Source: Arthrobacter zhaoxinii
Lineage (GTDB): Bacteria; Actinomycetota; Actinomycetes; Actinomycetales; Micrococcaceae
DNA: 64,000 nt
Assembly: GCF_025244925.1 (NCBI RefSeq)
Contig: NZ_CP104275.1
Span: 1,364,001 to 1,428,000, forward strand
Direction of reading: 5' to 3'
The notes beneath the pieces are model-generated. The model was not told where the DNA came from. It worked only from the letters and a program-made list of their open reading frames with translations, and ran no database searches. Position numbers and translations under genes: made by a program. Positions 1 to 64,000 of this stretch are shown piece after piece. The stretch's first letter is position 1. Each line of letters opens with the position of its first letter.

Positions 1-1
1 G

Positions 2-2860
2 GTGCGGCTGATTGGCCGCGCCCCCGAGCTGGTGGACCTGGTCAACGCCGGGACCGAGCGCAGCGAAGCCCTGTTCCGCCTGCTGGGGGCCTCCGACGCC
101 CTGGCGGAGTTCCTGATGCGTCATCCGGGCGACATCGGAGTCCTGCACCGCCAGCTGCGCGCGGAACCGGGCAGCACGGATGAGCCCACTCTGCGGGCCT
201 CGCTGCTCGACGCCGTGCACGCGGGCAGCGGTGCGGCGCCCGTGGCCGGCCTGACGGGCACTGAAGCCTATGTGGCGCTGCGGTCCCGGTACCGGCGGCA
301 CCTGCTGGACCTCGCCGTGCGGGATCTCGGCGCGGCATCCCCGACGGACTACCTGCCGGCGGCAGGACGGGAGCTTGCCGATCTGGCCGGCGCAGCGCTG
401 GAGGCTGCCCTGGCGGTTTCCCGAGCGGAGCTGGCGGCAAGCTTTCCGGCCGAAGAGATTTCCGCCGTGCGCCTCGCCGTCATCGGGATGGGCAAAGCCG
501 GCGCGCGGGAGCTGAACTATATCTCCGACGTGGACGTCATCTACGTGATTGAGGCCTCCGGACTGCCGGAAGAGCGGGCCTCCACCATCGGCACCGCGCT
601 GGCCGCCGGGATTTCGCGCGCCATCAACGCCTCGGCGCCGGAGCCTCCGCTCTGGGAAGTGGACACCAACCTGCGTCCAGAGGGTAAGGACGGCCCGCTG
701 GTGCGTACCCTGGACTCGCATGTGAGCTACTACCAGCGCTGGGCGCACAGCTGGGAGTTCCAGGCGCTGCTTAAGGCCCGGGCCATGGCGGGCGACCGGG
801 AGCTCGGCCGGCGCTATGAAGAAGCCGTTGCCCCCTTGATCTGGAGCAGCTCCGAACGGGACGGCTTCGTGGAATCGGTGCAGGCCATGCGCCGCAGAGT
901 CACGGACAACATCCCCGGCCACGAGGAATCACGGCAGCTGAAGCTCGGCAGCGGCGGACTGCGCGACGTCGAGTTCACTGTCCAGCTGCTTCAGCTGGTG
1001 CACGGCAGGGTCGACGAAAGCCTTCGGGTACGCGCGACGACCGCTGCCATCGCGGCGCTCAGCGAAGCCGGCTACATCGGGCGCAGCGACGCGCGGGCGC
1101 TGGACGAGTCCTACCGCTACCTGCGGGTGCTCGAGCACCGCATCCAGATGGTGCATATGCGCCGGACCCATCTGATGCCCGAGGAGGAGGCAGCTTTGAG
1201 GGCACTGGCCAAGGCCAGCGCCGGATCCCTGTCCTCCGAACGCCCCAGCGCCGAACGCCTGCGCGAACAGTGGCAGCGCACCAAACGCCTGGTGCGGCAG
1301 CTGCATGAAAGCATTTTCTACCGGCCGCTGCTCAGTACGGCCGCGCACCTCAGCGCGGATGAAGTCCGGCTGACCCCCGAGGCCGCCCAGGCGCGCCTGG
1401 CCGCGCTGGGCTACGTCGACCCCCGCGGCGCGATGCGCCACATTGAAGCACTGACCGTGGGGGTGAGCCGGCGCGCCGCCCTGCAGCGGCAGCTGCTTCC
1501 GGTGCTGCTCGCCTGGCTCGCCGACGGCGTGGACCCCGACGCCGGCCTGCTGGGCTTCCGCCGGCTGAGCGAAAACCTGGGCGAGACCCACTGGTATCTG
1601 GGGATGCTGCGCGACTCCTCGGCAGCGGGGGAGCGGCTGTGCTCCATCCTCTCCTCGAGCCGGTTCATTACCGACCTGCTGGAGGTCTCACCGGAATCCA
1701 CCGCCTGGCTCGGATCCGACAAGGACCTGGTGCCGGCGTCCTTCGACACGCAGTGGCTGGAAATCCAGTCAAAGATGTCCCGCCACCCGCACCCGGGTGA
1801 AGCCATGCGGCTCATCCGGCTGATCCGCCGCCGCGAGATGCTGCGCATAGCCATCGCCGACAGCGCCGGACTGCTCAGCCAGCAGGAGGTCGGCCGCGCC
1901 CTGGCGGACGCCGACCGTGCCGCCGTCCTGGGCGCCCTGAATGTTGCGGAGTCGGAGGTGTTCGGCAGCAGCGAGAAGCTCACGGATCTGCTGGTGGTCG
2001 CGATGGGACGGCAGGGCGGACGGGAGATCGGCTACGGCTCCGACGCGGATGTGATGTACGTGCACCGCCCGCTGCCCGGCGTCGACCCGGCGGCAGCCCA
2101 GGCGCAGGCCGAGAAGGTCGTCTCGCAGATTTCCACCTACCTGCAGCAGCCGTGCAGCCCGGCCGTCCGGGCCGAGCGCCCTTTGGTCCTCGACGCCGGC
2201 CTGCGTCCCGAGGGCAGGCAGGGCCCGCTGGTGCGCAGCCTGGAGTCCTACCGCGGCTACTACGAACGCTGGTCCGTGGTCTGGGAGGCGCAGGCCCTGC
2301 TGCGGGCGCGTCCCATGGCCGGCAGCGACGCGCTGGCCGAGGATTTCATGGCACTGATCGACCCGGTGCGCTACCCGGAGGACGTCACGGCCAAGGACGT
2401 CCGGGAGATCCGCCGGATCAAGGCACGCGTGGAAGCCGAACGCCTGCCCCGGGGAGCGGATCCTTCCCGGCAGCTGAAACTTGGACGCGGCAGCCTCAGC
2501 GACGTGGAGTGGCTCGTGCAGCTGCTCCAGCTGCAGCATGCCCGCCGGGTGCCGGAGCTGCGGACGACGGCGACCCTGCCCGCGCTGGAGGCGGTCGAGG
2601 CGGCCGAGCTGCTTCCCGCCGTCGACGTCGAGACCCTCCGGCAGGCCTGGCTGCTGGCCAGCCGGGTCCGTAGCGCAAATGTTATCCGCGGCGGACGGAA
2701 CCCCGATGTGCTGCCCTCTTCCCGCCGGGAACTGGACGCGGTGGCCCGCTGGTGCGGTTACGGTGCAGGTCAGGGCGGGGTTCTGGAGGAGGATTACCTG
2801 AAGGTCACCCGGCATGCCCGGGCCGTTTTCGAACGGTATTTCTACGGATACGGGACCTAG
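2..2860 (+). CDS. glnE: Bifunctional glutamine synthetase adenylyltransferase/deadenylylase (5' truncated)
   Basis: GlnE adds and removes AMP on a tyrosine of type I glutamine synthetase, so it switches nitrogen assimilation off and on. About 952 residues are visible. The two nucleotidyltransferase halves typical of the family are present: the first has GMGKAGARELNY followed by SDVDVIYV near residues 160-185, the second has AMGRQGGREIGYGSDADVMY near 660-685. Both carry the metal-binding D-x-D. Actinobacterial GlnE is usually about 1,000 residues and the helical N-terminus is missing, so the gene is cut by the window edge; the GTG at base 2 is probably not the true start. Its target glnA lies about 9 kb downstream on the other strand. 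Confidence 0.95.
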   Translation: MRLIGRAPELVDLVNAGTERSEALFRLLGASDALAEFLMRHPGDIGVLHRQLRAEPGSTDEPTLRASLLDAVHAGSGAAPVAGLTGTEAYVALRSRYRRHLLDLAVRDLGAASPTDYLPAAGRELADLAGAALEAALAVSRAELAASFPAEEISAVRLAVIGMGKAGARELNYISDVDVIYVIEASGLPEERASTIGTALAAGISRAINASAPEPPLWEVDTNLRPEGKDGPLVRTLDSHVSYYQRWAHSWEFQALLKARAMAGDRELGRRYEEAVAPLIWSSSERDGFVESVQAMRRRVTDNIPGHEESRQLKLGSGGLRDVEFTVQLLQLVHGRVDESLRVRATTAAIAALSEAGYIGRSDARALDESYRYLRVLEHRIQMVHMRRTHLMPEEEAALRALAKASAGSLSSERPSAERLREQWQRTKRLVRQLHESIFYRPLLSTAAHLSADEVRLTPEAAQARLAALGYVDPRGAMRHIEALTVGVSRRAALQRQLLPVLLAWLADGVDPDAGLLGFRRLSENLGETHWYLGMLRDSSAAGERLCSILSSSRFITDLLEVSPESTAWLGSDKDLVPASFDTQWLEIQSKMSRHPHPGEAMRLIRLIRRREMLRIAIADSAGLLSQQEVGRALADADRAAVLGALNVAESEVFGSSEKLTDLLVVAMGRQGGREIGYGSDADVMYVHRPLPGVDPAAAQAQAEKVVSQISTYLQQPCSPAVRAERPLVLDAGLRPEGRQGPLVRSLESYRGYYERWSVVWEAQALLRARPMAGSDALAEDFMALIDPVRYPEDVTAKDVREIRRIKARVEAERLPRGADPSRQLKLGRGSLSDVEWLVQLLQLQHARRVPELRTTATLPALEAVEAAELLPAVDVETLRQAWLLASRVRSANVIRGGRNPDVLPSSRRELDAVARWCGYGAGQGGVLEEDYLKVTRHARAVFERYFYGYGT

Positions 2861-2894
2861 CTCACGTCGCTGACGGCCCAATCGGTTCGTTGCA

Positions 2895-2945
2895 TTGCCA
2901 CTGCTCTAGGTACGCTCTATGAGGGCATTTGCGGCGTGTGCCGCA
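2895..2945 (+). promoter_or_regulatory. Candidate promoter and inverted repeat for the amino-acid ABC operon
   Basis: TTGCCA (2895-2900) and TATGAG (2918-2923) are separated by 17 bp, a plausible sigma-70-type promoter. A perfect 6-bp inverted repeat, TGCGGC-GTGT-GCCGCA (2930-2945), sits at the expected transcription start and could be an operator or a leader hairpin. The ribosome binding site near 2957-2962 and the TTG start at 2971 follow. Confidence 0.4.
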
Positions 2946-2970
2946 GTGATAGAGCTAGGAGACGTTTACT

Positions 2971-4431
2971 TTGCTTAGTGGCAAACGGGCCTTAAAGGGC
3001 CCGGCTAAACTGGCCGTACCGCTGACCACCTTCCTCGCAACCCTGGCTTTGCTGCTGGGGATTCCTGCGGCCGGAGCAGTCGCAGCGGACGGCGTCGAAG
3101 GCGAGACCTTCGTCATCGGCACCGATACCACGTTCGCACCGTTCGAATTCCGTGAAAACGGCGAACTCGTGGGCATCGACATGGACCTCCTCAACGCGAT
3201 TGCCGAGGAGGAGGGCTTCAACGTCGAAATCCAGTCCCTCGGCTTCGACGCGGCACTGCAGTCGCTGCAGTCCAACCAGGTGGACGGCGTTATTGCCGGT
3301 ATGTCCATCACCGACGAACGCCGGCAGGTCTTCGACTTCTCGGACCCGTACTTCGAGTCCGGCATCCAGATGGCCGTCGCCGAGAACAACAACGACGTCG
3401 CCGGGTACGAGGATCTGCGCGGCAAGCGCGTCGCCGTCAAGACCGGAACCGAAGGCCAGACCTTCGCCGAGTCCATCAAGGACGACTACGGCTTCGAAGT
3501 TGTTGCCTTCGCGCAGTCCGCCCAGATGTACGACGACGTCAAGGCCGGCGGCTCCGTGGCCGTGTTCGACGACTACCCCGTGCTTGCCTACGGCGTCGCC
3601 TCCGGCAACGGGCTGAAGACCGTCACCGAGAAGGAAGCCGGCAGCTCGTACGGTTTTGCCGTCAACAAGGGCGCCAATCCCGAACTCCTGACCGCCTTCA
3701 ACGACGGCCTCGCCGACCTGAAGGAAAGCGGCGAGTACGACGAGATCCTGGACACCTACCTCGAGGCCGGTGCCAAGGATTCCAGCTTCTGGTCCCTGAT
3801 CACGGACAACGGTCCCGCCTTCGCCAAGGGCATGGGCCTGACCCTGCTGGCGACCGCGCTGTCGCTGCTCTTTGCCCTCGTCCTCGGCGTGTTCTTCGGC
3901 TTCCTGAAGGTCGGGTCCTCGCGGATCCTCCGCGGCATCGCCACCGTCTACGTGAGCATCTTCCGCGGCACCCCGGTGCTGGTGCAGGCCTTCTTCTTCT
4001 ACTTCGGCCTGCCGCAGATCATCGGCCAGCCGGTGGACGTACTCACTGCAGGCGTGCTGACGCTGAGCCTGAACGCCGGCGCCTACATGACCGAGATTGT
4101 CCGCGGCGGCATCCAGTCCGTGGATCCCGGCCAGATGGAAGCGGCCCGCAGCCTCGGACTCGGCTACGGAAAGACCATGCAGAAGGTCATCATTCCGCAG
4201 GCCATCAAGATCATGACGCCGTCCTTCATCAACCAGTTCGTCATTACCTTGAAGGACACCTCCCTGCTTGCCGTCATCGGCTTTGCGGAGCTGACGTACC
4301 AGGGCCAGCAGATCTACGCGGTGAACTTCCGTACCGCTGAAGTACTGATCATCGTGGCTGCCCTGTACTTCATCGTCATTACGCTGCTGACCAAGCTGGC
4401 GGACGTCCTGGATAAGAGGTTTAACAAGTGA
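2971..4431 (+). CDS. Polar amino-acid ABC transporter, fused substrate-binding protein and permease
   Basis: One 486-residue polypeptide joins an exported solute-binding domain to a membrane permease, as in GlnP-type importers. Residues 1-39 look like a signal sequence. A binding-protein family 3 domain runs from about 45 to 265 ([11 protein letters not shown], then [13 protein letters not shown]). A HisM/GlnP-type permease domain with several membrane helices runs from about 280 to 480, including the EAA-like loop [12 protein letters not shown]. The start is a TTG with GGAG about 9 bases before it. The stop overlaps the ATPase start by 4 bases (GTGA), so the two are translationally coupled. 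Substrate is probably glutamine, glutamate or another polar amino acid; the location between glnE and glnA fits but does not prove this. Confidence 0.9.
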
Positions 4432-5156
4432 GCAAGATCCAAACCATTGGGCTGCGGAAATCCTACGGGTCCAACGAGGTCCTTAAGGGACTGGACGTCA
4501 GCGTTGCCGAGGGCGAAGTGGTCTGCGTCATCGGCCCGTCCGGCTCCGGCAAGTCCACCTTCCTGCGCTGCCTGAACAAGCTGGAAGACATCACCGGCGG
4601 CACGGTCATGGTTGACGGTTTCGACCTCACCGATCCCAAGGTGAACCTGAACGAGGTGCGCCAGCACATCGGCATGGTGTTCCAGCACTTCAACCTGTTC
4701 CCGCACATGAGCGTGCTGGACAACATCATGCTGGCCCCGGTGCAGCTGAAGAAGGCACCCAAGGCCGAGGTCCGCAAGACCGCCCTTGCCCTGCTGGACC
4801 GGGTTGGCCTGGCAGACAAGGCCGATGCCCGCCCCGCGCAGCTTTCCGGCGGCCAGAAGCAGCGTGTGGCTATTGCCCGGGCGCTGGCCATGCAGCCGGA
4901 CATCATGCTCTTCGATGAGGCCACCTCGGCGCTCGACCCGGAAATGGTCGGTGAAGTGCTGCAGGTCATCCGTGACCTGGCCCGGGAAGGCATGACCATG
5001 GTTGTGGTCACCCACGAGATGGGCTTCGCCCGCGAAGTGGCCGACCGCGTGATCTTCATGGCCGATGGCCACATCGTCGAGGAGAACACCCCGGAGCTGC
5101 TCTTCGGCAGCCCGCAGGCTCCGCGCCTGCAGGACTTCCTGGCCAAGGTGCTCTAG
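4428..5156 (+). CDS. Amino-acid ABC transporter ATP-binding protein (GlnQ-like)
   Basis: This 242-residue ATPase powers the fused binding-protein/permease encoded just before it. It has a Walker A (GPSGSGKST, about 35-43), the Q-loop region [12 protein letters not shown] typical of polar amino-acid importers, the signature LSGGQKQR (about 138-145), Walker [14 protein letters not shown] and the switch histidine in VVTHEMGFA. The length is normal for GlnQ/HisP. The GTG start overlaps the stop of the preceding gene. It acts on the cytoplasmic face of the membrane. Confidence 0.95.
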
Positions 5157-5203
5157 CGCTTCGCCCCGCAGTGGCCGCCGTCGGTATTCGTTATGCTCTG
5201 GAC

Positions 5204-5914
5204 ATGAGCGAACTTACCGGTACGGCGGCCACTGTCGTACTGCTTCGGGATTCCGACGCCGGCCCCGAGGTGCTGCTGCTGGAACGGCCTACTGCCGGTT
5301 CGTTCGGCGGTGCCTGGGTCTTCCCCGGCGGGCGGGTGGACCCGGCAGACCGTGCCGAGGGAGAGGCTGAAGAGAGCGCGGCTGTGCGCGCCGGAGTGCG
5401 TGAAACCGCTGAAGAAACCGGGCTGGCTCTCCGTGCCGGGGACCTGGTGCCGCTTTCCTGCTGGATCCCTCCGGAAAACATCCCGCGGCGCTACCAGACC
5501 TGGTTCTTTGCCGCGAAGGCTCCTGCCGGGGATATTCGCCTTAACCCCGGGGAGCTGCTCAACCACCGGTGGCTGTTGCCCGCCGAGGCTTTGGACCGGC
5601 ACCGCAACGGGCTGATGCAGTTGGTTCCGCCGACCTGGGTCACCCTGCACTCGCTGACCGCCGATGCCTCTGCCGATGCGGCCCTGGCCCGGATCGCGGG
5701 TGCCGAAACGGAAACCTTCCGGACCCGTTCTCTCGCCGGGTACGAGCCCGTGACCGTTTTTGCCTGGGAGGGCGACGAGGAGTACGACGGCGCGGTCGGG
5801 GGTGTCGGCGGGTCTGCCGGCGGGTCTTCTATTGCGGCGTCGGACGCTTCCCTTCCGGCGCGGCACCGGCTCGTGATGGACAAGACCTTCTGGCGCTACG
5901 AGCGGACCCGGTAG
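5204..5914 (+). CDS. NUDIX hydrolase family protein
   Basis: A 236-residue protein with an expanded NUDIX box: a glycine-rich FPGGRVDPAD segment followed after an acidic insert by RETAEETGL, which supplies the metal-binding glutamates. It would cleave a nucleoside-diphosphate-linked substrate that cannot be named from sequence. The longer C-terminal half resembles the NUDT7/NUDT19-like group, where CoA-type substrates are known, but this is only suggestive. The reading frame extends 11 codons upstream; the ATG at 5204 was chosen because MSELTGTAATVVLL begins the conserved strand directly. Confidence 0.8.
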   Translation: MSELTGTAATVVLLRDSDAGPEVLLLERPTAGSFGGAWVFPGGRVDPADRAEGEAEESAAVRAGVRETAEETGLALRAGDLVPLSCWIPPENIPRRYQTWFFAAKAPAGDIRLNPGELLNHRWLLPAEALDRHRNGLMQLVPPTWVTLHSLTADASADAALARIAGAETETFRTRSLAGYEPVTVFAWEGDEEYDGAVGGVGGSAGGSSIAASDASLPARHRLVMDKTFWRYERTR

Positions 5915-6196
5915 CCCGTAAGAGTGTTCCTCCACAGGCTGGGCTGTGTGAAAGCCGTAGCGCAGTTTTCCACGTAGTGCCGGCCCACCGGTCCGGGCAG
6001 GCCTTCGTGCTGGTGGACTTTGCTCATGGAACAGGCCACCCGTAATTCGCACCCCCGGAGTCGAGCGGCTTCCGACCGTCGTTCGGGCGCATGCCCACGC
6101 CCGGACAGAGCGGGTACCGGAAATGCCGGGGGTCACGCCGAAGGGCCGCGGGAGCCATCCAGCGCATGGAAAACCGGTGCATCTCCCCAGGCAGAC

Positions 6197-7834
6197 ATGG
6201 GCCTGGAGCTGCCGGGCGTGTTCTGCGTGTCCGCCGGCGATGCTCCTGCTGCAGGCACGGTGATGCCGCCCGGGTTGATGGGGATGCTCTCACTCCAGAG
6301 ACCTGAAGAACTGGGGCAGGAAGCGGCGCTGCAGACCCTGGAGCGTCTCAATGCCGTGGTCTGCTGGGTGCAGGCGCAACAGGCGCGCACCGTGTACCGG
6401 CTGCAGGAACTCACCGCACAGAACCTCTACCCGAATCCGGATCCATACCCGGCAACTCCGGTTCCGGCGCCCGCGGCTGACGCGGCTACCGAGGCGAACG
6501 CTTCCTTTACACCGTTGGACGGGGAGTGGATTCTGCGTACCACCGCTGCCGAGATAGGTGCCCTGCTGTGCCTGCCCGGAGTTGCCGCGCAGCGGTTGGT
6601 CGCCGATTCGGAACAGTTGTGTACCAGATGCCCCGAGACGCTGGCCCTTCTCGAACACGGTGCTATTGATTACCGCCGGGCCCGCACCGTTGTGGAGCAG
6701 ACCGGCGGCCTGCGCCTCGAGGACAGCAGGCTGCTCGAGGCCAAGCTGCTGCCACTGGCTCCTGGGAAGACCGGTCCGCAGTTCGACCGCACGGCCCGCC
6801 GGATCCGGGAGGGGATGTCCCCGCAGACCATTCCGGAACGCCACCGGGCCGCCACGCTGGATCGCAGGGTCTGGCTGGAGGACCTACCGGACGGAATCGG
6901 TGTCCTTTCGGCGTTCCTGCCGGCAGCTGCCGCGCACGGGATCTTCAACGGATTGACCGTCTGCGCACGCGGGGAGCAGCAAGCCGGGGATTCCCGGAGT
7001 CTCGACCAGTTGCGTGCCGATGTCCTCGTTGCGGCGCTTACCGGCCAAGAGACACGCTCCATGGCGGAACCGCCCGTAGGGATGCCGACAGGCTCGCGAG
7101 GAGAACCAACTGCGGTGCGGGTACCGGGCGATCGGGGTATGACGGTACGGCCGGGCGCCGCACCGAGGCCTACTTCGCGACTAAGCGAGCCCGAGGTGGG
7201 GGCAACCCCGGGACCTGATGCTCCGCAGGAACCACGCATGCCGGGGGAGGGCTGGTCAGCCGGGGGATTGCGGGCGGAGGTGATGGTGATTGTCTCGGCC
7301 GAATCGCTGCTGGGACTGTCGGACGCGCCAGCGGAGTTGAATGGCTACGGTCCGATCAGTGCCGGGATTGCACGCGAACTGCTGGCGGGCATGGGCCGGT
7401 GGACCGGGCTGCTGCAGAGCGGCGACGGGGAGATCCTGGCAGTCAGCAGGCGGCGCAGGATTCCGCATGCGCTCAAACGCTGGCTGCAGGCCCGTGACGG
7501 GACCTGCCGGTTCCCGGGATGCAGCGTGGCGGCAGAGAACTGCGAACTCGACCACACTCTGCCCTGGGCGAGCAGCGGTCCCACCGAGCATGGGAACCTG
7601 GCTCACCTATGCAGGAAGCACCACCGTTTCAAGACGGTCGGGTTGTGGAAGGCAAGGCAACCGGCACCCGGGGTAATCGAGTGGACTTCGCCGATGGGTC
7701 GGGTCTACCGCACGGACGCCCAGGGCAGCGGCTTCAACGGGCCTGGTACTTTCGGCACCGGATGGTCTGGAACCGTGCAGGCAGGAACCGGCGGACCCGG
7801 TCCGGAGTCAGAGGAGGACCCGCCGCCCTTCTGA
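6197..7834 (+). CDS. DUF222 and HNH endonuclease domain protein
   Basis: The N-terminal two thirds match the DUF222 (13E12 repeat) type: a helix with VVCWVQAQQARTVYRLQEL, then the phrase LEHGAIDYRRARTVVEQT. The C-terminus has an HNH nuclease motif: RDGTCRFPGCSVAAENCELD, then HTLPWASSGPTEHGNLAHLC and KHH. Members are abundant and often multicopy in actinobacteria; their role is unknown and they have been linked to mobile repeats. The open frame extends upstream to a TTG at 6020, but that extension has a weaker GC3 bias and no recognisable domain, so the ATG at 6197 (545 residues) is preferred. A later ATG at 6263 is also possible. Residues of roughly 300-370 form a Pro/Gly-rich variable linker. 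Confidence 0.75.
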   Translation: MGLELPGVFCVSAGDAPAAGTVMPPGLMGMLSLQRPEELGQEAALQTLERLNAVVCWVQAQQARTVYRLQELTAQNLYPNPDPYPATPVPAPAADAATEANASFTPLDGEWILRTTAAEIGALLCLPGVAAQRLVADSEQLCTRCPETLALLEHGAIDYRRARTVVEQTGGLRLEDSRLLEAKLLPLAPGKTGPQFDRTARRIREGMSPQTIPERHRAATLDRRVWLEDLPDGIGVLSAFLPAAAAHGIFNGLTVCARGEQQAGDSRSLDQLRADVLVAALTGQETRSMAEPPVGMPTGSRGEPTAVRVPGDRGMTVRPGAAPRPTSRLSEPEVGATPGPDAPQEPRMPGEGWSAGGLRAEVMVIVSAESLLGLSDAPAELNGYGPISAGIARELLAGMGRWTGLLQSGDGEILAVSRRRRIPHALKRWLQARDGTCRFPGCSVAAENCELDHTLPWASSGPTEHGNLAHLCRKHHRFKTVGLWKARQPAPGVIEWTSPMGRVYRTDAQGSGFNGPGTFGTGWSGTVQAGTGGPGPESEEDPPPF

Positions 7835-7914
7835 TGGCATTGCCGGTCGAAAACGACAGCCTGATTTCCCTGTCCCGCGGTCGCCCGCTGAACCTCCTCC
7901 CGCGGCTCCGGTAA

Positions 7915-8814
7915 TCAGGCCCGCAGAAGTTGCAGGATCGTCCTCTGCGCAGCTCTGCCTTCGGGCACGGGAAGCAGGGGGTAGACATGGACACCGCCGT
8001 CAGCAACGTGCAGCGAAACCGGGGTGCCGGCCGACTTCAGAAGCCGTTCCAGCCGGAGCACATCGGGATAGGGCAGGTCATGGGTTCCGACAAACAGGTC
8101 CGTCGGAGGCAGGCCCAACAGGCTGCCGTTGATGGGGCTGATGCGCGGGTCCGCCACGTCGTCACCTGCTGCCCAGGCCCGGCCCGCAACCCGAAGCCCG
8201 GCACGGCTCAGCCAGGGATCCACGGCTTCAACCGCGGCAAGCTCCGGATTTTCCATCGCGACGTCCACCCAGGGGGACAGCAGAACCAAACGCCGCGGCT
8301 GAGGCAGAGCATATTCCGCCAGCTGCTGGGCAAAAGCCAGAGCGAGCCCGCCCCCGGCTGAGTCGCCCACAAAAGCCATGTCCCGGGGATCGCAGTCTTC
8401 CAGCAGCCGCCGGTACACGGATGCCAGCAGCGGTGATGCATCCCGATGGCTGTACCCGGGCGCCCGACCGTACAGCGCAACCTCCACCCGGTGGCCCGCT
8501 GCCGCCAGACGGGAGATGAACCGCCAGTGCCAGGCGCTGATCGGGCTGATATACGAGCCGCCATGCAGGTACAGGATCGCGGAGGGTGCCGTGGAAGCCC
8601 GGGCAACGCCGGGGTTCCGGGACGTCACGGAGTAGCAGGCGAACCCGTCCACGTGCCGTTGCTCGACTCGAAACTTTCGCAACAGCCCGCGGGGCGGCTC
8701 AGCAGCCGGCTTTACTGTGGAGAGCCTCGCCTCGGTGCGTTCGGCCGTGGCCGTCAGCGGCTTCCGGGTCAGCCGCAGATACGGCTCCAGGAGCCTCATC
8801 GGCAGACTTGCCAT
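7915..8814 (-). CDS. Alpha/beta hydrolase, HSL-like esterase/lipase
   Basis: A 299-residue carboxylic ester hydrolase of the hormone-sensitive lipase group. It shows the oxyanion-hole motif LHGGSYISP (about 82-90) and the nucleophile elbow FVGDSAGGG with the serine near 149. The C-terminal region VGTHDLPYPD, then VHVYPLLP supplies candidate Asp and His of the triad. The ATG at 8814 overlaps the TGA of the upstream hydrolase by one base, so the two form an operon; a TTG one codon earlier is possible. The substrate is unknown. Confidence 0.85.
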   Translation of the reverse strand: MASLPMRLLEPYLRLTRKPLTATAERTEARLSTVKPAAEPPRGLLRKFRVEQRHVDGFACYSVTSRNPGVARASTAPSAILYLHGGSYISPISAWHWRFISRLAAAGHRVEVALYGRAPGYSHRDASPLLASVYRRLLEDCDPRDMAFVGDSAGGGLALAFAQQLAEYALPQPRRLVLLSPWVDVAMENPELAAVEAVDPWLSRAGLRVAGRAWAAGDDVADPRISPINGSLLGLPPTDLFVGTHDLPYPDVLRLERLLKSAGTPVSLHVADGGVHVYPLLPVPEGRAAQRTILQLLRA

Positions 8815-9491
8815 CAACTCCTCCCGGGTTCTGCTGCCCGGATAAACCTCAGCACCGGATCAGCGAGTCCGGCCCCTATGACGTCAGGTGTTCGCTTCTG
8901 CCCCCGGACCTCGAAGGAGTGGTTTCCGCCGTTAATCCGCTGAACTTCCGCATTCGGGCCAATCCGCTCGGCCACCGGTTCCAGCTCGCCGGGCAGGGCA
9001 AACGTGTCACGGGTGCCCTGCAGGAACAGCATCGGCAGGGTCAGGCCGTACAAGTGCTCGTCGCGCAGCTTCTCCGGCTTGCCCGGCGGATGCAGCGGGT
9101 AGCCCAGGTACACCAGCCCGGCGGCAGACATGCCCTCCGCCACAGCCATGGACGCCATGCGGCCGCCGAAGGACTTCCCGCACGCCCAGACCGGCCCGCC
9201 GTCATCGCGCTCCGCCACCGTGGCCATAACGGCCTTCCACGTTTCGACGGCTACGGGAGCCCGGTCCGGAAACTTCTTCCCGGCCTCCCGGTACGGAAAG
9301 TTGAAGCGCAGGGTGGCCGCACCGCCGTCGTTCAGGGCCGCGGTAAACCCGGTAAGGAAGGGGTGCTCCATACCGGTGCCGGCTCCATGGGCGACGACGA
9401 CGGTCACATCCGCGCCCTCAGGTCGGGACAATACGGCGGATACGTGCCCTTCGCCGACGGGAATGGACAGGTCAAGATGATCAACGTGCAT
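8814..9491 (-). CDS. Alpha/beta hydrolase (KANL3/Tex30-like family)
   Basis: A 225-residue hydrolase-fold protein. VVVAHGAGTGMEHPF near 33-47 is the oxyanion-loop histidine motif of the small Tex30/dienelactone-hydrolase-like group. WACGKSFGGRMAS (about 103-115) is the nucleophile elbow, with Ser in place between Lys and Phe. LFLQGTRDTFALP carries the acid residue and NHSFEV the histidine. It is the first gene of a two-gene operon with the esterase that follows. The function is not known. Confidence 0.8.
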   Translation of the reverse strand: MHVDHLDLSIPVGEGHVSAVLSRPEGADVTVVVAHGAGTGMEHPFLTGFTAALNDGGAATLRFNFPYREAGKKFPDRAPVAVETWKAVMATVAERDDGGPVWACGKSFGGRMASMAVAEGMSAAGLVYLGYPLHPPGKPEKLRDEHLYGLTLPMLFLQGTRDTFALPGELEPVAERIGPNAEVQRINGGNHSFEVRGQKRTPDVIGAGLADPVLRFIRAAEPGRS

Positions 9492-9526
9492 GTGTTCAAA
9501 CGTACTGCCATCCCGGGCCGGACACC

Positions 9527-9555
9527 TTGAGCGCAGAAGGTAATACCACTAGAAT
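9527..9555 (+). promoter_or_regulatory. Sigma-70-type promoter of the small exported-peptide unit
   Basis: TTGAGC (9527-9532) and TAGAAT (9550-9555) are separated by exactly 17 bp. The predicted start lies near 9561. The segment following the -10, TAGAATGGAAA, recurs in the promoter of the next gene at 10008-10018. Confidence 0.55.
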
Positions 9556-9558
9556 GGA

Positions 9559-9641
9559 AAGCGGACAGGATCCGAAGGCCCCATAAGCGCAGCCGGTATC
9601 GGCACCACGCGCAGCCTCTCCTGAAATCCGCGGTCCGCCTT
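9559..9641 (+). ncRNA. Candidate structured leader RNA
   Basis: The predicted transcript opens with a nested set of complementary arms. GCGGAC (9561-9566) pairs with GTCCGC (9633-9638), CAGGA (9566-9570) with TCCTG (9619-9623), GCGC (9587-9590) with GCGC (9609-9612), and GCCG with CGGC around 9592-9603. An alternative short hairpin, CGGA with TCCG (9562-9574), competes with the outer stem. No known RNA family is recognised. High GC makes chance pairing common, so this is only a candidate. Confidence 0.3.
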
Positions 9642-9753
9642 GGGCGACGAACCGCAACACCACCACTCCGGCACAGAAGCCACCGCTTTGCGGCACATCG
9701 ATTCATCGTGCCCGGAGTACCATCCCATGCCTCTCGAAGGGAGCATCAGCTAT

Positions 9754-9930
9754 ATGTTGAAGCACGTTGCTGTGACGCGCACCAGGACCACCACTTCACG
9801 ATTCACCGCACAGATCACGGCCATTGCCGCCGGATGTGCGCTGGTTGCCGGGGGAGTATCGGCAGCCGAAATCGCGATGCTGAACGCAGAACCGGCCTCG
9901 AGCCAGGTTCTCACTGAAGCAACCGCCTAG
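9754..9930 (+). CDS. Small hypothetical exported or membrane peptide
   Basis: A 58-residue frame begins with a basic stretch (KHVAVTRTRTTTSR), followed by a hydrophobic segment (ITAIAAGCALVAGGVSAAEIA) and a short polar tail. This is the layout of a signal peptide or a single membrane anchor. A good ribosome binding site (GAAGGGAG, 9736-9743) precedes the ATG by about 10 bases. It has its own promoter (9527-9555) and Rho-independent terminator (9948-9982). No family is recognised. Confidence 0.5.
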   Translation: MLKHVAVTRTRTTTSRFTAQITAIAAGCALVAGGVSAAEIAMLNAEPASSQVLTEATA

Positions 9931-9947
9931 CGCGCAGAAGAGGTCTC

Positions 9948-9982
9948 CGCCGTCGTTCCCACCCGGGAATGGCGGCGTTTTT
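9948..9982 (+). terminator. Rho-independent terminator after the small peptide gene
   Basis: Thirteen-bp arms (9948-9960 and 9965-9977, two G-T wobbles) enclose the loop ACCC and are followed by TTTTT (9978-9982). Confidence 0.75.
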
Positions 9983-9985
9983 GCG

Positions 9986-10013
9986 TTAACGGACACCGGT
10001 GCTCTCCTAGAAT
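9986..10013 (+). promoter_or_regulatory. Candidate promoter of the 217-residue hypothetical gene
   Basis: TTAACG (9986-9991) and TAGAAT (10008-10013) with a 16-bp spacer start immediately after the preceding terminator. The downstream gene starts at 10047 with GGGGAG about 5 bases upstream. Confidence 0.45.
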
Positions 10014-10046
10014 GGAAAAACACCATTTCTACATCCGGGGAGCACT

Positions 10047-10700
10047 GTGCCCAGAGGCAAACACCATCCGCCGCGTCCCAAACCGGCCAACAGCGAGGGC
10101 ATGCTCATCGCCAATGACCTGAAGAAGGAGCGGGGCTGGACCGACGGACAGATCAAGACGTTCCTGCCCGAACCGGACAAGACCGCACGGAACCCGTTCT
10201 CCCGCAAGGCAGCCCCCATGAAGCTGTACGCCCTGGAACGCGTTGAAGCCATCGAGGCCACACCGGAGTATGCCAAGGCCCGCGAAGCCTCCCGCAACCG
10301 GCAGCTGGCGGCGCGGGAACGTGCCCTGGTGAAGAAGAAGGCAGCGGTCGCCGTCGCCGAAGCCCTGGAGCTGCGCATTATTCCCGAGCCGTGGGAGACC
10401 ATGCAGCGTAAAGCGATCGAGCATTTCAACGGACGCCTCCGCGGCAAACAGTCCCCGGCCAGCCTCTCCACGGCACCGTCGCGGCTGAACCGGCTAACGG
10501 TGAACTACCTGCGGCACCAGCAGACCTCCTACGAGGAGGAGCTTAAGGAATTCAAGGGCGTGGTGGGCGTCGGCGAGGCTTACCTGGTGGTCCGCAACCG
10601 CATCCTGGACCTGATCGCTTCCACCTACCCGCAGCTGAAGGCCGAGTGCGAGCGGCAGAAATTCGATGCACCGGAACTTCCCGACGGCGTGACGCTGTAG
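10047..10700 (+). CDS. Conserved hypothetical protein, basic, possible nucleic-acid association
   Basis: A 217-residue soluble, lysine/arginine-rich protein. No named domain is recognised with confidence. The first 35 residues are basic (PRGKHHPPRPKPANSEGM), then come WTDGQIKTFLPEPDK and a charged helical stretch around residues 65-110 (EAIEATPEYAKAREASRNRQ) that could be coiled coil. There are no membrane segments and no signal peptide. It has its own promoter and a clear GGGGAG ribosome binding site before a GTG start. It is followed convergently by the alcohol dehydrogenase gene. Confidence 0.75.
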   Translation: MPRGKHHPPRPKPANSEGMLIANDLKKERGWTDGQIKTFLPEPDKTARNPFSRKAAPMKLYALERVEAIEATPEYAKAREASRNRQLAARERALVKKKAAVAVAEALELRIIPEPWETMQRKAIEHFNGRLRGKQSPASLSTAPSRLNRLTVNYLRHQQTSYEEELKEFKGVVGVGEAYLVVRNRILDLIASTYPQLKAECERQKFDAPELPDGVTL

Positions 10701-10725
10701 CCGCCGGGAAGTCCGGGCGGCGGCG

Positions 10726-11742
10726 CTAGTCGAAGGTCACGACCACCTTGTCAGCAGCACCTGGAGTCTGTGCCAGGGTGAGGGCGTCCAGTGCCTTATC
10801 GAAGGGCAGCGTGTCGCTGATGATCAGGGCGTACTTCTGCCAGTTTTCGATGATGTCGTCGGTCACGTCGAAGATCTCCGTCGGATAACCCATGGCAAAC
10901 ACGATCGTGAGCTCAGTGGTCAGGATCGTGCCGAAGTCGAGCTCCACCGGCTTCTTGTGGACCGCCACGACGCCGAGCACCGCTCCCTGTTTGGCGACGT
11001 CGGCAACGGTAGCGGGGATGACCGGCGCGCCGGCAGCATCCAGGAAAATGTCGGTACCTGACCGGACGCCGCGGACCATCATGGTTGCGCCGTCGCCGTG
11101 CAGTTCCACCAGCCGGGAGGCCAGGTCCTCTTCGGCTGAGTTGATGACGGCATCCGCGCCGATCTGCAGGGCCTTTTGAAGCCGGGACGCGATGACGTCG
11201 ACGACGACGATGTGGGCCACTCCGCGGCGGCGGTAGCCGAGGAGGGCACCGAGTCCGATCGGACCCGCGCCAAAGATCACCACTTTGTCGCCGGGCTTGG
11301 GATTGGTGCGGTTCACCGCGTGGAGGGCCACCGCCATCGGTTCGTTCAGGGCGGCCACCTCCCACGGAATGTCCTTGGGAATGACCTTGAGCTGACGGCC
11401 AAGGGATGCATCGTGAACTACTACGTACTCCGAGAGCCCGCCCTGCGCACCGCCGCTGCCGAGCAGTCCGTCAGTGAAAGCCATCGTGTCGATCACCACG
11501 TGGTCACCTACCGCGATGCCGTCCACCTCGGAGCCGACTTCCGCCACCTCGGCCGCCGGTTCATGGCCCAGCGGGGTTGCGCCCTGGCGGGGCGGGATGC
11601 CGCCGATGTGGCTGTAAAACGCGTCGGACCCGCAGATCCCGCAGGCCTTCATCTTCAACAGGACGTCGCCCGGCCCCACGGCGGGCTGTTCAACTTCAAC
11701 CCATTCGTTGGTGTCCGGGCCGGTGACGTAGACAGCTTTCAT
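10726..11742 (-). CDS. Zinc-dependent medium-chain alcohol/polyol dehydrogenase
   Basis: A 338-residue MDR dehydrogenase. Catalytic zinc ligands are visible: Cys in KACGICGSDAF (about 37), GHEPAAEV (His and Glu about 65-66) and the Glu of LNEPMAVALHA. The NAD(P) fold has VVIFGAGPIGLGALLGY with an acidic residue (VVVD) after the second strand, favouring NAD. The four-cysteine structural-zinc lobe seen in many relatives is absent: the region after GDHVVIDTMAF is short and cysteine-free. The substrate could be sorbitol, threonine or a diol and is not determined. A strong AAGGAG site precedes the ATG. It lies downstream of glnA but behind its terminator. Confidence 0.85.
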   Translation of the reverse strand: MKAVYVTGPDTNEWVEVEQPAVGPGDVLLKMKACGICGSDAFYSHIGGIPPRQGATPLGHEPAAEVAEVGSEVDGIAVGDHVVIDTMAFTDGLLGSGGAQGGLSEYVVVHDASLGRQLKVIPKDIPWEVAALNEPMAVALHAVNRTNPKPGDKVVIFGAGPIGLGALLGYRRRGVAHIVVVDVIASRLQKALQIGADAVINSAEEDLASRLVELHGDGATMMVRGVRSGTDIFLDAAGAPVIPATVADVAKQGAVLGVVAVHKKPVELDFGTILTTELTIVFAMGYPTEIFDVTDDIIENWQKYALIISDTLPFDKALDALTLAQTPGAADKVVVTFD

Positions 11743-11807
11743 AGCAGTGTTCTCCTTAGCGATGAAGGGGATCTCCCTGCTCCCGATGCTACGCGAACGG
11801 ACGGAAT

Positions 11808-11845
11808 GAAAAACCGCCCCCGCCCGGTGAGGGGCGGAGGCGGTT
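11808..11845 (-). terminator. Rho-independent terminator of glnA
   Basis: Fourteen-bp arms (11812-11825 and 11832-11845, one mismatch) with a 6-base loop are followed on the minus strand by a run of five T. It separates glnA from the dehydrogenase gene. Confidence 0.75.
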
Positions 11846-11876
11846 CATCGGCTGCTATCGGCCGCTGCTCAGACGC

Positions 11877-13301
11877 TTAGACGCCGTAGTAGAGCTCGAA
11901 CTCGAACGGGTTCGGGCGCAGTGCCAGGGGCATGATTTCGAATTCACGCTTGTACGAGATCCAGCTGTCGATCATGTCCTGGGTGAACACGCCGCCGGCC
12001 TGAAGGAACTCATTGTCGTTCTCCAGGGCAACCAGTGCCTCTTCGAGCGACGCCGGAGCCTTCTGGATGTGCTTGGCCTCTTCGGGCGGCAGCTCGTAGA
12101 GGTCCTTGTCGATCGGATCCGCCGGCTCGATGCGGTTCTTGATGCCGTCCAGGCCAGCCATCAGCTGTGCGGAGAACGCCAGGTACGGGTTGGAGGAGGG
12201 ATCCGGAGCGCGGAACTCGAGGCGCTTGGCCTTCGGGTTCGAGCCGGTGATCGGGATGCGGATAGCCGCGGAACGGTTGCCCTGCGAGTAGACCATGTTC
12301 ACGGGAGCTTCGAAGCCCTTGACCAGGCGGCGGTAGGAGTTGACCGTCGGGTTGGTGAAGGCAAGGACAGCGGAGGCATGCTTGAGCAGGCCGCCGATGT
12401 ACCAGCGGGCCAGGTCCGAAAGACCGGCGTAGCCCTTCTCGTCGTAGAACAGCGGCACTCCGCCGTTCCACAGGGACTGGTGGCAGTGCATGCCCGAACC
12501 GTTGTCGCCGAAGATGGGCTTCGGCATGAAGGTGGCGGACTTGCCCCAGGAATCGGCGACGTTCTTGACGATGTACTTGAACTTCTGCAGATCGTCGGCC
12601 GCGTGCGTCAGGGTGGTGAACTTGTAGTTGATCTCTGCCTGGCCGGCGCCGCCGACTTCGTGGTGGGCACGCTCGACTTCGAGGCCCACGTTGTCGAGCT
12701 CCACGCTGATGGCGTCGCGCAGGTCAGCCTGCTTGTCCACGGGGGCCACGGGGAAGTAACCGCCCTTGTACGGGGTCTTGTTGCCCAGGTTGCCGCCCTC
12801 TTCCTCGCGGCCGCTGTTCCACGGAGCTTCCTCGGAGTCCACCTTGTAGAAGCTGCCCTTGGGGGAGGACTCGTACTGGACGTTGTCGAAGATGTAGAAC
12901 TCGGCTTCCGAACCGAAGAAGGCCGTATCGGCGATGCCGGTGGAGGCCAGGTACGCCTCGGCACGTTCGGCAACGCCGCGCGGGTCGCGGTGGTACGGCT
13001 CGCCGGTGCGCGGGTTCACAATCGAGAAGTTCAGCGCCAGGGTCTTCTCGATGCGGAAGGGATCGACAAACGCAGTCGTGACATCCGGGATGAGCTGCAT
13101 GTCGGACTCGGCAATGCCCTGGAAGCCGCGGATGGATGAGCCGTCGAACAGCTGACCGTTGACGAAGAAATCGGCATCTACGGTTTTGGCCGGCACGTTG
13201 AAGTGCTGCTGCACTCCGGGTACGTCGGTGAATCGGATGTCGACGAACTTCACTTGCTCGTCAGCGATGAACCTGAGGACTTCGTCCGCGTTCTTGAACA
13301 T
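11877..13301 (-). CDS. glnA: Glutamine synthetase type I
   Basis: A 474-residue enzyme that makes glutamine from glutamate, ammonia and ATP as a dodecamer. It has the beta-grasp start ([18 protein letters not shown]), [16 protein letters not shown], the metal and substrate site [11 protein letters not shown], the signature [18 protein letters not shown] and the arginine flap region. The C-terminal [11 protein letters not shown] carries the tyrosine that GlnE adenylylates, so both halves of that control circuit lie in this window. The ATG has TAGGAG about 10 bases upstream. A four-part GlnR-type box lies 114-151 bases upstream and a terminator follows the gene. Confidence 0.98.
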
Positions 13302-13414
13302 CGTTTATGTGCTCCTATACAACTGTTTGGGTGGAAGACCTCGGGCTGCAAGACCAAAGCTGGCGCCTGGCCCTTTGACCGTCCGGCGCATCACCTTGAC
13401 CCTAAGGGGGTCGG

Positions 13415-13452
13415 GTTTCCCGGCGGTGACACATGTGTTTCCGGAAGGTTAC
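13415..13452 (-). promoter_or_regulatory. GlnR-type double box upstream of glnA
   Basis: On the minus strand the order is GTAAC (13452-13448), GAAAC (13441-13437), GTCAC (13430-13426) and GAAAC (13419-13415), each pair separated by exactly 6 bases. This matches the actinomycete GlnR a-site/b-site pattern gTnAC-n6-GaAAc, repeated once after another 6 bases, with no mismatch in the four 5-base cores. It ends 113 bases before the glnA ATG. Confidence 0.8.
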
Positions 13453-13549
13453 GCAGCCGATGGCCTCCCTTCCACCCTATCCGCAACCTCCGGGGACAGT
13501 GATAATAGTGGGTTTATTTACATCACAGCCCCCCGGGTAGTCTTTAACC

Positions 13550-13990
13550 GTGGTTGATAGAAGCGATATAGGTTCCTGGCTGGAAGGCCCTCCCTCCGAC
13601 GAGAGCACATGGCCGGGCAAGCGCCTCGGACGCCCGCGTACCGGACCGGGGTCCATAGCCCGCGTCGGCCCGCGCCTGGGAGCCCTGGTCATCGACTGGG
13701 CCATCGCCTCGCTCATTGCCTACTGGCTTTTCGGCGGAGACGACTTTGCCATTCTGGCGATCTTCGCCGTCGAGCAGATCCTGCTCGTCAGCCTCCTCGG
13801 CTACAGCATCGGCCACCGCGTCTTCAGCCTGCAGGTGCAGAAAATGGACGGCCGGCCCGCCAACATTCCTGCGGCGATTGTCCGCACGCTGCTGCTGTGT
13901 CTGGTGATTCCGGCGGTGGTGTTCGACGCCGACCAGCGCGGCCTGCATGACCGCGCCATGGGCACGGTATTGGTGAAGGTGAAGCACTAG
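13550..13990 (+). CDS. RDD family membrane protein
   Basis: A 146-residue protein with the RDD pattern: RVGPRLGALVIDWAIASLIAY (the R-D of helix 1), a second hydrophobic segment around residues 65-90 and a third near 105-125, ending with QRGLHDRAMGTVLVKV, whose HDRAxGT tail is the family hallmark. An RDD gene next to glnA and DUF4191 is a conserved actinobacterial arrangement. The role is unknown. The GTG start has no clear ribosome binding site, so a slightly different start or a leaderless transcript is possible. Confidence 0.85.
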   Translation: MVDRSDIGSWLEGPPSDESTWPGKRLGRPRTGPGSIARVGPRLGALVIDWAIASLIAYWLFGGDDFAILAIFAVEQILLVSLLGYSIGHRVFSLQVQKMDGRPANIPAAIVRTLLLCLVIPAVVFDADQRGLHDRAMGTVLVKVKH

Positions 13991-14027
13991 GCTTTGAATC
14001 AGCCCGCGGATCTGGCAGATTCCGGGT

Positions 14028-15083
14028 ATGAAACTACTGATTCTGGGCGGAACCGCCTGGCTGGGACATCAGACCGCCCTCGCCGCTGCAGCCGAAGGCC
14101 ACCAGGTCACCTGCGCGGCCCGGGGACGCTCCGGCGAACCGCCGGCCGAAGCATCCTTCCTGCGGGTGGACCGGGACGCCGACGACGGCCTGGCAGCAGC
14201 CGCCGAACAGCACTGGGACGCCGTCATTGATGTTTCCCGCCAGCCGGGTCAGGTGCGCCGCGCCGTCCGCGACCTGAGGGATGCCGCCGACTTCTACGTC
14301 TTCGTCTCCACCGGCAACGTCTACGCCAGCCAGCGGGAGTTCGGGCAGGACGAGGATGCCGCCCTGCTGGCACCCCTGGCGGGCGACGTCATGGTGGACA
14401 TGGAAAGCTACGGACCCGCCAAGGTCGCGTGTGAAGAGGCCGTCACCGAAGGGTTCGGCGCCGGGGCCAGCGCGATCATCCGGGCGGGGCTGATCGGGGG
14501 TCCGGGGGACACCTCGGGACGCAGCGGCTACTGGCCGCTGCGGTTTGCGCAGGGCGGCTCCGTGCTCGTGCCCGAAGCCCCGGACCAGCCCACGCAGCTC
14601 ATAGATGTCCGTGACCTGGCCCGGTGGCTCGTACTGGTGGCCCGGGAACGGAGCGCCGGGGTGTTCAACGCCGTGGGGGACACCGTGCCGTTCGCAGCGC
14701 ATCTGGCGGCGGCTGCGGACGCAGCGGGAGGAGCCGGGGCAGCGGGCGAGGGAGACGCAAACCGTGGGGGTGCTCCGGGAACTGCCGTACCGGTTCCAAC
14801 CCGGTGGCTCCGCGGGCAGGGCGTCAATGAATGGTCAGGCCCCCGCTCACTGCCGCTCTGGCTGGAAGATCCGGACTGGCACGGGATGAATGCCCGCTCC
14901 AATGTCCGGGCGTGTTCCGCGGGACTTCAGCTGCGGCCGCTGCGGCAGACCCTTGCCGACACCCTCGCCTGGGAGGAAGCCGCCGGCGTCGAGCGTCCCC
15001 GCGGGGCAGGACTCACCCGGGAGGAAGAACGGAACCTGCTGGCCCGGCTGGCGGACGCGGATCCCCGGGTGCCGGACGCCTGA
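14028..15083 (+). CDS. NAD-dependent epimerase/dehydratase-like (extended SDR) protein
   Basis: A 351-residue atypical short-chain dehydrogenase. It starts with the dinucleotide motif LILGGTAWLGHQTAL (residues 3-17). Strand 4 is FYVFVSTGNVYAS, with the Thr/Ser of the active site. The expected Y-x3-K appears as SYGPAKVACEEAV (about 125-137). Relatives are often annotated as reductases or RNA-binding-type SDRs; the substrate is unknown. It is convergent with the DUF4191 gene, with a shared terminator between them. Confidence 0.8.
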   Translation: MKLLILGGTAWLGHQTALAAAAEGHQVTCAARGRSGEPPAEASFLRVDRDADDGLAAAAEQHWDAVIDVSRQPGQVRRAVRDLRDAADFYVFVSTGNVYASQREFGQDEDAALLAPLAGDVMVDMESYGPAKVACEEAVTEGFGAGASAIIRAGLIGGPGDTSGRSGYWPLRFAQGGSVLVPEAPDQPTQLIDVRDLARWLVLVARERSAGVFNAVGDTVPFAAHLAAAADAAGGAGAAGEGDANRGGAPGTAVPVPTRWLRGQGVNEWSGPRSLPLWLEDPDWHGMNARSNVRACSAGLQLRPLRQTLADTLAWEEAAGVERPRGAGLTREEERNLLARLADADPRVPDA

Positions 15084-15093
15084 GGGACAAAAC

Positions 15094-15124
15094 AAAAGGG
15101 CCCCTCATAAGAGGGGCCCTTTTT
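15094..15124. terminator. Bidirectional terminator between the epimerase-like gene and the DUF4191 gene
   Basis: A near-perfect stem (AAAAGGGCCCCTC with GAGGGGCCCTTTT) has a 4-base ATAA loop at 15107-15110. A-rich and T-rich flanks serve both directions. Confidence 0.85.
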
Positions 15125-15137
15125 GGTGCAGAATCGG

Positions 15138-15890
15138 CTAGCGTCCGCGGGTTGCCTTGCGGTCCGGACGGGCGCGGTAGGGGTCGATGCCCTTGGGGAT
15201 CGGCAGCCGGGTGCCGAGCGCCGAAAGCCGCTTGTTGACGGTGGCGACTTCCTGCTTGGTCAGTGCCTTGGGAAGCTTCTTGGCCGTGGTCGCTACCTTG
15301 GACAGCGGAACCTGGCCCTCGCCGCGGCCGGTGTGGATGACCGTGATCGGAACCTTGGGGACGATGCGGTTCATGCGCCGGCGTTCGCCGTCGGCCAGTG
15401 CCTTCGCCCGGGAGGGGGAACCTTCGGTGACCAGGACGATGCCGGGGCGGCCGATGGCACGGAAGACGGCTTCCTGGGTGCGCGGGTTCACGGCGACGGG
15501 CTGTTCCTCCAGGATCCAGCCGCGGCGCAGCACGCTCAGGGCGGCGCCGGAAGCTCCCGGCTGGCCTTCAATCTGCGTGAAAGCCGCCCGTTCGGCCCGG
15601 CGGGAGAGGATGAACACAGCGGCAAGCAGGCCGAGCGGGATGGCGATGATGAGCATCGTGATCCAGTTGTCGATCAGGAAGCCGATCAGCAGGCCCACGG
15701 CGATAATGCCGAGGAACGCGCCGAGCATCAGCCATACGACGTTGGGATCGTTGCGCCGGGTCATCTTGAAGACCTGGGCAATCTGCTTCATGCGCCCGTC
15801 CTTCTTGGGCTTCTTTTCCCCCTTCGGCTTGCGGGAAAAGACGCCTTTGCGGGCGCTCTGGGATGCGTCTGAATCGGTGCTTTTGGCCAT
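15138..15890 (-). CDS. DUF4191 membrane protein
   Basis: A 250-residue protein with a basic N-terminus (KKPKKDGRMKQ), two adjacent membrane helices around residues 52-72 and 75-94 and a long cytoplasmic tail. It matches the actinobacterial DUF4191 family (Rv2219-like), which is characteristically found directly after lipA, as here. The biochemical role is unknown. Its ATG lies 104 bases after the lipA stop, in the same direction. Confidence 0.85.
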   Translation of the reverse strand: MAKSTDSDASQSARKGVFSRKPKGEKKPKKDGRMKQIAQVFKMTRRNDPNVVWLMLGAFLGIIAVGLLIGFLIDNWITMLIIAIPLGLLAAVFILSRRAERAAFTQIEGQPGASGAALSVLRRGWILEEQPVAVNPRTQEAVFRAIGRPGIVLVTEGSPSRAKALADGERRRMNRIVPKVPITVIHTGRGEGQVPLSKVATTAKKLPKALTKQEVATVNKRLSALGTRLPIPKGIDPYRARPDRKATRGR

Positions 15891-15994
15891 AATGAGTTCA
15901 TTCTACGTGATGGAAGGCGTGCGGCTATGAAGTGCGTGCGGTTCGGCGGAACCGGTGCGGCTGCAGTGCGGGACGGCGGACGCCGTCGGCGGAG

Positions 15995-16999
15995 TTATCC
16001 GCGGGCGAGGATGGAGGAGGCTTCCTGGAGCGTGCTCCCCGAATCCTCGATGTGTGCCAGCTGCGGGGGCAGCTCGCGGCCCTTGCGGCGCATGGCGCCG
16101 GCCCAGAGCCGCCCGGCACGGTACGAGGAGCGCACCAGCGGTCCGCTCATAACGCCCAGGAAGCCCAGTTCCTCGGCTTCGGTGCTGATGTCGACGAATT
16201 CCTGCGGCTTGACCCAGCGGTCCACCGGCAGGTGGCGTTCGCTGGGGCGCAGGTACTGGGTGATGGTGATCAGGTCGCACCCGGAGTCCCGCAGGTCCTT
16301 CAGTGCTCCGGAGATTTCTTCGCGCGTTTCACCCATGCCGAGAATCAGGTTGGACTTGGTGACCATGCCCATGTTCTGCCCCTGGGTGATGACGTCGAGG
16401 GAGCGCTCGTACCGGAACGCCGGCCGGATCCGCTTGAACAGGCGGGGGACCGTTTCGACGTTGTGGGCGAAGACCTCGGGCCGGGCTTCGCAGATGTCGA
16501 TGATGTGCTCCACCTTCCCGGAAAAGTCGGGGATCAGGATTTCGACGCCGGTGCCGGGGTTGAGCTCGTGGATTTTCCGGATGGTCTCGGCATAGAGCCA
16601 GACACCCTCGTCCTCCAGGTCGTCCCGGGCCACGCCGGTGACCGTGGCGTAGCGCAGGTTCATCTGCTGGACCGAGCGTGCCACCTTGGTGGGCTCCATC
16701 AGGTCCAGCGGCGAGGGCTTGCCGGTGTCAATCTGGCAGAAGTCGCAGCGTCGGGTGCATTCGGACCCGCCGATGAGGAAGGTTGCCTCGCGGTCCTCCC
16801 AGCATTCGAAGATGTTGGGGCAGCCCGCTTCCTCGCAGACCGTGTGCAGGCCTTCCTGCTTCACCTGCTTCTTCAGCTCCACGTATTCAGGGCCGATGTT
16901 TACTTTGGCCTTGATCCATTCGGGCTTGCGTTCCACGGGGACGGCGACGTTGCGCTGTTCAATGCGCAGCAGGCGCCGTCCTTCAGGGGTGAGGGTCAC
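15995..16999 (-). CDS. lipA: Lipoyl synthase
   Basis: A 334-residue radical-SAM enzyme that inserts two sulfurs into protein-bound octanoyl groups. It has the auxiliary cluster motif [12 protein letters not shown] (residues about 56-67) and the radical-SAM motif CTRRCDFCQ (about 81-89). The C-terminal RSSYRAG supplies the conserved serine ligand. The GTG start overlaps the lipB stop by 4 bases (GTGA). With LipB it supplies lipoate to the E2 proteins, including SucB encoded at 33.7-35.5 kb. Confidence 0.97.
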
Positions 17000-17724
17000 A
17001 GCAGGGCTCCTTTCGGCCGGCTGCCGGCAGGGATGGCGCCGATGCCGGGGAGGTCCTTCGAGGGGGTGGTGCCGGTCAGGGCCGCCTCGCGGGCGGCAAG
17101 TGCGGCTTCAATCCGGGTGACGACGTCGGCCGGGGACACGGTGTCTCCCGTTTCGGTGCTGATCGACGTGGTTCCGGCGTCGGTGATGCCGCAGGCAACG
17201 ATCTGGCTGTAAGGCGCCAGGTCATTGCTGCAGTTCAGGGAGAATCCGTGCATGGTGACGCCCTGGTGGACGCGGATGCCGACGGCGGCGATCTTGCGGT
17301 CCGGAACGCCGAAGGGCTGCCCGTCTCCCCGGACCCAGACGCCGGAGCGCCCTTCAACCCGGACACCGGCAATCCCGTAGTCCCGCAGCACGGAAATGAC
17401 GGCCGCTTCGAGGGCATCGACATACGCCCTGACGGCGGACGGATCAGCGAGCTTCAGGATGGGATAGCCCACCAGCTGGCCGGGTCCGTGCCACGTCAGT
17501 TTTCCGCCGCGGTCCACGTTGATCACCGGGGTGCCGTCGAAAGGACGCTCGTGCGGCTCGGTACGACGCCCTGCGGTATAGACCGGAGTGTGCTCGAGCA
17601 GCAGCACCGTGTCCGGTACCTTGCCCTCCAGTACCTGCCGGTGCAGCTGCTGCTGGAGATCCCAGCCTGCTGAATAGTCCACGTAGTGCGGAGCCAGGCC
17701 TACGCGGGTGAACTCCAAAGCCAT
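16996..17724 (-). CDS. lipB: Lipoyl(octanoyl) transferase
   Basis: A 242-residue enzyme moving octanoate from acyl carrier protein to lipoyl domains. It shows [12 protein letters not shown], the family signature [31 protein letters not shown], and near the end [19 protein letters not shown] with the catalytic Cys; the catalytic Lys is in [11 protein letters not shown]. The open frame runs 70 codons further upstream without family similarity, so the ATG at 17724 was chosen. It is coupled to lipA by a 4-base overlap. Confidence 0.95.
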
Positions 17725-17867
17725 GGCCACTAGCCTAGACCCCCGCAGCTGTAATGTGGACCACACTCCGCGGGGTCCGCCCGGCCGGGTTTTCCTGCCC
17801 CGGCCGAGGGGAAATACCCTGTGGATAACCGCCGTGCAGGTCGGGGAGTAGCGAAGACTCTGCTTCC

Positions 17868-19685
17868 ATGGACACGACCCCGCTGCCTGACCCTGATGGA
17901 GACCGCCGAGGCGGCATCCCGGTGCCTCCTGCACCGGACGTGCCGGGTTTCCGGGTGGACCGGCTGCTGGGTGTCGGAGGCACTGCCGCGGTCTGGCTAG
18001 TCCGGGACTTGGATGGCGCCCCGTTCGCCCTGAAGGTGCCGGTGCGCGGGGCAGACGGGGGAGTAAACACCTTTGAAGCCCGTCGTGAAGTGAATATCCT
18101 TTCCCGGTTGGAACATCCGCACCTGCTGCAGGTCCACGCGGTGGTTGAAACGGACCAGGGTACCGGCCTGCTCGGCGGGTATGCCCCGGGCGGCAGCGCT
18201 GCGGGCCTCGTTGCAGCCCGGGGACCGGTCCAGCCAGGGGAAGCCGTCAGCATCCTTGTGGGGATAGCCGGTGCCCTGGGTTACCTCCACGCGCGGGGTA
18301 CGGCCCACGGGGACGTATCGCCCGGGAACATCCTGTTCACTCCCGAGGGCAGGCCGCTGCTGGCTGACTTCGGCTCGGGCCGGCTGCTGGGGGAACCCGG
18401 GGCACCGCATCCGGGGACTCCCGGGTTCTCTGCCCCCGAGCGCCGGGACGGAGCGGACGCCGGGCTGGGTGCGGCGTCGGACATCTACTCGCTGGCCGCC
18501 GTGGGCTGGTTCTTGCTGACCGGAAGGATTCCCCCGCCCAGCCGTTCCCGGCCCCCGCTGTCGATCCTGGTTCCCGGGGTGGGGAGGGAGCTGCCGGCCC
18601 TGCTGGAGGCCGGATTGGCGGAGGATGCCGCCCTGCGTCCCGGTGCCGGTGAATTCGCGGCTGCTGCCTACCGCAGTGTTCCCGCCCTGCCCGTGGACCT
18701 GGTGGCTGCCGTTCATCCGGACGTTCATCCCGAACTGCTGACCCGCCGGACAGAATCGGCCGGTTCCGGTGCAGGGGGACGAAAGCGCTGGTGGCGGAGG
18801 CCCGGCCGGCGGCGGGGCGGGGCAGGTGCCGCAGGACGGGCAGTGCGGCAGGGCCGGGGACGGAACCGCGGGAGGGAGCGCAGACGGGAGCGGGACCGGG
18901 AGCGGGCCCGGACCCGGGAGCAGAGCCTGGACCTGGACCGGGAGCAGAGCCGGGACCGGGACCGGGAGCAGGAGACGGGACAGGGACGGCGACGGCGTGC
19001 CGCCGCTCCGCCCCGGGAACGGCGGATTGTGCCGGTTGCCGCCGCCGCCGTGGTTGCCGCGGTCCTGGTACTTGCGGTAATAGCGCTCGCAGCCCCTGAA
19101 CTCCTGAGTGCCCGCAGTACCGCTCCCGAGGCCCGGAATGGTTCCATTGGCGACTCCACGGGTGCTGCCCGGGACACAACAGCACCTGCCGCACCTGCAC
19201 CTTCCCCCGGGAATGCGGAGCTGCCCGGGACGGCAGGGAAGAGCGTGGACTCGCTGCTGTCGGAAACCGCAGCCCAGGATCCCGCACAGGCCCTGCCCGC
19301 GCTCGCCGAACTGCGGACAAGAGCTTTCACCGGTGCCGACCCTGTGCTGCTCGACCACGTTAACGCTCCGGAGTCAGAAGCACAGCTGGCCGATCAGGAG
19401 CAGGTGGGCCGGCTCGCCGCGGACGGACATACCCTGGCCGGGCTGGTCATGACCGTGGACGTGCTGGGGCGCAGCGGGCCGGCACCGCCGGAGGCAGCCC
19501 TGCCGCCAGACCCAACTCCGGGGACCGCCGAACTGCGCGTCCGGATGCAGGTTTCCGCCTACACACACATGAACCGCACCGGCGAGGTGCTCCGGCAGGA
19601 GCCGGCACAGCAGCAGGAGGTGCTGCTGGTGCTGGTGCGAAATGAGGGCATGTGGCGGATCAGCCGGGTTCTGGCCGCGTCATGA
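17868..19685 (+). CDS. Membrane-anchored Ser/Thr protein kinase, non-RD type
   Basis: A 605-residue protein. The kinase domain runs from about residue 28 to 285. It has the glycine loop LLGVGGTAAVW, the lysine in FALKVPV, the catalytic loop HGDVSPGNILF (Asp present, preceding Arg replaced by Gly), DFGSGR, then GTPGFSAPE. A very basic low-complexity linker rich in Arg/Glu/Asp (about 305-380) follows, then one membrane helix (about 385-412, VAAAAVVAAVLVLAVIALAA) and an extracellular region of about 190 residues with a Thr/Ala/Pro-rich start. The absence of the activation Arg suggests a non-RD mode of control. The substrate is unknown; the gene is divergent from lipB. Confidence 0.85.
   Translation: MDTTPLPDPDGDRRGGIPVPPAPDVPGFRVDRLLGVGGTAAVWLVRDLDGAPFALKVPVRGADGGVNTFEARREVNILSRLEHPHLLQVHAVVETDQGTGLLGGYAPGGSAAGLVAARGPVQPGEAVSILVGIAGALGYLHARGTAHGDVSPGNILFTPEGRPLLADFGSGRLLGEPGAPHPGTPGFSAPERRDGADAGLGAASDIYSLAAVGWFLLTGRIPPPSRSRPPLSILVPGVGRELPALLEAGLAEDAALRPGAGEFAAAAYRSVPALPVDLVAAVHPDVHPELLTRRTESAGSGAGGRKRWWRRPGRRRGGAGAAGRAVRQGRGRNRGRERRRERDRERARTREQSLDLDREQSRDRDREQETGQGRRRRAAAPPRERRIVPVAAAAVVAAVLVLAVIALAAPELLSARSTAPEARNGSIGDSTGAARDTTAPAAPAPSPGNAELPGTAGKSVDSLLSETAAQDPAQALPALAELRTRAFTGADPVLLDHVNAPESEAQLADQEQVGRLAADGHTLAGLVMTVDVLGRSGPAPPEAALPPDPTPGTAELRVRMQVSAYTHMNRTGEVLRQEPAQQQEVLLVLVRNEGMWRISRVLAAS
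18866..19005 (+). repeat. Low-complexity GGGA/CCGG-rich repeats encoding an Arg-Glu-Asp linker
   Basis: Imperfect short repeats of the type GGGACCGGGAGC encode alternating Arg/Glu/Asp residues just before the kinase's membrane helix. The repeat is internal to the kinase gene and likely length-variable. Confidence 0.6.
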
Positions 19686-19733
19686 GGCCGGCTGCTCACC
19701 GGACATGTCCACGGTGAAAGATAGGATCGAGCC

Positions 19734-22700
19734 ATGAGTCCTACTTCATACCTCCGTTTCCCTGACCTGCACGGGGACCTCCTCACTTTTGTCGCCGAAG
19801 ATGACGTCTGGATGGCTCCCGTCGGCGGCGGCCGCGCCTGGCGGGTTTCCGCGATGCAGCTGCCCGCCCGAAGCCCGAAGTTCTCCCCGGACGGGAGCCG
19901 GCTGGCGTGGCAGGTGGTCCAGGGCGGAGCCCCGGAAATCGTTACGGCCGATGTCGACGGCGGGAACTTCCGGCAGCTGACCTTCTGGGGCAGCCAAAGC
20001 ACGCGGCTCAAGGGATTCAACTCGGCCGGACACGTCATTGCCACCTGTTCCGTGGAGCAGGAAGACAACCGGCTGCGCTGGGCGTTCGCCGTGCCCCTGG
20101 ACGGCACCGCACCGGTGAAGCTTCCGTACGGGCCGGTGGAAACCGTCGCCGAAGGACCCGTAGTCGGTGACGAACGCCCGATGGTGATCGGCAGCATGCT
20201 CACCCGCGAGCAGGCATGGTGGAAGCGCTACCGCGGCGGAACTGCAGGAAAGCTCTGGATTGACGCGGACGGCAACGGAGAGTTCCTTCGCCTGGTGCCC
20301 GAACTGGACGGCAACCTGTCGGACCCGATGTGGATAGACGGCAGGGTGGTTTTCCTTTCGGACCACGAAGGCTACGGCAACCTCTATTCCGTCACTCCCC
20401 AGGGTGGGGACCTCCGCCGGCACACGGACTTTGAAGGCTTTTACGTCCGGCATGCGTCCTCCGACGGCAGCCGGATCGTGTTCGAATCGGCAGGACGCAT
20501 CTGGCTCCTGTCTTCGCTGGACGCCGAAGCGCAGCCGCTGGACATCGTCCTGGGCTCTGCCGGCACAGCCCGCCGCCCGCGTCCCCTGAACGTCGCAAAG
20601 CACTTGTCAGCGGTTGTGCCGGACGCCAAGGGAACCGCGAGCGTGGTGGAAACCCACGGAACGCTGCACTGGCTGACCCACCGCGACGGTCCCTCCCGCG
20701 TCATTGAAGCCGACTCGGCCGTCCGCAGCCGCCTGGGCAGGCCGCTGGACCGGACCCGCGCCGTGTACGTCGCGGATAAAGACGGTGAAGACGCAATCTA
20801 TATCAAGGACGTCTTCGCGGACCTCCCCGCAGGGGCGGCAGCCCCGGCGGCCAAGGAGGGAATCTCCCCGGAGAAGCCGGCCGCACCTGCCGGTGAAACC
20901 AACGGTCTTGTCCTGCCGAGTCCGGTGTCTGCCTCCGGCGCTGCCGTTCCGGCCCCGCCGGTGAACAGCGACGGAGCCGGCGTTGCCGGGACGGGCGACG
21001 CCGGGGTACCCGGCGCAGGCGCGCGGGAGGCTGCCGCAGACGACGCCACTACCGGCGTCGTCCGGGTAGGCTTCGAGCGCCCGACACGCGTGAGCCAGCT
21101 GGTCCCCAGCCCGGACGGACAGCGCGTCGGCGTGTCCACGGAATACGGCGAGGTGTTTGTGCTGAACGTGGCCGCGGCAGAACTGTTCCCCGTGGCATCC
21201 TCGGGGTTCGGCGCCGTCGACCAGCTGGCCTTCTCACCGGACTCGCAGTGGCTGGCCTGGGCGGAACCGTCCAGCGGCGAAGGGCGGTCCCGGATCCGCC
21301 TGCGGTCCGTGCTGGACCCGGCCGCACCGGTCATCGACGTCACCGATGGCCGGTTCACCGACCATGATCCTTCCTTCACCACCGACGGAAGATACCTGGC
21401 CTTCCTTTCCGAGCGCAGCTTTGACCCGGTGTATGACACGCACCGGTTCGACCTCAGCTTCCCGTCCTCCACGAAGCCGTTCCTGGTGGCACTGGCCGCC
21501 GGAACACCTTCGCCGTTCGGTCCGTCCGCCTCCGGGACGTCCCCGGCCGCAACAGGCGGCGAGGCTGAAAAACCGGACGGAACGGTTGCCCCCGTGCAGG
21601 TCGACGCCGAACGGATCGGCGACCGCCTGATCGCGGTCCCCGTCCCGCAGGGGCTTTATGAAAAGCTCCGGACAGCTGAAGGGGCCCTGCTGTGGCAGGC
21701 TTCGGACCTTTACGGCGTCACCGGCGACGGCCGGGCATCGGCCACCGACCGGGACCCTGCCTCCCGGCTTGAACGCTTTGATCTGGAGAAGAAGGACGTC
21801 TCCGTCCTGGTACCGGCGCTGGACGATTTCGAAGTCAGCGGCGACGGCACCAAGGTAGTGCTGCGCCACGAGGGCAGCGTCCGAACGGTGCCCGCTGCTG
21901 CCCGGGTGGAAGAGGACTCCGCCGACAACGTCCGCGTTGACCTTGAGCGCATCCGGGTCCGGATCGACCCCGTGAAGATGTGGGGTCAGGCCTTCGACGA
22001 AGCATGGCGCCTGCAGCGGGACTTCTTCTGGGCTCCGGACATGGGCGGGCTGGACTGGGAAGGCGTCCACGCCCGGTACCGCCCGCTGGTGCAGAACCTC
22101 GGCAGCCACGACGACCTTGTAGACCTGCTGTGGGAAATGCACGGCGAGCTGGGTACCTCCCATGCCTACGTCACACCCGCTCCGGTCACCGAACAGGGAT
22201 CCGGGGGCCAGGGTTTCCTCGGCGCCGATCTGCGTCCGGGGGCCGGCGGGTGGGAAGTAATCCGGATTCTCGGGGCAGAGTCCTCCGATCCGCAGGCCAC
22301 GTCTCCGCTGACCGCCCCCGGCGCCGATGTCCACCCCGGCGACGTCATCGCCGCCGTGGACGGACAGCCGGTTCCCGCTGGGGAAGGACCCGCAGTCCTG
22401 CTCGCCGGTGCCGCCGGCCGGACCGTGGAACTGACGGTCGTCACCACGGGCGACGACGGCGTGCCGTCCCAGCGCCGGATCGCCGTCGTTCCGCTGCGCA
22501 GCGAGGAACGCCTGCGTTACCAGAACTGGGTCAGCGCCAACCGCCGCATCGTCCGCGAAGCTTCCAACGGCGAGTTCGGCTATCTGCACATTCCGGACAT
22601 GGTGGCCAACGGCTGGTCGCAGCTGCACCGGGACCTGGACCAGGAGGCGTCCATGGGCGCACTGCTGGTGGACGTCCGGCGGAACCGCGGCGGACACACC

Positions 22701-23291
22701 TCCCAGCTGGTTGCCGAGCTGCTTGGCCGGAAGGTCACGGCCTGGAGCAGCCCCCGGGCGGGCACTCCCACACCGTACCCGTCGCATGCTCCGCGGGGAC
22801 CGGTGGTGATCCTCACTGACGAATTCGCCGGTTCCGACGGCGACATCGTCACCCAGGTCTCCAAACTGCGGGGCATCGGCCCGGTGGTCGGCACGCGCAC
22901 CTGGGGCGGCGTCGTCGGAATCGACGGACGCTTTAACCTGGTGGATGGAACCGCGGTGAACCAGCCGCGGTACGCCTTCTGGTTTACGGGCGGCGTGGGC
23001 TGGGACGTGGAAAACCGCGGCGTCGAGCCTGACATTGAGGTGGCTTTCCCGCCGCACGCATACGTTGCCGGTGACGACCCGCAGCTGGAACACGGTGTGG
23101 GCATCCTGCGCGAAATGCTGTCAGAGCTGCCTACGGACGAACCGCCGGCGCTTGCCGGGTACCGCAGCCTCCAGCCGGCTCCGTTGCCGCCGCGGCCGCA
23201 GGAGCACACGGAAGCCGCGGACCCGTCCTTGCCGGCACCAGTTAGTGCAGGTGCCGGAGCGGACGGAGCGAGCCGGGACAACCGGCACTAG
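19734..23291 (+). CDS. Tricorn-type protease (S41 family)
   Basis: A 1,185-residue protease of the tricorn type, which trims peptides downstream of larger proteases. The N-terminal half is a beta-propeller (repeats such as ARSPKFSPDGSRLAW and ISYLRFPDL-like starts). A second propeller follows an Ala/Pro/Gly-rich insert at about residues 362-440. The catalytic part begins near 740 (KMWGQAFDEAWRLQRDFFW). GELGTSHAYVTP holds the Ser-His pair, a PDZ-like domain spans about 840-920, and DEFAGSDGD contains the nucleophile serine, with GVEPDIEV near the end. All expected active-site segments are present. It has its own start 48 bases after the kinase gene. Confidence 0.93.
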   Translation: MSPTSYLRFPDLHGDLLTFVAEDDVWMAPVGGGRAWRVSAMQLPARSPKFSPDGSRLAWQVVQGGAPEIVTADVDGGNFRQLTFWGSQSTRLKGFNSAGHVIATCSVEQEDNRLRWAFAVPLDGTAPVKLPYGPVETVAEGPVVGDERPMVIGSMLTREQAWWKRYRGGTAGKLWIDADGNGEFLRLVPELDGNLSDPMWIDGRVVFLSDHEGYGNLYSVTPQGGDLRRHTDFEGFYVRHASSDGSRIVFESAGRIWLLSSLDAEAQPLDIVLGSAGTARRPRPLNVAKHLSAVVPDAKGTASVVETHGTLHWLTHRDGPSRVIEADSAVRSRLGRPLDRTRAVYVADKDGEDAIYIKDVFADLPAGAAAPAAKEGISPEKPAAPAGETNGLVLPSPVSASGAAVPAPPVNSDGAGVAGTGDAGVPGAGAREAAADDATTGVVRVGFERPTRVSQLVPSPDGQRVGVSTEYGEVFVLNVAAAELFPVASSGFGAVDQLAFSPDSQWLAWAEPSSGEGRSRIRLRSVLDPAAPVIDVTDGRFTDHDPSFTTDGRYLAFLSERSFDPVYDTHRFDLSFPSSTKPFLVALAAGTPSPFGPSASGTSPAATGGEAEKPDGTVAPVQVDAERIGDRLIAVPVPQGLYEKLRTAEGALLWQASDLYGVTGDGRASATDRDPASRLERFDLEKKDVSVLVPALDDFEVSGDGTKVVLRHEGSVRTVPAAARVEEDSADNVRVDLERIRVRIDPVKMWGQAFDEAWRLQRDFFWAPDMGGLDWEGVHARYRPLVQNLGSHDDLVDLLWEMHGELGTSHAYVTPAPVTEQGSGGQGFLGADLRPGAGGWEVIRILGAESSDPQATSPLTAPGADVHPGDVIAAVDGQPVPAGEGPAVLLAGAAGRTVELTVVTTGDDGVPSQRRIAVVPLRSEERLRYQNWVSANRRIVREASNGEFGYLHIPDMVANGWSQLHRDLDQEASMGALLVDVRRNRGGHTSQLVAELLGRKVTAWSSPRAGTPTPYPSHAPRGPVVILTDEFAGSDGDIVTQVSKLRGIGPVVGTRTWGGVVGIDGRFNLVDGTAVNQPRYAFWFTGGVGWDVENRGVEPDIEVAFPPHAYVAGDDPQLEHGVGILREMLSELPTDEPPALAGYRSLQPAPLPPRPQEHTEAADPSLPAPVSAGAGADGASRDNRH

Positions 23292-23611
23292 AGGCACCTA
23301 GGCTACGGAAACCCCGGTGGAGTGGCCCGGACCGCGCACCAGCGGTTCGGGCCAGTCCGAACGGCGCCCGGTCATGGAGCCCGGCGGGCCGGAGCAGCAG
23401 GAAACCCAATTGACGCCGCACAGCGGATCAATGGCCCGCCGGCGTTGAAGCCCGGAAAGGGCCGGAGTAGCCTCAGGATGGGTATTTTCCCCGATTCCCC
23501 AAGACATAGCGCCGTATTTTTCGGCGGGGACCCCGGGCGACCCGTGCGCGTGGCCGCAGCCCGCCACGGTGCATGTGCCACCCATCCTCGAAGCAAGGAA
23601 TGATTGCTCGA
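23292..23611. other. 320-base intergenic region between the tricorn gene and crcB
   Basis: No gene is supported here. A 13-bp hairpin (23323-23335 with 23342-23354, one wobble) about 30 bases after the tricorn stop may end its transcript. Further on, GGATGGGT (23476-23483) is exactly complementary to ACCCATCC (23580-23587), closing a 112-base GC-rich leader directly before the crcB ribosome binding site. It contains smaller hairpins (for example GTGGC with GCCAC). The fluoride-riboswitch consensus was not found. Confidence 0.4.
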
Positions 23612-24055
23612 ATGCGACCACAATACCTGCGCTGGGGCCCCATCGGGCTAGTCGCCCTCGGAGGCGCAGCCGGTGCTGCCAGCCGCGAGGGCCTGTCCCT
23701 GGCCATCCCGAACCTCGGTGAAGTGCCGGTGGCGATCCCGATCATCAACGTGGTCGGCGCCTTTCTGCTCGGCTACCTCTACGAGGCAGTCACCCGCCTG
23801 GACAGTTCCGGCCCGACCGGCAAGAACCTCAAGCTGCTGCTCGGGACCGGCTTCTGCGGCGGCTTCACTACCTACAGCTCCCTGGCCACCGACACGGCCG
23901 TGCTCTTCCGCGACGGGTTTCCCTGGACCGCCATAATCTATGCCCTCGGCACGGTAATTGTCGGTGCCTGCGCCACCTGGGTGGGCATCGCAGCCGCAAG
24001 CAGTCTCCACGCCCGTGGCCCGGGCCGGCAGCATAAGCAGGAGGATGCTTCATGA
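23612..24055 (+). CDS. crcB: Fluoride channel CrcB/Fluc, first subunit
   Basis: A 147-residue four-helix membrane protein of the Fluc family that lets fluoride leave the cell. It has GAAGAASREGLSL, NVVGAFLLGYLYE (the conserved Asn of the pore) and the hallmark GTGFCGGFTTYSSLATD. The ATG at 23612 is preferred because AAGGA (23595-23599) is 12 bases upstream; the ATG at 23600 directly abuts that site. It overlaps the second crcB by 4 bases. In many Gram-positives two different CrcB proteins form the dimeric channel. Confidence 0.93.
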   Translation: MRPQYLRWGPIGLVALGGAAGAASREGLSLAIPNLGEVPVAIPIINVVGAFLLGYLYEAVTRLDSSGPTGKNLKLLLGTGFCGGFTTYSSLATDTAVLFRDGFPWTAIIYALGTVIVGACATWVGIAAASSLHARGPGRQHKQEDAS

Positions 24056-24429
24056 CCCCCGGAATTTTCCTGCTGCTGGCGCTGGCCGGCGGGATAGGTG
24101 CAACAGCGCGGTTCGTCATCGACGGACTCATCCGCGCCCACCTCAAGACGCGGTTTGCGTGGGCGACGACAATCATCAACGTCTCCGGGTCCCTGGTACT
24201 CGGTCTGCTCACCGGCCTCACCATCGAGCACTTCGTGTCGACCGACCTCAGTATCGTGATCGGGACGGGGTTCCTGGGCGGCTACACCACCTTCAGCACC
24301 GCCAGCTACGAAACGGTGCAGCTGATCAAGGAGGGCCGCTACGGTGCCTCCTTCATCAGCGGCATCGTTATGCTGGTGCTCTCCGTCGCCGCCGCCGTGA
24401 TTGGCCTGTGGGTGGGGGCAGCGCTCTGA
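24052..24429 (+). CDS. crcB: Fluoride channel CrcB/Fluc, second subunit
   Basis: A 125-residue partner of the preceding protein with the same architecture: GGIGATARFVIDGLI, INVSGSLVLGLLTG and GTGFLGGYTTFSTASYE with the phenylalanine/threonine track. The ATG lies in the ATGA overlap with the first gene, so equimolar synthesis is likely. Unlike the first copy it lacks an N-terminal extension. It converges with the urease operon end. Confidence 0.93.
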   Translation: MTPGIFLLLALAGGIGATARFVIDGLIRAHLKTRFAWATTIINVSGSLVLGLLTGLTIEHFVSTDLSIVIGTGFLGGYTTFSTASYETVQLIKEGRYGASFISGIVMLVLSVAAAVIGLWVGAAL

Positions 24430-24438
24430 AAGTCCCGC

Positions 24439-25368
24439 TTACGTGCGCCTGGCTGCGGGAAGGTAGTGGGCGATCACCAGGAACACCCAGGTGGTGAGGA
24501 TATACGGCCAGGTGTAGGTGGGAGCTGAAAGATCGTGCATAATCACCGTCACCACCGCCGTCACCACGGTTCCAATCACGGCCAGAACCCATGAGAGCGT
24601 GCTGCTGCGGAGGAAAACCACCGCGAGGGCAATCGCGGTGAGCACACCGGAGTAACCGGCCAGGCCGTTCGCCGTCTCAGTGAGGCTTTCGCCCATTGCC
24701 AGTGCGCACAGGCTCCCCACCACGCTGCCCAGCAGCCCCGCCAGCCCTACTTTCCAGCTCGCCACGAACAGCCCGAGCAGAATCAGCGCCCCGGACCAGA
24801 CGTTGTTGATCAGCACCACCTCGGACACATTCGTCAGCAGGGAGCGTGCAAAAGCGAGCGGTTCTGAGTCGATGGTGGCCGACGGCGCCGAGGTCACGTG
24901 CAGTGCCTCCGTGCTGAGCAGTATGCCCGTCGCCACGATGCAGAACGGTGCCGTCGTGGACGGCAGGGAGAACACCCTCAGCGGTGTCTTGGTGAACAGC
25001 GCAACCACCAGCCATGTCACCGGGGCGCAGAGTAAACCGCCGATCAGGGTGATCGGATATGCCGCCCACTGACCCCCAATGGTGGAGAACGTCGCAGCAC
25101 CGACGAGAGCGCCGCAAAAGCCTTCCAGGCCCGACGTCACCGATGACGAATCGGCCTTGAGGAGGCGCCCGGCCACCGTGTTTCCCGCACAGCCGATCAG
25201 CACGAGCAGGGCAAGACGCCAGTCGACCACAACGAAGGCGGCCAGAATCAGCAGCGCCGTGTAGATATTGCTCTGGAAGAAGATCTGCGAGAGACCCTGG
25301 CACCAGCCCTTCAGCCAGCCCGCACCCGAGATGGACGGGTTCGGCGATGCCGCGCTGGCGCTGCTCAT
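24439..25368 (-). CDS. Urea transporter (UT family)
   Basis: A 309-residue membrane protein with two homologous halves, each with several helices, as in bacterial urea channels. The first half carries FFQSNIYTALLILAAF and SGLEGFCGALVGAAT, and the second NNVWSGALILLGLFV and NGLAGYSGVLTAIAL; the paired L-x-G-x-x-G/S-x-L elements mark the family. The frame is open 70 codons upstream, but the ATG at 25368 has AAAGGA before it and overlaps the nickel permease stop (ATGA). It is the last gene of the urease operon and supplies the substrate. Confidence 0.9.
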   Translation of the reverse strand: MSSASAASPNPSISGAGWLKGWCQGLSQIFFQSNIYTALLILAAFVVVDWRLALLVLIGCAGNTVAGRLLKADSSSVTSGLEGFCGALVGAATFSTIGGQWAAYPITLIGGLLCAPVTWLVVALFTKTPLRVFSLPSTTAPFCIVATGILLSTEALHVTSAPSATIDSEPLAFARSLLTNVSEVVLINNVWSGALILLGLFVASWKVGLAGLLGSVVGSLCALAMGESLTETANGLAGYSGVLTAIALAVVFLRSSTLSWVLAVIGTVVTAVVTVIMHDLSAPTYTWPYILTTWVFLVIAHYLPAARRT

Positions 25369-26534
25369 ATCTGTTCCTTTCGCGGGGCCTCGTCCGGCGG
25401 TGTTCCCGGCCCGCCGGGGCCGGCCGCGCCGCCCCCGGCGCCGGCCCCGCCGCTCGCCAGCGCCCATCGCTCCTCCACATGGCCCAACCGCCAGTACGCA
25501 GTGGAGGTCAACCAGACCAGTATCAGCGTGGCCACGACAATGTAGCCCACGTTCTCGAGGTCGATGCCGGCTACCCACCCGGTGAGCGGGTCCCGCAGCC
25601 CCAGTTTCTCGTTCAGCAACCCGACCAGCTCAATGCCGCCGATCATGACGGCAATCATGACTGAGAGCCCGGTAATGGTGAGGTTGTAGTACAGCTTGCG
25701 AACCGCGTTAACGCTTGCCCAGCCATAGGCTTTCACCATCACGGCCGAATCGAGTGTGTCGAACAGGCTCATGCCTGCGGCAAAGATCAGGGGCAGGCAG
25801 AGGATGGCGTACCAGGGAAGCCCCGTAGCCGCCCCGGTCCCGGCCAGCACCAACAGGGCAATCTCGCTGGCGGTGTCGAAGCCGAGCCCAAACAAAAAGC
25901 CAACGGCATACATCTTCCCCGGGCGGTCGATCGTCCGAAGCATCGGCCGGATGAGGCGGCTGATGAGGCCCCGGCCCTGCAGGTGCCGCTCCAGCTCCAG
26001 CTCGTCGAGGTCGCCGTTGCGCGAGGCCCGCCAGACCTTGAGGATTCCGATGAACGCCACGGCATTGATGAGTCCGATGAGCAGCAGGAAGACTCCGGAG
26101 ACGACCGTGCCGAAGACACCGAGGCCGTTGCGTACCTCGTTGCCGTCATCGCTCAGCCCTACCGCCCAGCTCACCCCGAGCGCCAGCAGCGCCGCCATGA
26201 GGAAGACGATGGTGGAGTGCCCCAGGGAGAAGAACAATCCGACCCCGGCGGCCGGCTTGCGCAGGTCCACGAGTTTGCGGGTGGTGTTGTCGATCGCAGC
26301 GATGTGGTCGGCATCGAAGGCGTGCCTCACGCCGAGGACGTAGGCCACCACGGCGATGCCAACCCCGAAGACCGAGGAGCCCAGCTGCAGATGCAGCGGT
26401 TCGACCAGGAAGAAGAACAGTCCGAAGCCCGCGATGTGCAGCAGCGCGACCGGAATGAAGGCGAGCACCACCTGCGCCCGGTAGGAGCGCCCCGGGCCGA
26501 CAGCCTTCTCTTGCGTGTTCGCTTGTTCACTCAC
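25365..26534 (-). CDS. NiCoT-family nickel/cobalt permease
   Basis: A 389-residue membrane permease with the family signature RHAFDADHIAAIDN (HX4DH, about 72-85). The other conserved segments are FFSLGHSTIVF and LFGLGFDTASEIALL. In this position it should import Ni2+ for the urease active site. GTG at 26534, with GAGAGGGG upstream, was chosen; the frame continues 44 codons further up into ureD without family similarity. It follows ureD by 14 bases and overlaps the urea transporter by 4. Confidence 0.93.
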   Translation of the reverse strand: MSEQANTQEKAVGPGRSYRAQVVLAFIPVALLHIAGFGLFFFLVEPLHLQLGSSVFGVGIAVVAYVLGVRHAFDADHIAAIDNTTRKLVDLRKPAAGVGLFFSLGHSTIVFLMAALLALGVSWAVGLSDDGNEVRNGLGVFGTVVSGVFLLLIGLINAVAFIGILKVWRASRNGDLDELELERHLQGRGLISRLIRPMLRTIDRPGKMYAVGFLFGLGFDTASEIALLVLAGTGAATGLPWYAILCLPLIFAAGMSLFDTLDSAVMVKAYGWASVNAVRKLYYNLTITGLSVMIAVMIGGIELVGLLNEKLGLRDPLTGWVAGIDLENVGYIVVATLILVWLTSTAYWRLGHVEERWALASGGAGAGGGAAGPGGPGTPPDEAPRKEQI

Positions 26535-26548
26535 CGTTAGACCCCTCT

Positions 26549-27646
26549 CTAGCTCTTCCGAATTGCGGGTGCCCGCTTCCCGGTCAGCAACTCGTGCACC
26601 GCCGATGCGGCGGCCGTGTTTGCGGCCGCCACAGCTACGGTGTCGTTGCCCACCAGGCGCATCCACACGCCGGCATCACCGGGTAACGTGCTCACCCCGA
26701 AGATCAGGTCACCGCCGCTTTCACCAAGCGCACGATGCAGGGTATCAGCGAGCCGGGCCGCCGGAACAAGGGGTGTGAAGACGTACAGCATGGCGAGCAC
26801 ATCGTGGTTGGCAAGCACGCCGAGCCCGGTGGCGCCGGAGACCGCTCCGTCGGCTCCCGCTCCCGGGCTGAGCCGAACCCGGTCCAGGGCAACCAAACGG
26901 CCGTCGGGCCGCCGCACCTCGAGGTCGGAGGCGTACACATCGTAGGCGTGCCGCTCCCCGCGTGCGAGCCTGCCCGCGTACATGGTGTCGCCGAGCAGCA
27001 AGGTTGCGGACTCGTCGATCACCACCGATGTCTGCTGGTAATGGCGCGAAGCGGCGAAGGGCACCACTGGCTCGGGCAGGTACTCCACATAGGCGCCTTC
27101 TTCGACCGTGATGTTCATCAGCGCGGAGGCGTAGTCATGGTCCATGCGGTAGACCCGGGTCTGGGTCTGAGTGGTGATGTGCGCCGAAGTGCCGGGACCG
27201 AAGCTCAAATCGGTGCGCAGCCGGTCTCCCTGCAGAATGCCGCCGCCCGAGGACATGAGGTAGGTGTAGGCCATGTCGGGGCGGAGCGGGTTGAAATAGA
27301 GCGGATGCATGATCTGCAACGGTGACTTCTGGTAGTGCTGCACCAGCTCGGTACGGCCCCGGTTGCAGGCGAACCCAAGCTGCAGAATGCCGACTTTGCC
27401 CGGGCTGCCGACGGGCAGGTTCCTCCACTCTTCCTCGGTGTGCCGCCGAATTTCCGCAGGCACCCGGCCGGGCTCATAGAACGCCGGCTCGAGTCGGTAG
27501 CCGCCCGCGTTGGGTTCTCTCCGTCCGGCGTCGCGGGAAACCGGCGGACGGGGGAGAGGGCTCACGCTCGCGAGACCGCCGGCACCCGTCGCGGTGTTCC
27601 CGCCGGGTGCCGGCGCACTTCGCTGTTCCGTCGCTTTGAGGGTCAT
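26549..27646 (-). CDS. ureD: Urease accessory protein UreD
   Basis: A 365-residue protein that binds apo-urease and with UreF and UreG forms the nickel-delivery complex. The first 70 residues are Pro/Gly-rich and not conserved. The family core starts near residue 85 (VGILQLGFACNRGRTELV) with PLYFNPLRPDMAYTYLMSSG, then GGILQGDRLRTDL and TTQTQTRVYRMD. The ATG at 27646 overlaps the ureG stop (ATGA). The long N-terminal extension compared with typical UreD (about 270 residues) is unusual. Confidence 0.92.
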   Translation of the reverse strand: MTLKATEQRSAPAPGGNTATGAGGLASVSPLPRPPVSRDAGRREPNAGGYRLEPAFYEPGRVPAEIRRHTEEEWRNLPVGSPGKVGILQLGFACNRGRTELVQHYQKSPLQIMHPLYFNPLRPDMAYTYLMSSGGGILQGDRLRTDLSFGPGTSAHITTQTQTRVYRMDHDYASALMNITVEEGAYVEYLPEPVVPFAASRHYQQTSVVIDESATLLLGDTMYAGRLARGERHAYDVYASDLEVRRPDGRLVALDRVRLSPGAGADGAVSGATGLGVLANHDVLAMLYVFTPLVPAARLADTLHRALGESGGDLIFGVSTLPGDAGVWMRLVGNDTVAVAAANTAAASAVHELLTGKRAPAIRKS

Positions 27647-28278
27647 CCGATGAGCTCGGTTCTGGCACCGTTCCACTGCGACATGATTTGTTGGTGGAGT
27701 TCATCGACGCCGAACCCGGTGAGGGAATTGGTCAGCACCACGGGCCGATCCTCGCGTACCCGGTGTGCGTCGGACTCCATCACGTTGAGGTCGGTGCGGA
27801 CGTACTGCGCGATGTCGATCTTGTTGATCACCAGGATGTCGCTGTCGGTGATGCCGGGACCGCGCTTGCGCGGCATCTTCTCGCCCTCAGCGGTGTCCAG
27901 TACGAACACAAAAACATCGGCAAGCGCCGGGGAGAAGGTAAGCGTTAAGTTGTCGCCGCCCGACTCGTAAATGAGCGTGTCGATGTCGGGAAACCGTTCC
28001 AGCATCTCCGCGCCGACGGCGAGGTTCATGGTCGGATCGTCGCGCACGGCCGTATGCGGACAGGAGCCGGTCTCGACGCCGATCACCCGCTCCGGGTCGA
28101 GGATGCCGGCCAGCTCCCTGCGCACGTGGTGGGCATCCTCCTGGGTATAGATGTCATTGGTGATGACGCCGGGGGTGCGCCCGGCCTCGATCAACAACGG
28201 CACCAGCGCTTCCGTCAGCGCCGTCTTGCCGCTGCCCACGGGCCCGCCGATGCCAATCCTCAACACGTTCTCACTCAT
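27643..28278 (-). CDS. ureG: Urease accessory GTPase UreG
   Basis: A 211-residue SIMIBI-class GTPase that drives nickel insertion. It has the P-loop GIGGPVGSGKTAL (residues 9-21), TNDIYTQEDAH, GVETGSCPHTAVRDD with the Cys-Pro-His nickel site, ESGGDNLTLTFSP and the guanine motif INKIDIA. The N-terminus lacks the long His-rich stretch seen in some actinobacterial UreG. The ATG at 28278 follows a 79-base gap after ureF. Confidence 0.97.
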   Translation of the reverse strand: MSENVLRIGIGGPVGSGKTALTEALVPLLIEAGRTPGVITNDIYTQEDAHHVRRELAGILDPERVIGVETGSCPHTAVRDDPTMNLAVGAEMLERFPDIDTLIYESGGDNLTLTFSPALADVFVFVLDTAEGEKMPRKRGPGITDSDILVINKIDIAQYVRTDLNVMESDAHRVREDRPVVLTNSLTGFGVDELHQQIMSQWNGARTELIG

Positions 28279-28357
28279 GAAGTCCTCGTTTCCGGTGGAT
28301 CTGCTGTTTTCATGTGGGCGCCCATCGGCGCCGTTTCGTTCGTGTCCCGACTGCGTC

Positions 28358-29047
28358 CTAACTGGCGAACAAGCGTGCCTCGGCCCTCTCATGCTGTGCT
28401 GACATGACGTCCGCCATGGGCGCAAAGCCGCCAAGATCCGCGAGATTGCGCTCCAGGGCGGCCTCCGTCACCTGCTCCATGACAGGGGATGTCTGAAGCA
28501 GAATGGCCTGCGCCTGCCGGTGGTCTGTCAGCCGCAGGCGAAGGGCGGCCCCGACGAAGCTCGCCGAGAAGGCGAACAGGTCCGATGCAACGGCCTGCCG
28601 GGTCGCGACTCCGTTGGCTGCGTACACCACCGCCGCCGCGACCGGCTGGCAGCCGGGCGTGCTACGCCGCCGTACCCGCTCGGCATACTCGGCGAGGAGT
28701 CCCTGGTCAATCAATTCGGCCCCCAGATCAATCAGCTGGTGGCCGCTGCGTACGGAGGCGGTGCGCATTTCGGCGTTTAGTTTCGAGGCGAACAGCCGCT
28801 GGTCGACCTCCTGCACGAGGCCGACGTCGCCGTGGTCCGCTGCGCGGTGCGCTGCAGCAAGTGCCGTTGCGTCCCCGGGACCGACGGAGTGCAGCAGCAG
28901 ATCGGCCAGCAGCTGCTGCACTCCGTCGGCAGACACGAGCCACGCCTGCCTGTAGCCCTCGAGCCCGTGCGACATCGTATAGAAGCCGCTGGGAAACGCC
29001 GAGTCAGCGAACTGCAGGCTGGTCAGCAACTGGCGTACATCCGACAT
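28358..29047 (-). CDS. ureF: Urease accessory protein UreF
   Basis: A 229-residue all-helical protein that acts with UreD and UreG. It starts LLTSLQFADSAFPSGFYTMSHGLEGY, whose D-S-A-F-P-x-G and S-H-G-L-E motif is diagnostic (residues about 10-30). SGHQLIDLGAEL is in the middle. The start lies 9 bases after ureC. Confidence 0.95.
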   Translation of the reverse strand: MSDVRQLLTSLQFADSAFPSGFYTMSHGLEGYRQAWLVSADGVQQLLADLLLHSVGPGDATALAAAHRAADHGDVGLVQEVDQRLFASKLNAEMRTASVRSGHQLIDLGAELIDQGLLAEYAERVRRRSTPGCQPVAAAVVYAANGVATRQAVASDLFAFSASFVGAALRLRLTDHRQAQAILLQTSPVMEQVTEAALERNLADLGGFAPMADVMSAQHERAEARLFAS

Positions 29048-29056
29048 GCCGTGTCC

Positions 29057-30781
29057 CTACGCGAGAAAGAACAGCTGGGTCATCGGCAGGGACTGGGCCG
29101 GCGGGATGGTGGCCAGCGTGCCGTTGTACGTCACGTCGTATGTCTCCGGGTCCACCTCGATCACAGGCGTCGCGTTGTTGCGGACCATGTGCTCCTTGCC
29201 GATGCCGCGGCAGCGTTGCACCGGCAGCACCTGGCTCTCCAGCCCGAGCCGCTCCGGCACGCCCTTGTCGATGGCCGCCTTCGACATGAAGGTCACCCGT
29301 GTGCTCTGCAGCGCCTTGCCCTGCGCACCGAACATGGGCCGGTAAAACACGGGCTGCGGGGTGGGCAGCGAGGCATTCGGATCACCCATCAGTGCCCAGT
29401 TGATCAAGCCGCCCTTGACGATCAGCCGGGGCTTGGCGCCGAAGGATTGGATCGGCCAAAGCACGATATCGGCGATCTTGCCGGCCTCCAGTGAGCCGAT
29501 GTAGTCGGACACGCCCTGGGTGATGGCCGGGTTGATCGTGATCTTGGCGAGGAAGCGCAGCACCCGGAAATTATCGTTGTCGCCGCTCTCCTCCGGCAGC
29601 GCGCCGCGCTGGTCCTTGCAGTGGTGGGCGATCTGGAAGGTGCGCATAAACGATTCGCCGATGCGACCCATTGCCTGGGAGTCGGACGAGACCATCGAAA
29701 TGATCCCTTCATCGTGGAAAACCGTCTCCGCGGAGATCGTCTCGGCCCGCACCCGGGAATCCGCGAAGGCGACGTCTTCGGGGACGTCGTGGGAGAGGTG
29801 GTGGCAGACCATCACCATGTCGAGCAGCTCATCCACCGAATTGACGGTGTAGGGCAGGGTCGGGTTCGTCGAGGACGGGAGCACGTTCGGGTGGCCGGCC
29901 ACCTTGATGATGTCCGGGGCATGGCCGCCGCCGGCACCCTCGGTGTGGAAGGTGTGGATGGTGCGGCCGTCGATGGCGTCAAGGGTGTCCTCCACATAGC
30001 CGGCCTCGTTGAGGCTGTCTGTATGCACCGAGATCTGCACATCATAGTCATCGGCCACGGAGAGTGCGTTGCTGAGCGCAGCCGGCGTCGTGCCGTAGTC
30101 CTCGTGTACCTTGAGTCCGCATGCGCCGGCCTCGACCTGTTCTATCAGGGCATCGGGCAGCGAGCCGTTCCCCTTGCCGAGGAAGCCCATGTTGACCGGC
30201 ATCCCTTCGGCCGATTCCAGCAGTCGGGCGAGATTCCAGACGCCGGGAGTCGTGGTGACGCCGTTGGTGCCGTCGGTGGGTCCCGTGCCGCCGCCGAAGA
30301 GGGTCGTGATGCCGTTGGAGAGGGCGGCCAGTGCCTGTTCCGGCGAAATATAGTGCACGTGTGAGTCGATGCCGCCGGGGGTGGCGATGAAGTGCTCGCC
30401 GGCCAGCAGCTCGGTCCCGGGGCCAACCACCAGGCGCGGATCGACTCCGCTCTGGGTGTGCGGGTTGCCGGACTTGCCGATACCGGCGATCTTGCCGTCA
30501 CGCACACCGATGTCGCCCTTAATGACACCCAGCACCGGGTCCAGGATGATTGCGTTGGTGATCACCAGGTCAAGCACGCCTTCAGCGGAAGTTGCCTGGG
30601 GATCGGCCGCCATGCCGTCACGTGCGGTCTTGCCGCCGCCGTAGACCACCTCGTCACCGTAATGGCCCTCGTTGTAATCCTTCTCGATCTCGATCACCAG
30701 ATTGGAATCGGCCAGGTGGACCCGGTCGCCGGTGGTCGGACCAAAGAGGTCGGTATACTGCTTGCGCGAGATTTTCGCCAT
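29057..30781 (-). CDS. ureC: Urease alpha subunit
   Basis: The 574-residue catalytic subunit hydrolyses urea to ammonia and carbamate with two Ni2+. All ligands are visible: His141 and His143 in IDSHVHYI, the lysine to be carbamylated (Lys224) in [10 protein letters not shown], His253 (ISVHTDS), His279 and the flap [11 protein letters not shown] with Cys326/His327. The ATG at 30781 shares one base with the ureB stop; a GTG one codon upstream is an alternative. The length is normal. Confidence 0.98.
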
Positions 30782-31227
30782 CACTGCTTCCCCTCTTCTG
30801 GGCGGCCCGTTTGTGCTGCAGGGCCCGCGTTGTTTGCACTGGGTTTGGAGCCCGGTTTCCCGTCGGAAAATCCGAGCTCCTTCATCCGCGCCATGGCCCG
30901 GATCTTCGTTGCCGCAGAGTCGAGCCCGCCGTCGACGAGGTTGTTGAAGCCAATGACCCGCCGGTTTCCGGCGTACGCGGTGAGGGTCACCTCGCGGGTG
31001 TCACCTGCTTCGAAGCGGATTCCGGTACCTGCCGGCACATCGAGGTGCATGCCGTAGGCCAGTTCGCGTTCGAACAAAAGCGCCTTGTTGGTCTCGAAAA
31101 AGTGAAAATGCGAGCCGACCTGCACGGCCCGGTCGCCGGTGTTGCTCACCAGCAGGGTGACGCTCGGCCTGCCGGCGTTGATCTCGATCTCTTCTTCGCG
31201 GTGGTGGTAGGTAGGGCTGCCCAGCAT
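30781..31227 (-). CDS. ureB: Urease beta subunit
   Basis: A 148-residue subunit. The family core covers residues 1-110 ([19 protein letters not shown], then [15 protein letters not shown], then GFNNLVDG). The last 35 residues are a polar Gly/Ser/Pro tail not seen in short UreB proteins. The ATG at 31227 has AAGGGAAGGA upstream. UreA and UreB are separate, not fused. Confidence 0.95.
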
Positions 31228-31275
31228 GGTTGTTCCTTCCCTTGCGGCGCAGCGTCGCTGCACGCGGTGTTCCGA

Positions 31276-32172
31276 TCAACTCAAGGTGATCGGCGTTGGG
31301 TGGGGATGGGTGTGGCCGTCGGCCGCCCCGTGGTTGTGGGGATGGCCGCTGTCCGCGTCAAAGGCGTGTGAGTGCGCGTAACCGTGACCGTGATCCGCCT
31401 GCAGTCCGGCGTCAATACCGGTGGAGCCGTGGCCGAGGTTGTGCAGTGCGTCGCGAACACGCTCGCCGATAACGCGAAGCACCGCCTGCTCGCTCAGCAG
31501 TGCACCGTAGAACCGGGCCTCGGCGAAACCTCCCTCGCCGAAGGGCACCGCTTCACCGTGCACGGTGGGCACCCGCCGAAATCCTGCGGGAACAACCACC
31601 GTCTCCGTGCTGCCGAGAAGACCCAGCCTCCGTACGGCCTCCAGGAGTGCCTCCGCGTCGGTGACGGCGGCAACCTCCACCAGGTTGCCCGCCCCGTGCG
31701 TGCGCACCAGATGCGCGATGCGGTAGAGCTCCGCATCATCGAAGGGATTGCCTGCGTCCGCGACGATCAGCACTGCCGCCTCCGGGGCCAGCCTGCGCAC
31801 CTCCACGGCGGCGGCCCGAAGCCACGCCGTGAGATGGTCGGGGGTGCCGAATTGGTCCGCCAGGGCCAGCGGGGCCGGGGCGGCACCGTGCGGGACGGCC
31901 CCTGCTTCCAGCCAGCGGAGCGTCTTCGCCGTGTCCGCGACGAGGGTCGGGTTACGGCCGAAGGTCATCGGCAGCACGACGACGGGTGCCGTGTCCGCTC
32001 CGTCGGCAGTGTCCTGGCGCAGCCGCGTGAGGACATTGTGCAGAGGTCGGCCGGCGGGAGTAACGAGGGCGTCCGGAAAGGAAGCCGTGACGAATGAAAG
32101 ATCCGTCCCGTTGCCGCTCTCATGTCCTCCGACCAGCACCACCGTTGCACGCGGCTCGGTGGGCCAGGTCAA
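31276..32172 (-). CDS. CbiX/SirB-like chelatase-fold protein with His-rich tail in the urease operon
   Basis: About 298 residues that look like two tandem CbiX-type (sirohydrochlorin chelatase) halves. The first half starts ATVVLVGGHESGNG, replacing the usual GHGS motif. The second has VLIVADAGNPFDDAELYRIA and VVVPAGFRRVPTV. The canonical second metal-binding His is not evident. The last 53 residues contain 11 histidines (for example GHGYAHSHAF and GHPHNHGA), a metal-binding tail like that of UreE. It lies between ureA and ureB in a urease operon with no ureE, so a nickel chaperone or storage role is inferred. The likely start is the TTG two bases after the ureA stop; an earlier ATG at 32292 would overlap ureA by 119 bases. 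Confidence 0.75.
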   Translation of the reverse strand: MTWPTEPRATVVLVGGHESGNGTDLSFVTASFPDALVTPAGRPLHNVLTRLRQDTADGADTAPVVVLPMTFGRNPTLVADTAKTLRWLEAGAVPHGAAPAPLALADQFGTPDHLTAWLRAAAVEVRRLAPEAAVLIVADAGNPFDDAELYRIAHLVRTHGAGNLVEVAAVTDAEALLEAVRRLGLLGSTETVVVPAGFRRVPTVHGEAVPFGEGGFAEARFYGALLSEQAVLRVIGERVRDALHNLGHGSTGIDAGLQADHGHGYAHSHAFDADSGHPHNHGAADGHTHPHPTPITLS

Positions 32173-32173
32173 G

Positions 32174-32479
32174 TCACACCCCGATGGGATCGTGACAGGA
32201 GACGAGCTTGCTGCCGTCGACGAAGGTCGCCTCGATCTGCAGGAGGGGCAGCCGCTCACGGACGCCGTCCATACACTGGCTTTCAGAGACAATGGTCTTA
32301 CCGAGTTCCATCACCTCTGCGACGGTCCGGCCGTCGCGGGCACCCTCCAGGATCGCCTCGCAGATGAGGGCGGTGGCCTCGCTGACATTGAGCTTGGTGC
32401 CCCGCTCGCGCCGCTTACGGGCCAAATCCGCCACTTGGTATACGTAAAGCTTGTCTATTTCCTTGGGAGTGAGGTTCAT
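32174..32479 (-). CDS. ureA: Urease gamma subunit
   Basis: A 101-residue subunit beginning MNLTPKEIDKLYVYQVADLA, with GTKLNVSEATALICEAILEG, then LPLLQIEATFVDGSKLVSCHDPI at the end. These are diagnostic. The ATG at 32479 has AAGGTGAAGG upstream. It is the first gene of the nine-gene operon. Confidence 0.97.
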   Translation of the reverse strand: MNLTPKEIDKLYVYQVADLARKRRERGTKLNVSEATALICEAILEGARDGRTVAEVMELGKTIVSESQCMDGVRERLPLLQIEATFVDGSKLVSCHDPIGV

Positions 32480-32504
32480 ACCTTCACCTTCAGACGCAGT
32501 TGCG

Positions 32505-32510
32505 ATCATA
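32505..32510 (-). promoter_or_regulatory. ureA: Candidate -10 element of the urease operon
   Basis: TATGAT on the minus strand lies 26 bases before the ureA ATG. No convincing -35 is seen. A small inverted repeat GTACG-N4-CGTAC (32559-32572) about 50 bases upstream could be an operator. No GlnR-type box was found in the 157 bases before ureA. Confidence 0.35.
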
Positions 32511-32636
32511 TCTGGCCCGCTTGCCCGGCGCACCGGCCTGGCTCGCTTACAGAAAACCGTACGCGCACGTACCAGCAACGACCACCCGTTCCCGGCCATC
32601 TACGCCCGTGCCCGGGAAAATGGGGACCGGCCTGTC

Positions 32637-32690
32637 CAGCAGCACAGAGGGCCCCTGTTCCGAACGGAACAGGGGCCCTCTGTGCTGCTG
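32637..32690 (-). terminator. Perfect 25-bp hairpin between osmC and ureA
   Basis: Arms 32637-32661 and 32666-32690 are exactly complementary over 25 bp with the loop GAAC. There is no T run. It lies 12 bases after the osmC stop and is best read as its terminator, isolating the urease operon. Confidence 0.7.
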
Positions 32691-32701
32691 GGAGCGGGCT
32701 G

Positions 32702-33130
32702 CTAGGACTCCAGCGTGGCGTCCATGGTGATTTCGATGCCGGTCAGTGCCTGCGAGACCGGGCAGCCGGTCTTCGCCGACTCGGCAATGTCGTCAAACTG
32801 CTCCGCCGTCAGGCCGGGAACGACGGCGGTGACCTTGAGGTGGCTGCCGGTGATGCCCGTGCCCGGAACGAAGGTCACGTCTGCGGATGTGGAGATCCGC
32901 TCTGCCGTCTTGCCTGCCTCGGCAAGCGCGTTGCTGAAAGCCATGGAGAAGCAGGCCGAGTGGGCCGCGGCAATAAGTTCCTCAGGGCTGGTCTTCCCGT
33001 TGGCCTCCTCGGCGCGGGCCTTCCACGTAACGTCGTAGGTTCCAAGGCCGGAGGAGTCGAGGGTGACGTCTCCCTTGCCGTTGAAGAGGTCGCCGTTCCA
33101 GACGGTGTGGGCTGAACGGACTGTAGCCAT
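32702..33130 (-). CDS. OsmC/Ohr family peroxiredoxin-like protein
   Basis: A 142-residue thiol peroxidase of the OsmC group. The two redox cysteines are in AAHSACFSMAFS (about 59) and AKTGCPVSQAL (about 124). SPEELIAAAHSA is the family motif, and the catalytic Arg is expected in the N-terminal half. The ATG at 33130 with AAGGAG upstream was chosen over an extended frame. Confidence 0.9.
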   Translation of the reverse strand: MATVRSAHTVWNGDLFNGKGDVTLDSSGLGTYDVTWKARAEEANGKTSPEELIAAAHSACFSMAFSNALAEAGKTAERISTSADVTFVPGTGITGSHLKVTAVVPGLTAEQFDDIAESAKTGCPVSQALTGIEITMDATLES

Positions 33131-33212
33131 GGGGGTCTCCTTAAAACAGTGATGGGACGGGGCCGGCAACAAGCCGGCGCACCATCCCATCCTATTTCCG
33201 CTGTTGTGCGGA

Positions 33213-33560
33213 CTACCACATAGTGGCTACGGCAATGTTGATAACCGCGAGGATACCCACACCGTTCGCCAGTGCCGGGGAGACCTTTTCGTCCTTCTTG
33301 TAGCGGCGCTGTCCGATGAAGGCCAGCACGGCAATCACCAGGGTGATCAGCAGCTTGATGCCGACCTTCATGTGGTTGACGTCGCCGTCGCCCATTTCAT
33401 TGACGGCCACCAGCGCCAGGCCGGTGACCAGCTGCAGCAGGGCACCGTGGAACTGGCCGGGCAGTACCGTCGGATTCTTGATTCGGGCAATCCAGAGGCC
33501 GACGATGATGGCTGCACCCAGGATGTGCAGGAAAACGAGGAAGTTGTGAAGGAAGTCCAT
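33213..33560 (-). CDS. Small four-helix membrane protein with intramembrane histidines
   Basis: A 115-residue integral membrane protein with four hydrophobic segments at about residues 5-25, 38-54, 66-83 and 97-113. The first helix, FLHILGAAIIVGLW, resembles the beginning of CopD/DUF2269-type membrane proteins. Histidines at 5, 12, 38 and 63 could bind heme or metal; this is inference. No named family was assigned. A BlaI-type palindrome lies 63-79 bases upstream of its start, the same sequence found three times at cydA. Confidence 0.75.
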   Translation of the reverse strand: MDFLHNFLVFLHILGAAIIVGLWIARIKNPTVLPGQFHGALLQLVTGLALVAVNEMGDGDVNHMKVGIKLLITLVIAVLAFIGQRRYKKDEKVSPALANGVGILAVINIAVATMW

Positions 33561-33622
33561 ACTCCGAGTTTATCGACTCGCAGTCAGTAACCCGCCGGAA
33601 ACCGGGGGTTGTGCGGTAACTT

Positions 33623-33639
33623 TTCTACAACTTGTAGAG
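33623..33639 (-). promoter_or_regulatory. BlaI-type operator upstream of the small membrane protein gene
   Basis: TTCTACAACTTGTAGAG matches the 17-bp palindrome TTCTAC-N5-GTAGAA, present three times before cydA, with one mismatch in the last base. It lies after the sucB terminator, so it can only serve the membrane protein gene. Confidence 0.6.
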
Positions 33640-33671
33640 AAACTTCCGCCGGGCTGCCGCCGGTTAAAGAC

Positions 33672-33707
33672 GCAGTGCGCCCTCCCGGTAACGGGAGAGC
33701 GCACTGC
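33672..33707 (-). terminator. Terminator-like hairpin after sucB
   Basis: Sixteen-base arms (33672-33687 and 33692-33707, one mismatch) with a 4-base loop begin 17 bases beyond the sucB stop. There is no T run. Confidence 0.6.
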
Positions 33708-33723
33708 CTAAGCGGAACCGGAA

Positions 33724-35493
33724 CTAGAGCCCCAGGTCTGCCTCGAAGTTGCCTTCTTCCAGACGTGCCTTCAGCGTCTGCAGGAAGCGGCCTGCATCGG
33801 CGCCGTCCACCAGGCGGTGGTCGTACGTCAGGGAGAGGTACATCATCGAACGGATGGCAATGTTGTCATTGCCCTCGGCGTCGGTGACCACCATGGGACG
33901 CTTGACGATCGCGCCCGTGCCCAGGATGCCGACCTGCGGCTGGTTGATGATCGGGGTGTCGAAGAGGGCTCCGACGCTGCCGATGTTCGTGATGGTGAAC
34001 GTGCCGCCGGAGAGCTCGTCGGGGCCGATCTTGTTGTTGCGCGTGCGGCTGCCGACGTCGGCGATCTTCTTGGCCAGGCCGGTGATGTTCAGGTCACCGG
34101 CGTCGTTGATGACCGGAACCAGCAGGCCCTTCTCGGTGTCCACGGCAATCGCGAGGTGCTCGGCGTCGTGGTACGTGATTTCCTGCGTCTCGTTGTTGTA
34201 CGAGGCGTTGAGGACCGGGTGCTGCTTCAGGCCCTCGACCACTGCCTTGGCAATGAACGGCAGGAAGGTGAGCTTCGCGCCATTCTGCTGCTGGAAGTTG
34301 TTCTTGGCCTTCTGGCGGAGCGCCGCAATGCGGGTCATGTCGACCTCGTGCACCTGCGTCAGCTGTGCCGACTCCTCCAGGGATTCACGCATGCGGCGTG
34401 CAATCGTCTGGCGGATGCGGGGGGCCTTCACCGTGGTGCCGCGGAGCTTGGCGCTGGCTTCGCTGATCTGCGCCGGTGCTGCCTTTTCAGAGGCGGCGGG
34501 GGCGGCAGGAGCTGAAGCAGCCGGCTGGGAGGACGCAGCCTTCTTGGCCTCTGCGGCCTCGAGGACGTCCTGCTTGCGGATGCGGCCGGCGACGCCGGAG
34601 CCCTTGATGCCGGCGAGGTCGACACCGTGCTGGTTGGCGAGCTTGCGCACCAGCGGCGTTACGTAGGTGCCGCCGTCGTTGGAAGCGCTGGGCGCTTCCT
34701 GCTTCGGAGCTTCCTGCTTGGGAGCCTCGGCCTTGGGGGCTTCCTGCTTCGGAGCCTCCTGCTTGGGGGCTTCCTTCTTCTCCGGCTCAACGGCCGGCGC
34801 TTCGCGCTCGTCCTTGGAGGCGGCCGCTACGGGCTCGGCTCCCTTGGGCTCGGCCTTGGCGGGGGCAGCCGCACCGGAACCGATGACGGCCAGGACGGAA
34901 CCGACCTCAGCCGTGTCGTCTTCGTTGACCCGGATTTCCAGCAGCTTGCCGGCTACCGGGGAGGGGATCTCGGTGTCGACCTTGTCGGTGGAAACCTCGA
35001 GCAGCGGCTCGTCCATTTCGACGTCGTCGCCCACGGCCTTGAGCCAGCGGGTGACGGTGCCTTCGGTGACCGACTCGCCGAGGGCGGGGAGGGTGACCTC
35101 GGTGCCCTCACCGGAGCCGGAATCGGAGGCGGGAGCTTCTTCAGCGGCCGGAGCCTCTTCAGCCGCGGGAGCGGGAGCTTCTTCGGCAGCTTCCTGTGCC
35201 GGAGCTTCCTGGTTGGCGGCGCTGCCGCCGTCGTCCTTCTGCTCGCCGGAACCGGAGCCGTCACCGATGCGTACGAGCGCAGCGCCGACCTCGGCGGTTT
35301 CGTCTTCGGTTACGAGGATTTCCTCGATCACGCCGGCAACGGGGGAGGGGATTTCCGTATCGACCTTGTCGGTGGATACCTCGAGCAGCGGCTCGTCGAC
35401 CTCGACGCGGTCGCCCACGTTCTTCAGCCAGCGGGTGACGGTGCCTTCGGTGACGGACTCGCCGAGGGCTGGTAAGTTCACGGTTTCAGACAT
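33724..35493 (-). CDS. sucB: 2-oxoglutarate dehydrogenase E2 (dihydrolipoamide succinyltransferase)
   Basis: A 589-residue E2 with two lipoyl domains, each with the lipoylated Lys in [11 protein letters not shown] (residue 43 and again near 175), linked by Ala/Pro/Glu-rich hinges. One hinge has five [10 protein letters not shown] repeats. A peripheral-subunit binding domain ([17 protein letters not shown], about 280-315) and the catalytic domain follow, the latter ending in [13 protein letters not shown] with the active-site His. It could serve pyruvate or 2-oxoglutarate dehydrogenase; in actinobacteria one such E2 can serve pyruvate dehydrogenase. LipA and LipB encoded nearby modify it, and Lpd is its E3. 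Confidence 0.93.
34680..34790 (-). repeat. Tandem 15-bp repeats encoding the EAPKQ hinge of SucB
   Basis: Five imperfect copies encode EAP-K-Q/A units in the flexible linker before the E3-binding domain. This is a typical swinging-arm hinge. Confidence 0.7.
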
Positions 35494-35616
35494 ATTGTCC
35501 CCGTTTCTCCTTGATAGATCTTTTTTGTGACCAGCCGTGCCGCTGGTGCTGGTGATGATTTCCCCCGGGCCGCAGCCGCAAGGCGGGATGCGGCCCGGGG
35601 GAGTGAATCTCAGGTG

Positions 35617-36999
35617 CTAACCGTGAAGGGGCTTGCCGGCAAGTGCCATAGCGGCTTCGCCGATCGCCTCGTTCTGCGTCGGGTGGCCGTGGATCAGGCT
35701 GGCAATATCCTCAGGGTACGCCTCCCAGTTGACGATCAGCTGGGCTTCACCGATCTGCTCGCCGATACGGCCGCCGATCATGTGCACACCCACGATGGGG
35801 CCGTCCTTCTCGCGGACCATCTTGATGAGGCCGGAGGAACCGAGGATGGAGGTCTTGCCGTTGCCGGCCAGGTTGTATTCCTGGACCTGGACGTTCTCGG
35901 CGCCCAGCTTGTCCTTGGCCTTGGCTTCGGTCAGGCCGACGGAGGCGATTTCCGGCTCGCAGTAGGTGACCTTGGGGATGTTGACGTCGTCAACCACAAC
36001 GGGCTTCAGGCCGGCGATTTCTTCGGCAACGAAGATGCCCTGCTGGAAACCGCGGTGGGCCAGCTGCAGGCCGGGAACAATGTCGCCCACGGCGTAGATG
36101 TTGCCGACGCCGGTGTGCAGGCGGTCGTTGGTGATGACGAAGCCGCGGTCCATGGTCAGGCCGGCTTCTTCGTAGCCCAGGTTGGCGGTGACGGGGCCGC
36201 GGCCCACGGCGACGAGCAGCAGGTCGGCTTCGAAGGTCTTTCCGTCGGCCAGCGTGACGACGACGCCGTCGTCGTTCTGCTGGACGTTGTCGAAGAAGAT
36301 GCCGGTGCTGAACTTGATGCCGCGCTTCTTGTACGCGCGCTCCAGCTGCTTAATGATGGCTGCGTCTTCGTTGGGGACCAGGGAGGGCAGGCCCTCGACG
36401 ATGGTGACGTCCACGCCGAAGGAGTTCCAGACCGAGGCGAATTCGACGCCGATGACGCCGCCGCCGAGGATGACCGCGCTCTTGGGCACGGTGTCCATCT
36501 TCAGGGCCTGGTCGGAGGTGATGACCTTGCCGCCGATTTCCAGGCCCGGCAGTGAACGGGAGTAGGAGCCGGTGGCCAGGATGATGTTCTTGCCGGTGTA
36601 GGTCTCGCCGTTGACCTCGATGGTCTTCTCGCTGGTGAGCTTGCCTTCGCCCTCGATGACGGTGATGCCCTTGGACTTGATCAGGCCCTGCAGGCCGCGG
36701 AACTTGCCCGCAATGATGTTGTCCTTGTAGGCGTTCACGGCAGTCATGTCGATGGAGTCGAAGGTGGCGTTGATGCCGTACTTCGAGGCCGTCTTGGCAT
36801 TCTCTGCGATTTCCGCGGAGTGCAGGAGCGCCTTGGTGGGGATGCAGCCGTTGTGCAGGCAGGTCCCGCCCAGCTTCCCCTTTTCAATCAGACCTACGGA
36901 GAATCCCAGCTCCACGGAGCGCAGTGCCGCGGCGTAGCCGCCGCTGCCTCCGCCGAGGATCAGGATGTCGAACTCTTGCGCAGCTGCCTTATCGGCCAC
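35617..36999 (-). CDS. lpdA: Dihydrolipoyl dehydrogenase (E3)
   Basis: A 460-residue FAD/NAD flavoenzyme that reoxidises dihydrolipoyl groups of E2. It has the FAD motif ILGGGSGGYAAAL, the redox disulfide GGTCLHNGCIPTKALLH, the NAD motif ILGGGVIGVEFAS and the C-terminal His-Glu in HGHPTQNEAIGEA. GTG at 36999 with GAGGGAG upstream was chosen; the frame is open 52 more codons without similarity. The sucB start is 123 bases downstream. Confidence 0.95.
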   Translation of the reverse strand: MADKAAAQEFDILILGGGSGGYAAALRSVELGFSVGLIEKGKLGGTCLHNGCIPTKALLHSAEIAENAKTASKYGINATFDSIDMTAVNAYKDNIIAGKFRGLQGLIKSKGITVIEGEGKLTSEKTIEVNGETYTGKNIILATGSYSRSLPGLEIGGKVITSDQALKMDTVPKSAVILGGGVIGVEFASVWNSFGVDVTIVEGLPSLVPNEDAAIIKQLERAYKKRGIKFSTGIFFDNVQQNDDGVVVTLADGKTFEADLLLVAVGRGPVTANLGYEEAGLTMDRGFVITNDRLHTGVGNIYAVGDIVPGLQLAHRGFQQGIFVAEEIAGLKPVVVDDVNIPKVTYCEPEIASVGLTEAKAKDKLGAENVQVQEYNLAGNGKTSILGSSGLIKMVREKDGPIVGVHMIGGRIGEQIGEAQLIVNWEAYPEDIASLIHGHPTQNEAIGEAAMALAGKPLHG

Positions 37000-37161
37000 T
37001 TGGACGCTCCCTCGCGTTTTCGTTGGACGCGCCCATGCGCGCCGGTGAGTTATTGGGCGTTTGTGATCAGTCCTCACCCTATCGCCCCCCACCACCGGCA
37101 TCCACTTGAACACAGGCGGTAGGGGGCGAAGTGTAATGAGAAACACCTGCCACAAGCGTCA

Positions 37162-37178
37162 GTTCCGTTTCACGGAAC
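37162..37178. repeat. Short perfect inverted repeat after pepA
   Basis: GTTCCGT-TTC-ACGGAAC sits between pepA and lpd. It could be a weak terminator for pepA or an operator for lpd. Confidence 0.35.
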
Positions 37179-37189
37179 CGTTTTGGATG

Positions 37190-38719
37190 CTATGAGGCGC
37201 GCGCCACGACGTCTTCGGCGTAGGCCACCAGCGTACGGACGGCGACGCCGGTGCCTTCCTTGGGCGTGTAGCCGTAGGGGGAGCCGTCGTTGAAGGCCGG
37301 CCCGGCAATGTCCAGGTGTGCCCACGGGATCTTGGTGCCGTTGATTTCGCCGACGAATTCCTGCAGGAAGGTGGCAGCGGTCATCATGCCGCCGAAACGC
37401 TCGCCGTGGTTGGCGATGTCGGCCACCTGGGAATCCAGGCTGGCCCGCAGCTCCTCGGGAATCGGCATCGGCCAGAACAGCTCGCCGGCGCGGTCCGCTG
37501 CCGCCTTCACGGCATCCCGGACTCCTTCTTCACCCATGACGGCGGACACGCGGTTGCCGAGGGCGATCATCTGGGCGCCGGTCAGGGTAGCGACGTCGAT
37601 GATGACGTCGGGGGCTTCCTCGCTGGCGGCGACCAGGCCGTCAGCCATGACCAGCCGGCCTTCGGCGTCGGTGTTCAGGACCTCAACCGTGCGGCCGCCG
37701 TAGGTGGTCATCACGTCGGAGGGGCGCTGGGCGGTGCCGGAGGGCATGTTCTCGGCAATGCACAGCCAGGACGTCACCTTGACGGGCAGGCCCAGTTCCG
37801 CGATGGCGAGCAGGGCGTTCAGGACGACGGCGGCGCCGCCCATGTCCGATTTCATGGCCTGCATGCCGGCAGCGGGCTTCAGGGACAGTCCGCCGGAATC
37901 AAAGGTGATGCCCTTGCCGACGAGGGCCAGCGTGGCCTTGGGACGCGCCGGCGCGTATTCAAGCTTGACCAGGCGCGGGGGGCGGGCCGAGCCCTTGCCC
38001 ACACCGAGGATCCCGCCGAAGCCTTCGCGCTCGAGCTTCTTCTCATCCATGACGGTGACCTTCACGGGCAGCGCCTTGGCCAGGTCCTTGGCGGCGGCTG
38101 CGAAGGTCTCCGGGTACAGGTGGCTCGGCGGCTGGTTGACCAGGGTACGGGTCGCATTAACGGCCCGGCCGAGAATGCGGGCGCGCTCGAGGGCGGGCTT
38201 CAGGGCCTTCTCGTCGGCGGCTGCAGTAATAACGGTGATCTCGGAGACCGGGGCGGGAACCTTGCCGGCGGTCGCGGCGCTGCGGTGTTCGGTGAAGCTA
38301 TAGGCGCCGAGCAGGGCACCCTCGGCGACGGCGGCGGCGTCGGCCACGGTGCCGGCCGGCAGTGCCAGGGCGACCGATGCGGTGCCGGCGATCTGGCGGA
38401 CGGCCGATCCGGCGGCGCGGCGCAGGGCTTCCTCGGTCAGGGCGACCCCGGCCGAAACCTTGCCCAGGCCGGTAAGGACCAGCATGTCGGCGTCGGCCTC
38501 GGGCAGGCCCGGCAGGCGGTGGACTTCATCGGCGGCACCTGTGACGCCGAGCAGCGGCAGCGAAGCAGCCAGGGCAGCAGAGGCCTTGGGCGAAAGCGGG
38601 CTTTCGACGAGGACGGGACCGTCGGGGGTCTGGCCGACGCCGATCACGAGGGCGCTGGCGGCAACCTTCCGCCCGTCCCTGGATACTGCCGACAGGCTGG
38701 GTTCACTGGCTTTGTTCAC
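37190..38719 (-). CDS. pepA: Leucyl aminopeptidase (M17 family)
   Basis: A 509-residue two-metal aminopeptidase. The C-terminal catalytic half has GKGITFDSGGLSLKPA, MKSDMGGAAVVL, the signature NTDAEGRLVMADGL (about 340-353) and a closing WAHLDIAGPA. Metal ligands Lys, Asp, Asp and Glu are present. The GTG start is at 38719. Position next to lpd/sucB matches other actinobacteria. It may complete digestion of tricorn products, which is inference. Confidence 0.95.
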   Translation of the reverse strand: MNKASEPSLSAVSRDGRKVAASALVIGVGQTPDGPVLVESPLSPKASAALAASLPLLGVTGAADEVHRLPGLPEADADMLVLTGLGKVSAGVALTEEALRRAAGSAVRQIAGTASVALALPAGTVADAAAVAEGALLGAYSFTEHRSAATAGKVPAPVSEITVITAAADEKALKPALERARILGRAVNATRTLVNQPPSHLYPETFAAAAKDLAKALPVKVTVMDEKKLEREGFGGILGVGKGSARPPRLVKLEYAPARPKATLALVGKGITFDSGGLSLKPAAGMQAMKSDMGGAAVVLNALLAIAELGLPVKVTSWLCIAENMPSGTAQRPSDVMTTYGGRTVEVLNTDAEGRLVMADGLVAASEEAPDVIIDVATLTGAQMIALGNRVSAVMGEEGVRDAVKAAADRAGELFWPMPIPEELRASLDSQVADIANHGERFGGMMTAATFLQEFVGEINGTKIPWAHLDIAGPAFNDGSPYGYTPKEGTGVAVRTLVAYAEDVVARAS

Positions 38720-38972
38720 GAAGCTGCTTCCTCACGTTTCTGTGTTGCTTTGCGCTTATTCCACCGATCGTAGTCTGAAGAACGCCCGCACGCCGCAACG
38801 TTGCGCCCGGTCCTGCATCCGCCGGGCCCCTTCGTGCCCGGCCCCGGAATGAAACACACGTGTCCGGGCGTTTACCCTTGAAGAAGGGCACAGCAGCGGT
38901 CAGCAGCAGCCGAACACCGGCGGACACCGTCCTGTGCCGAGAGCGCACGTGAGTTCCCGGAAGGGGTAAGAC

Positions 38973-40043
38973 ATGCTTGATCCGTTGACCCTGTTTAATC
39001 TGAATCCTGAGGTCGCGGAATCCGGGGACCTGTCCGGCCTGAAGCTCCTTGCCGGTTTCACCGGCTTTGCCGAAGCCGGCCACGTGGTCAGCCAGATCCG
39101 GGATGAGCTCTTCGATGCCCTCGACCATGACCTGGTGGCCACGTTCGACGCGGACCAGCTGATTGACTACCGCACCCGCCGGCCGCAGATTTCCTTTATC
39201 GAGGACCACCTCAGCGACTACGAGCCGCCGCGGCTCGAACTGCACCGGATGTACGACGGGCTGGGGGAGCCGTTCCTGTTCCTGACGGGCTTTGAACCCG
39301 ACCTGCAGTGGGAGCGCTTCACGGCGGCCGTGCTGCACCTGGTGAAGGCCTTCGACGTTTCCCTGGTCTGCTGGGTCCACTCGATTCCCATGCCTGTCCC
39401 GCACACCCGGCCCATCGGCGTGACGACGCACGGCAACCGGCCCGACCTGGTGGAGGGGATCAGTTCCTGGACCCCGATCGCCCAGGTCCAGGCCGCCGTC
39501 GGTCACGTCCTGGAGGTGCGGCTCGTGGAGGCCGGGGTCGACGTCGTCGGTCACGTGGTGCACGTACCGCACTACCTGGCCGAGGCTGAGTTCCCGCCCG
39601 CCGCCGTCGCCGGACTCGAGTACCTCGGTGCCGCAGCGTCACTGGTGCTGCCGACCGACCGGCTGCGTGAAGCGGGCCGCGACGTGGAGCGCCAGATCAC
39701 CGAACAGGTGGACGCTTCCGCAGAGGTCAAGGGCGTCGTGACCACGCTGGAGAAGCGTTACGACCAATACACCGAAAGCACAGTCCGGCGTTCCCTGCTG
39801 GTCAAGGGCAACGACGAACTCGCGGATGCCGAGGAAATCGGCGCCGCGGTGGAGGCCTACCTGGCCAGCCCGCAGGCCGAAGAGGAATCCGAGGCACTGT
39901 GGCCGGAAACCCAGCAGGCAGCCGGGCCCGACAGCAGCGAACCGAGCGAAAACGCGGATCAGGAGAATGCACCACATGCCACCGAGGGCACGGCTGAGGG
40001 CCACGGCAGCGACGACGGGAACGAACGGCCCGGGGCGGCCTAA
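38973..40043 (+). CDS. PAC2 family protein
   Basis: A 356-residue soluble protein of the PAC2 (proteasome assembly chaperone 2-like) family. It has LAGFTGFAEAGHVVSQ near the start, QISFIEDHLSDYEPPRLELH, GEPFLFLTGFEPDLQWERF and VCWVHSIPMPVPHTRPIGVTT. The C-terminal about 65 residues are acidic and low-complexity. The exact role in actinobacteria is not established. GGAAGGGG before the ATG supports the start. A 10-bp inverted repeat (40027-40054) spans the stop. Confidence 0.85.
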   Translation: MLDPLTLFNLNPEVAESGDLSGLKLLAGFTGFAEAGHVVSQIRDELFDALDHDLVATFDADQLIDYRTRRPQISFIEDHLSDYEPPRLELHRMYDGLGEPFLFLTGFEPDLQWERFTAAVLHLVKAFDVSLVCWVHSIPMPVPHTRPIGVTTHGNRPDLVEGISSWTPIAQVQAAVGHVLEVRLVEAGVDVVGHVVHVPHYLAEAEFPPAAVAGLEYLGAAASLVLPTDRLREAGRDVERQITEQVDASAEVKGVVTTLEKRYDQYTESTVRRSLLVKGNDELADAEEIGAAVEAYLASPQAEEESEALWPETQQAAGPDSSEPSENADQENAPHATEGTAEGHGSDDGNERPGAA

Positions 40044-40054
40044 AGCCCCGGGCC
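40027..40054 (+). terminator. Possible hairpin at the PAC2 gene stop
   Basis: GGCCCGGGGC (40027-40036) is exactly complementary to GCCCCGGGCC (40045-40054); the TAA stop lies in the loop. There is no T run, and it may be a weak terminator or chance GC pairing. Confidence 0.35.
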
Positions 40055-40082
40055 GCCGCCCCTGTCCGGGGCAGGTCTGCCG

Positions 40083-41420
40083 ATGAACGGAACCCGTGCC
40101 TGGATCGTCTGGGGTGTCGGCGTTTTCGCCTATCTGGTCGCGGTCACGCAGCGCACCTCGTTTGGCGTGGCAGGTATCGAAGCCACCGAGCGCTTCTCCG
40201 CCACCGCATCGGTCCTGTCCATCTTCACCGTGGTTCAGCTGCTGGTGTACGCCGGACTGCAGATACCCGTAGGCGTGCTGGTGGACCGTTTCGGTCCCCG
40301 ACTGCTGATCGCGGGGGGAGCGGCACTGATGTTCGCGGGGCAGTTCCAGCTGGCCACTGCCGAATCCGTCGGCGCCGGCATCCTGGGACGCTCGCTGGTG
40401 GGTGCCGGGGATGCGCTGACCTTCATCTCGGTGCTTCGGCTGCTTCCGGCCTGGTTCTCCGGCCGGAAGATTCCCGTCCTGACCCAGTACACCGGCATCG
40501 TCGGCCAGCTGGGGCAGATTGTCAGCGCGATTCCGTTCGCCTTCGTGCTGCACCGGTTCGGCTGGAGTCCGGCCTTTCTTTCGGCTGCGTCCCTGTCACT
40601 GCTGTCGCTCGTCCTGGTCCTTGCCTGCGTGCGGAACCGGCCCCACGGCGGCGAGGCGCCGGTGCCGCTTCCGCTGCGGCAGACCGGCACCTCCCTGGCG
40701 GAGGCCTTCGCCCAGCCCGGAACCCGGCTGGGGATGTGGACCCACTACACCGTCCAGTTCCCCGGCACGGTGTTCGTGATGATGTGGGGGTTCCCCTATC
40801 TCGTCAGCGCGGAAGGCGTGTCCTCGGCCGTCGCCTCCGGGCTGATGACCTATTTCGTTGTGGTCGGCATTATCTGCGGTCCCTGGATGGGTTCGTGGGT
40901 GGGCCGGCACCCGCTGCGCCGGTCCACCATGGTGCTGCTGATCGCCGCAGCAATGGCCGCGGGGTGGGCGGCCGTGCTGCTCTACCCCGGACCGGCCCCG
41001 CTGTGGCTGCTGGTCCTCCTGGTGACGCTGCTCGCCGTCGGCGGTCCGGGATCCATGATCGGCTTCGACTTCGCCCGGACGTACAACCCCAGCTCCCGGC
41101 TGGGCACCGCCACCGGAATCGTGAACATCGGCGGCTTTATTGCCTCACTGGTCAGCATGTACCTGATCGGCGTGGTGCTGGACGTGCTGAACAACAGCGG
41201 TTTCTCCGGCGGCAACCTCTACGCCCTGGGCTCGTTCCGGATTGCCCTGTCGGTGCAGTTCGCCGTCATGGCGGTGGGCGTCGTGGGTATCCTGCGCACC
41301 CGCGGGCAGATCCGCGCACGGCTGGCCGACGAAGGATCTCCGCTGCCGCCGCTCCGTGCCGCCCTGGCCCGTGAGCGGCAGCGGCGCCGGGAGGAACGCG
41401 GCGGGCCGGGAACCCCGTAG
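40083..41420 (+). CDS. MFS transporter
   Basis: A 445-residue major facilitator protein with about 12 hydrophobic helices. The loop 2-3 motif appears as PVGVLVDRFGPRLLI. It begins VWGVGVFAYLVAVTQRTSFGVAG, a phrase found in MFS proteins of the nitrate/sugar-phosphate-like group. The last 35 residues are basic and cytoplasmic (RERQRRREERGG). The substrate is unknown. Confidence 0.85.
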   Translation: MNGTRAWIVWGVGVFAYLVAVTQRTSFGVAGIEATERFSATASVLSIFTVVQLLVYAGLQIPVGVLVDRFGPRLLIAGGAALMFAGQFQLATAESVGAGILGRSLVGAGDALTFISVLRLLPAWFSGRKIPVLTQYTGIVGQLGQIVSAIPFAFVLHRFGWSPAFLSAASLSLLSLVLVLACVRNRPHGGEAPVPLPLRQTGTSLAEAFAQPGTRLGMWTHYTVQFPGTVFVMMWGFPYLVSAEGVSSAVASGLMTYFVVVGIICGPWMGSWVGRHPLRRSTMVLLIAAAMAAGWAAVLLYPGPAPLWLLVLLVTLLAVGGPGSMIGFDFARTYNPSSRLGTATGIVNIGGFIASLVSMYLIGVVLDVLNNSGFSGGNLYALGSFRIALSVQFAVMAVGVVGILRTRGQIRARLADEGSPLPPLRAALARERQRRREERGGPGTP

Positions 41421-41511
41421 CTCTCCGCCGCCGGTGCCGGCGTCGCCCCCGGCGGTGCGCCCGGTGCCGGCACTCTTGACCCTCCGCGGCACCGCCGCCA
41501 CAATTGTCGGC

Positions 41512-42270
41512 ATGACCAGGGCGCAGCTGCCCACCGGCACAGTGGTAAGCGTGAACGGACTCGCCAAATCCTTTCGGAAGGTCGCGGCCCTCGAAGACGT
41601 AACGTTTTCCATTGAGGCCAATGAAGCCTTCGGAATCCTCGGTCCCAACGGGGCCGGCAAAACCACCACAGTGGAGTGCGTTGCCGGCACGCTGCGGCCC
41701 GACGCCGGCCGGGTCACGGTCCTCGGGGTGGATCCTGCGGAGGACAGAGAAACGGTGCGCGGGCGCGTGGGCTATCAGCTTCAGGCCGCCGCACTGCCTC
41801 CGGCCCTGCGGGTGGAGGAGGCCCTGCGCCTCTTTGCCGCCTTTTATCCCGAGCCTGCGGACGTGCCGGACCTGCTGCGGACCGTCGGGCTCGATCAACA
41901 CCGAAAACGCCCCTTCGGCAAGCTTTCCGGGGGCCAGAAGCAGCGGCTTTCCATTGCCCTCGCGCTCGTAGGGAACCCCGACGTCGTCGTTTTCGATGAG
42001 CTGACCACGGGGCTGGACCCCCAGGGCCGGCGTGACGTCCGGCAGCTGATCCAGCAGGTGAAGGATGAAGGCATCACGGTAGTGCTCGTCACGCACTACC
42101 TGGACGACGTCGAGCGACTGTGCGACCGCCTGGCAATTATCGACGCCGGCCGGACGCGCTTCGTGGGCACCACGGCGGAACTGCTGGCCGTCTCCGGCAC
42201 GGGTACCGGTGGGCCCGGCGGCCTCGAGGACGCCTATCTGGCCTTCATCGAGCAGACGACAGCCGACTGA
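41512..42270 (+). CDS. ABC-2 type exporter ATP-binding protein
   Basis: A 252-residue ATPase with Walker A LGPNGAGKTTTVE, Q-loop VGYQLQAAALPP, signature [14 protein letters not shown], Walker B VVVFDELTTGLDPQGR and switch VLVTHYLDD. It pairs with the permease that follows by 9 bases. The ATG at 41512 was chosen because conserved sequence begins a few residues later; the frame is open a further 90 codons upstream into the MFS gene. Substrate (drug, peptide or lipid) is unknown. Confidence 0.92.
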   Translation: MTRAQLPTGTVVSVNGLAKSFRKVAALEDVTFSIEANEAFGILGPNGAGKTTTVECVAGTLRPDAGRVTVLGVDPAEDRETVRGRVGYQLQAAALPPALRVEEALRLFAAFYPEPADVPDLLRTVGLDQHRKRPFGKLSGGQKQRLSIALALVGNPDVVVFDELTTGLDPQGRRDVRQLIQQVKDEGITVVLVTHYLDDVERLCDRLAIIDAGRTRFVGTTAELLAVSGTGTGGPGGLEDAYLAFIEQTTAD

Positions 42271-42279
42271 GGGGGAAGC

Positions 42280-43035
42280 ATGCGGGCGCTGGGAGCCTTG
42301 ACTCGCACTGAAGCAGCACTGTACCTGCGTAACCCGCTGAGCGTTTTCATGGCACTGGTGCTGTCCTCGGCGATCCTGCTGCTGCAGGGTTTCGTTATTC
42401 CTGGCACCAGGGCCCCGCTGGGCGGCACCGATCCCGTCTATGCAGCCCTGCGCCCCATCGATCTTCTCGTGCCGCTGTCCATTGCGGTGGCCTTGGCCAG
42501 CGTGGCGGTCACCAACTATCCGTCCGCCATCAGCGGCTACCGGGAGAGCGGGGTCCTGCGCCGCCTGGGCGTGACACCCGTGGGGGCACACCGCATCCTT
42601 TTTGCCCAGTGGATCGTCAGCGCCGTGTCGCTCGCCGTGGCGGTGACGGTCACCGTCCTGTTGGCCCGAGTCGCCTTTTCCAGCCGGATGCCCGGCAGCG
42701 GGACACTGGTGGTCCTTGTGCTCCTCTTCGGTGCTGCCGCCATGATGGCCGTGGGATCGCTCATCGCCGCCCTCGCCGGGACCGCCCAGAATGCCTACGC
42801 CATCGGGTTCCTGGTTTTCATGGTGTGCATGTTCAGCGCCGGACTGTGGACGCCGGGACCGCTAATGCCGGAGGGGGTCCGGCAGGTCGCCGCCTTCACC
42901 CCGCTCGGTGCCATGACCCAGGCACTCACCGCCGCCTGGTACGGAGGGGCAGTCACAGCCGCTCCCTTTGCCGTCATGCTCGGCTGGACGGTAAGTTGCG
43001 CCGTGGTGGCCGCGAGGGTTTTCCGCTGGAAATGA
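42280..43035 (+). CDS. ABC-2 type exporter permease
   Basis: A 251-residue membrane protein with six helices of the ABC-2 (DrrB-like) type. AISGYRESGVLRRLGVTPVG is the typical cytoplasmic motif between helices 2 and 3, and MLEGV-like regions after AGLWTPGPLMPEGVRQVA end the fifth helix. It is coupled to the ATPase in front of it. Confidence 0.9.
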   Translation: MRALGALTRTEAALYLRNPLSVFMALVLSSAILLLQGFVIPGTRAPLGGTDPVYAALRPIDLLVPLSIAVALASVAVTNYPSAISGYRESGVLRRLGVTPVGAHRILFAQWIVSAVSLAVAVTVTVLLARVAFSSRMPGSGTLVVLVLLFGAAAMMAVGSLIAALAGTAQNAYAIGFLVFMVCMFSAGLWTPGPLMPEGVRQVAAFTPLGAMTQALTAAWYGGAVTAAPFAVMLGWTVSCAVVAARVFRWK

Positions 43036-43161
43036 CTCCGGCGGGCTGCCGGGGATCACTCGTCCTCCACCACCCGCGGACGCGGCGGTCCGGGCTGCGG
43101 CGGATGCACAGGTATCGGTCCGGATCTGCGGCGAAGACAGGTGCCCGCGGACCCTTGTGGC

Positions 43162-44412
43162 ATGAGCACAGAACCGGCCGACGGCACCCCGCGCAATCCC
43201 TACCGCGTCAGCGCTCCGGCAGACATCCTCAGCCTGATTCCCCATACCCTGGGCTTTGAGCCCCGCGAGTCCCTGGTGCTGATGGCGCTGTGCGGAGGCC
43301 GGCTGGGAGCGACGCTTCGCCTTGACCTTCCCCACTGGCCGGCGGCCAAAGCGGGAACCGCCGCGTATGCAGCCACCGCCCGCCGGTTCCTGACCTCTGA
43401 TGCCGAGGCCGACGGTGTCCTCCTGGCGATGTACACGGAGGCACCCTGGGAGAACCCGGCACACCCGCCGTACCGGCAGCTGGTCCGGAAGCTGGAGAAG
43501 GAACTGGCCGCGGCAGGCATCCCGCTGCAGGACGGCTGGCTGGTCGGCGCCCGGACCTGGCGGGACTATTTCTGCGTCCGGCCGGACTGCTGCCCCTGGC
43601 CGGGGGCTCCGCGGTCGCAGATAGCGGACAGCATGCTCAACACGGAGCTGGTGTATCGGGGGAGTGCGTTCGCCGCGACACTCGAGCGGGCGGTGCGGGA
43701 CTCCTTCCCGGAGCAATGGCCGAACCGGCGGGAGGTAGGCAGCGAACAGGCACGCTTTGCCGGCGTGCTGGCCGGGCGCTGGTGTGAGCGGGACCAGTTC
43801 CGGCACTCAATCCGGCTGTGGACCGAGTGCTTCTCCGGAGGAGGGGATCGGCTGCGCCGCGATGCCGAATGCGCAGGATTCCTCCTGGCCAGCCTCGGCG
43901 ACCGGGGAATCCGGGATGCCCTGCTGGTCCTGGCCGCTGTGGGCGAAGCGGCAGCGGTGGACGGCGCCGAAGCCAACGGCATGGTCCGCCCGCAGCTGCA
44001 CCCCCTGGTCCTGCCCGGGGCTGCCGGCCCGCCCGCCGGGGAGTCCTCGGTGGTCCCGCTGATGCCGCGGGCGCGGCGGCAGTCTTCCGCCGCGGCGGAT
44101 TTCCGCAGCATCCTGGTGGGCCGGGGTGCCGGCGCCCCGGACTGGACCCTGCTGGACCGGGCTCACGCGGTGTTCACCGACCTCGTCCCGGTGGCCGGCG
44201 GTGATTCCAAGGCCGCCCTGCTTTCGCTGCTGGCCTGGATGGAGTGGGCCAGGGGACGGGGGTCCCGGGCGCAGATCTACCTGCAGTACGCGGTCGAGGC
44301 CAGCCCCGGCTACCGCCTGGCGCACCTGCTGCGGGAGCTGCTCGGCACCGGAATCCTTCCGGACTGGTCCCGCTCGCGCGGCGGCTCCTGGCCGGGCATT
44401 CCGGACGACTGA
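43162..44412 (+). CDS. DUF4192 family protein
   Basis: A 416-residue soluble protein beginning with the DUF4192 hallmark YRVSAPADILSLIPHTLGF, followed by RESLVLMALCGGRLGATLRLD. DGWLVGARTWRDYFC and a late domain rich in helices with WMEWARGRGSRAQIYL follow. The family is widespread in actinobacteria near the sigma factor gene; its function is unknown. The ATG at 43162 was preferred to a GTG seven codons earlier. Confidence 0.85.
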   Translation: MSTEPADGTPRNPYRVSAPADILSLIPHTLGFEPRESLVLMALCGGRLGATLRLDLPHWPAAKAGTAAYAATARRFLTSDAEADGVLLAMYTEAPWENPAHPPYRQLVRKLEKELAAAGIPLQDGWLVGARTWRDYFCVRPDCCPWPGAPRSQIADSMLNTELVYRGSAFAATLERAVRDSFPEQWPNRREVGSEQARFAGVLAGRWCERDQFRHSIRLWTECFSGGGDRLRRDAECAGFLLASLGDRGIRDALLVLAAVGEAAAVDGAEANGMVRPQLHPLVLPGAAGPPAGESSVVPLMPRARRQSSAAADFRSILVGRGAGAPDWTLLDRAHAVFTDLVPVAGGDSKAALLSLLAWMEWARGRGSRAQIYLQYAVEASPGYRLAHLLRELLGTGILPDWSRSRGGSWPGIPDD

Positions 44413-44679
44413 CCCGCGGAGACCGTCCGCCGCACGGCCTGCGCCTTGCTGTGGAGAAACGGAAAACGTGCGACAATGGGAACCGAGACCCGGTCGGGTT
44501 CGTGTATCAAGTGTCCTTTGAACTGCCGGTCCCTGTGACCAGCGGAACAAAACACCGGCACGGTGTGTTCTATTAGGACATGCCAAGCCGAGCACTTGGA
44601 AATAAGCACGGACTTGACAGGGTCATAGTGGTGTTGCCCCCAATGGCGGTGCCACAACCCGCCGTATGAAAGGTTTTCT

Positions 44680-45969
<1,290 letters not shown>

Positions 45970-45992
45970 GCACCTGCCGGCAGGTCGAACGA

Positions 45993-46028
45993 ACAGCACC
46001 CCGTCCGCTTCCGCGGGCGGGGTGCTGT
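45993..46028 (+). terminator. Terminator-like hairpin after sigA
   Basis: Sixteen-base arms (45993-46008, 46013-46028; one G-T wobble) with a TTCC loop begin 24 bases after the sigA stop. There is no T run. Confidence 0.65.
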
Positions 46029-46039
46029 TGTCTGCCGCA

Positions 46040-46077
46040 GCGCTGTTGGAGGACGGCAGCGTTGTTGGAGGACGGCA
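46040..46077. repeat. Tandem 19-bp duplication downstream of sigA
   Basis: Two adjacent copies (46040-46058 and 46059-46077) differ at one base. Confidence 0.6.
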
Positions 46078-46130
46078 CAGCCCGTTGATGCGGTGCAGGG
46101 CGTCGTCGACGCCGGCCGACCCGCCGGCGC

Positions 46131-46170
46131 AAAAAAAGAAGTCCCCTTCCGACCCGGAAGGGGACTTCTT
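46131..46170 (-). terminator. Rho-independent terminator of the DUF7455 gene
   Basis: Fifteen-bp perfect arms (46136-46150 and 46156-46170) with a 5-base loop are followed on the minus strand by a run of T (plus-strand A run at 46131-46137). Confidence 0.85.
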
Positions 46171-46241
46171 CAAGCTTGGTACGCTGCGCCGCCGCCGGAC
46201 TTTACTCCGTGGCGCCGCAGACCGCGCAGGCGACTGCGTGT

Positions 46242-46463
46242 TTACTCTGCGGAGACGGGTGCCTTCTCGTTCAGGCGTGACGTCTCATCCTGCCATTCCG
46301 AAGTGAGCGGACGGAGGTTTGCCTCCACCGCGCGGGCGTGGTGCCCGCAGAAAAGCAGTTCCCCACCGGAGGATTCCAGTACGGCACGTACGTAGGCCTG
46401 TGCGCCGCAACGGTCGCAGCGGTCCAGGCTGTTCAGCTCACGGGTTGCTACTGCTGCTGTCAT
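46242..46463 (-). CDS. DUF7455 small zinc-ribbon protein
   Basis: A 73-residue protein with a two-knuckle metal site: CDRCGAQAY near residues 14-22 and LFCGHHAR near 35-42. It matches a small conserved protein (DUF7455) found next to the sigA gene in actinobacteria. The frame is open 36 codons upstream, but ATG at 46463 has GAGGAGG 7 bases before it. It has its own terminator and is divergent from parE. Confidence 0.85.
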   Translation of the reverse strand: MTAAVATRELNSLDRCDRCGAQAYVRAVLESSGGELLFCGHHARAVEANLRPLTSEWQDETSRLNEKAPVSAE

Positions 46464-46703
46464 GAGTTGCCTCCTCAAGGGGTGTTGATACTTTATATAA
46501 CCACCTTTGACACCCACTCCCGCGCAGGAGGGTCCGCCTTTCGCTCTACGCGTAGGAAACCGGCGCGGCACCTGTGGGCAGTCTCACGCAGCTGAGTCGT
46601 TGAGCGGAAGTGTCACCGCCTGGGATTAACCTTGAAGGAGTCCCTGATTGTTCCCGGATATCTCTACCGGCAAAACGGCCGGCACCAAGGAGTTTCAACG
46701 CAC

Positions 46704-48815
46704 GTGGCGCCCCCTAGTTCTGATTACACCGCCCGGCACCTGTCCGTCCTGGAAGGACTGGAAGCCGTCCGCAAGCGTCCCGGCATGTACATCGGGTCCA
46801 CCGACTCCCGCGGCCTGATGCACTGCCTCTGGGAGATCATCGACAACTCGGTCGACGAAGCCCTGGCCGGCTTTGGGCAGAGCATCAAGATCATCCTCCA
46901 CCCGGACGGCTCCGTGGAGATCCACGACGACGGACGCGGCATCCCCGTGGACATCGAACCGAAAACCGGCCTGTCCGGCGTCGAAGTCGTCTTCACCAAG
47001 CTCCACGCCGGCGGAAAGTTCGGCGGCGGGTCCTATGCTGCCTCCGGCGGCCTGCACGGCGTCGGCGCCAGCGTGGTCAATGCCCTGTCCTCCCGCCTCG
47101 ATGTGCAGGTGGACCGTGCCGGCAAGACCTACCAGATGGCGTTCCGCCGCGGCGAGCCCGGGCATTTTGACGACACCGGAAGGAAGCCCGGCCCCGAGGC
47201 CAAATTCTCTCCGTTCCTGGACAGTTCACGGCTGGAAGTGGTGGGCAAGGCCAAGCGCGGCGTCACGGGCACGCGCATCCGCTACTGGGCGGACCGGCAG
47301 ATTTTCACGCCGGATGCCAAGTTCTCCTACACGGAACTGCAGGCCCGCGCCCGCCAGACCTCGTTCCTGGTGCCCGGGCTGCGGATCACTCTCCGGGATG
47401 AACGGCGCCTGCCCGGCACGCCGGGGGAAAACGGACCGGTGGAGGAAGTCTTCCACCACGACGGCGGCATCGCCGAGTTCGTCGACTACCTGGCCGCCGA
47501 CGCCGCCGTTACCGATATCTGGCGCCTGCACGGTTCGGGCAAGTTCAAGGAATCCGTACCCGTGCTGGATGACAGCGGGCACAGCCGGATCACCGAAGTC
47601 GAGCGCGAGGCGGAGGTGGATATCGCCCTGCGCTGGGGGATCGGCTACGAAACAAACATCCGCTCGTTCGTGAACATCATTGCCACGCCGAAGGGCGGAA
47701 CGCACCAGGCAGGGTTTGAGCAGGGACTGCTGAAAACCTTCCGCAAGGTCATCGAAGCCAACGCCCGCAAGCTCAAGGCAGGCAATGACAAGATCGAAAA
47801 GGACGATGTCTTCGCCGGCCTCACCGCCGTGCTGACCGTCCGCCTGGCCGAACCGCAGTTCGAAGGCCAGACCAAGGAAATCCTCGGCACCTCCGCGGTG
47901 CGGGCCATCGTGAGCAAGGTCGTGGAAAAGGAAATCACCGCCCGGCTGAACTCCACCGCCCGCGCCGACAAGACGCAGGCTTCGCAGCTGCTGGAAAAGG
48001 TGGTGGCGGAGATGAAGTCCCGGATCTCCGCCCGCGTGCATAAGGAAACCCAGCGCCGGAAGAACGCGCTGGAAACCTCCACCATGCCGGCGAAGCTGGC
48101 GGACTGCCGCATCGATGACCAGGAACGCTCGGAACTGTTCATCGTGGAAGGCGACAGCGCCCTCGGCACAGCCAAGCTCGCCCGGTCCTCGGACTACCAG
48201 GCGCTGCTGCCGATCCGCGGCAAAATCCTCAACGTGCAGAAGGCGTCCGTTGCGGACATGCTGTCCAACGCCGAATGCGCAGCCCTGATCCAGGTGGTGG
48301 GCGCCGGTTCGGGCCGCAGCTTCCAGCTGGACGCCGCCCGCTACGGCAAGGTCATCTTCATGACGGACGCCGACGTCGACGGCGCCCACATCCGGACCCT
48401 GCTGCTTACGCTGTTCTTCCGCTACATGCGTCCACTGGTGGATGCCGGGCGGGTCTATGCCGCCGTTCCGCCGCTGCACCGCGTCGAGGTCATCAACGCC
48501 GGCTCCAAGAGCAACGAGATGGTCTATACCTACAGCGAAAAGGAACTGCACCAGGTGCTGACCCGGCTGGAAAAGGAAGGCAAGCGCTACAAGGAACCAA
48601 TCCAGCGGTACAAGGGCCTCGGCGAAATGGATGCAGGGCAGCTGGCCGAGACCACCATGGATCCGAGGCACCGGACGCTCCGGCGGGTGCGCATTTCGGA
48701 AGCGGCTGCGGCCGAGCAGGCGTTCGAACTGCTGATGGGCAGCGACGTGGCGCCGCGCAAGGACTTCATCATTGCCGGAGCCGCCATGCTGGACCGGGAC
48801 CGGATCGACGCGTAG
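46704..48815 (+). CDS. parE: DNA topoisomerase IV (gyrase-like) subunit B
   Basis: A 703-residue type IIA topoisomerase ATPase subunit. It shows EAVRKRPGMYIGSTD, IIDNSVDEALAG, DDGRGIPVD, GGLHGVGASVVNAL, the transducer domain, the TOPRIM segment ELFIVEGDSALGTAKLARSS with EGDSA, QALLPIRGKILNVQKA, DADVDGAHI and the C-terminal PIQRYKGLGEMDAGQL. It is a paralogue-type partner of the ParC-like protein at the right edge and distinct from canonical GyrB by context, near sigA. A GTG at 46704 with AAGGAG upstream was chosen; the TTG at 46632 would add 24 unconserved residues. Confidence 0.9.
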   Translation: MAPPSSDYTARHLSVLEGLEAVRKRPGMYIGSTDSRGLMHCLWEIIDNSVDEALAGFGQSIKIILHPDGSVEIHDDGRGIPVDIEPKTGLSGVEVVFTKLHAGGKFGGGSYAASGGLHGVGASVVNALSSRLDVQVDRAGKTYQMAFRRGEPGHFDDTGRKPGPEAKFSPFLDSSRLEVVGKAKRGVTGTRIRYWADRQIFTPDAKFSYTELQARARQTSFLVPGLRITLRDERRLPGTPGENGPVEEVFHHDGGIAEFVDYLAADAAVTDIWRLHGSGKFKESVPVLDDSGHSRITEVEREAEVDIALRWGIGYETNIRSFVNIIATPKGGTHQAGFEQGLLKTFRKVIEANARKLKAGNDKIEKDDVFAGLTAVLTVRLAEPQFEGQTKEILGTSAVRAIVSKVVEKEITARLNSTARADKTQASQLLEKVVAEMKSRISARVHKETQRRKNALETSTMPAKLADCRIDDQERSELFIVEGDSALGTAKLARSSDYQALLPIRGKILNVQKASVADMLSNAECAALIQVVGAGSGRSFQLDAARYGKVIFMTDADVDGAHIRTLLLTLFFRYMRPLVDAGRVYAAVPPLHRVEVINAGSKSNEMVYTYSEKELHQVLTRLEKEGKRYKEPIQRYKGLGEMDAGQLAETTMDPRHRTLRRVRISEAAAAEQAFELLMGSDVAPRKDFIIAGAAMLDRDRIDA

Positions 48816-49030
48816 CGGCACCTTCCGCCCGCTTGCGCAGGTTTTCCCACGCAGTGGTGCTGCTGTGTCCGGTGGGATCGAGTGGCCGGGTTTGGTTCCA
48901 CCGGGGTGGGATTTCCTGGGCAGGTAGGGACTGGTGCCCTCGCTGGCCAGCCAGCGCACATGCTCGCGGCGATGGGAGGCCCGGGTCTGGATAACGGCCA
49001 AGGCCGGATCTGCCAGTTAGCCCCGGAAGC

Positions 49031-49130
49031 CATTATCTACTGAGCAGATACTGGGGTTACCCCGCCCGCTAAACCCCGTTATCTGCTCACCGGATCCGGC
49101 TAAACCCCGTTATCTGCCCAGTAGATGGCC
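49031..49130. repeat. Three copies of a REP-like unit
   Basis: The unit TAAACCCCGTTATCTGCTCA (approximate core) occurs on the plus strand at 49068-49090 and 49098-49130, the latter extended by GTAGAT. It occurs inverted and diverged at 49031-49060. Confidence 0.6.
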
Positions 49131-49136
49131 GCCCGG

Positions 49137-49197
49137 GTTCATAGTGCAGAAAATGCTGCTTGCGGACTGATTCGAGGGCATCTACTGCACTATGAAC
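49137..49197. repeat. 13-bp perfect inverted repeat with 35-base spacer
   Basis: GTTCATAGTGCAG (49137-49149) is exactly complementary to CTGCACTATGAAC (49185-49197). It adjoins the REP-like units; ATCTACTG recurs just before the right arm. Confidence 0.7.
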
Positions 49198-49293
49198 GCG
49201 TCAGATAGTGCGGCGCGGAACGCTTCGTCCGGGCCCCACCGGGTGGGATGTCCTGCCGGGTCCGCCGAATCCCGCGCGCACCAGGGGTGTGCC

Positions 49294-50286
49294 CTAGTTA
49301 AGCAGTCCCGGGGCGATCAGCAGCGTCGTCGGTACGGCCAGCAGCAGGATCGAGAGGCACAGCACGCTCCACTGCTGCCAGCGCGGCAGCGGCGGCTGCG
49401 GCGTCAGCAGGCGGCTGAGCCGGCCTGCGGTGCCCAGCGGTTCGGACGCATCCGGGCCGCCCAGGGGCAGGGGAGTGTTCCCCGGGGCGGGCAAGGCCGG
49501 CGGAAGCCTCGCTTCAGCTCCGGCCCCCGGCGCGGCGCTTCCCGAACCGACAATGGCCACTGCGCGGACGAGAGTCATCCTGTCCGCCTCGTGCAGCGCC
49601 TCGTCGTCGGCAAGCATCTCGATCAGCTCGTTGACCGAGCGCTGGGCCAGCAGCGACGTCGGCAGCCACGGCAGGGCGGCCCGCCAGGCGGCAAAAGCCC
49701 ACAGCAGGAGATGGTGGTGCTGGGCCAGATGGGCGCGCTCGTGGGTCAGGACCGCACCCAGCTCTTCCTTGGAGAGCATGTTCAACAGTCCGTCGGAGAG
49801 CACGGTGACGGAACGCGCACCGCCCGGCAGGCAGTAGGCCACCGGGGTCGGATGCTGGATCACGACGGTGGCAGGAGTGTCCGCCGACGGGCTGCTGAGC
49901 AGGTTCAGCATGTCCCGGTGCCGGTGCCTGCCGCGCTGAATGCGGTAGTAGGTCAGCAGCAGGGTGAAGACCAGGTGGGCGCCCAGCAGGGTCGCGGCGC
50001 TCAGTGCGAAAACGTGGACGAGGCCCAGAGTGCTGGCAGGGGCACCCTCCAGCAGGATGCGCCAGAGGCCGTGCAGGCCGGCCAGGAGGTTGTCACCGAG
50101 CGGTTCAAGGCCCCAGGTAAGCATGGCGCCGATCATTGACAGGCCGCCCGCGAGGGCTATGGCCTGCCAGAGGACCATCGCGGTGAAAGGGGAGCGCGCG
50201 GGCCACTGCGCCCGCGAAAGGAGAACCGGAACGGGCCACGCCAGCACGATCGCCAGCGCAGCCAGTGCGTAGGAGGCCCAGAACAC
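49294..50286 (-). CDS. M56 family metallopeptidase (BlaR1/MecR1-like membrane protease)
   Basis: A 330-residue membrane protease. Helices lie at about residues 2-22, 36-58 and 88-112, followed by a cytosolic zinc-protease domain with HERAH at 182-186 (LTHERAHLAQ) and the downstream acidic ligand region LIEMLADDEAL, then a last helix near 300-325. No penicillin-binding sensor domain is attached. In the Bla/Mec paradigm such proteases cleave the BlaI repressor. It follows blaI by 8 bases. The GTG start is tentative. Confidence 0.85.
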   Translation of the reverse strand: MFWASYALAALAIVLAWPVPVLLSRAQWPARSPFTAMVLWQAIALAGGLSMIGAMLTWGLEPLGDNLLAGLHGLWRILLEGAPASTLGLVHVFALSAATLLGAHLVFTLLLTYYRIQRGRHRHRDMLNLLSSPSADTPATVVIQHPTPVAYCLPGGARSVTVLSDGLLNMLSKEELGAVLTHERAHLAQHHHLLLWAFAAWRAALPWLPTSLLAQRSVNELIEMLADDEALHEADRMTLVRAVAIVGSGSAAPGAGAEARLPPALPAPGNTPLPLGGPDASEPLGTAGRLSRLLTPQPPLPRWQQWSVLCLSILLLAVPTTLLIAPGLLN

Positions 50287-50294
50287 CCGGGGTA

Positions 50295-50660
50295 CTAGGC
50301 GCCGAGCAGCCTGCGCAGCATTTGGGCCTCGGTGTCGGAGACGGACCCGACGAACCGGGCCAGCACGGCTTCCCGGTCATTCGCGGTTCCGAGGGCTTCG
50401 TGCATAAGTTCGGCAGTGTGTTCGGCGCGGCTGGTCACGGCACGGTAGCGGTGGGGGCGGATATCGCGTTCGCGGACCACCAGCGACTTCTTCTCCAGGC
50501 GGGAGAGCACGGTCAGCACCGTGGTCACGGCCAGGCCCTTGCCGTCCGCAGAGTCTTCGCGCTGCGCCAGCTTCTCGCGCAGTTCATTCGCGGTTGCTGC
50601 TTCGGTCGATTCCCACAGCAGATCCATCATCGCGCGTTCCAACTCACCGAGCGTTGCCAT
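50295..50660 (-). CDS. blaI: BlaI/MecI/CopY-family transcriptional repressor
   Basis: A 121-residue winged-helix protein: LGELERAMMDLLWES, TANELREKLAQ, the recognition helix LAVTTVLTVLSRLEKKSLVVRE and the dimerisation C-terminus with ANDREAVLARFV. These are standard BlaI features. The ATG at 50660 has AAAGGA upstream. It is divergent from cydA and the 182 bases between contain three identical-type palindromes, so it likely represses itself and cydA. Confidence 0.9.
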   Translation of the reverse strand: MATLGELERAMMDLLWESTEAATANELREKLAQREDSADGKGLAVTTVLTVLSRLEKKSLVVRERDIRPHRYRAVTSRAEHTAELMHEALGTANDREAVLARFVGSVSDTEAQMLRRLLGA

Positions 50661-50741
50661 GTGCATCCTTTTTTGATCGAGACCCCGGCGGACCCCGGTA
50701 TCAGGTCCAGACTTACTAATGTACCGTGTTTCATCCGTTTG

Positions 50742-50758
50742 TTCTACATCACGTAGAA
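50742..50758. promoter_or_regulatory. BlaI-type operator 1
   Basis: TTCTACATCACGTAGAA: arms TTCTAC and GTAGAA separated by 5 bases. It is nearest to blaI. Confidence 0.7.
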
Positions 50759-50773
50759 ATCTCTGCCGAGTTG

Positions 50774-50790
50774 TTCTACGCTGTGTAGAA
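50774..50790. promoter_or_regulatory. BlaI-type operator 2
   Basis: TTCTACGCTGTGTAGAA, same arms and spacing as operator 1, 32 bases further (centre to centre). Confidence 0.75.
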
Positions 50791-50798
50791 GTAAGGGG

Positions 50799-50815
50799 TT
50801 CTACAACGTGTAGAA
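50799..50815. promoter_or_regulatory. BlaI-type operator 3
   Basis: TTCTACAACGTGTAGAA, 25 bases after operator 2 and 28 bases before the cydA GTG, closest to where cydA transcription should begin. Confidence 0.75.
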
Positions 50816-50842
50816 GTCGTTCCTCGACTGAAGGACAGAAGC

Positions 50843-52444
50843 GTGGAAGCACTGGATATCGCCCGGTGGCAGTTCGGCATCACGACCGTCTACCACTTCC
50901 TCATGGTTCCGCTGACCATTGGGCTGGGGATTGTGGTGGCAGCCATGCAGACAGCCTGGGTGCGCACCGGCAAAGAGCAGTACCTGAGAATGACGAAGTT
51001 CTGGGGCAAGCTGTTCCTCATCAACTTCATCCTGGGCCTGGCAACCGGACTCGTTCAGGAGTTCCAGTTCGGGATGGCGTGGAGCGAGTACAGCCGGTTC
51101 GTCGGTGACGTGTTCGGCGCTCCGCTGGCGCTGGAATCACTCCTGGCCTTCTTCACCGAATCGGTATTCCTTGGGCTGTGGATCTTCGGCTGGAAACGCC
51201 TGCCCCCGAAAATCCATCTGGCGTGCCTGTGGATCACCACACTCGCCTCCATGCTCTCGGCCTACTTCATCCTCGCCGCGAACTCCTGGATGCAGCACCC
51301 CGTGGGTGTGGAAATGGTGGACGGGCGCCCGGTCATGAACGACATCTGGGCCGTCCTGACCAACAACACCCTCCTCGTTGCGTTCCCGCACACAATCTTC
51401 GGTGCCTTCGCCGTTGCCGGCGGATTCCTGATCGGCATCGCCTGGTACCACCTCTGGAAGCGGCGCCGTGACGGCATCGACACCGTCGACGCCAAAGGCA
51501 ACGTGGTGGTGGGCGAGCGGCCCGAAATCGGCCGGGACAAGACCGACCATTCCGTGTGGCTGCGGTCCCTGCGCATCGGTGCCGTCGTCGCCATGATCTC
51601 CTTTGCCGGCGTAGCGGTGAGCGGTGACCTGCAGGGCAAGCTGATGTTTGAGCAGCAGCCCATGAAGATGGCCGCTGCGGAAGCAGCATGCCATGACGGC
51701 ACCTCCTTCTCCGTCCTGTCCATCGGTGACCCGGGCGCGAAGAACTGCGAGGACGTGCAGACGCTGGTGGAAATCCCGGGCATGCTGTCCTTCCTCGCCA
51801 ACGGTGACTTCGACACCGAAATCCGAGGGGTGAACACCCTGCTGGAGCAGTACCAGGATGCCTACGGCACCCACCTGCCCGCTGACGAGATGTACGGCGC
51901 CAACTCCGGCATGGAAATCGACTACACACCGAACTTTGCAGTCACCTACTGGGGCTTCCGCATCATGATCGGTTTCGGCGGCATCGCCGCCGTTGCCGCA
52001 GCCTTCGCCCTCTGGGTGGTCCGCAAGGGTACGGTTCCTGAATCCAAGTGGCTGATGCGCCTGGCCGTGTTCGGTATCCTCGCGCCGTTCGGTGCCAACT
52101 CCGCGGGCTGGATCTTCACCGAAATGGGCCGCCAGCCGTTCGTTGTGGCACCGAACCCCACCGGTTCCGACGGCGTGTTTATGTTCACCGCCGCAGCCGT
52201 CTCGCCCGGGGTGAGCATGGCGGAGCTGCTGTTCTCCGTCATCGCCTTCACCGTCGTGTACCTGGCGCTGCTGATCGTGGAGGTGCGGCTGCTGTTCAAG
52301 TTCGTCCGCGGCGGCGTTCCGGCAGCGATGCCTGACCTGCTGCACGGCGACGACGGCGGCACGGGCGGCCTGGATTCCGCCGGCGGCGATCCTGACGGCA
52401 GCCCCGGAAAGAAGAAGGGCGATGTCCTCGACTTTGCCTACTGA
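50843..52444 (+). CDS. cydA: Cytochrome bd ubiquinol/menaquinol oxidase subunit I
   Basis: A 533-residue heme-bearing subunit that oxidises quinol and reduces oxygen with little proton leakage. It has RWQFGITTVYHFLMVPLTIG with the first heme-ligand His, LALESLLAFFTESVFLGLW, SAYFILAANSWMQHPVG and near 400 WIFTEMGRQPFVVAPNP (GRQP motif with the quinol and heme regions). The Q loop is short, as in Gram-positive bd oxidases. The GTG start has GAAGGAC upstream. The gene starts 28 bases after the third palindrome. Confidence 0.97.
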   Translation: MEALDIARWQFGITTVYHFLMVPLTIGLGIVVAAMQTAWVRTGKEQYLRMTKFWGKLFLINFILGLATGLVQEFQFGMAWSEYSRFVGDVFGAPLALESLLAFFTESVFLGLWIFGWKRLPPKIHLACLWITTLASMLSAYFILAANSWMQHPVGVEMVDGRPVMNDIWAVLTNNTLLVAFPHTIFGAFAVAGGFLIGIAWYHLWKRRRDGIDTVDAKGNVVVGERPEIGRDKTDHSVWLRSLRIGAVVAMISFAGVAVSGDLQGKLMFEQQPMKMAAAEAACHDGTSFSVLSIGDPGAKNCEDVQTLVEIPGMLSFLANGDFDTEIRGVNTLLEQYQDAYGTHLPADEMYGANSGMEIDYTPNFAVTYWGFRIMIGFGGIAAVAAAFALWVVRKGTVPESKWLMRLAVFGILAPFGANSAGWIFTEMGRQPFVVAPNPTGSDGVFMFTAAAVSPGVSMAELLFSVIAFTVVYLALLIVEVRLLFKFVRGGVPAAMPDLLHGDDGGTGGLDSAGGDPDGSPGKKKGDVLDFAY

Positions 52445-52543
52445 GATTCTCCGGAGGGCAACCGCGCATGCGGCCGCCCTCCGGACCCTGTCCGACCACC
52501 CTGCAATCTGCCGACCGCCGGCATTTCTGGAGCTCTGAAAGTA

Positions 52544-53560
52544 ATGTCGCTACCGCTGTTCTGGTTCATTGTGATTGCCTTCCTATGGGTCGGGTACCTG
52601 TTCCTGGAGGGCTTCGACCTGGGCGTGGGCATGCTTATGAAGCTCATGGCCCGCAACGAGAAGGACCGCCGGGTGCTGCTCAACACCATCGGCCCGGTCT
52701 GGGACGGCAATGAAGTCTGGTTGATCACCGTGGGTGCAATGACTTTCGCAGCCTTCCCGATGTGGTACGCCTCGTTGTTCTCCGCCCTGTATATCCCGCT
52801 GGTCTTTGTGCTGATGGGACTCATCTTCAGGGCCGTCTCCATCGAATACCGCGGCAAGCATGACAGCGACAAGTGGCGCAACCGCTGGGACTGGGCCCAT
52901 GCCCTCGGCGCGTTCACGGCCGCCTTCGGCGTCGGAGCCGCGCTCGGCCTGACCACCACCGGCCTGCCGCTGAACGAGAACGGCGACCGCGTGGGCGGAG
53001 CCTTTGCCTGGCTCACCCCGTACGCGGTGCTGGGCGGCCTGGCCGTAGTGGCCTTCTGCCTGATCCACGCCTGCGCGTTCCTGATGCTCAAGACCGACGG
53101 TGAGATCCGTGAGCGCGCCAAGCGCATCGTGACGCGCTGGCTGCCCGTGGGCATCCTGCCCCTGGCGGCATGGGCCATCATTGTGCAGTTCATGAACGGC
53201 AAGGTGGAGACCCTGCCCCTGCTCGTGATTGCCGTGGTCGGAGCCGTCCTGGCATGGATCTACGCACGCCGGGACCGTGACGGCCTGAGCTTCATCAGCC
53301 TCGGCGTCTTCCTGGTGGCCGGCGCGGCGACGATCTTCGCCTCCATGTACCCCGTGGTGCTGCCCTCCACGCTGGATGCCGCCTGGAACCTTACGGTGGA
53401 AAACGCTTCCGCATCGCCCTACGCCTTGAAGGTCATGAGCTGGGTGGCCCTGTTCGGCCTGCCGGTTGTGGTGCTGTACCAGGGCTGGACCTACTGGGTG
53501 TTCCGTAAGCGGGTCACCACCGAGGCCATCCCTGCCCCCCACAGTTTCAAGAACCAGTGA
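52544..53560 (+). CDS. cydB: Cytochrome bd oxidase subunit II
   Basis: A 338-residue membrane partner of CydA. It begins LPLFWFIVIAFLWVGYLFLEGFDLGVGML, with the conserved GFDLGVG motif, then VWDGNEVWLITVGAMTFAAFPMWYA and FRAVSIEYRGK. The GTG of the next gene overlaps its TGA by 4 bases. Confidence 0.97.
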   Translation: MSLPLFWFIVIAFLWVGYLFLEGFDLGVGMLMKLMARNEKDRRVLLNTIGPVWDGNEVWLITVGAMTFAAFPMWYASLFSALYIPLVFVLMGLIFRAVSIEYRGKHDSDKWRNRWDWAHALGAFTAAFGVGAALGLTTTGLPLNENGDRVGGAFAWLTPYAVLGGLAVVAFCLIHACAFLMLKTDGEIRERAKRIVTRWLPVGILPLAAWAIIVQFMNGKVETLPLLVIAVVGAVLAWIYARRDRDGLSFISLGVFLVAGAATIFASMYPVVLPSTLDAAWNLTVENASASPYALKVMSWVALFGLPVVVLYQGWTYWVFRKRVTTEAIPAPHSFKNQ

Positions 53561-56500
53561 AGCCGGTACTGCCGGTCAGCGCCACCAGCCGCCGGGCGCT
53601 GTACCTCCTGGGGCTGCTTGCCGCGGTCAAGGCTGCGGGGCTCGTCCTGCTGGCCGACGCCGTGGCACACGGCATCGCCGGGCTGGCGGCCGGCGGCCCG
53701 GACTGGAACCGGGTGTTCCTCCTCGGGGTCGCTGGCGCCGTGCTGCGTTCCGTGGCCGCGTGGGGCCAGGACAGCGTGGCCCAGCGCGCCGCCGCCGGGG
53801 TGAAGGACGAACTGCGCCGGCAGCTGGCCGAACGCGTCCTGGCTGACGGGGGCACGGTCCCGGGAATGGGCAGCGGTGCGCTGAGCGTCCTGCTGACCCG
53901 CGGCCTGGACGGGCTGGACAACTACTACTCCAAATACCTTCCCGCCCTGGTGACCTGCGCCGTCGTTCCCCTGCTGGTGGGAGCCCGGATCCTTGCCGCG
54001 GACTGGGTCAGTGCCGTCACGATTGTGCTGACCGTTCCCCTTATTCCGGTCTTTATGATCCTGATCGGCCTCCACACCGAGGACAAGACCGCCGCTGCGG
54101 TGGACTCGCTGAACCGGTTGTCGGACAACATGCTGGAGCTGGCCAAGGGGCTGCCCGTGCTGGTGGGCCTGGGCCGGGCCCGCGCCCAGACCCGGGCGCT
54201 GCGCGACGTGGCCGACCGCTACCGCGTCACCACGCTGGCGACCCTGCGGGTGGCCTTTATGTCCTCGCTTGCCCTGGAACTGATCGCCACCATCTCGGTG
54301 GCCCTGGTCGCCGTCTTCATCGGCGTTCGACTGGTGCACGGCGGCATGCCGCTTGAACTCGGTCTGCTTGCCCTGATCCTCGCGCCCGAGTGCTACCAGC
54401 CGCTGCGCGATCTGGGCACCGCACACCACGCCAGCGAGGACGGCCTCGAAGCGCTGAACCGGACCAACGCCGTGCTTGAGGCCCCGGAGGCCCGGCCCCT
54501 GACGGTCGACGCATCGGCCCCGCTTCCCGGCGCAGCGCTCCAGGTCCGGGACCTGACCATCGCCTACGAGGGCCGGCCGCACCCGGCCGTGGCGAACCTC
54601 AGCTTCGCCGTGCCCGCAGGTACCATCGCCGCCCTCACCGGCCCCAGCGGGGCAGGGAAGACGTCCGTGCTGGAAGCCCTGGCCGGGCTGCGCCGGAACG
54701 GCGGAGACACCCGGCTGACCGGGACCGTCGACGGGATCACCCGCACCACGCAGGCCTGGATTCCGCAGCACCCCGTGCTCGTCGAGGAGACCGTTGCAGG
54801 GGAGATCGCACTCTACGCGGGCTTCCCCGTCGCCGAAGCCGCCGACGCACACCCCGCCGCCGACAGCGACAGCAACAACAGGGATACCGCAGGCCGGGCG
54901 GCCGCCCGCGCCGCCCTGGAACAGATCAACGCCGGACACCTCCTCGACGCCGCCACCGCGGACCTGAGCCCCGGCGAGCAGCGCCGGGTCGCCGTGGCCC
55001 GTGCCCTGGCCCGCATCGAAGCACATCCCGAGGTCCGGGTCCTGCTGGCGGACGAACCCACCGCGCACCTGGACGCGCACAGCGCCTCCGCTGTCCGTGC
55101 AGCCCTTCGGGCACTGCGCGGCCGGACCACCGTTCTGCTGGTGGCCCACGACGCCGAAACCGCGGCCATTGCCGACGTTATGATCCCCGTCGATCCGGAA
55201 GCTTCCGGGGCAGCGACCCCGCGCCGCAGCCAGGGCAGGAACACCCTGCCCACCGCCGCAGCAGGCGTCGATCAGTCTGGTCCGCACCTTGCGGCCGGTA
55301 CCGGCGCGGCCCCTGGATCCACCGGGGCGGCCGCAGCTTCCGGCCCCGCCGCCGCGGAGGCCTCCGCGGAGCCCGCTCCCCATGAACCGCTCTGGAAGAA
55401 CCTCCTGGTGCTGAAGCCGTGGAGCAGGCAGTTCGTCCTGGCCCTGGTGCTGGGCACCGGCGCCACCATGTTCGCCGTCGCGCTCACGGCCCTGTCCGCG
55501 TGGCTGATCGTGCGGGCGGCGGAGCAGCCGCCGATCCTCTACCTGCTCATGGCGATCGTCGGCGTGCGGTTCTTCGGCATCGGCCGGGCACTGCTGCGTT
55601 ACCTCGAGCGCCTCTCCCTGCACGACGCCGTCTTCCGGGCCACCAACACGCTGCGGGTCCGGCTCTGGAACGGACTGCTGCAGCGCCCCGAAGGCTGGCG
55701 CCGGGTGGCGCGGGGCTCGGGCGCCCTGGAACGCCTGGTGGGTGACGTGAACGAACTGCGGGACATTGCTCCCCGCGTGGTCTTCGCACCCCTGACCGGG
55801 CTGCTGACCGCGGCCGGCGCCTGCCTGGTCACCTGGCTGCTGGTACCGGAAGGCTTCGCCGTACAGGTGGCGCTGACCGTGGTGGGCATGGTGGTTGCCC
55901 CGCTGCTGGCCCTGTTCGCCGACGCCGCCGCACGCGCCGCCACCGTGAACCTGCAGGCCCGGTCCATGTCCTCCATGGCGCGCCTCCTCTCCGCGGCCAC
56001 CGATCTGGAAGCCAACTCGAGCTCCGCCCCGGTCCTGGCCCGGCAGCAGGAGTACGAAGCCGCCGCTGCCCGGGCGGTCCGGCGCAGCGCCTGGGCCCAG
56101 GGCGCAGCCAACGCGCTCACCGCCCTGGCCTGCTCCCTGGCAGCCGTCTACATGATCCGCGCCGCACAGGACGCACCGGCCACCGTGGCCGCCGTCGTCG
56201 TCCTGGTCCAGCTTGCCCTGATTGAACCCTTTGTGGCGGTCAACGGATCCATCCAGCAGTTCACCGCCTGGCGGACCCTGGGGGACAAGGTCCTGCCCGA
56301 TCTGGGCACCGAGGACATCGACGCCGACACGACCGGGGAGGACGCCGCAGCCCGTCGCAGCTTCGGAGCAGTCCGCACCCTCGAACTGAACGACATCCGT
56401 TACCGCTACCCCGGGGCGGCGGAAGACGTCCTGACCGGGGTGGACCTGCGCCTCTCCGCTGGGGAGTGGGTGGCCGTCACCGGCCCGTCCGGCAGCGGCA

Positions 56501-57030
56501 AATCCACACTGCTCGGCGTGCTGCTGGGCTTCCTGCCGCCCCGCAGCGGTTCCTACCGAATCAACGGTGTTCCCGCGGGGTCGGTGCCGCCGGCGGCCCG
56601 GCGGATGGCGTGGTGCCCGCAGGAAGCGCACCTCTTCGACTCCACCCTGCGCGGCAACCTGCTCCTGGCCCGCGACCGCGCCCTCGCCCCGACGGAGGCG
56701 GAAATGATCGGTTCCCTGCGTGCCGTCGGCCTCGGACCGGTCTTCGATACGCTCCCGGACGGACTCGATACACCCATCGGCGCCGGCGGGCATTTCCTCT
56801 CCGGCGGCCAGCGCCAGCGGCTTGCCGTGGCCCGTGCGCTGCTGGCGGAGGCCGACGTCGTCCTCCTGGACGAACCGACCGCCCACCTGGATGCGGCAGC
56901 CGGCGCGCAGCTGATGGCGGACCTGAAATCGGGGCTGCAGGGCAAGGCGGTTGTGGTGGTTACGCATAATCAGGCCGATGCCGCCTGGTGTGAACGGGAG
57001 GTCTCACTGGGGGCGGTACTTCTGTCCTAG
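53557..57030 (+). CDS. cydDC: Fused CydDC thiol/heme-related ABC exporter for bd oxidase assembly
   Basis: A 1,157-residue protein with two complete ABC half-transporters in one chain. The N half (CydD-like) has a membrane domain (about 10-310), Walker A GPSGAGKTSVLEAL near 365 and signature LSPGEQRRVAVARAL. A Pro/Ala-rich linker at about 545-610 joins the C half (CydC-like), with TMAL-type helices and KPWSRQFVLALVLGTGATM, Walker [31 protein letters not shown] and VVLLDEPTAHLDAAAG. In other bacteria CydD and CydC export cysteine/glutathione and are needed to build cytochrome bd. Fusion into one gene is common in actinobacteria. Confidence 0.95.
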   Translation: MKPVLPVSATSRRALYLLGLLAAVKAAGLVLLADAVAHGIAGLAAGGPDWNRVFLLGVAGAVLRSVAAWGQDSVAQRAAAGVKDELRRQLAERVLADGGTVPGMGSGALSVLLTRGLDGLDNYYSKYLPALVTCAVVPLLVGARILAADWVSAVTIVLTVPLIPVFMILIGLHTEDKTAAAVDSLNRLSDNMLELAKGLPVLVGLGRARAQTRALRDVADRYRVTTLATLRVAFMSSLALELIATISVALVAVFIGVRLVHGGMPLELGLLALILAPECYQPLRDLGTAHHASEDGLEALNRTNAVLEAPEARPLTVDASAPLPGAALQVRDLTIAYEGRPHPAVANLSFAVPAGTIAALTGPSGAGKTSVLEALAGLRRNGGDTRLTGTVDGITRTTQAWIPQHPVLVEETVAGEIALYAGFPVAEAADAHPAADSDSNNRDTAGRAAARAALEQINAGHLLDAATADLSPGEQRRVAVARALARIEAHPEVRVLLADEPTAHLDAHSASAVRAALRALRGRTTVLLVAHDAETAAIADVMIPVDPEASGAATPRRSQGRNTLPTAAAGVDQSGPHLAAGTGAAPGSTGAAAASGPAAAEASAEPAPHEPLWKNLLVLKPWSRQFVLALVLGTGATMFAVALTALSAWLIVRAAEQPPILYLLMAIVGVRFFGIGRALLRYLERLSLHDAVFRATNTLRVRLWNGLLQRPEGWRRVARGSGALERLVGDVNELRDIAPRVVFAPLTGLLTAAGACLVTWLLVPEGFAVQVALTVVGMVVAPLLALFADAAARAATVNLQARSMSSMARLLSAATDLEANSSSAPVLARQQEYEAAAARAVRRSAWAQGAANALTALACSLAAVYMIRAAQDAPATVAAVVVLVQLALIEPFVAVNGSIQQFTAWRTLGDKVLPDLGTEDIDADTTGEDAAARRSFGAVRTLELNDIRYRYPGAAEDVLTGVDLRLSAGEWVAVTGPSGSGKSTLLGVLLGFLPPRSGSYRINGVPAGSVPPAARRMAWCPQEAHLFDSTLRGNLLLARDRALAPTEAEMIGSLRAVGLGPVFDTLPDGLDTPIGAGGHFLSGGQRQRLAVARALLAEADVVLLDEPTAHLDAAAGAQLMADLKSGLQGKAVVVVTHNQADAAWCEREVSLGAVLLS

Positions 57031-57039
57031 GGTGGATGG

Positions 57040-58032
57040 ATGCAGACGCCATCCCCACCCCTTTTCCCCGGGCCGGAAACCGGCCTCCGCTGGCGGTCCA
57101 TCGGCGCTGACGACGTGGACGCCTGGTACGCGCTGATCCGCCGGATGGCGGAGGCGGACAGGCCCGGATGGGTGGAGGACCGCAGGGACCTCGAGCAGGC
57201 ACTGGAGACCACGTCCGGCAACCCCGCCCTGGACACCCTGATCGGGCTGGACAAGACCGGGGCCGCGCGGGCCTACGGCCGGATTGCGCTGAACCCCGGC
57301 TCCGAGACCGGTTCAGGGTTCGGCGGCGTGGACCCGCAGTGGCGCCGGCGCGGCATCGGCGCACAGGTATACCGCTGGCAGGAAACCCGGCTGCGCCAGC
57401 GCCTGCTCACCGAACACCGGAAGCACGGGGTGCTGCGCACCTACGCCGAGGAATCCAATGCCTCCCAGGTGGCACTGCTGCAATCCGAGGGTGCCGTCGT
57501 GGTCCGGTACTTCACCGAAATGAGCCGGCCGCTGGCAGGGGAGCTTCCCGACGCCCAGCTGCCGGAGGGGATGGAGTTCCGGACCTTCAACGAGGAAATC
57601 TCCGACGCCGTGCGCCGGGCGCACAACGAGGCATTTCGGGACCACTGGGGGAGCGAGCCGCGCAACAAGGAACGCTGGGGATTCACCGTCGACCATCCGC
57701 AGTTCCGGCCGAAGTGGAGCTTCGCCGTCGTGGACACCGGTTCCGGGGAAGTGGCCGCCTACCAGCTGGCCAGCTTTGATCCGGAAAGCAAGGACATCCA
57801 CGGGTACAAAGAGGGCTACACCATGCTCCTCGGGGTGCGGTGGGAGTGGCGCGGAAGGAAACTGGCGCCGGCCATGCTGCGGGAGGCAATGCGCCGCTTC
57901 CGGAACGGCGGCATGGATAATGCCGGCCTCGGCGTCGACACGGAGAACCCGTCGGGTGCCCTGGGCCTGTACGAAAGCCTGGGCTATCGGCCCACGCACC
58001 GGGAAGTGGTCTTCGACAAAACCGTGCTGTAG
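57040..58032 (+). CDS. Tandem GNAT acetyltransferase
   Basis: A 330-residue protein with two GNAT-like halves. The first has DPQWRRRGIGAQVYRWQETRL (acetyl-CoA loop, about 90-110). The second has GVRWEWRGRKLAPAMLREAMR and ends with DTENPSGALGLYESLGYRP, the usual GNAT motif B. This resembles the double-domain arrangement of mycothiol synthase MshD, but substrate identity is unproven. The start lies 9 bases after cydDC; it may be cotranscribed. Confidence 0.82.
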   Translation: MQTPSPPLFPGPETGLRWRSIGADDVDAWYALIRRMAEADRPGWVEDRRDLEQALETTSGNPALDTLIGLDKTGAARAYGRIALNPGSETGSGFGGVDPQWRRRGIGAQVYRWQETRLRQRLLTEHRKHGVLRTYAEESNASQVALLQSEGAVVVRYFTEMSRPLAGELPDAQLPEGMEFRTFNEEISDAVRRAHNEAFRDHWGSEPRNKERWGFTVDHPQFRPKWSFAVVDTGSGEVAAYQLASFDPESKDIHGYKEGYTMLLGVRWEWRGRKLAPAMLREAMRRFRNGGMDNAGLGVDTENPSGALGLYESLGYRPTHREVVFDKTVL

Positions 58033-58041
58033 GACCGGCGG

Positions 58042-58737
58042 CTACAAGGCCGGGGGAGCGGCAGTGTCCGCGGCCGTGAGGATCCAGATGGCCTCCGCCG
58101 CGGGCAGGCCGAGGTCCAGCGTGCGGCCGCCGGCCTCGATGGTGATGGTGCCCGCATAGGGCTGGCGCTGCACCACCGACACCATGGTGTCCAGGTGCAG
58201 GCCCAGCCCGGCGATGTAGCGGAGCAGGTCCGGCTCGTTGTCGGAAACGCGGGCCACCTGCCCGCGGGTGCCCGGTTCGCAGCGGCTCAGCCGCTTTGCA
58301 TCCAGCGCGGGGTAGCTCCCGTCGCGGGCCGGGATCGGATCCCCGTGCGGGTCGCGTACCGGGTGGCCCAGGCGGGCAGCCAGGGCATCCACCATCTTGT
58401 CCGACACGGCATGCTCGAGGTGCTCCGCTTCGTCATGCACCTCGTCCCACCGGTAGCCCAGGTACTCCACCAGGAACGTTTCAATCAGGCGGTGGCGGCG
58501 GACCATGCCCACGGCGGCCAGCTCGCCCGCTTCCGTCAGTGCAATCGATCCGTACCGCGCATGCGTCAGCAGGCCCTGGCCGGTGAGCTTCTTGACCGCC
58601 TCGGACACCGACGACGGCGAGAAGCCCATGTGCATGGACAGTGCGGACACCGTCAACGGCTCATCCGTCCATTCCTGCGCGGTCCAAATGACCTTCAGGT
58701 AATCCTGGCTTGCTGTCGAGAGTTCGCTGTGCACCAC
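58042..58737 (-). CDS. DtxR/MntR family metal-dependent regulator
   Basis: A 231-residue repressor. Winged-helix domain: DYLKVIWTAQEW, SALSMHMGFSPSSVSEAVKKL (recognition helix) and YGSIALTEAGEL. Dimerisation and metal domain: VRRHRLIETFLVEYLGYRWDEVHDEAEHLEHAVS, whose H/E residues bind Mn/Fe in DtxR relatives. It ends with an SH3-like FeoA domain (VSDNEPDLLRYIAGLGL). It is divergent from csoR. GTG at 58737 was chosen; the open frame continues upstream antisense to csoR and copZ and is rejected as coding there. Mn or Fe specificity is not resolved. Confidence 0.85.
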   Translation of the reverse strand: MVHSELSTASQDYLKVIWTAQEWTDEPLTVSALSMHMGFSPSSVSEAVKKLTGQGLLTHARYGSIALTEAGELAAVGMVRRHRLIETFLVEYLGYRWDEVHDEAEHLEHAVSDKMVDALAARLGHPVRDPHGDPIPARDGSYPALDAKRLSRCEPGTRGQVARVSDNEPDLLRYIAGLGLHLDTMVSVVQRQPYAGTITIEAGGRTLDLGLPAAEAIWILTAADTAAPPAL

Positions 58738-58780
58738 GGGTTCCACCTTACTGGAACCGCCCCGCCCGCTCCCGGAAAGA

Positions 58781-58823
58781 TACCCCCAGGGGGTACTTGA
58801 CGCATACCCCAAGGGGGTATAAC
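58781..58823 (+). promoter_or_regulatory. csoR promoter with two CsoR-type palindromes
   Basis: TACCCCCAGGGGGTA (58781-58795) is a perfect 7+1+7 palindrome just upstream of TTGACG (58797-58802). ATACCCC-AAG-GGGGTAT (58804-58820) is a second 7-bp-arm palindrome covering the -10 TATAAC (58818-58823). Both fit GC-rich CsoR operators; binding would block RNA polymerase. Confidence 0.75.
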
Positions 58824-58851
58824 TTCGGAGGTGTCGAGATTGGAGCACCCC

Positions 58852-59196
58852 ATGGAAGCAACCACTGACGGGATCTCCGGAACCCTGGAGAACCACGAAG
58901 GCCCGCACGGATACACCTCGGACAAAGAAGCCTATCTGCGGCGGCTGCGCAGGATTGAAGGACAGGTGCGGGGCATTGCCCGCATGGTCGAGGAAGATCA
59001 ATACTGCATCGACATCCTCACCCAGGTCGCAGCCATCAACAAGGCACTGCATGCAGTGAGCCTTGGACTGGTTCAGGACCACATGTCGCACTGCGTCGTC
59101 GGAGCTGCACAGGAAGCCGAGCGCACCGGCAACCCGGAGATTGTCTCGGCGAAGATCCAGGAAGCCGCGGACGCGATCGGCAGGCTGCTGCGCTAG
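58852..59196 (+). CDS. csoR: Copper-sensing repressor CsoR
   Basis: A 114-residue all-helical DUF156 repressor. The Cu(I) site is intact: Cys52, His77 and Cys81 (spacing Cys-X24-His-X3-Cys). RLRRIEGQVRGIARM is the family start. The N-terminal 20 residues are an unconserved extension. The ATG at 58852 has GGAG at a good distance. It leads a copper operon and is probably autoregulated. Confidence 0.95.
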   Translation: MEATTDGISGTLENHEGPHGYTSDKEAYLRRLRRIEGQVRGIARMVEEDQYCIDILTQVAAINKALHAVSLGLVQDHMSHCVVGAAQEAERTGNPEIVSAKIQEAADAIGRLLR

Positions 59197-59235
59197 GACA
59201 CGCAGACCCCATTCATCAACAGGAAGAAGAGCACC

Positions 59236-59460
59236 ATGGAAACCACCACACTGAACATTTCCGGAATGACCTGCGGACACTGTGTCGCCTCGGTGACTGA
59301 GGAACTCGAAGCACTCGACGGCGTCGACAAGGTTTCGGTCGACCTGAACGCCGGCGGCATCTCCACCGCAACCGTCACCGCGAACCGAACCCTGACCCCC
59401 GCAGAAGTGGGCGAGGCAGTGGCCGAAGCCGGTTACTCGGTGGTGAACGCCGAAGCCTAG
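59236..59460 (+). CDS. copZ: Copper chaperone CopZ
   Basis: A 74-residue HMA protein with the copper motif GMTCGHC (Cys13, Cys16). It would carry Cu(I) to CopA. It starts 39 bases after csoR and ends 50 bases before copA. Confidence 0.95.
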   Translation: METTTLNISGMTCGHCVASVTEELEALDGVDKVSVDLNAGGISTATVTANRTLTPAEVGEAVAEAGYSVVNAEA

Positions 59461-59510
59461 CCGGCACACTCAGCCGCGCACCCCCGGGGATCCAGCAGAA
59501 GGGAATCATC

Positions 59511-61844
59511 ATGGACACTCGTGAACAAGAAGTATCCAGGGCAGTTGAGCTCGACATCCAGGGGATGACGTGTGCTTCCTGCGTGGCCCGGGTGGAGCGG
59601 AAGCTTGGAAAGATCGAGGGAGTAGAGGCGTCCGTCAACCTGCCGCTGGAAAGCGCCCGGGTCACGGTGCCGGCATCTGTAACGGACCAGCAGATTGTCG
59701 ACGCCGTGAATGCTGCCGGTTACAGCGCCCGGCTGAAAACCCGGCACGCTGCCCGGCCTTCCGCCCACGGGGGGCACGCCGCCTCGGCACCCGGAGCGGA
59801 CACCCGGGATGAAACACCGGAGCACGGCGCGGGGCACATGTCCGGTGGCGACGACATGTCGCACGAAGACCACATGTCGCACGGCGGAACCGCCGCCCAG
59901 CTGCGGCCGCGGCTGATCCTCGCAGCGGTCCTCAGCGTTCCGGTCCTGCTCATTTCCATGGTCCCTGCCCTGGCCTTCCCAAACTGGGGATGGGTGGTGG
60001 CGCTGCTGGCCCTGCCCGTCGTGACCTGGTCCGCGTGGCCCTTCCACCGGGCCGCGGCAATCAATGCCCGGCACCTTGCCTCCACCATGGACACCCTGGT
60101 CTCCATCGGCGTCGCAGCGGCCTACCTGTTCTCGCTGGGCCAGCTGGTGGTCAGTCCCGGTCTCACTGCCGATCCGCGCATGGGGTCCGAGCCGCACCTG
60201 TACTTCGAGGTGGCCGCCGTCGTGGTCACGTTCCTGCTGCTGGGCCGCTACCTGGAGGCCAACGCCAAAACCAAGGCAGCCGATGCACTGAAAGCCCTGC
60301 TGAACCTGGGTGCAAAGGACGCCACCGTGCTGCGGGACGGGCAGGAAGTCCGGATCCCGGCGGACCGGCTGGAAGTCGGCGACGTATTTGTTGTCCGTCC
60401 GGGGGAAAAGATTCCCGCGGACGGCGTCGTCACAGAGGGACGCTCCGCAGTGGACGCCTCGCTGATCACCGGAGAGTCCCTGCCGGTGGAAGTGGACGTG
60501 GACAGCACCGTCACCGGCGCCACCATCAACAGCTCCGGCCGCCTGCTGGTCCGGGCCACCCGCGTGGGCAGTGAAACGACGCTGGCGCAGATGGGACGGC
60601 TCGTCAGCGAGGCCCAGTCCTCCAAGGCACCCATCGCCCGGCTCGCGGACCGCATCAGCGCCGTCTTCGTCCCCGTGGTGCTTGGGATCGCCGTCCTGAC
60701 CTTCGTCCTGTGGCTGGTCCTCACCGGCGACCTGCAGGCCGCCTTTACCGCCGCCGTCGCGGTGCTCGTGATCGCCTGCCCCTGCGCCCTCGGCCTCGCC
60801 ACCCCGGTGGGCCTGCTGACCGGGACCGGCCGCGGCGCGCAGCTGGGCATCCTCATCAAGGGCGCCCAGGTCCTCGAGGACACCCGCACGGTGGACACCA
60901 TCGTGCTGGACAAGACCGGCACCATCACCTCCGGCCGGCTGTCCGTGGCCCGGATCCGCATGCTGGACAGCGCTCCCTCCGGCCTCACCGCAGACGGCCT
61001 GCTGCGCCTGGCAGGCTCCGTCGAGGACGCCGGCGAACATCCCATTGCCCGGGCCGTCGCCGCGTCCGCCCGCTCCGGCCCCGGCACCGCGCCGGTCACC
61101 GAATTCGATTCGGCCCCCGGCGGGGGAGTCCGGGGCACCGTGGACGGGCAGCGCATTGTGGCCGGCCGTCCGGCCTGGCTGGACGAGAACGGCATCGACC
61201 TCCCCGACGCCGCCTACGCAGCACTGCGCGAGGAGCAGGACGCCGGTGCCACCGCCGTCCTGGTGGCCGTCGAGAACCAGGCCGCGGGAATTATCAGCCT
61301 TCAGGACACCGTCAAGGAGGGATCTGCCGCTGCCGTTGCACGGTTCCGCAGCCTGGGCCTGCATCCGGTGCTGCTGACCGGTGACAACGCGGTGGTGGCA
61401 GCCCAGGTTGCCGAACAGGTGGGAATCCCCGGCGAGGACGTGCTGGCCGACGTCCGTCCCGAGGGCAAGGTCGACGCCGTCCGCCGCCTCCAGGCGCAGG
61501 GACGCACGGTGGCCATGGCAGGGGACGGAGTGAACGACGCCGCGGCACTCGCCCAGGCCGATCTCGGTATTGCCATGGGATCGGGCACCGACGTCGCCAT
61601 GGAAGCAGCGGACCTGACCGTGATGGGCAGCAGCCTGGAGCAGGTGGCCACCGCCGTCGAGCTCTCCCGGCGGACGCTGCGGACCATCAAGACCAACCTG
61701 TTCTGGGCGTTCTTCTACAACGCCGTGGGCATCCCGGTGGCTGCCTTCGGACTGCTGAACCCGATGATCGCCGGAGCCGCCATGGCGGCCAGTTCGGTGC
61801 TGGTGGTCGGCAATTCGCTGCGGCTGCGCAGCTTCGGCAAGTAG
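59511..61844 (+). CDS. copA: Copper-exporting P1B-type ATPase
   Basis: A 777-residue Cu(I) pump. One N-terminal HMA domain (MTCASC, Cys21/Cys24) is followed by a His/Met/Asp-rich metal-binding stretch (DDMSHEDHMSHGG, about 110-125). The intramembrane CPC (ACPCALGLATP, about 422-432) identifies Cu/Ag specificity. The phosphorylation motif DKTGT is near 467, and the hinge is AMAGDGVNDAAAL. Eight helices are expected. Third gene of the copper operon. Confidence 0.95.
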   Translation: MDTREQEVSRAVELDIQGMTCASCVARVERKLGKIEGVEASVNLPLESARVTVPASVTDQQIVDAVNAAGYSARLKTRHAARPSAHGGHAASAPGADTRDETPEHGAGHMSGGDDMSHEDHMSHGGTAAQLRPRLILAAVLSVPVLLISMVPALAFPNWGWVVALLALPVVTWSAWPFHRAAAINARHLASTMDTLVSIGVAAAYLFSLGQLVVSPGLTADPRMGSEPHLYFEVAAVVVTFLLLGRYLEANAKTKAADALKALLNLGAKDATVLRDGQEVRIPADRLEVGDVFVVRPGEKIPADGVVTEGRSAVDASLITGESLPVEVDVDSTVTGATINSSGRLLVRATRVGSETTLAQMGRLVSEAQSSKAPIARLADRISAVFVPVVLGIAVLTFVLWLVLTGDLQAAFTAAVAVLVIACPCALGLATPVGLLTGTGRGAQLGILIKGAQVLEDTRTVDTIVLDKTGTITSGRLSVARIRMLDSAPSGLTADGLLRLAGSVEDAGEHPIARAVAASARSGPGTAPVTEFDSAPGGGVRGTVDGQRIVAGRPAWLDENGIDLPDAAYAALREEQDAGATAVLVAVENQAAGIISLQDTVKEGSAAAVARFRSLGLHPVLLTGDNAVVAAQVAEQVGIPGEDVLADVRPEGKVDAVRRLQAQGRTVAMAGDGVNDAAALAQADLGIAMGSGTDVAMEAADLTVMGSSLEQVATAVELSRRTLRTIKTNLFWAFFYNAVGIPVAAFGLLNPMIAGAAMAASSVLVVGNSLRLRSFGK

Positions 61845-61868
61845 GAAACCCGGCAGGCAGACAAGAAA

Positions 61869-61914
61869 AAACGGGCCGGTCCGCGGAGCATTCAGCTCCC
61901 CGGACCGGCCCGTT
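61869..61914. terminator. Terminator shared by copA and parC
   Basis: Fourteen-bp arms (61870-61883, 61901-61914) enclose a smaller GGAGC/GCTCC stem. On the minus strand a run of T follows, giving a Rho-independent terminator for parC; copA may use it too. Confidence 0.8.
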
Positions 61915-61951
61915 GCCGTTGTAACTGCCTGACGGCTTACTGCCTGACGGC

Positions 61952-64000
61952 TCAGCCCTGGCTGGGGCCGACGGCGTCCACCGCATTGGTCAGCGGCACG
62001 CCGGATCCGTCCCGGCGCCCGTGCTCCGTAGGCAGCGCCCGGGCCACGCCGTTGGCGGCGGAGGCCTTCGCGGGACCGTGGCCGGCCCATGCAACCGACA
62101 GCGAATCCTCGCCCTTCAGGAAGCGGTGTGCACGGACTCCGGCCGTTGCCCGTCCCTTCGCCGGATACTCGGCAAACGGCGTAACCTTGACCGACCCGCC
62201 GGGGGTTCCCGGCAGTGCCTCGGTGGTGGAGGACACCGTGACGACGACGGCGTCCGGATCCTCCGCGGCCACAACGCCGAAGAACACCACGGCGTCGTCA
62301 GCGGCCAGCTTGATCCCGGCCACGCCGCCGGCGGTGCGGCCCTGGGCACGGACGGTGGAGGCAGGGAAGTGCAGCAGCTGCGCGGACCGGGTGATGAACA
62401 CCAGTTCATCGGTTTCCTCGGCAGCCACTGCCGCACCGACCACCTCGTCCTTGGGCTTGAGCGTGATGGCTTCCCAGTCGTCGCGGTTCAGCGGGTAATC
62501 CGGGTTGACCCGCTTCACCACACCGTTGCGGGTGCCGATGGCCACCACGGAGTTCAGGGGGACGAGCCCCACGAGCTTCTCGCCCTTGCCCAGGGTCATG
62601 AAGTCCTTCACCGGAACACCGCCGGCGAGGTTGGGCAGCCCGGCCGTCGGGGGCAGCGCGGGCAGGTCCAGGACGGAGATCCGGATCATCCGCCCCGAGG
62701 AGGTCAGCGCGCCGATCTCGCCGCGGGCGGTGGTCTTCACCACGGAACGGAACACGTCATGGCGCACCCGCTGCCCGCCCTCGGCCAGCGGCTCCCGGTC
62801 CGAAGTCCGGGCCACCTGGCCGGATGCGGACAGGATGGCCCAGCAGGGATCGTCCGGAATCTCCAGCGGCAGCACCGCCTTGGCGCCCTTGCCCGGAGCA
62901 CCCGCAGCAGCCGTCACTGCGGCGCCCTTCAGGGGAGCGGCAGCCTCCGACTCGAGCAGCACGGTACGCCGCGGCGTCGCGTACTTTGCCGCCACTTCAC
63001 CCAGCTCCTCCGAGACCAGGGACCGCAGCCGCTCCTCGGATCCCAGAATCGCTTCGAGTTCCTCGATGGCCCTGCGCAGCTCGTCCTGCTCCTTCTCGAG
63101 TTCGATCCTCGAGTACTTCGTCAGCTGCCGCAGGCGCAGTTCCAGGATGTGGCTGGCCTGGACTTCGGTCAGGTCGTACACCGCCATCAGCCGTTCCCGG
63201 GCCTGCGCGGTTTCATCCGAGGACCGGATGATCTGGATGACTTCGTCAATGTCGACAATGGCAATGAGGAGGCCCTCGACCAGATGCAGCCGGTCCTTCT
63301 TCCGGCCCAGCCGGTAGGCGGTGCGGCGGCGGACCACGCCGAGACGGTGGGCAACGTAAACCTGCAGCAGCTCCACCAGGCCCAGGGTCCGGGGCTGGCC
63401 GTCCACGAGGGTCACATTGTTGATGCCGAAGGAATCCTCCATGGGCGTGAACTTGTACAGCTGGGCCAGCACGGCGTTCGGGTTGAACCCGTTCTTCAGC
63501 TCGATCACCAGCCGCAGGCCGTGGCTGCGGTCGGTCAGGTCCACGATGTCGGAGATGCCCTGCAGCTTCTTGGACGTGACGGCGTCCTTGATTTTTTCAA
63601 TGACCTTTTCCGGACCGACCATGTAGGGCAGTTCGGTGACCACCAGGCCGGTGCGGCGGGCGGTAAGCTGCTCCACCTCCACCTTGGCCCGCGTCTTGAA
63701 GGAGCCGCGGCCGGAGGCATACGCGTCGCGGATGCCGTCCAGGCCCACAATGCGTCCGCCGGTGGGCAGGTCCGGGCCGGGAATGAACCGCATCAGCTCG
63801 TCCAGGGACGCATCCGGGTTGGCGATCAGGTGCTGGGTGGCTGCGATGACCTCACCCAGGTTGTGCGGTGCCATGTTGGTGGCCATACCCACGGCAATAC
63901 CCGTGGCACCGTTGACCAGCAGGTTGGGGAAGGCTGCCGGCAGCACTTCGGGCTGCTGGAGCTGGTTGTCGTAGTTCGGAACGAAGTCCACGACGTCTTC
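61952..64000 (-). CDS. parC: DNA topoisomerase IV (gyrase-like) subunit A, 5' end outside window
   Basis: About 683 residues from the middle to the C-terminus of a GyrA/ParC protein; the frame continues beyond the right edge (the codons before the apparent start read in frame). The catalytic-core segment VDFVPNYDNQ, then PNLLVNGATGIAVGMATNMAPHN, is followed by PDLPTGGRIVG, the coiled-coil (QLTKYSRIELEKEQDELRRA) and a C-terminal beta-propeller with degenerate blades. The GyrA-box sequence is not evident, favouring ParC. The partner ParE gene lies 13 kb upstream on the opposite strand. Confidence 0.9.
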   Translation of the reverse strand, partial: EDVVDFVPNYDNQLQQPEVLPAAFPNLLVNGATGIAVGMATNMAPHNLGEVIAATQHLIANPDASLDELMRFIPGPDLPTGGRIVGLDGIRDAYASGRGSFKTRAKVEVEQLTARRTGLVVTELPYMVGPEKVIEKIKDAVTSKKLQGISDIVDLTDRSHGLRLVIELKNGFNPNAVLAQLYKFTPMEDSFGINNVTLVDGQPRTLGLVELLQVYVAHRLGVVRRRTAYRLGRKKDRLHLVEGLLIAIVDIDEVIQIIRSSDETAQARERLMAVYDLTEVQASHILELRLRQLTKYSRIELEKEQDELRRAIEELEAILGSEERLRSLVSEELGEVAAKYATPRRTVLLESEAAAPLKGAAVTAAAGAPGKGAKAVLPLEIPDDPCWAILSASGQVARTSDREPLAEGGQRVRHDVFRSVVKTTARGEIGALTSSGRMIRISVLDLPALPPTAGLPNLAGGVPVKDFMTLGKGEKLVGLVPLNSVVAIGTRNGVVKRVNPDYPLNRDDWEAITLKPKDEVVGAAVAAEETDELVFITRSAQLLHFPASTVRAQGRTAGGVAGIKLAADDAVVFFGVVAAEDPDAVVVTVSSTTEALPGTPGGSVKVTPFAEYPAKGRATAGVRAHRFLKGEDSLSVAWAGHGPAKASAANGVARALPTEHGRRDGSGVPLTNAVDAVGPSQG

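Follow-up and report, generated by a model that had tools for sequence, protein, structure and literature searches.

Introduction

UreG, through its conserved CPH motif, carries nickel to apo-urease with GTP hydrolysis. UreE is the operon-encoded protein proposed to bring nickel to UreG, and some UreE proteins (for example, at locus L104 of our sample) carry a His-rich end. In UreE-less bacteria such as Mycobacterium and Streptomyces, a His-rich segment of UreG itself is thought to compensate for the missing protein (Table 1 of PMC2770081). In one table of that paper, every genome lacking UreE but two has a His-rich UreG; with Bradyrhizobium japonicum and Frankia CcI3 as exceptions, this is one published answer to the question of the nickel donor in UreE-less bacteria (PMC2770081).

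The class II chelatases (CbiX, SirB, CbiK and CfbA; PF01903, PF06180) have a two-lobed fold, and the sirohydrochlorin chelatases have a pair of conserved His residues in one half, His10/His74 in Archaeoglobus CbiX-S and His14/His79 in CbiX-L (PMC7689651). Such enzymes are described as often lacking metal specificity and as inserting Ni2+ too. The CbiX-L of Bacillus megaterium is an active cobaltochelatase with a 4Fe-4S centre; it can insert cobalt without its long C-terminal His-rich region, for which a role in storing and delivering metal was proposed (PMC7689651).

Here we describe a gene of Arthrobacter zhaoxinii, named cbxU in this analysis (protein, CbxU), that encodes a chelatase-fold protein with a His-rich tail inside a urease operon. 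The window, that is, the whole stretch of DNA analysed, comprises 64,000 nucleotides of contig NZ_CP104275.1.

Results

The first-pass annotation of the window had reported an open frame for a His-rich CbiX-like protein between ureA and ureB, in a urease operon with a NiCoT permease gene and without ureE. The frame was present, and Pfam and NCBIfam searches confirmed the gene order ureA, cbxU, ureB, ureC, ureF, ureG, ureD, followed by the genes for the permease and a urea transporter (Table 1). The cbxU gene starts 1 base past the ureA stop codon, and the ureB start lies 48 bases beyond cbxU. No ureE was found in the operon or elsewhere in the complete, one-contig genome (no UreE_N match; best UreE_C match at E 0.28, below the cut-off). 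A long inverted repeat, seen by eye upstream of ureA between 32479 and the gene at 32702-33190, is perhaps a terminator.

Table 1. Features of the cbxU urease operon and adjoining genes (window positions).
Feature	Position	Strand	Basis and remarks
ureA, urease gamma subunit	32174..32479	minus	PF00547; start at MNLTPKEI
cbxU	31276..32172	minus	298 aa, TTG start at 32172; open frame; chelatase-fold protein with His-rich tail
Chelatase-like core of CbxU	31432..32151	minus	residues ~8-247, two Rossmann-like halves; alignment, model, fold match
C-terminal His-rich tail of CbxU	31279..31407	minus	residues 256-298; alignment and low model confidence
ureB, urease beta subunit	30781..31227	minus	PF00699; C-terminal extension
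ureC, urease alpha subunit	29057..30784	minus	PF00449/PF01979, TIGR01792
ureF	28358..29047	minus	PF01730
ureG	27643..28278	minus	TIGR00101; MSENVLRI start; no His-rich end
ureD	26549..27676	minus	PF01774
NiCoT nickel permease	25365..26666	minus	PF03824, TIGR00802, above cut-off
Urea transporter (UT family)	24439..25578	minus	PF03253

As first annotated, 11 His were counted among the final 53 residues of the translation. His makes up 3.5% of the body of the window protein compared to 23% (10 His) of the last 43 residues, and there is no Cys at all. A sequence search found 223 relatives. In an alignment of 71 proteins (the window protein and 70 relatives) every tail had 8 to 24 His, which makes it unlikely that the enrichment arose by chance. 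The tail begins with the family signature GLxADHGHGYAHSH, the ADHGHGYAHSH start being nearly fixed in the alignment; tails vary widely in length and sequence. It is probably disordered, since the confidence of the structure model is low from about residue 261 onward. The invariant residues of the alignment include H17, E18, R73, W87, H113, R119, D145 and R151.

Two tandem Rossmann-like chelatase-type halves, proposed earlier from the sequence, were borne out by a confident structure model (pLDDT 89, pTM 0.83), which matches class II chelatases and has the two-lobed fold of CbiK, SirB and ferrochelatase. A CbxU profile matched actinobacterial sirohydrochlorin chelatases with an hhalign probability of 95.9. 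The window protein had no Pfam or NCBIfam family match, UreE_N and UreE_C included. Pfam CbiX (PF01903) was reached at E≤1 by 42 of the 71 aligned proteins (best 1e-6), the window protein not among them, and its curated cut-off was passed by four of eight relatives scanned singly (P0088, P0096, P0099 and P0100). No CbiX-type model was among the NCBIfam matches listed for the 71 proteins, and no chelatase was found at E≤10 in PDB sequence searches with a single CbxU or with the profile. The window genome (one contig, 3.47 Mb) had no CbiX above the cut-off.

The catalytic residues had been described as partly lost, and the alignment agreed with this description: H17 was kept in all 71 proteins and the second catalytic His, mapped onto CbxU by eye and not from a superposed structure, had no conserved counterpart. 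No conserved His was present at residues 64-90 (consensus VVVLPMTFGRNPT...) or at 133-145, the matching strand end of the second half, so that H17 is the only member of the sirohydrochlorin chelatase pair found. Among 80 distinct CbxU sequences there were four true losses of H17, all in operonic proteins that keep the His-rich tail (replaced by R, R, Y and P at L021, L284, L301 and L306, respectively); L191, L310 and L315 do not cover the site. CbxU shares with the class II chelatases the two-lobed fold, the His at the end of the first strand and the size, but it has no evident second catalytic His, sits in a urease operon and carries a His tail with a nearly fixed opening motif.

A survey of urease clusters with and without ureE, a check suggested in the first-pass annotation, tied cbxU to urease operons in five family codes. 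Within the genus, cbxU was found in 15 of 29 genomes. Of 35 UreC copies in 24 of these genomes, 20 belonged to one type without cbxU and 15 to a second type beside cbxU; the 15 genomes with cbxU were exactly the 15 with the second urease type. The counts from the class, order and family searches are lower bounds, because only 6 to 11 candidates were scored per genome. The gene was present in at least 6 of the 396 genomes of the order sample (UreE above the cut-off in 24, urease alpha subunit in 107), in at least 14 of 210 genomes of the family of G532 and in at least 48 of 210 genomes (50 places) of the Streptomyces-type family of G123. Weak profile matches in the class (E 1e-5 to 1e-9, L009-L016) were left out of the counts; one of them, L013, was rejected as an ordinary CbiX.

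Together, 15 places from the genus, 2 further places from the order sample, 14 from the family of G532 and 50 from the family of G123 gave 81 CbxU places. The arrangement ureA-cbxU-ureB was observed in 77, one (L187) was cut by the contig end after ureA-cbxU, and three lay outside a recognisable urease operon. The combination that would have pointed to a chelatase, complete catalytic residues in a cobalamin or siroheme gene context, did not appear: no complete His pair was seen, the context was that of urease in 77 of 81 places, and no tetrapyrrole genes were recognised in the window urease operon by Pfam or NCBIfam. Two Streptomyces-type genomes (G848, L283/L284; G745, L288/L289) hold two cbxU urease operons each. 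At L279, also Streptomyces-type, cbxU and ureB form one open frame of 671 codons with no stop (1151-3166), which could be a natural fusion or contain an inner start codon. Two plasmid records carry the gene unannotated, one from Streptomyces (L268) with the whole operon and one from Embleya (L269, 4974-6138; outside the 81) with a His-rich cbxU and ureB, and no ureA or ureC within about 5 kb (10.7 kb fetched).

In a midpoint-rooted tree of 199 UreC sequences, all 60 CbxU operons fell into one clade with no intruders (support 0.996). Identities between pairs of CbxU correlated with those between the corresponding UreC (r 0.89), a value reached by none of 2000 permutations. Outside the clade, the closest UreC (L158) comes from an operon with neither cbxU nor ureE, whose UreG has 6 His in frame before the P-loop.

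No ureE was present in the 57 CbxU loci that have all of ureABCFGD (two of them on one contig). The search for UreE was genome-wide in the genus and order sample and covered the operons alone in the Streptomyces-type genomes; UreE_N was found in none of the 20 cbxU genomes searched genome-wide and in none of the 29 genus genomes. Of 127 urease places in the 396 order genomes, 124 were fetched (left out were G303:C221, G332:C103 and G370:C255). They comprised 5 loci with cbxU (the window counted in; one locus outside the order and one without urease left out), 24 with ureE, 95 with neither and none with both. CbxU was linked to urease operons and present where UreE was absent. These counts speak against a need for cbxU at every locus without ureE, an idea that was rejected, and the 95 loci with neither gene show that urease does not generally depend on a separate nickel donor. 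UreE and CbxU are alike in operon membership and in the proposed step from nickel to UreG, and some UreE also have a His-rich end, but CbxU has no UreE domain and the two never occurred in one operon here.

The His-rich segment was then compared among the three classes of operon. UreG ends with at least 4 His were found in none of 21 distinct sequences of the UreE class, none of 56 of the CbxU class (including L072, a locus without urease) and 29 of 36 of the class with neither gene; left out were three UreG in which the P-loop pattern was missing, a locus that lacks ureG and a duplicate sequence. In the other seven of the 36, the reading frame ahead of the chosen start encodes 3 to 9 His. In the neither class the segment was mostly a C-terminal tail of the kind PMAPHFHADEDGGYVHTH. 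Like the His-rich UreG of the UreE-less bacteria in PMC2770081, the CbxU operons encode a His-rich segment; in the CbxU class it belongs to a protein other than UreG, whose own ends lack one. The His-rich segment changes carrier between classes of operon, and CbxU is a third carrier. Because each class is close to one UreC clade, this complementary pattern rests on few independent events. Both arrangements occur in the window genome, which has a second complete urease operon, ureABCFGD (L066, at G000:C1:844545, within G000:C1:836000-852000), whose UreC shares about 53% identity with the window UreC; the L066 urease has a UreG with 9 tail His and no cbxU, and the window urease has a plain UreG and cbxU.

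Viewed at the N-terminus alone, the His pattern of UreG had seemed to go against complementarity; this reading was rejected, since the C-terminus shows the opposite. The piece GYxH[ST]H, common to CbxU and UreG tails, was found in 9 of 26 long UreG tails (shuffled mean 0.00, maximum 1). Since the UreG loci that bear it are related, the piece was not taken as evidence for a transfer of the motif as one unit between the two proteins.

An automatic count found a His-rich tail (at least 5 His) in 75 of 77 operonic copies (80 distinct sequences, L187 counted in). In the two misses, the His-rich stretch lies in another frame (L305) or an end with 6 His was split in the automatic parse (L310). The three relatives outside a recognisable urease operon (G661, G693 and G718) had no His tail. 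In G661 (L072, 15346-16962), the tail-less cbxU relative, whose end has 3 His in 40 residues, adjoins a UreG relative with SPH in place of CPH, as well as sulfate-assimilation-like genes (named from reading the translations); no urease alpha subunit was found in this draft genome of about 200 contigs. The pair represents either decay or a new use. G693 and G718, which share one genus code, had no ure gene within the fetched stretches, and the three cases stand for no more than two events. The Embleya plasmid, where cbxU keeps the His-rich tail with ureB alone, speaks against linking tail and urease strictly.

Discussion

CbxU is probably a nickel-holding accessory protein of one actinobacterial urease clade that hands Ni2+ to UreG. 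The urease-linked nickel role suggested in the first-pass annotation gained support from the operon link in five family codes, the lack of ureE in 57 full loci and the position of the His segment on CbxU where UreG has none. Judged from sequence comparisons, the balance also tips, if less firmly, towards CbxU being a third, separately evolved urease nickel delivery protein, with a decayed chelatase site and a metal-handling tail in place of UreE or the UreG His end.

We propose that CbxU arose from an ancestor of the sirohydrochlorin chelatase type (CbiX/SirB/CbiK) and that tetrapyrrole metallation has most likely been lost from its folded core. UreG, or the complex of UreG, UreF and UreD with apo-urease, would dock on this core. 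The tail would bind several Ni2+ and pass them to UreG, which would carry them to apo-urease via CPH and GTP hydrolysis; CbxU would thereby take the step of UreE, or of His-rich UreG in other UreE-less bacteria. Nickel is not the only metal that His-rich tails can bind; Zn, Cu and Co are others. Three observations suggest nickel here: the enzyme served is a nickel enzyme, the Arthrobacter operon is followed by a nickel permease gene, and the tail takes the place that UreE or a His-rich end of UreG has in other operons.

The same permease is compatible with a passive buffer, in which the tail stores or detoxifies incoming nickel in the manner of other His-rich storage proteins, with no specific handover to UreG. 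The wide variation of the tail and its retention beside ureB alone in Embleya would fit this explanation, which we nevertheless regard as unlikely, because the ureA-ureB position is kept in 77 of 81 places, the opening motif is nearly fixed in 71 proteins and L068 to L071 have no NicO within the fetched stretch. The kept place and the nearly fixed opening motif, together with the lack of a His-rich end on the UreG of this class, point to the UreG step.

A gene placed between those of the two small subunits could also encode a structural component or scaffold of urease or its activation complex, which might for instance hold UreA and UreB in an open state, the tail being accessory. UreB is longer in the CbxU class (median 142.5 residues from the match start, compared to 106 in the neither class and 125 in the ureE class), and both the L279 open frame and the Embleya pair of cbxU and ureB are consistent with such a part. 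The L279 frame is, however, explicable by an inner start codon, and the tail is kept in 75 of 77 operonic copies by automatic count and missing in the three non-operonic ones, a distribution that makes metal binding look like the retained feature of CbxU; a scaffold role is accordingly improbable. Least probable is a working chelatase making a nickel, cobalt or iron tetrapyrrole: the fold match, the H17 kept in the alignment and the broad metal use of such enzymes, Ni2+ included, are outweighed by the lack of a conserved His at the second catalytic place or matching strand end (placed by eye), by the loss of H17 in four operonic members and by the lack of recognised tetrapyrrole genes in the window operon, and we know of no urease cofactor of this kind.

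For delivery of metal by CbxU, a described parallel is CbiX-L of B. megaterium, likewise a chelatase-type protein with a long C-terminal His-rich region (PMC7689651); it may show what the CbxU ancestor looked like. Unlike that enzyme, the window CbxU has no Cys for a 4Fe-4S centre and sits with urease. The public names CbiX and sirohydrochlorin chelatase on many family records are probably misleading for the urease-operon members.

As a function, nickel donation to urease is known already; as its carrier, CbxU is new within the open-access full text searched. No recognisable description of cbxU was found there in papers on CbiX, sirohydrochlorin or cobaltochelatase together with urease or UreG, or in the urease maturation literature that mentions chelatase, and the available part of a paper on metals in Frankia that counts CbiX and UreG contains no urease operon with CbiX in it. 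The proposed role may also account for published cases, Frankia CcI3 among them, that lack both UreE and a His-rich UreG. If correct, it would supply a nickel carrier for one class of such operons and would make CbxU an example of a biosynthetic chelatase that came to carry metal for an enzyme.

A pair of CrcB-type fluoride channel genes lies beside the window urease (23573-24429; the copy at 24052-24429 was tested with Pfam), and CrcB genes also accompany CbxU ureases at L001-L005, L068-L070, L079 and L290-L299. CrcB-like matches were present at 19 of 56 fetched CbxU loci, none of 42 loci with neither gene (one of them counted twice) and none of 21 with ureE, in fetched stretches that differ in length. 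Since fluoride inhibits urease, the link between CrcB and CbxU ureases may be functional.
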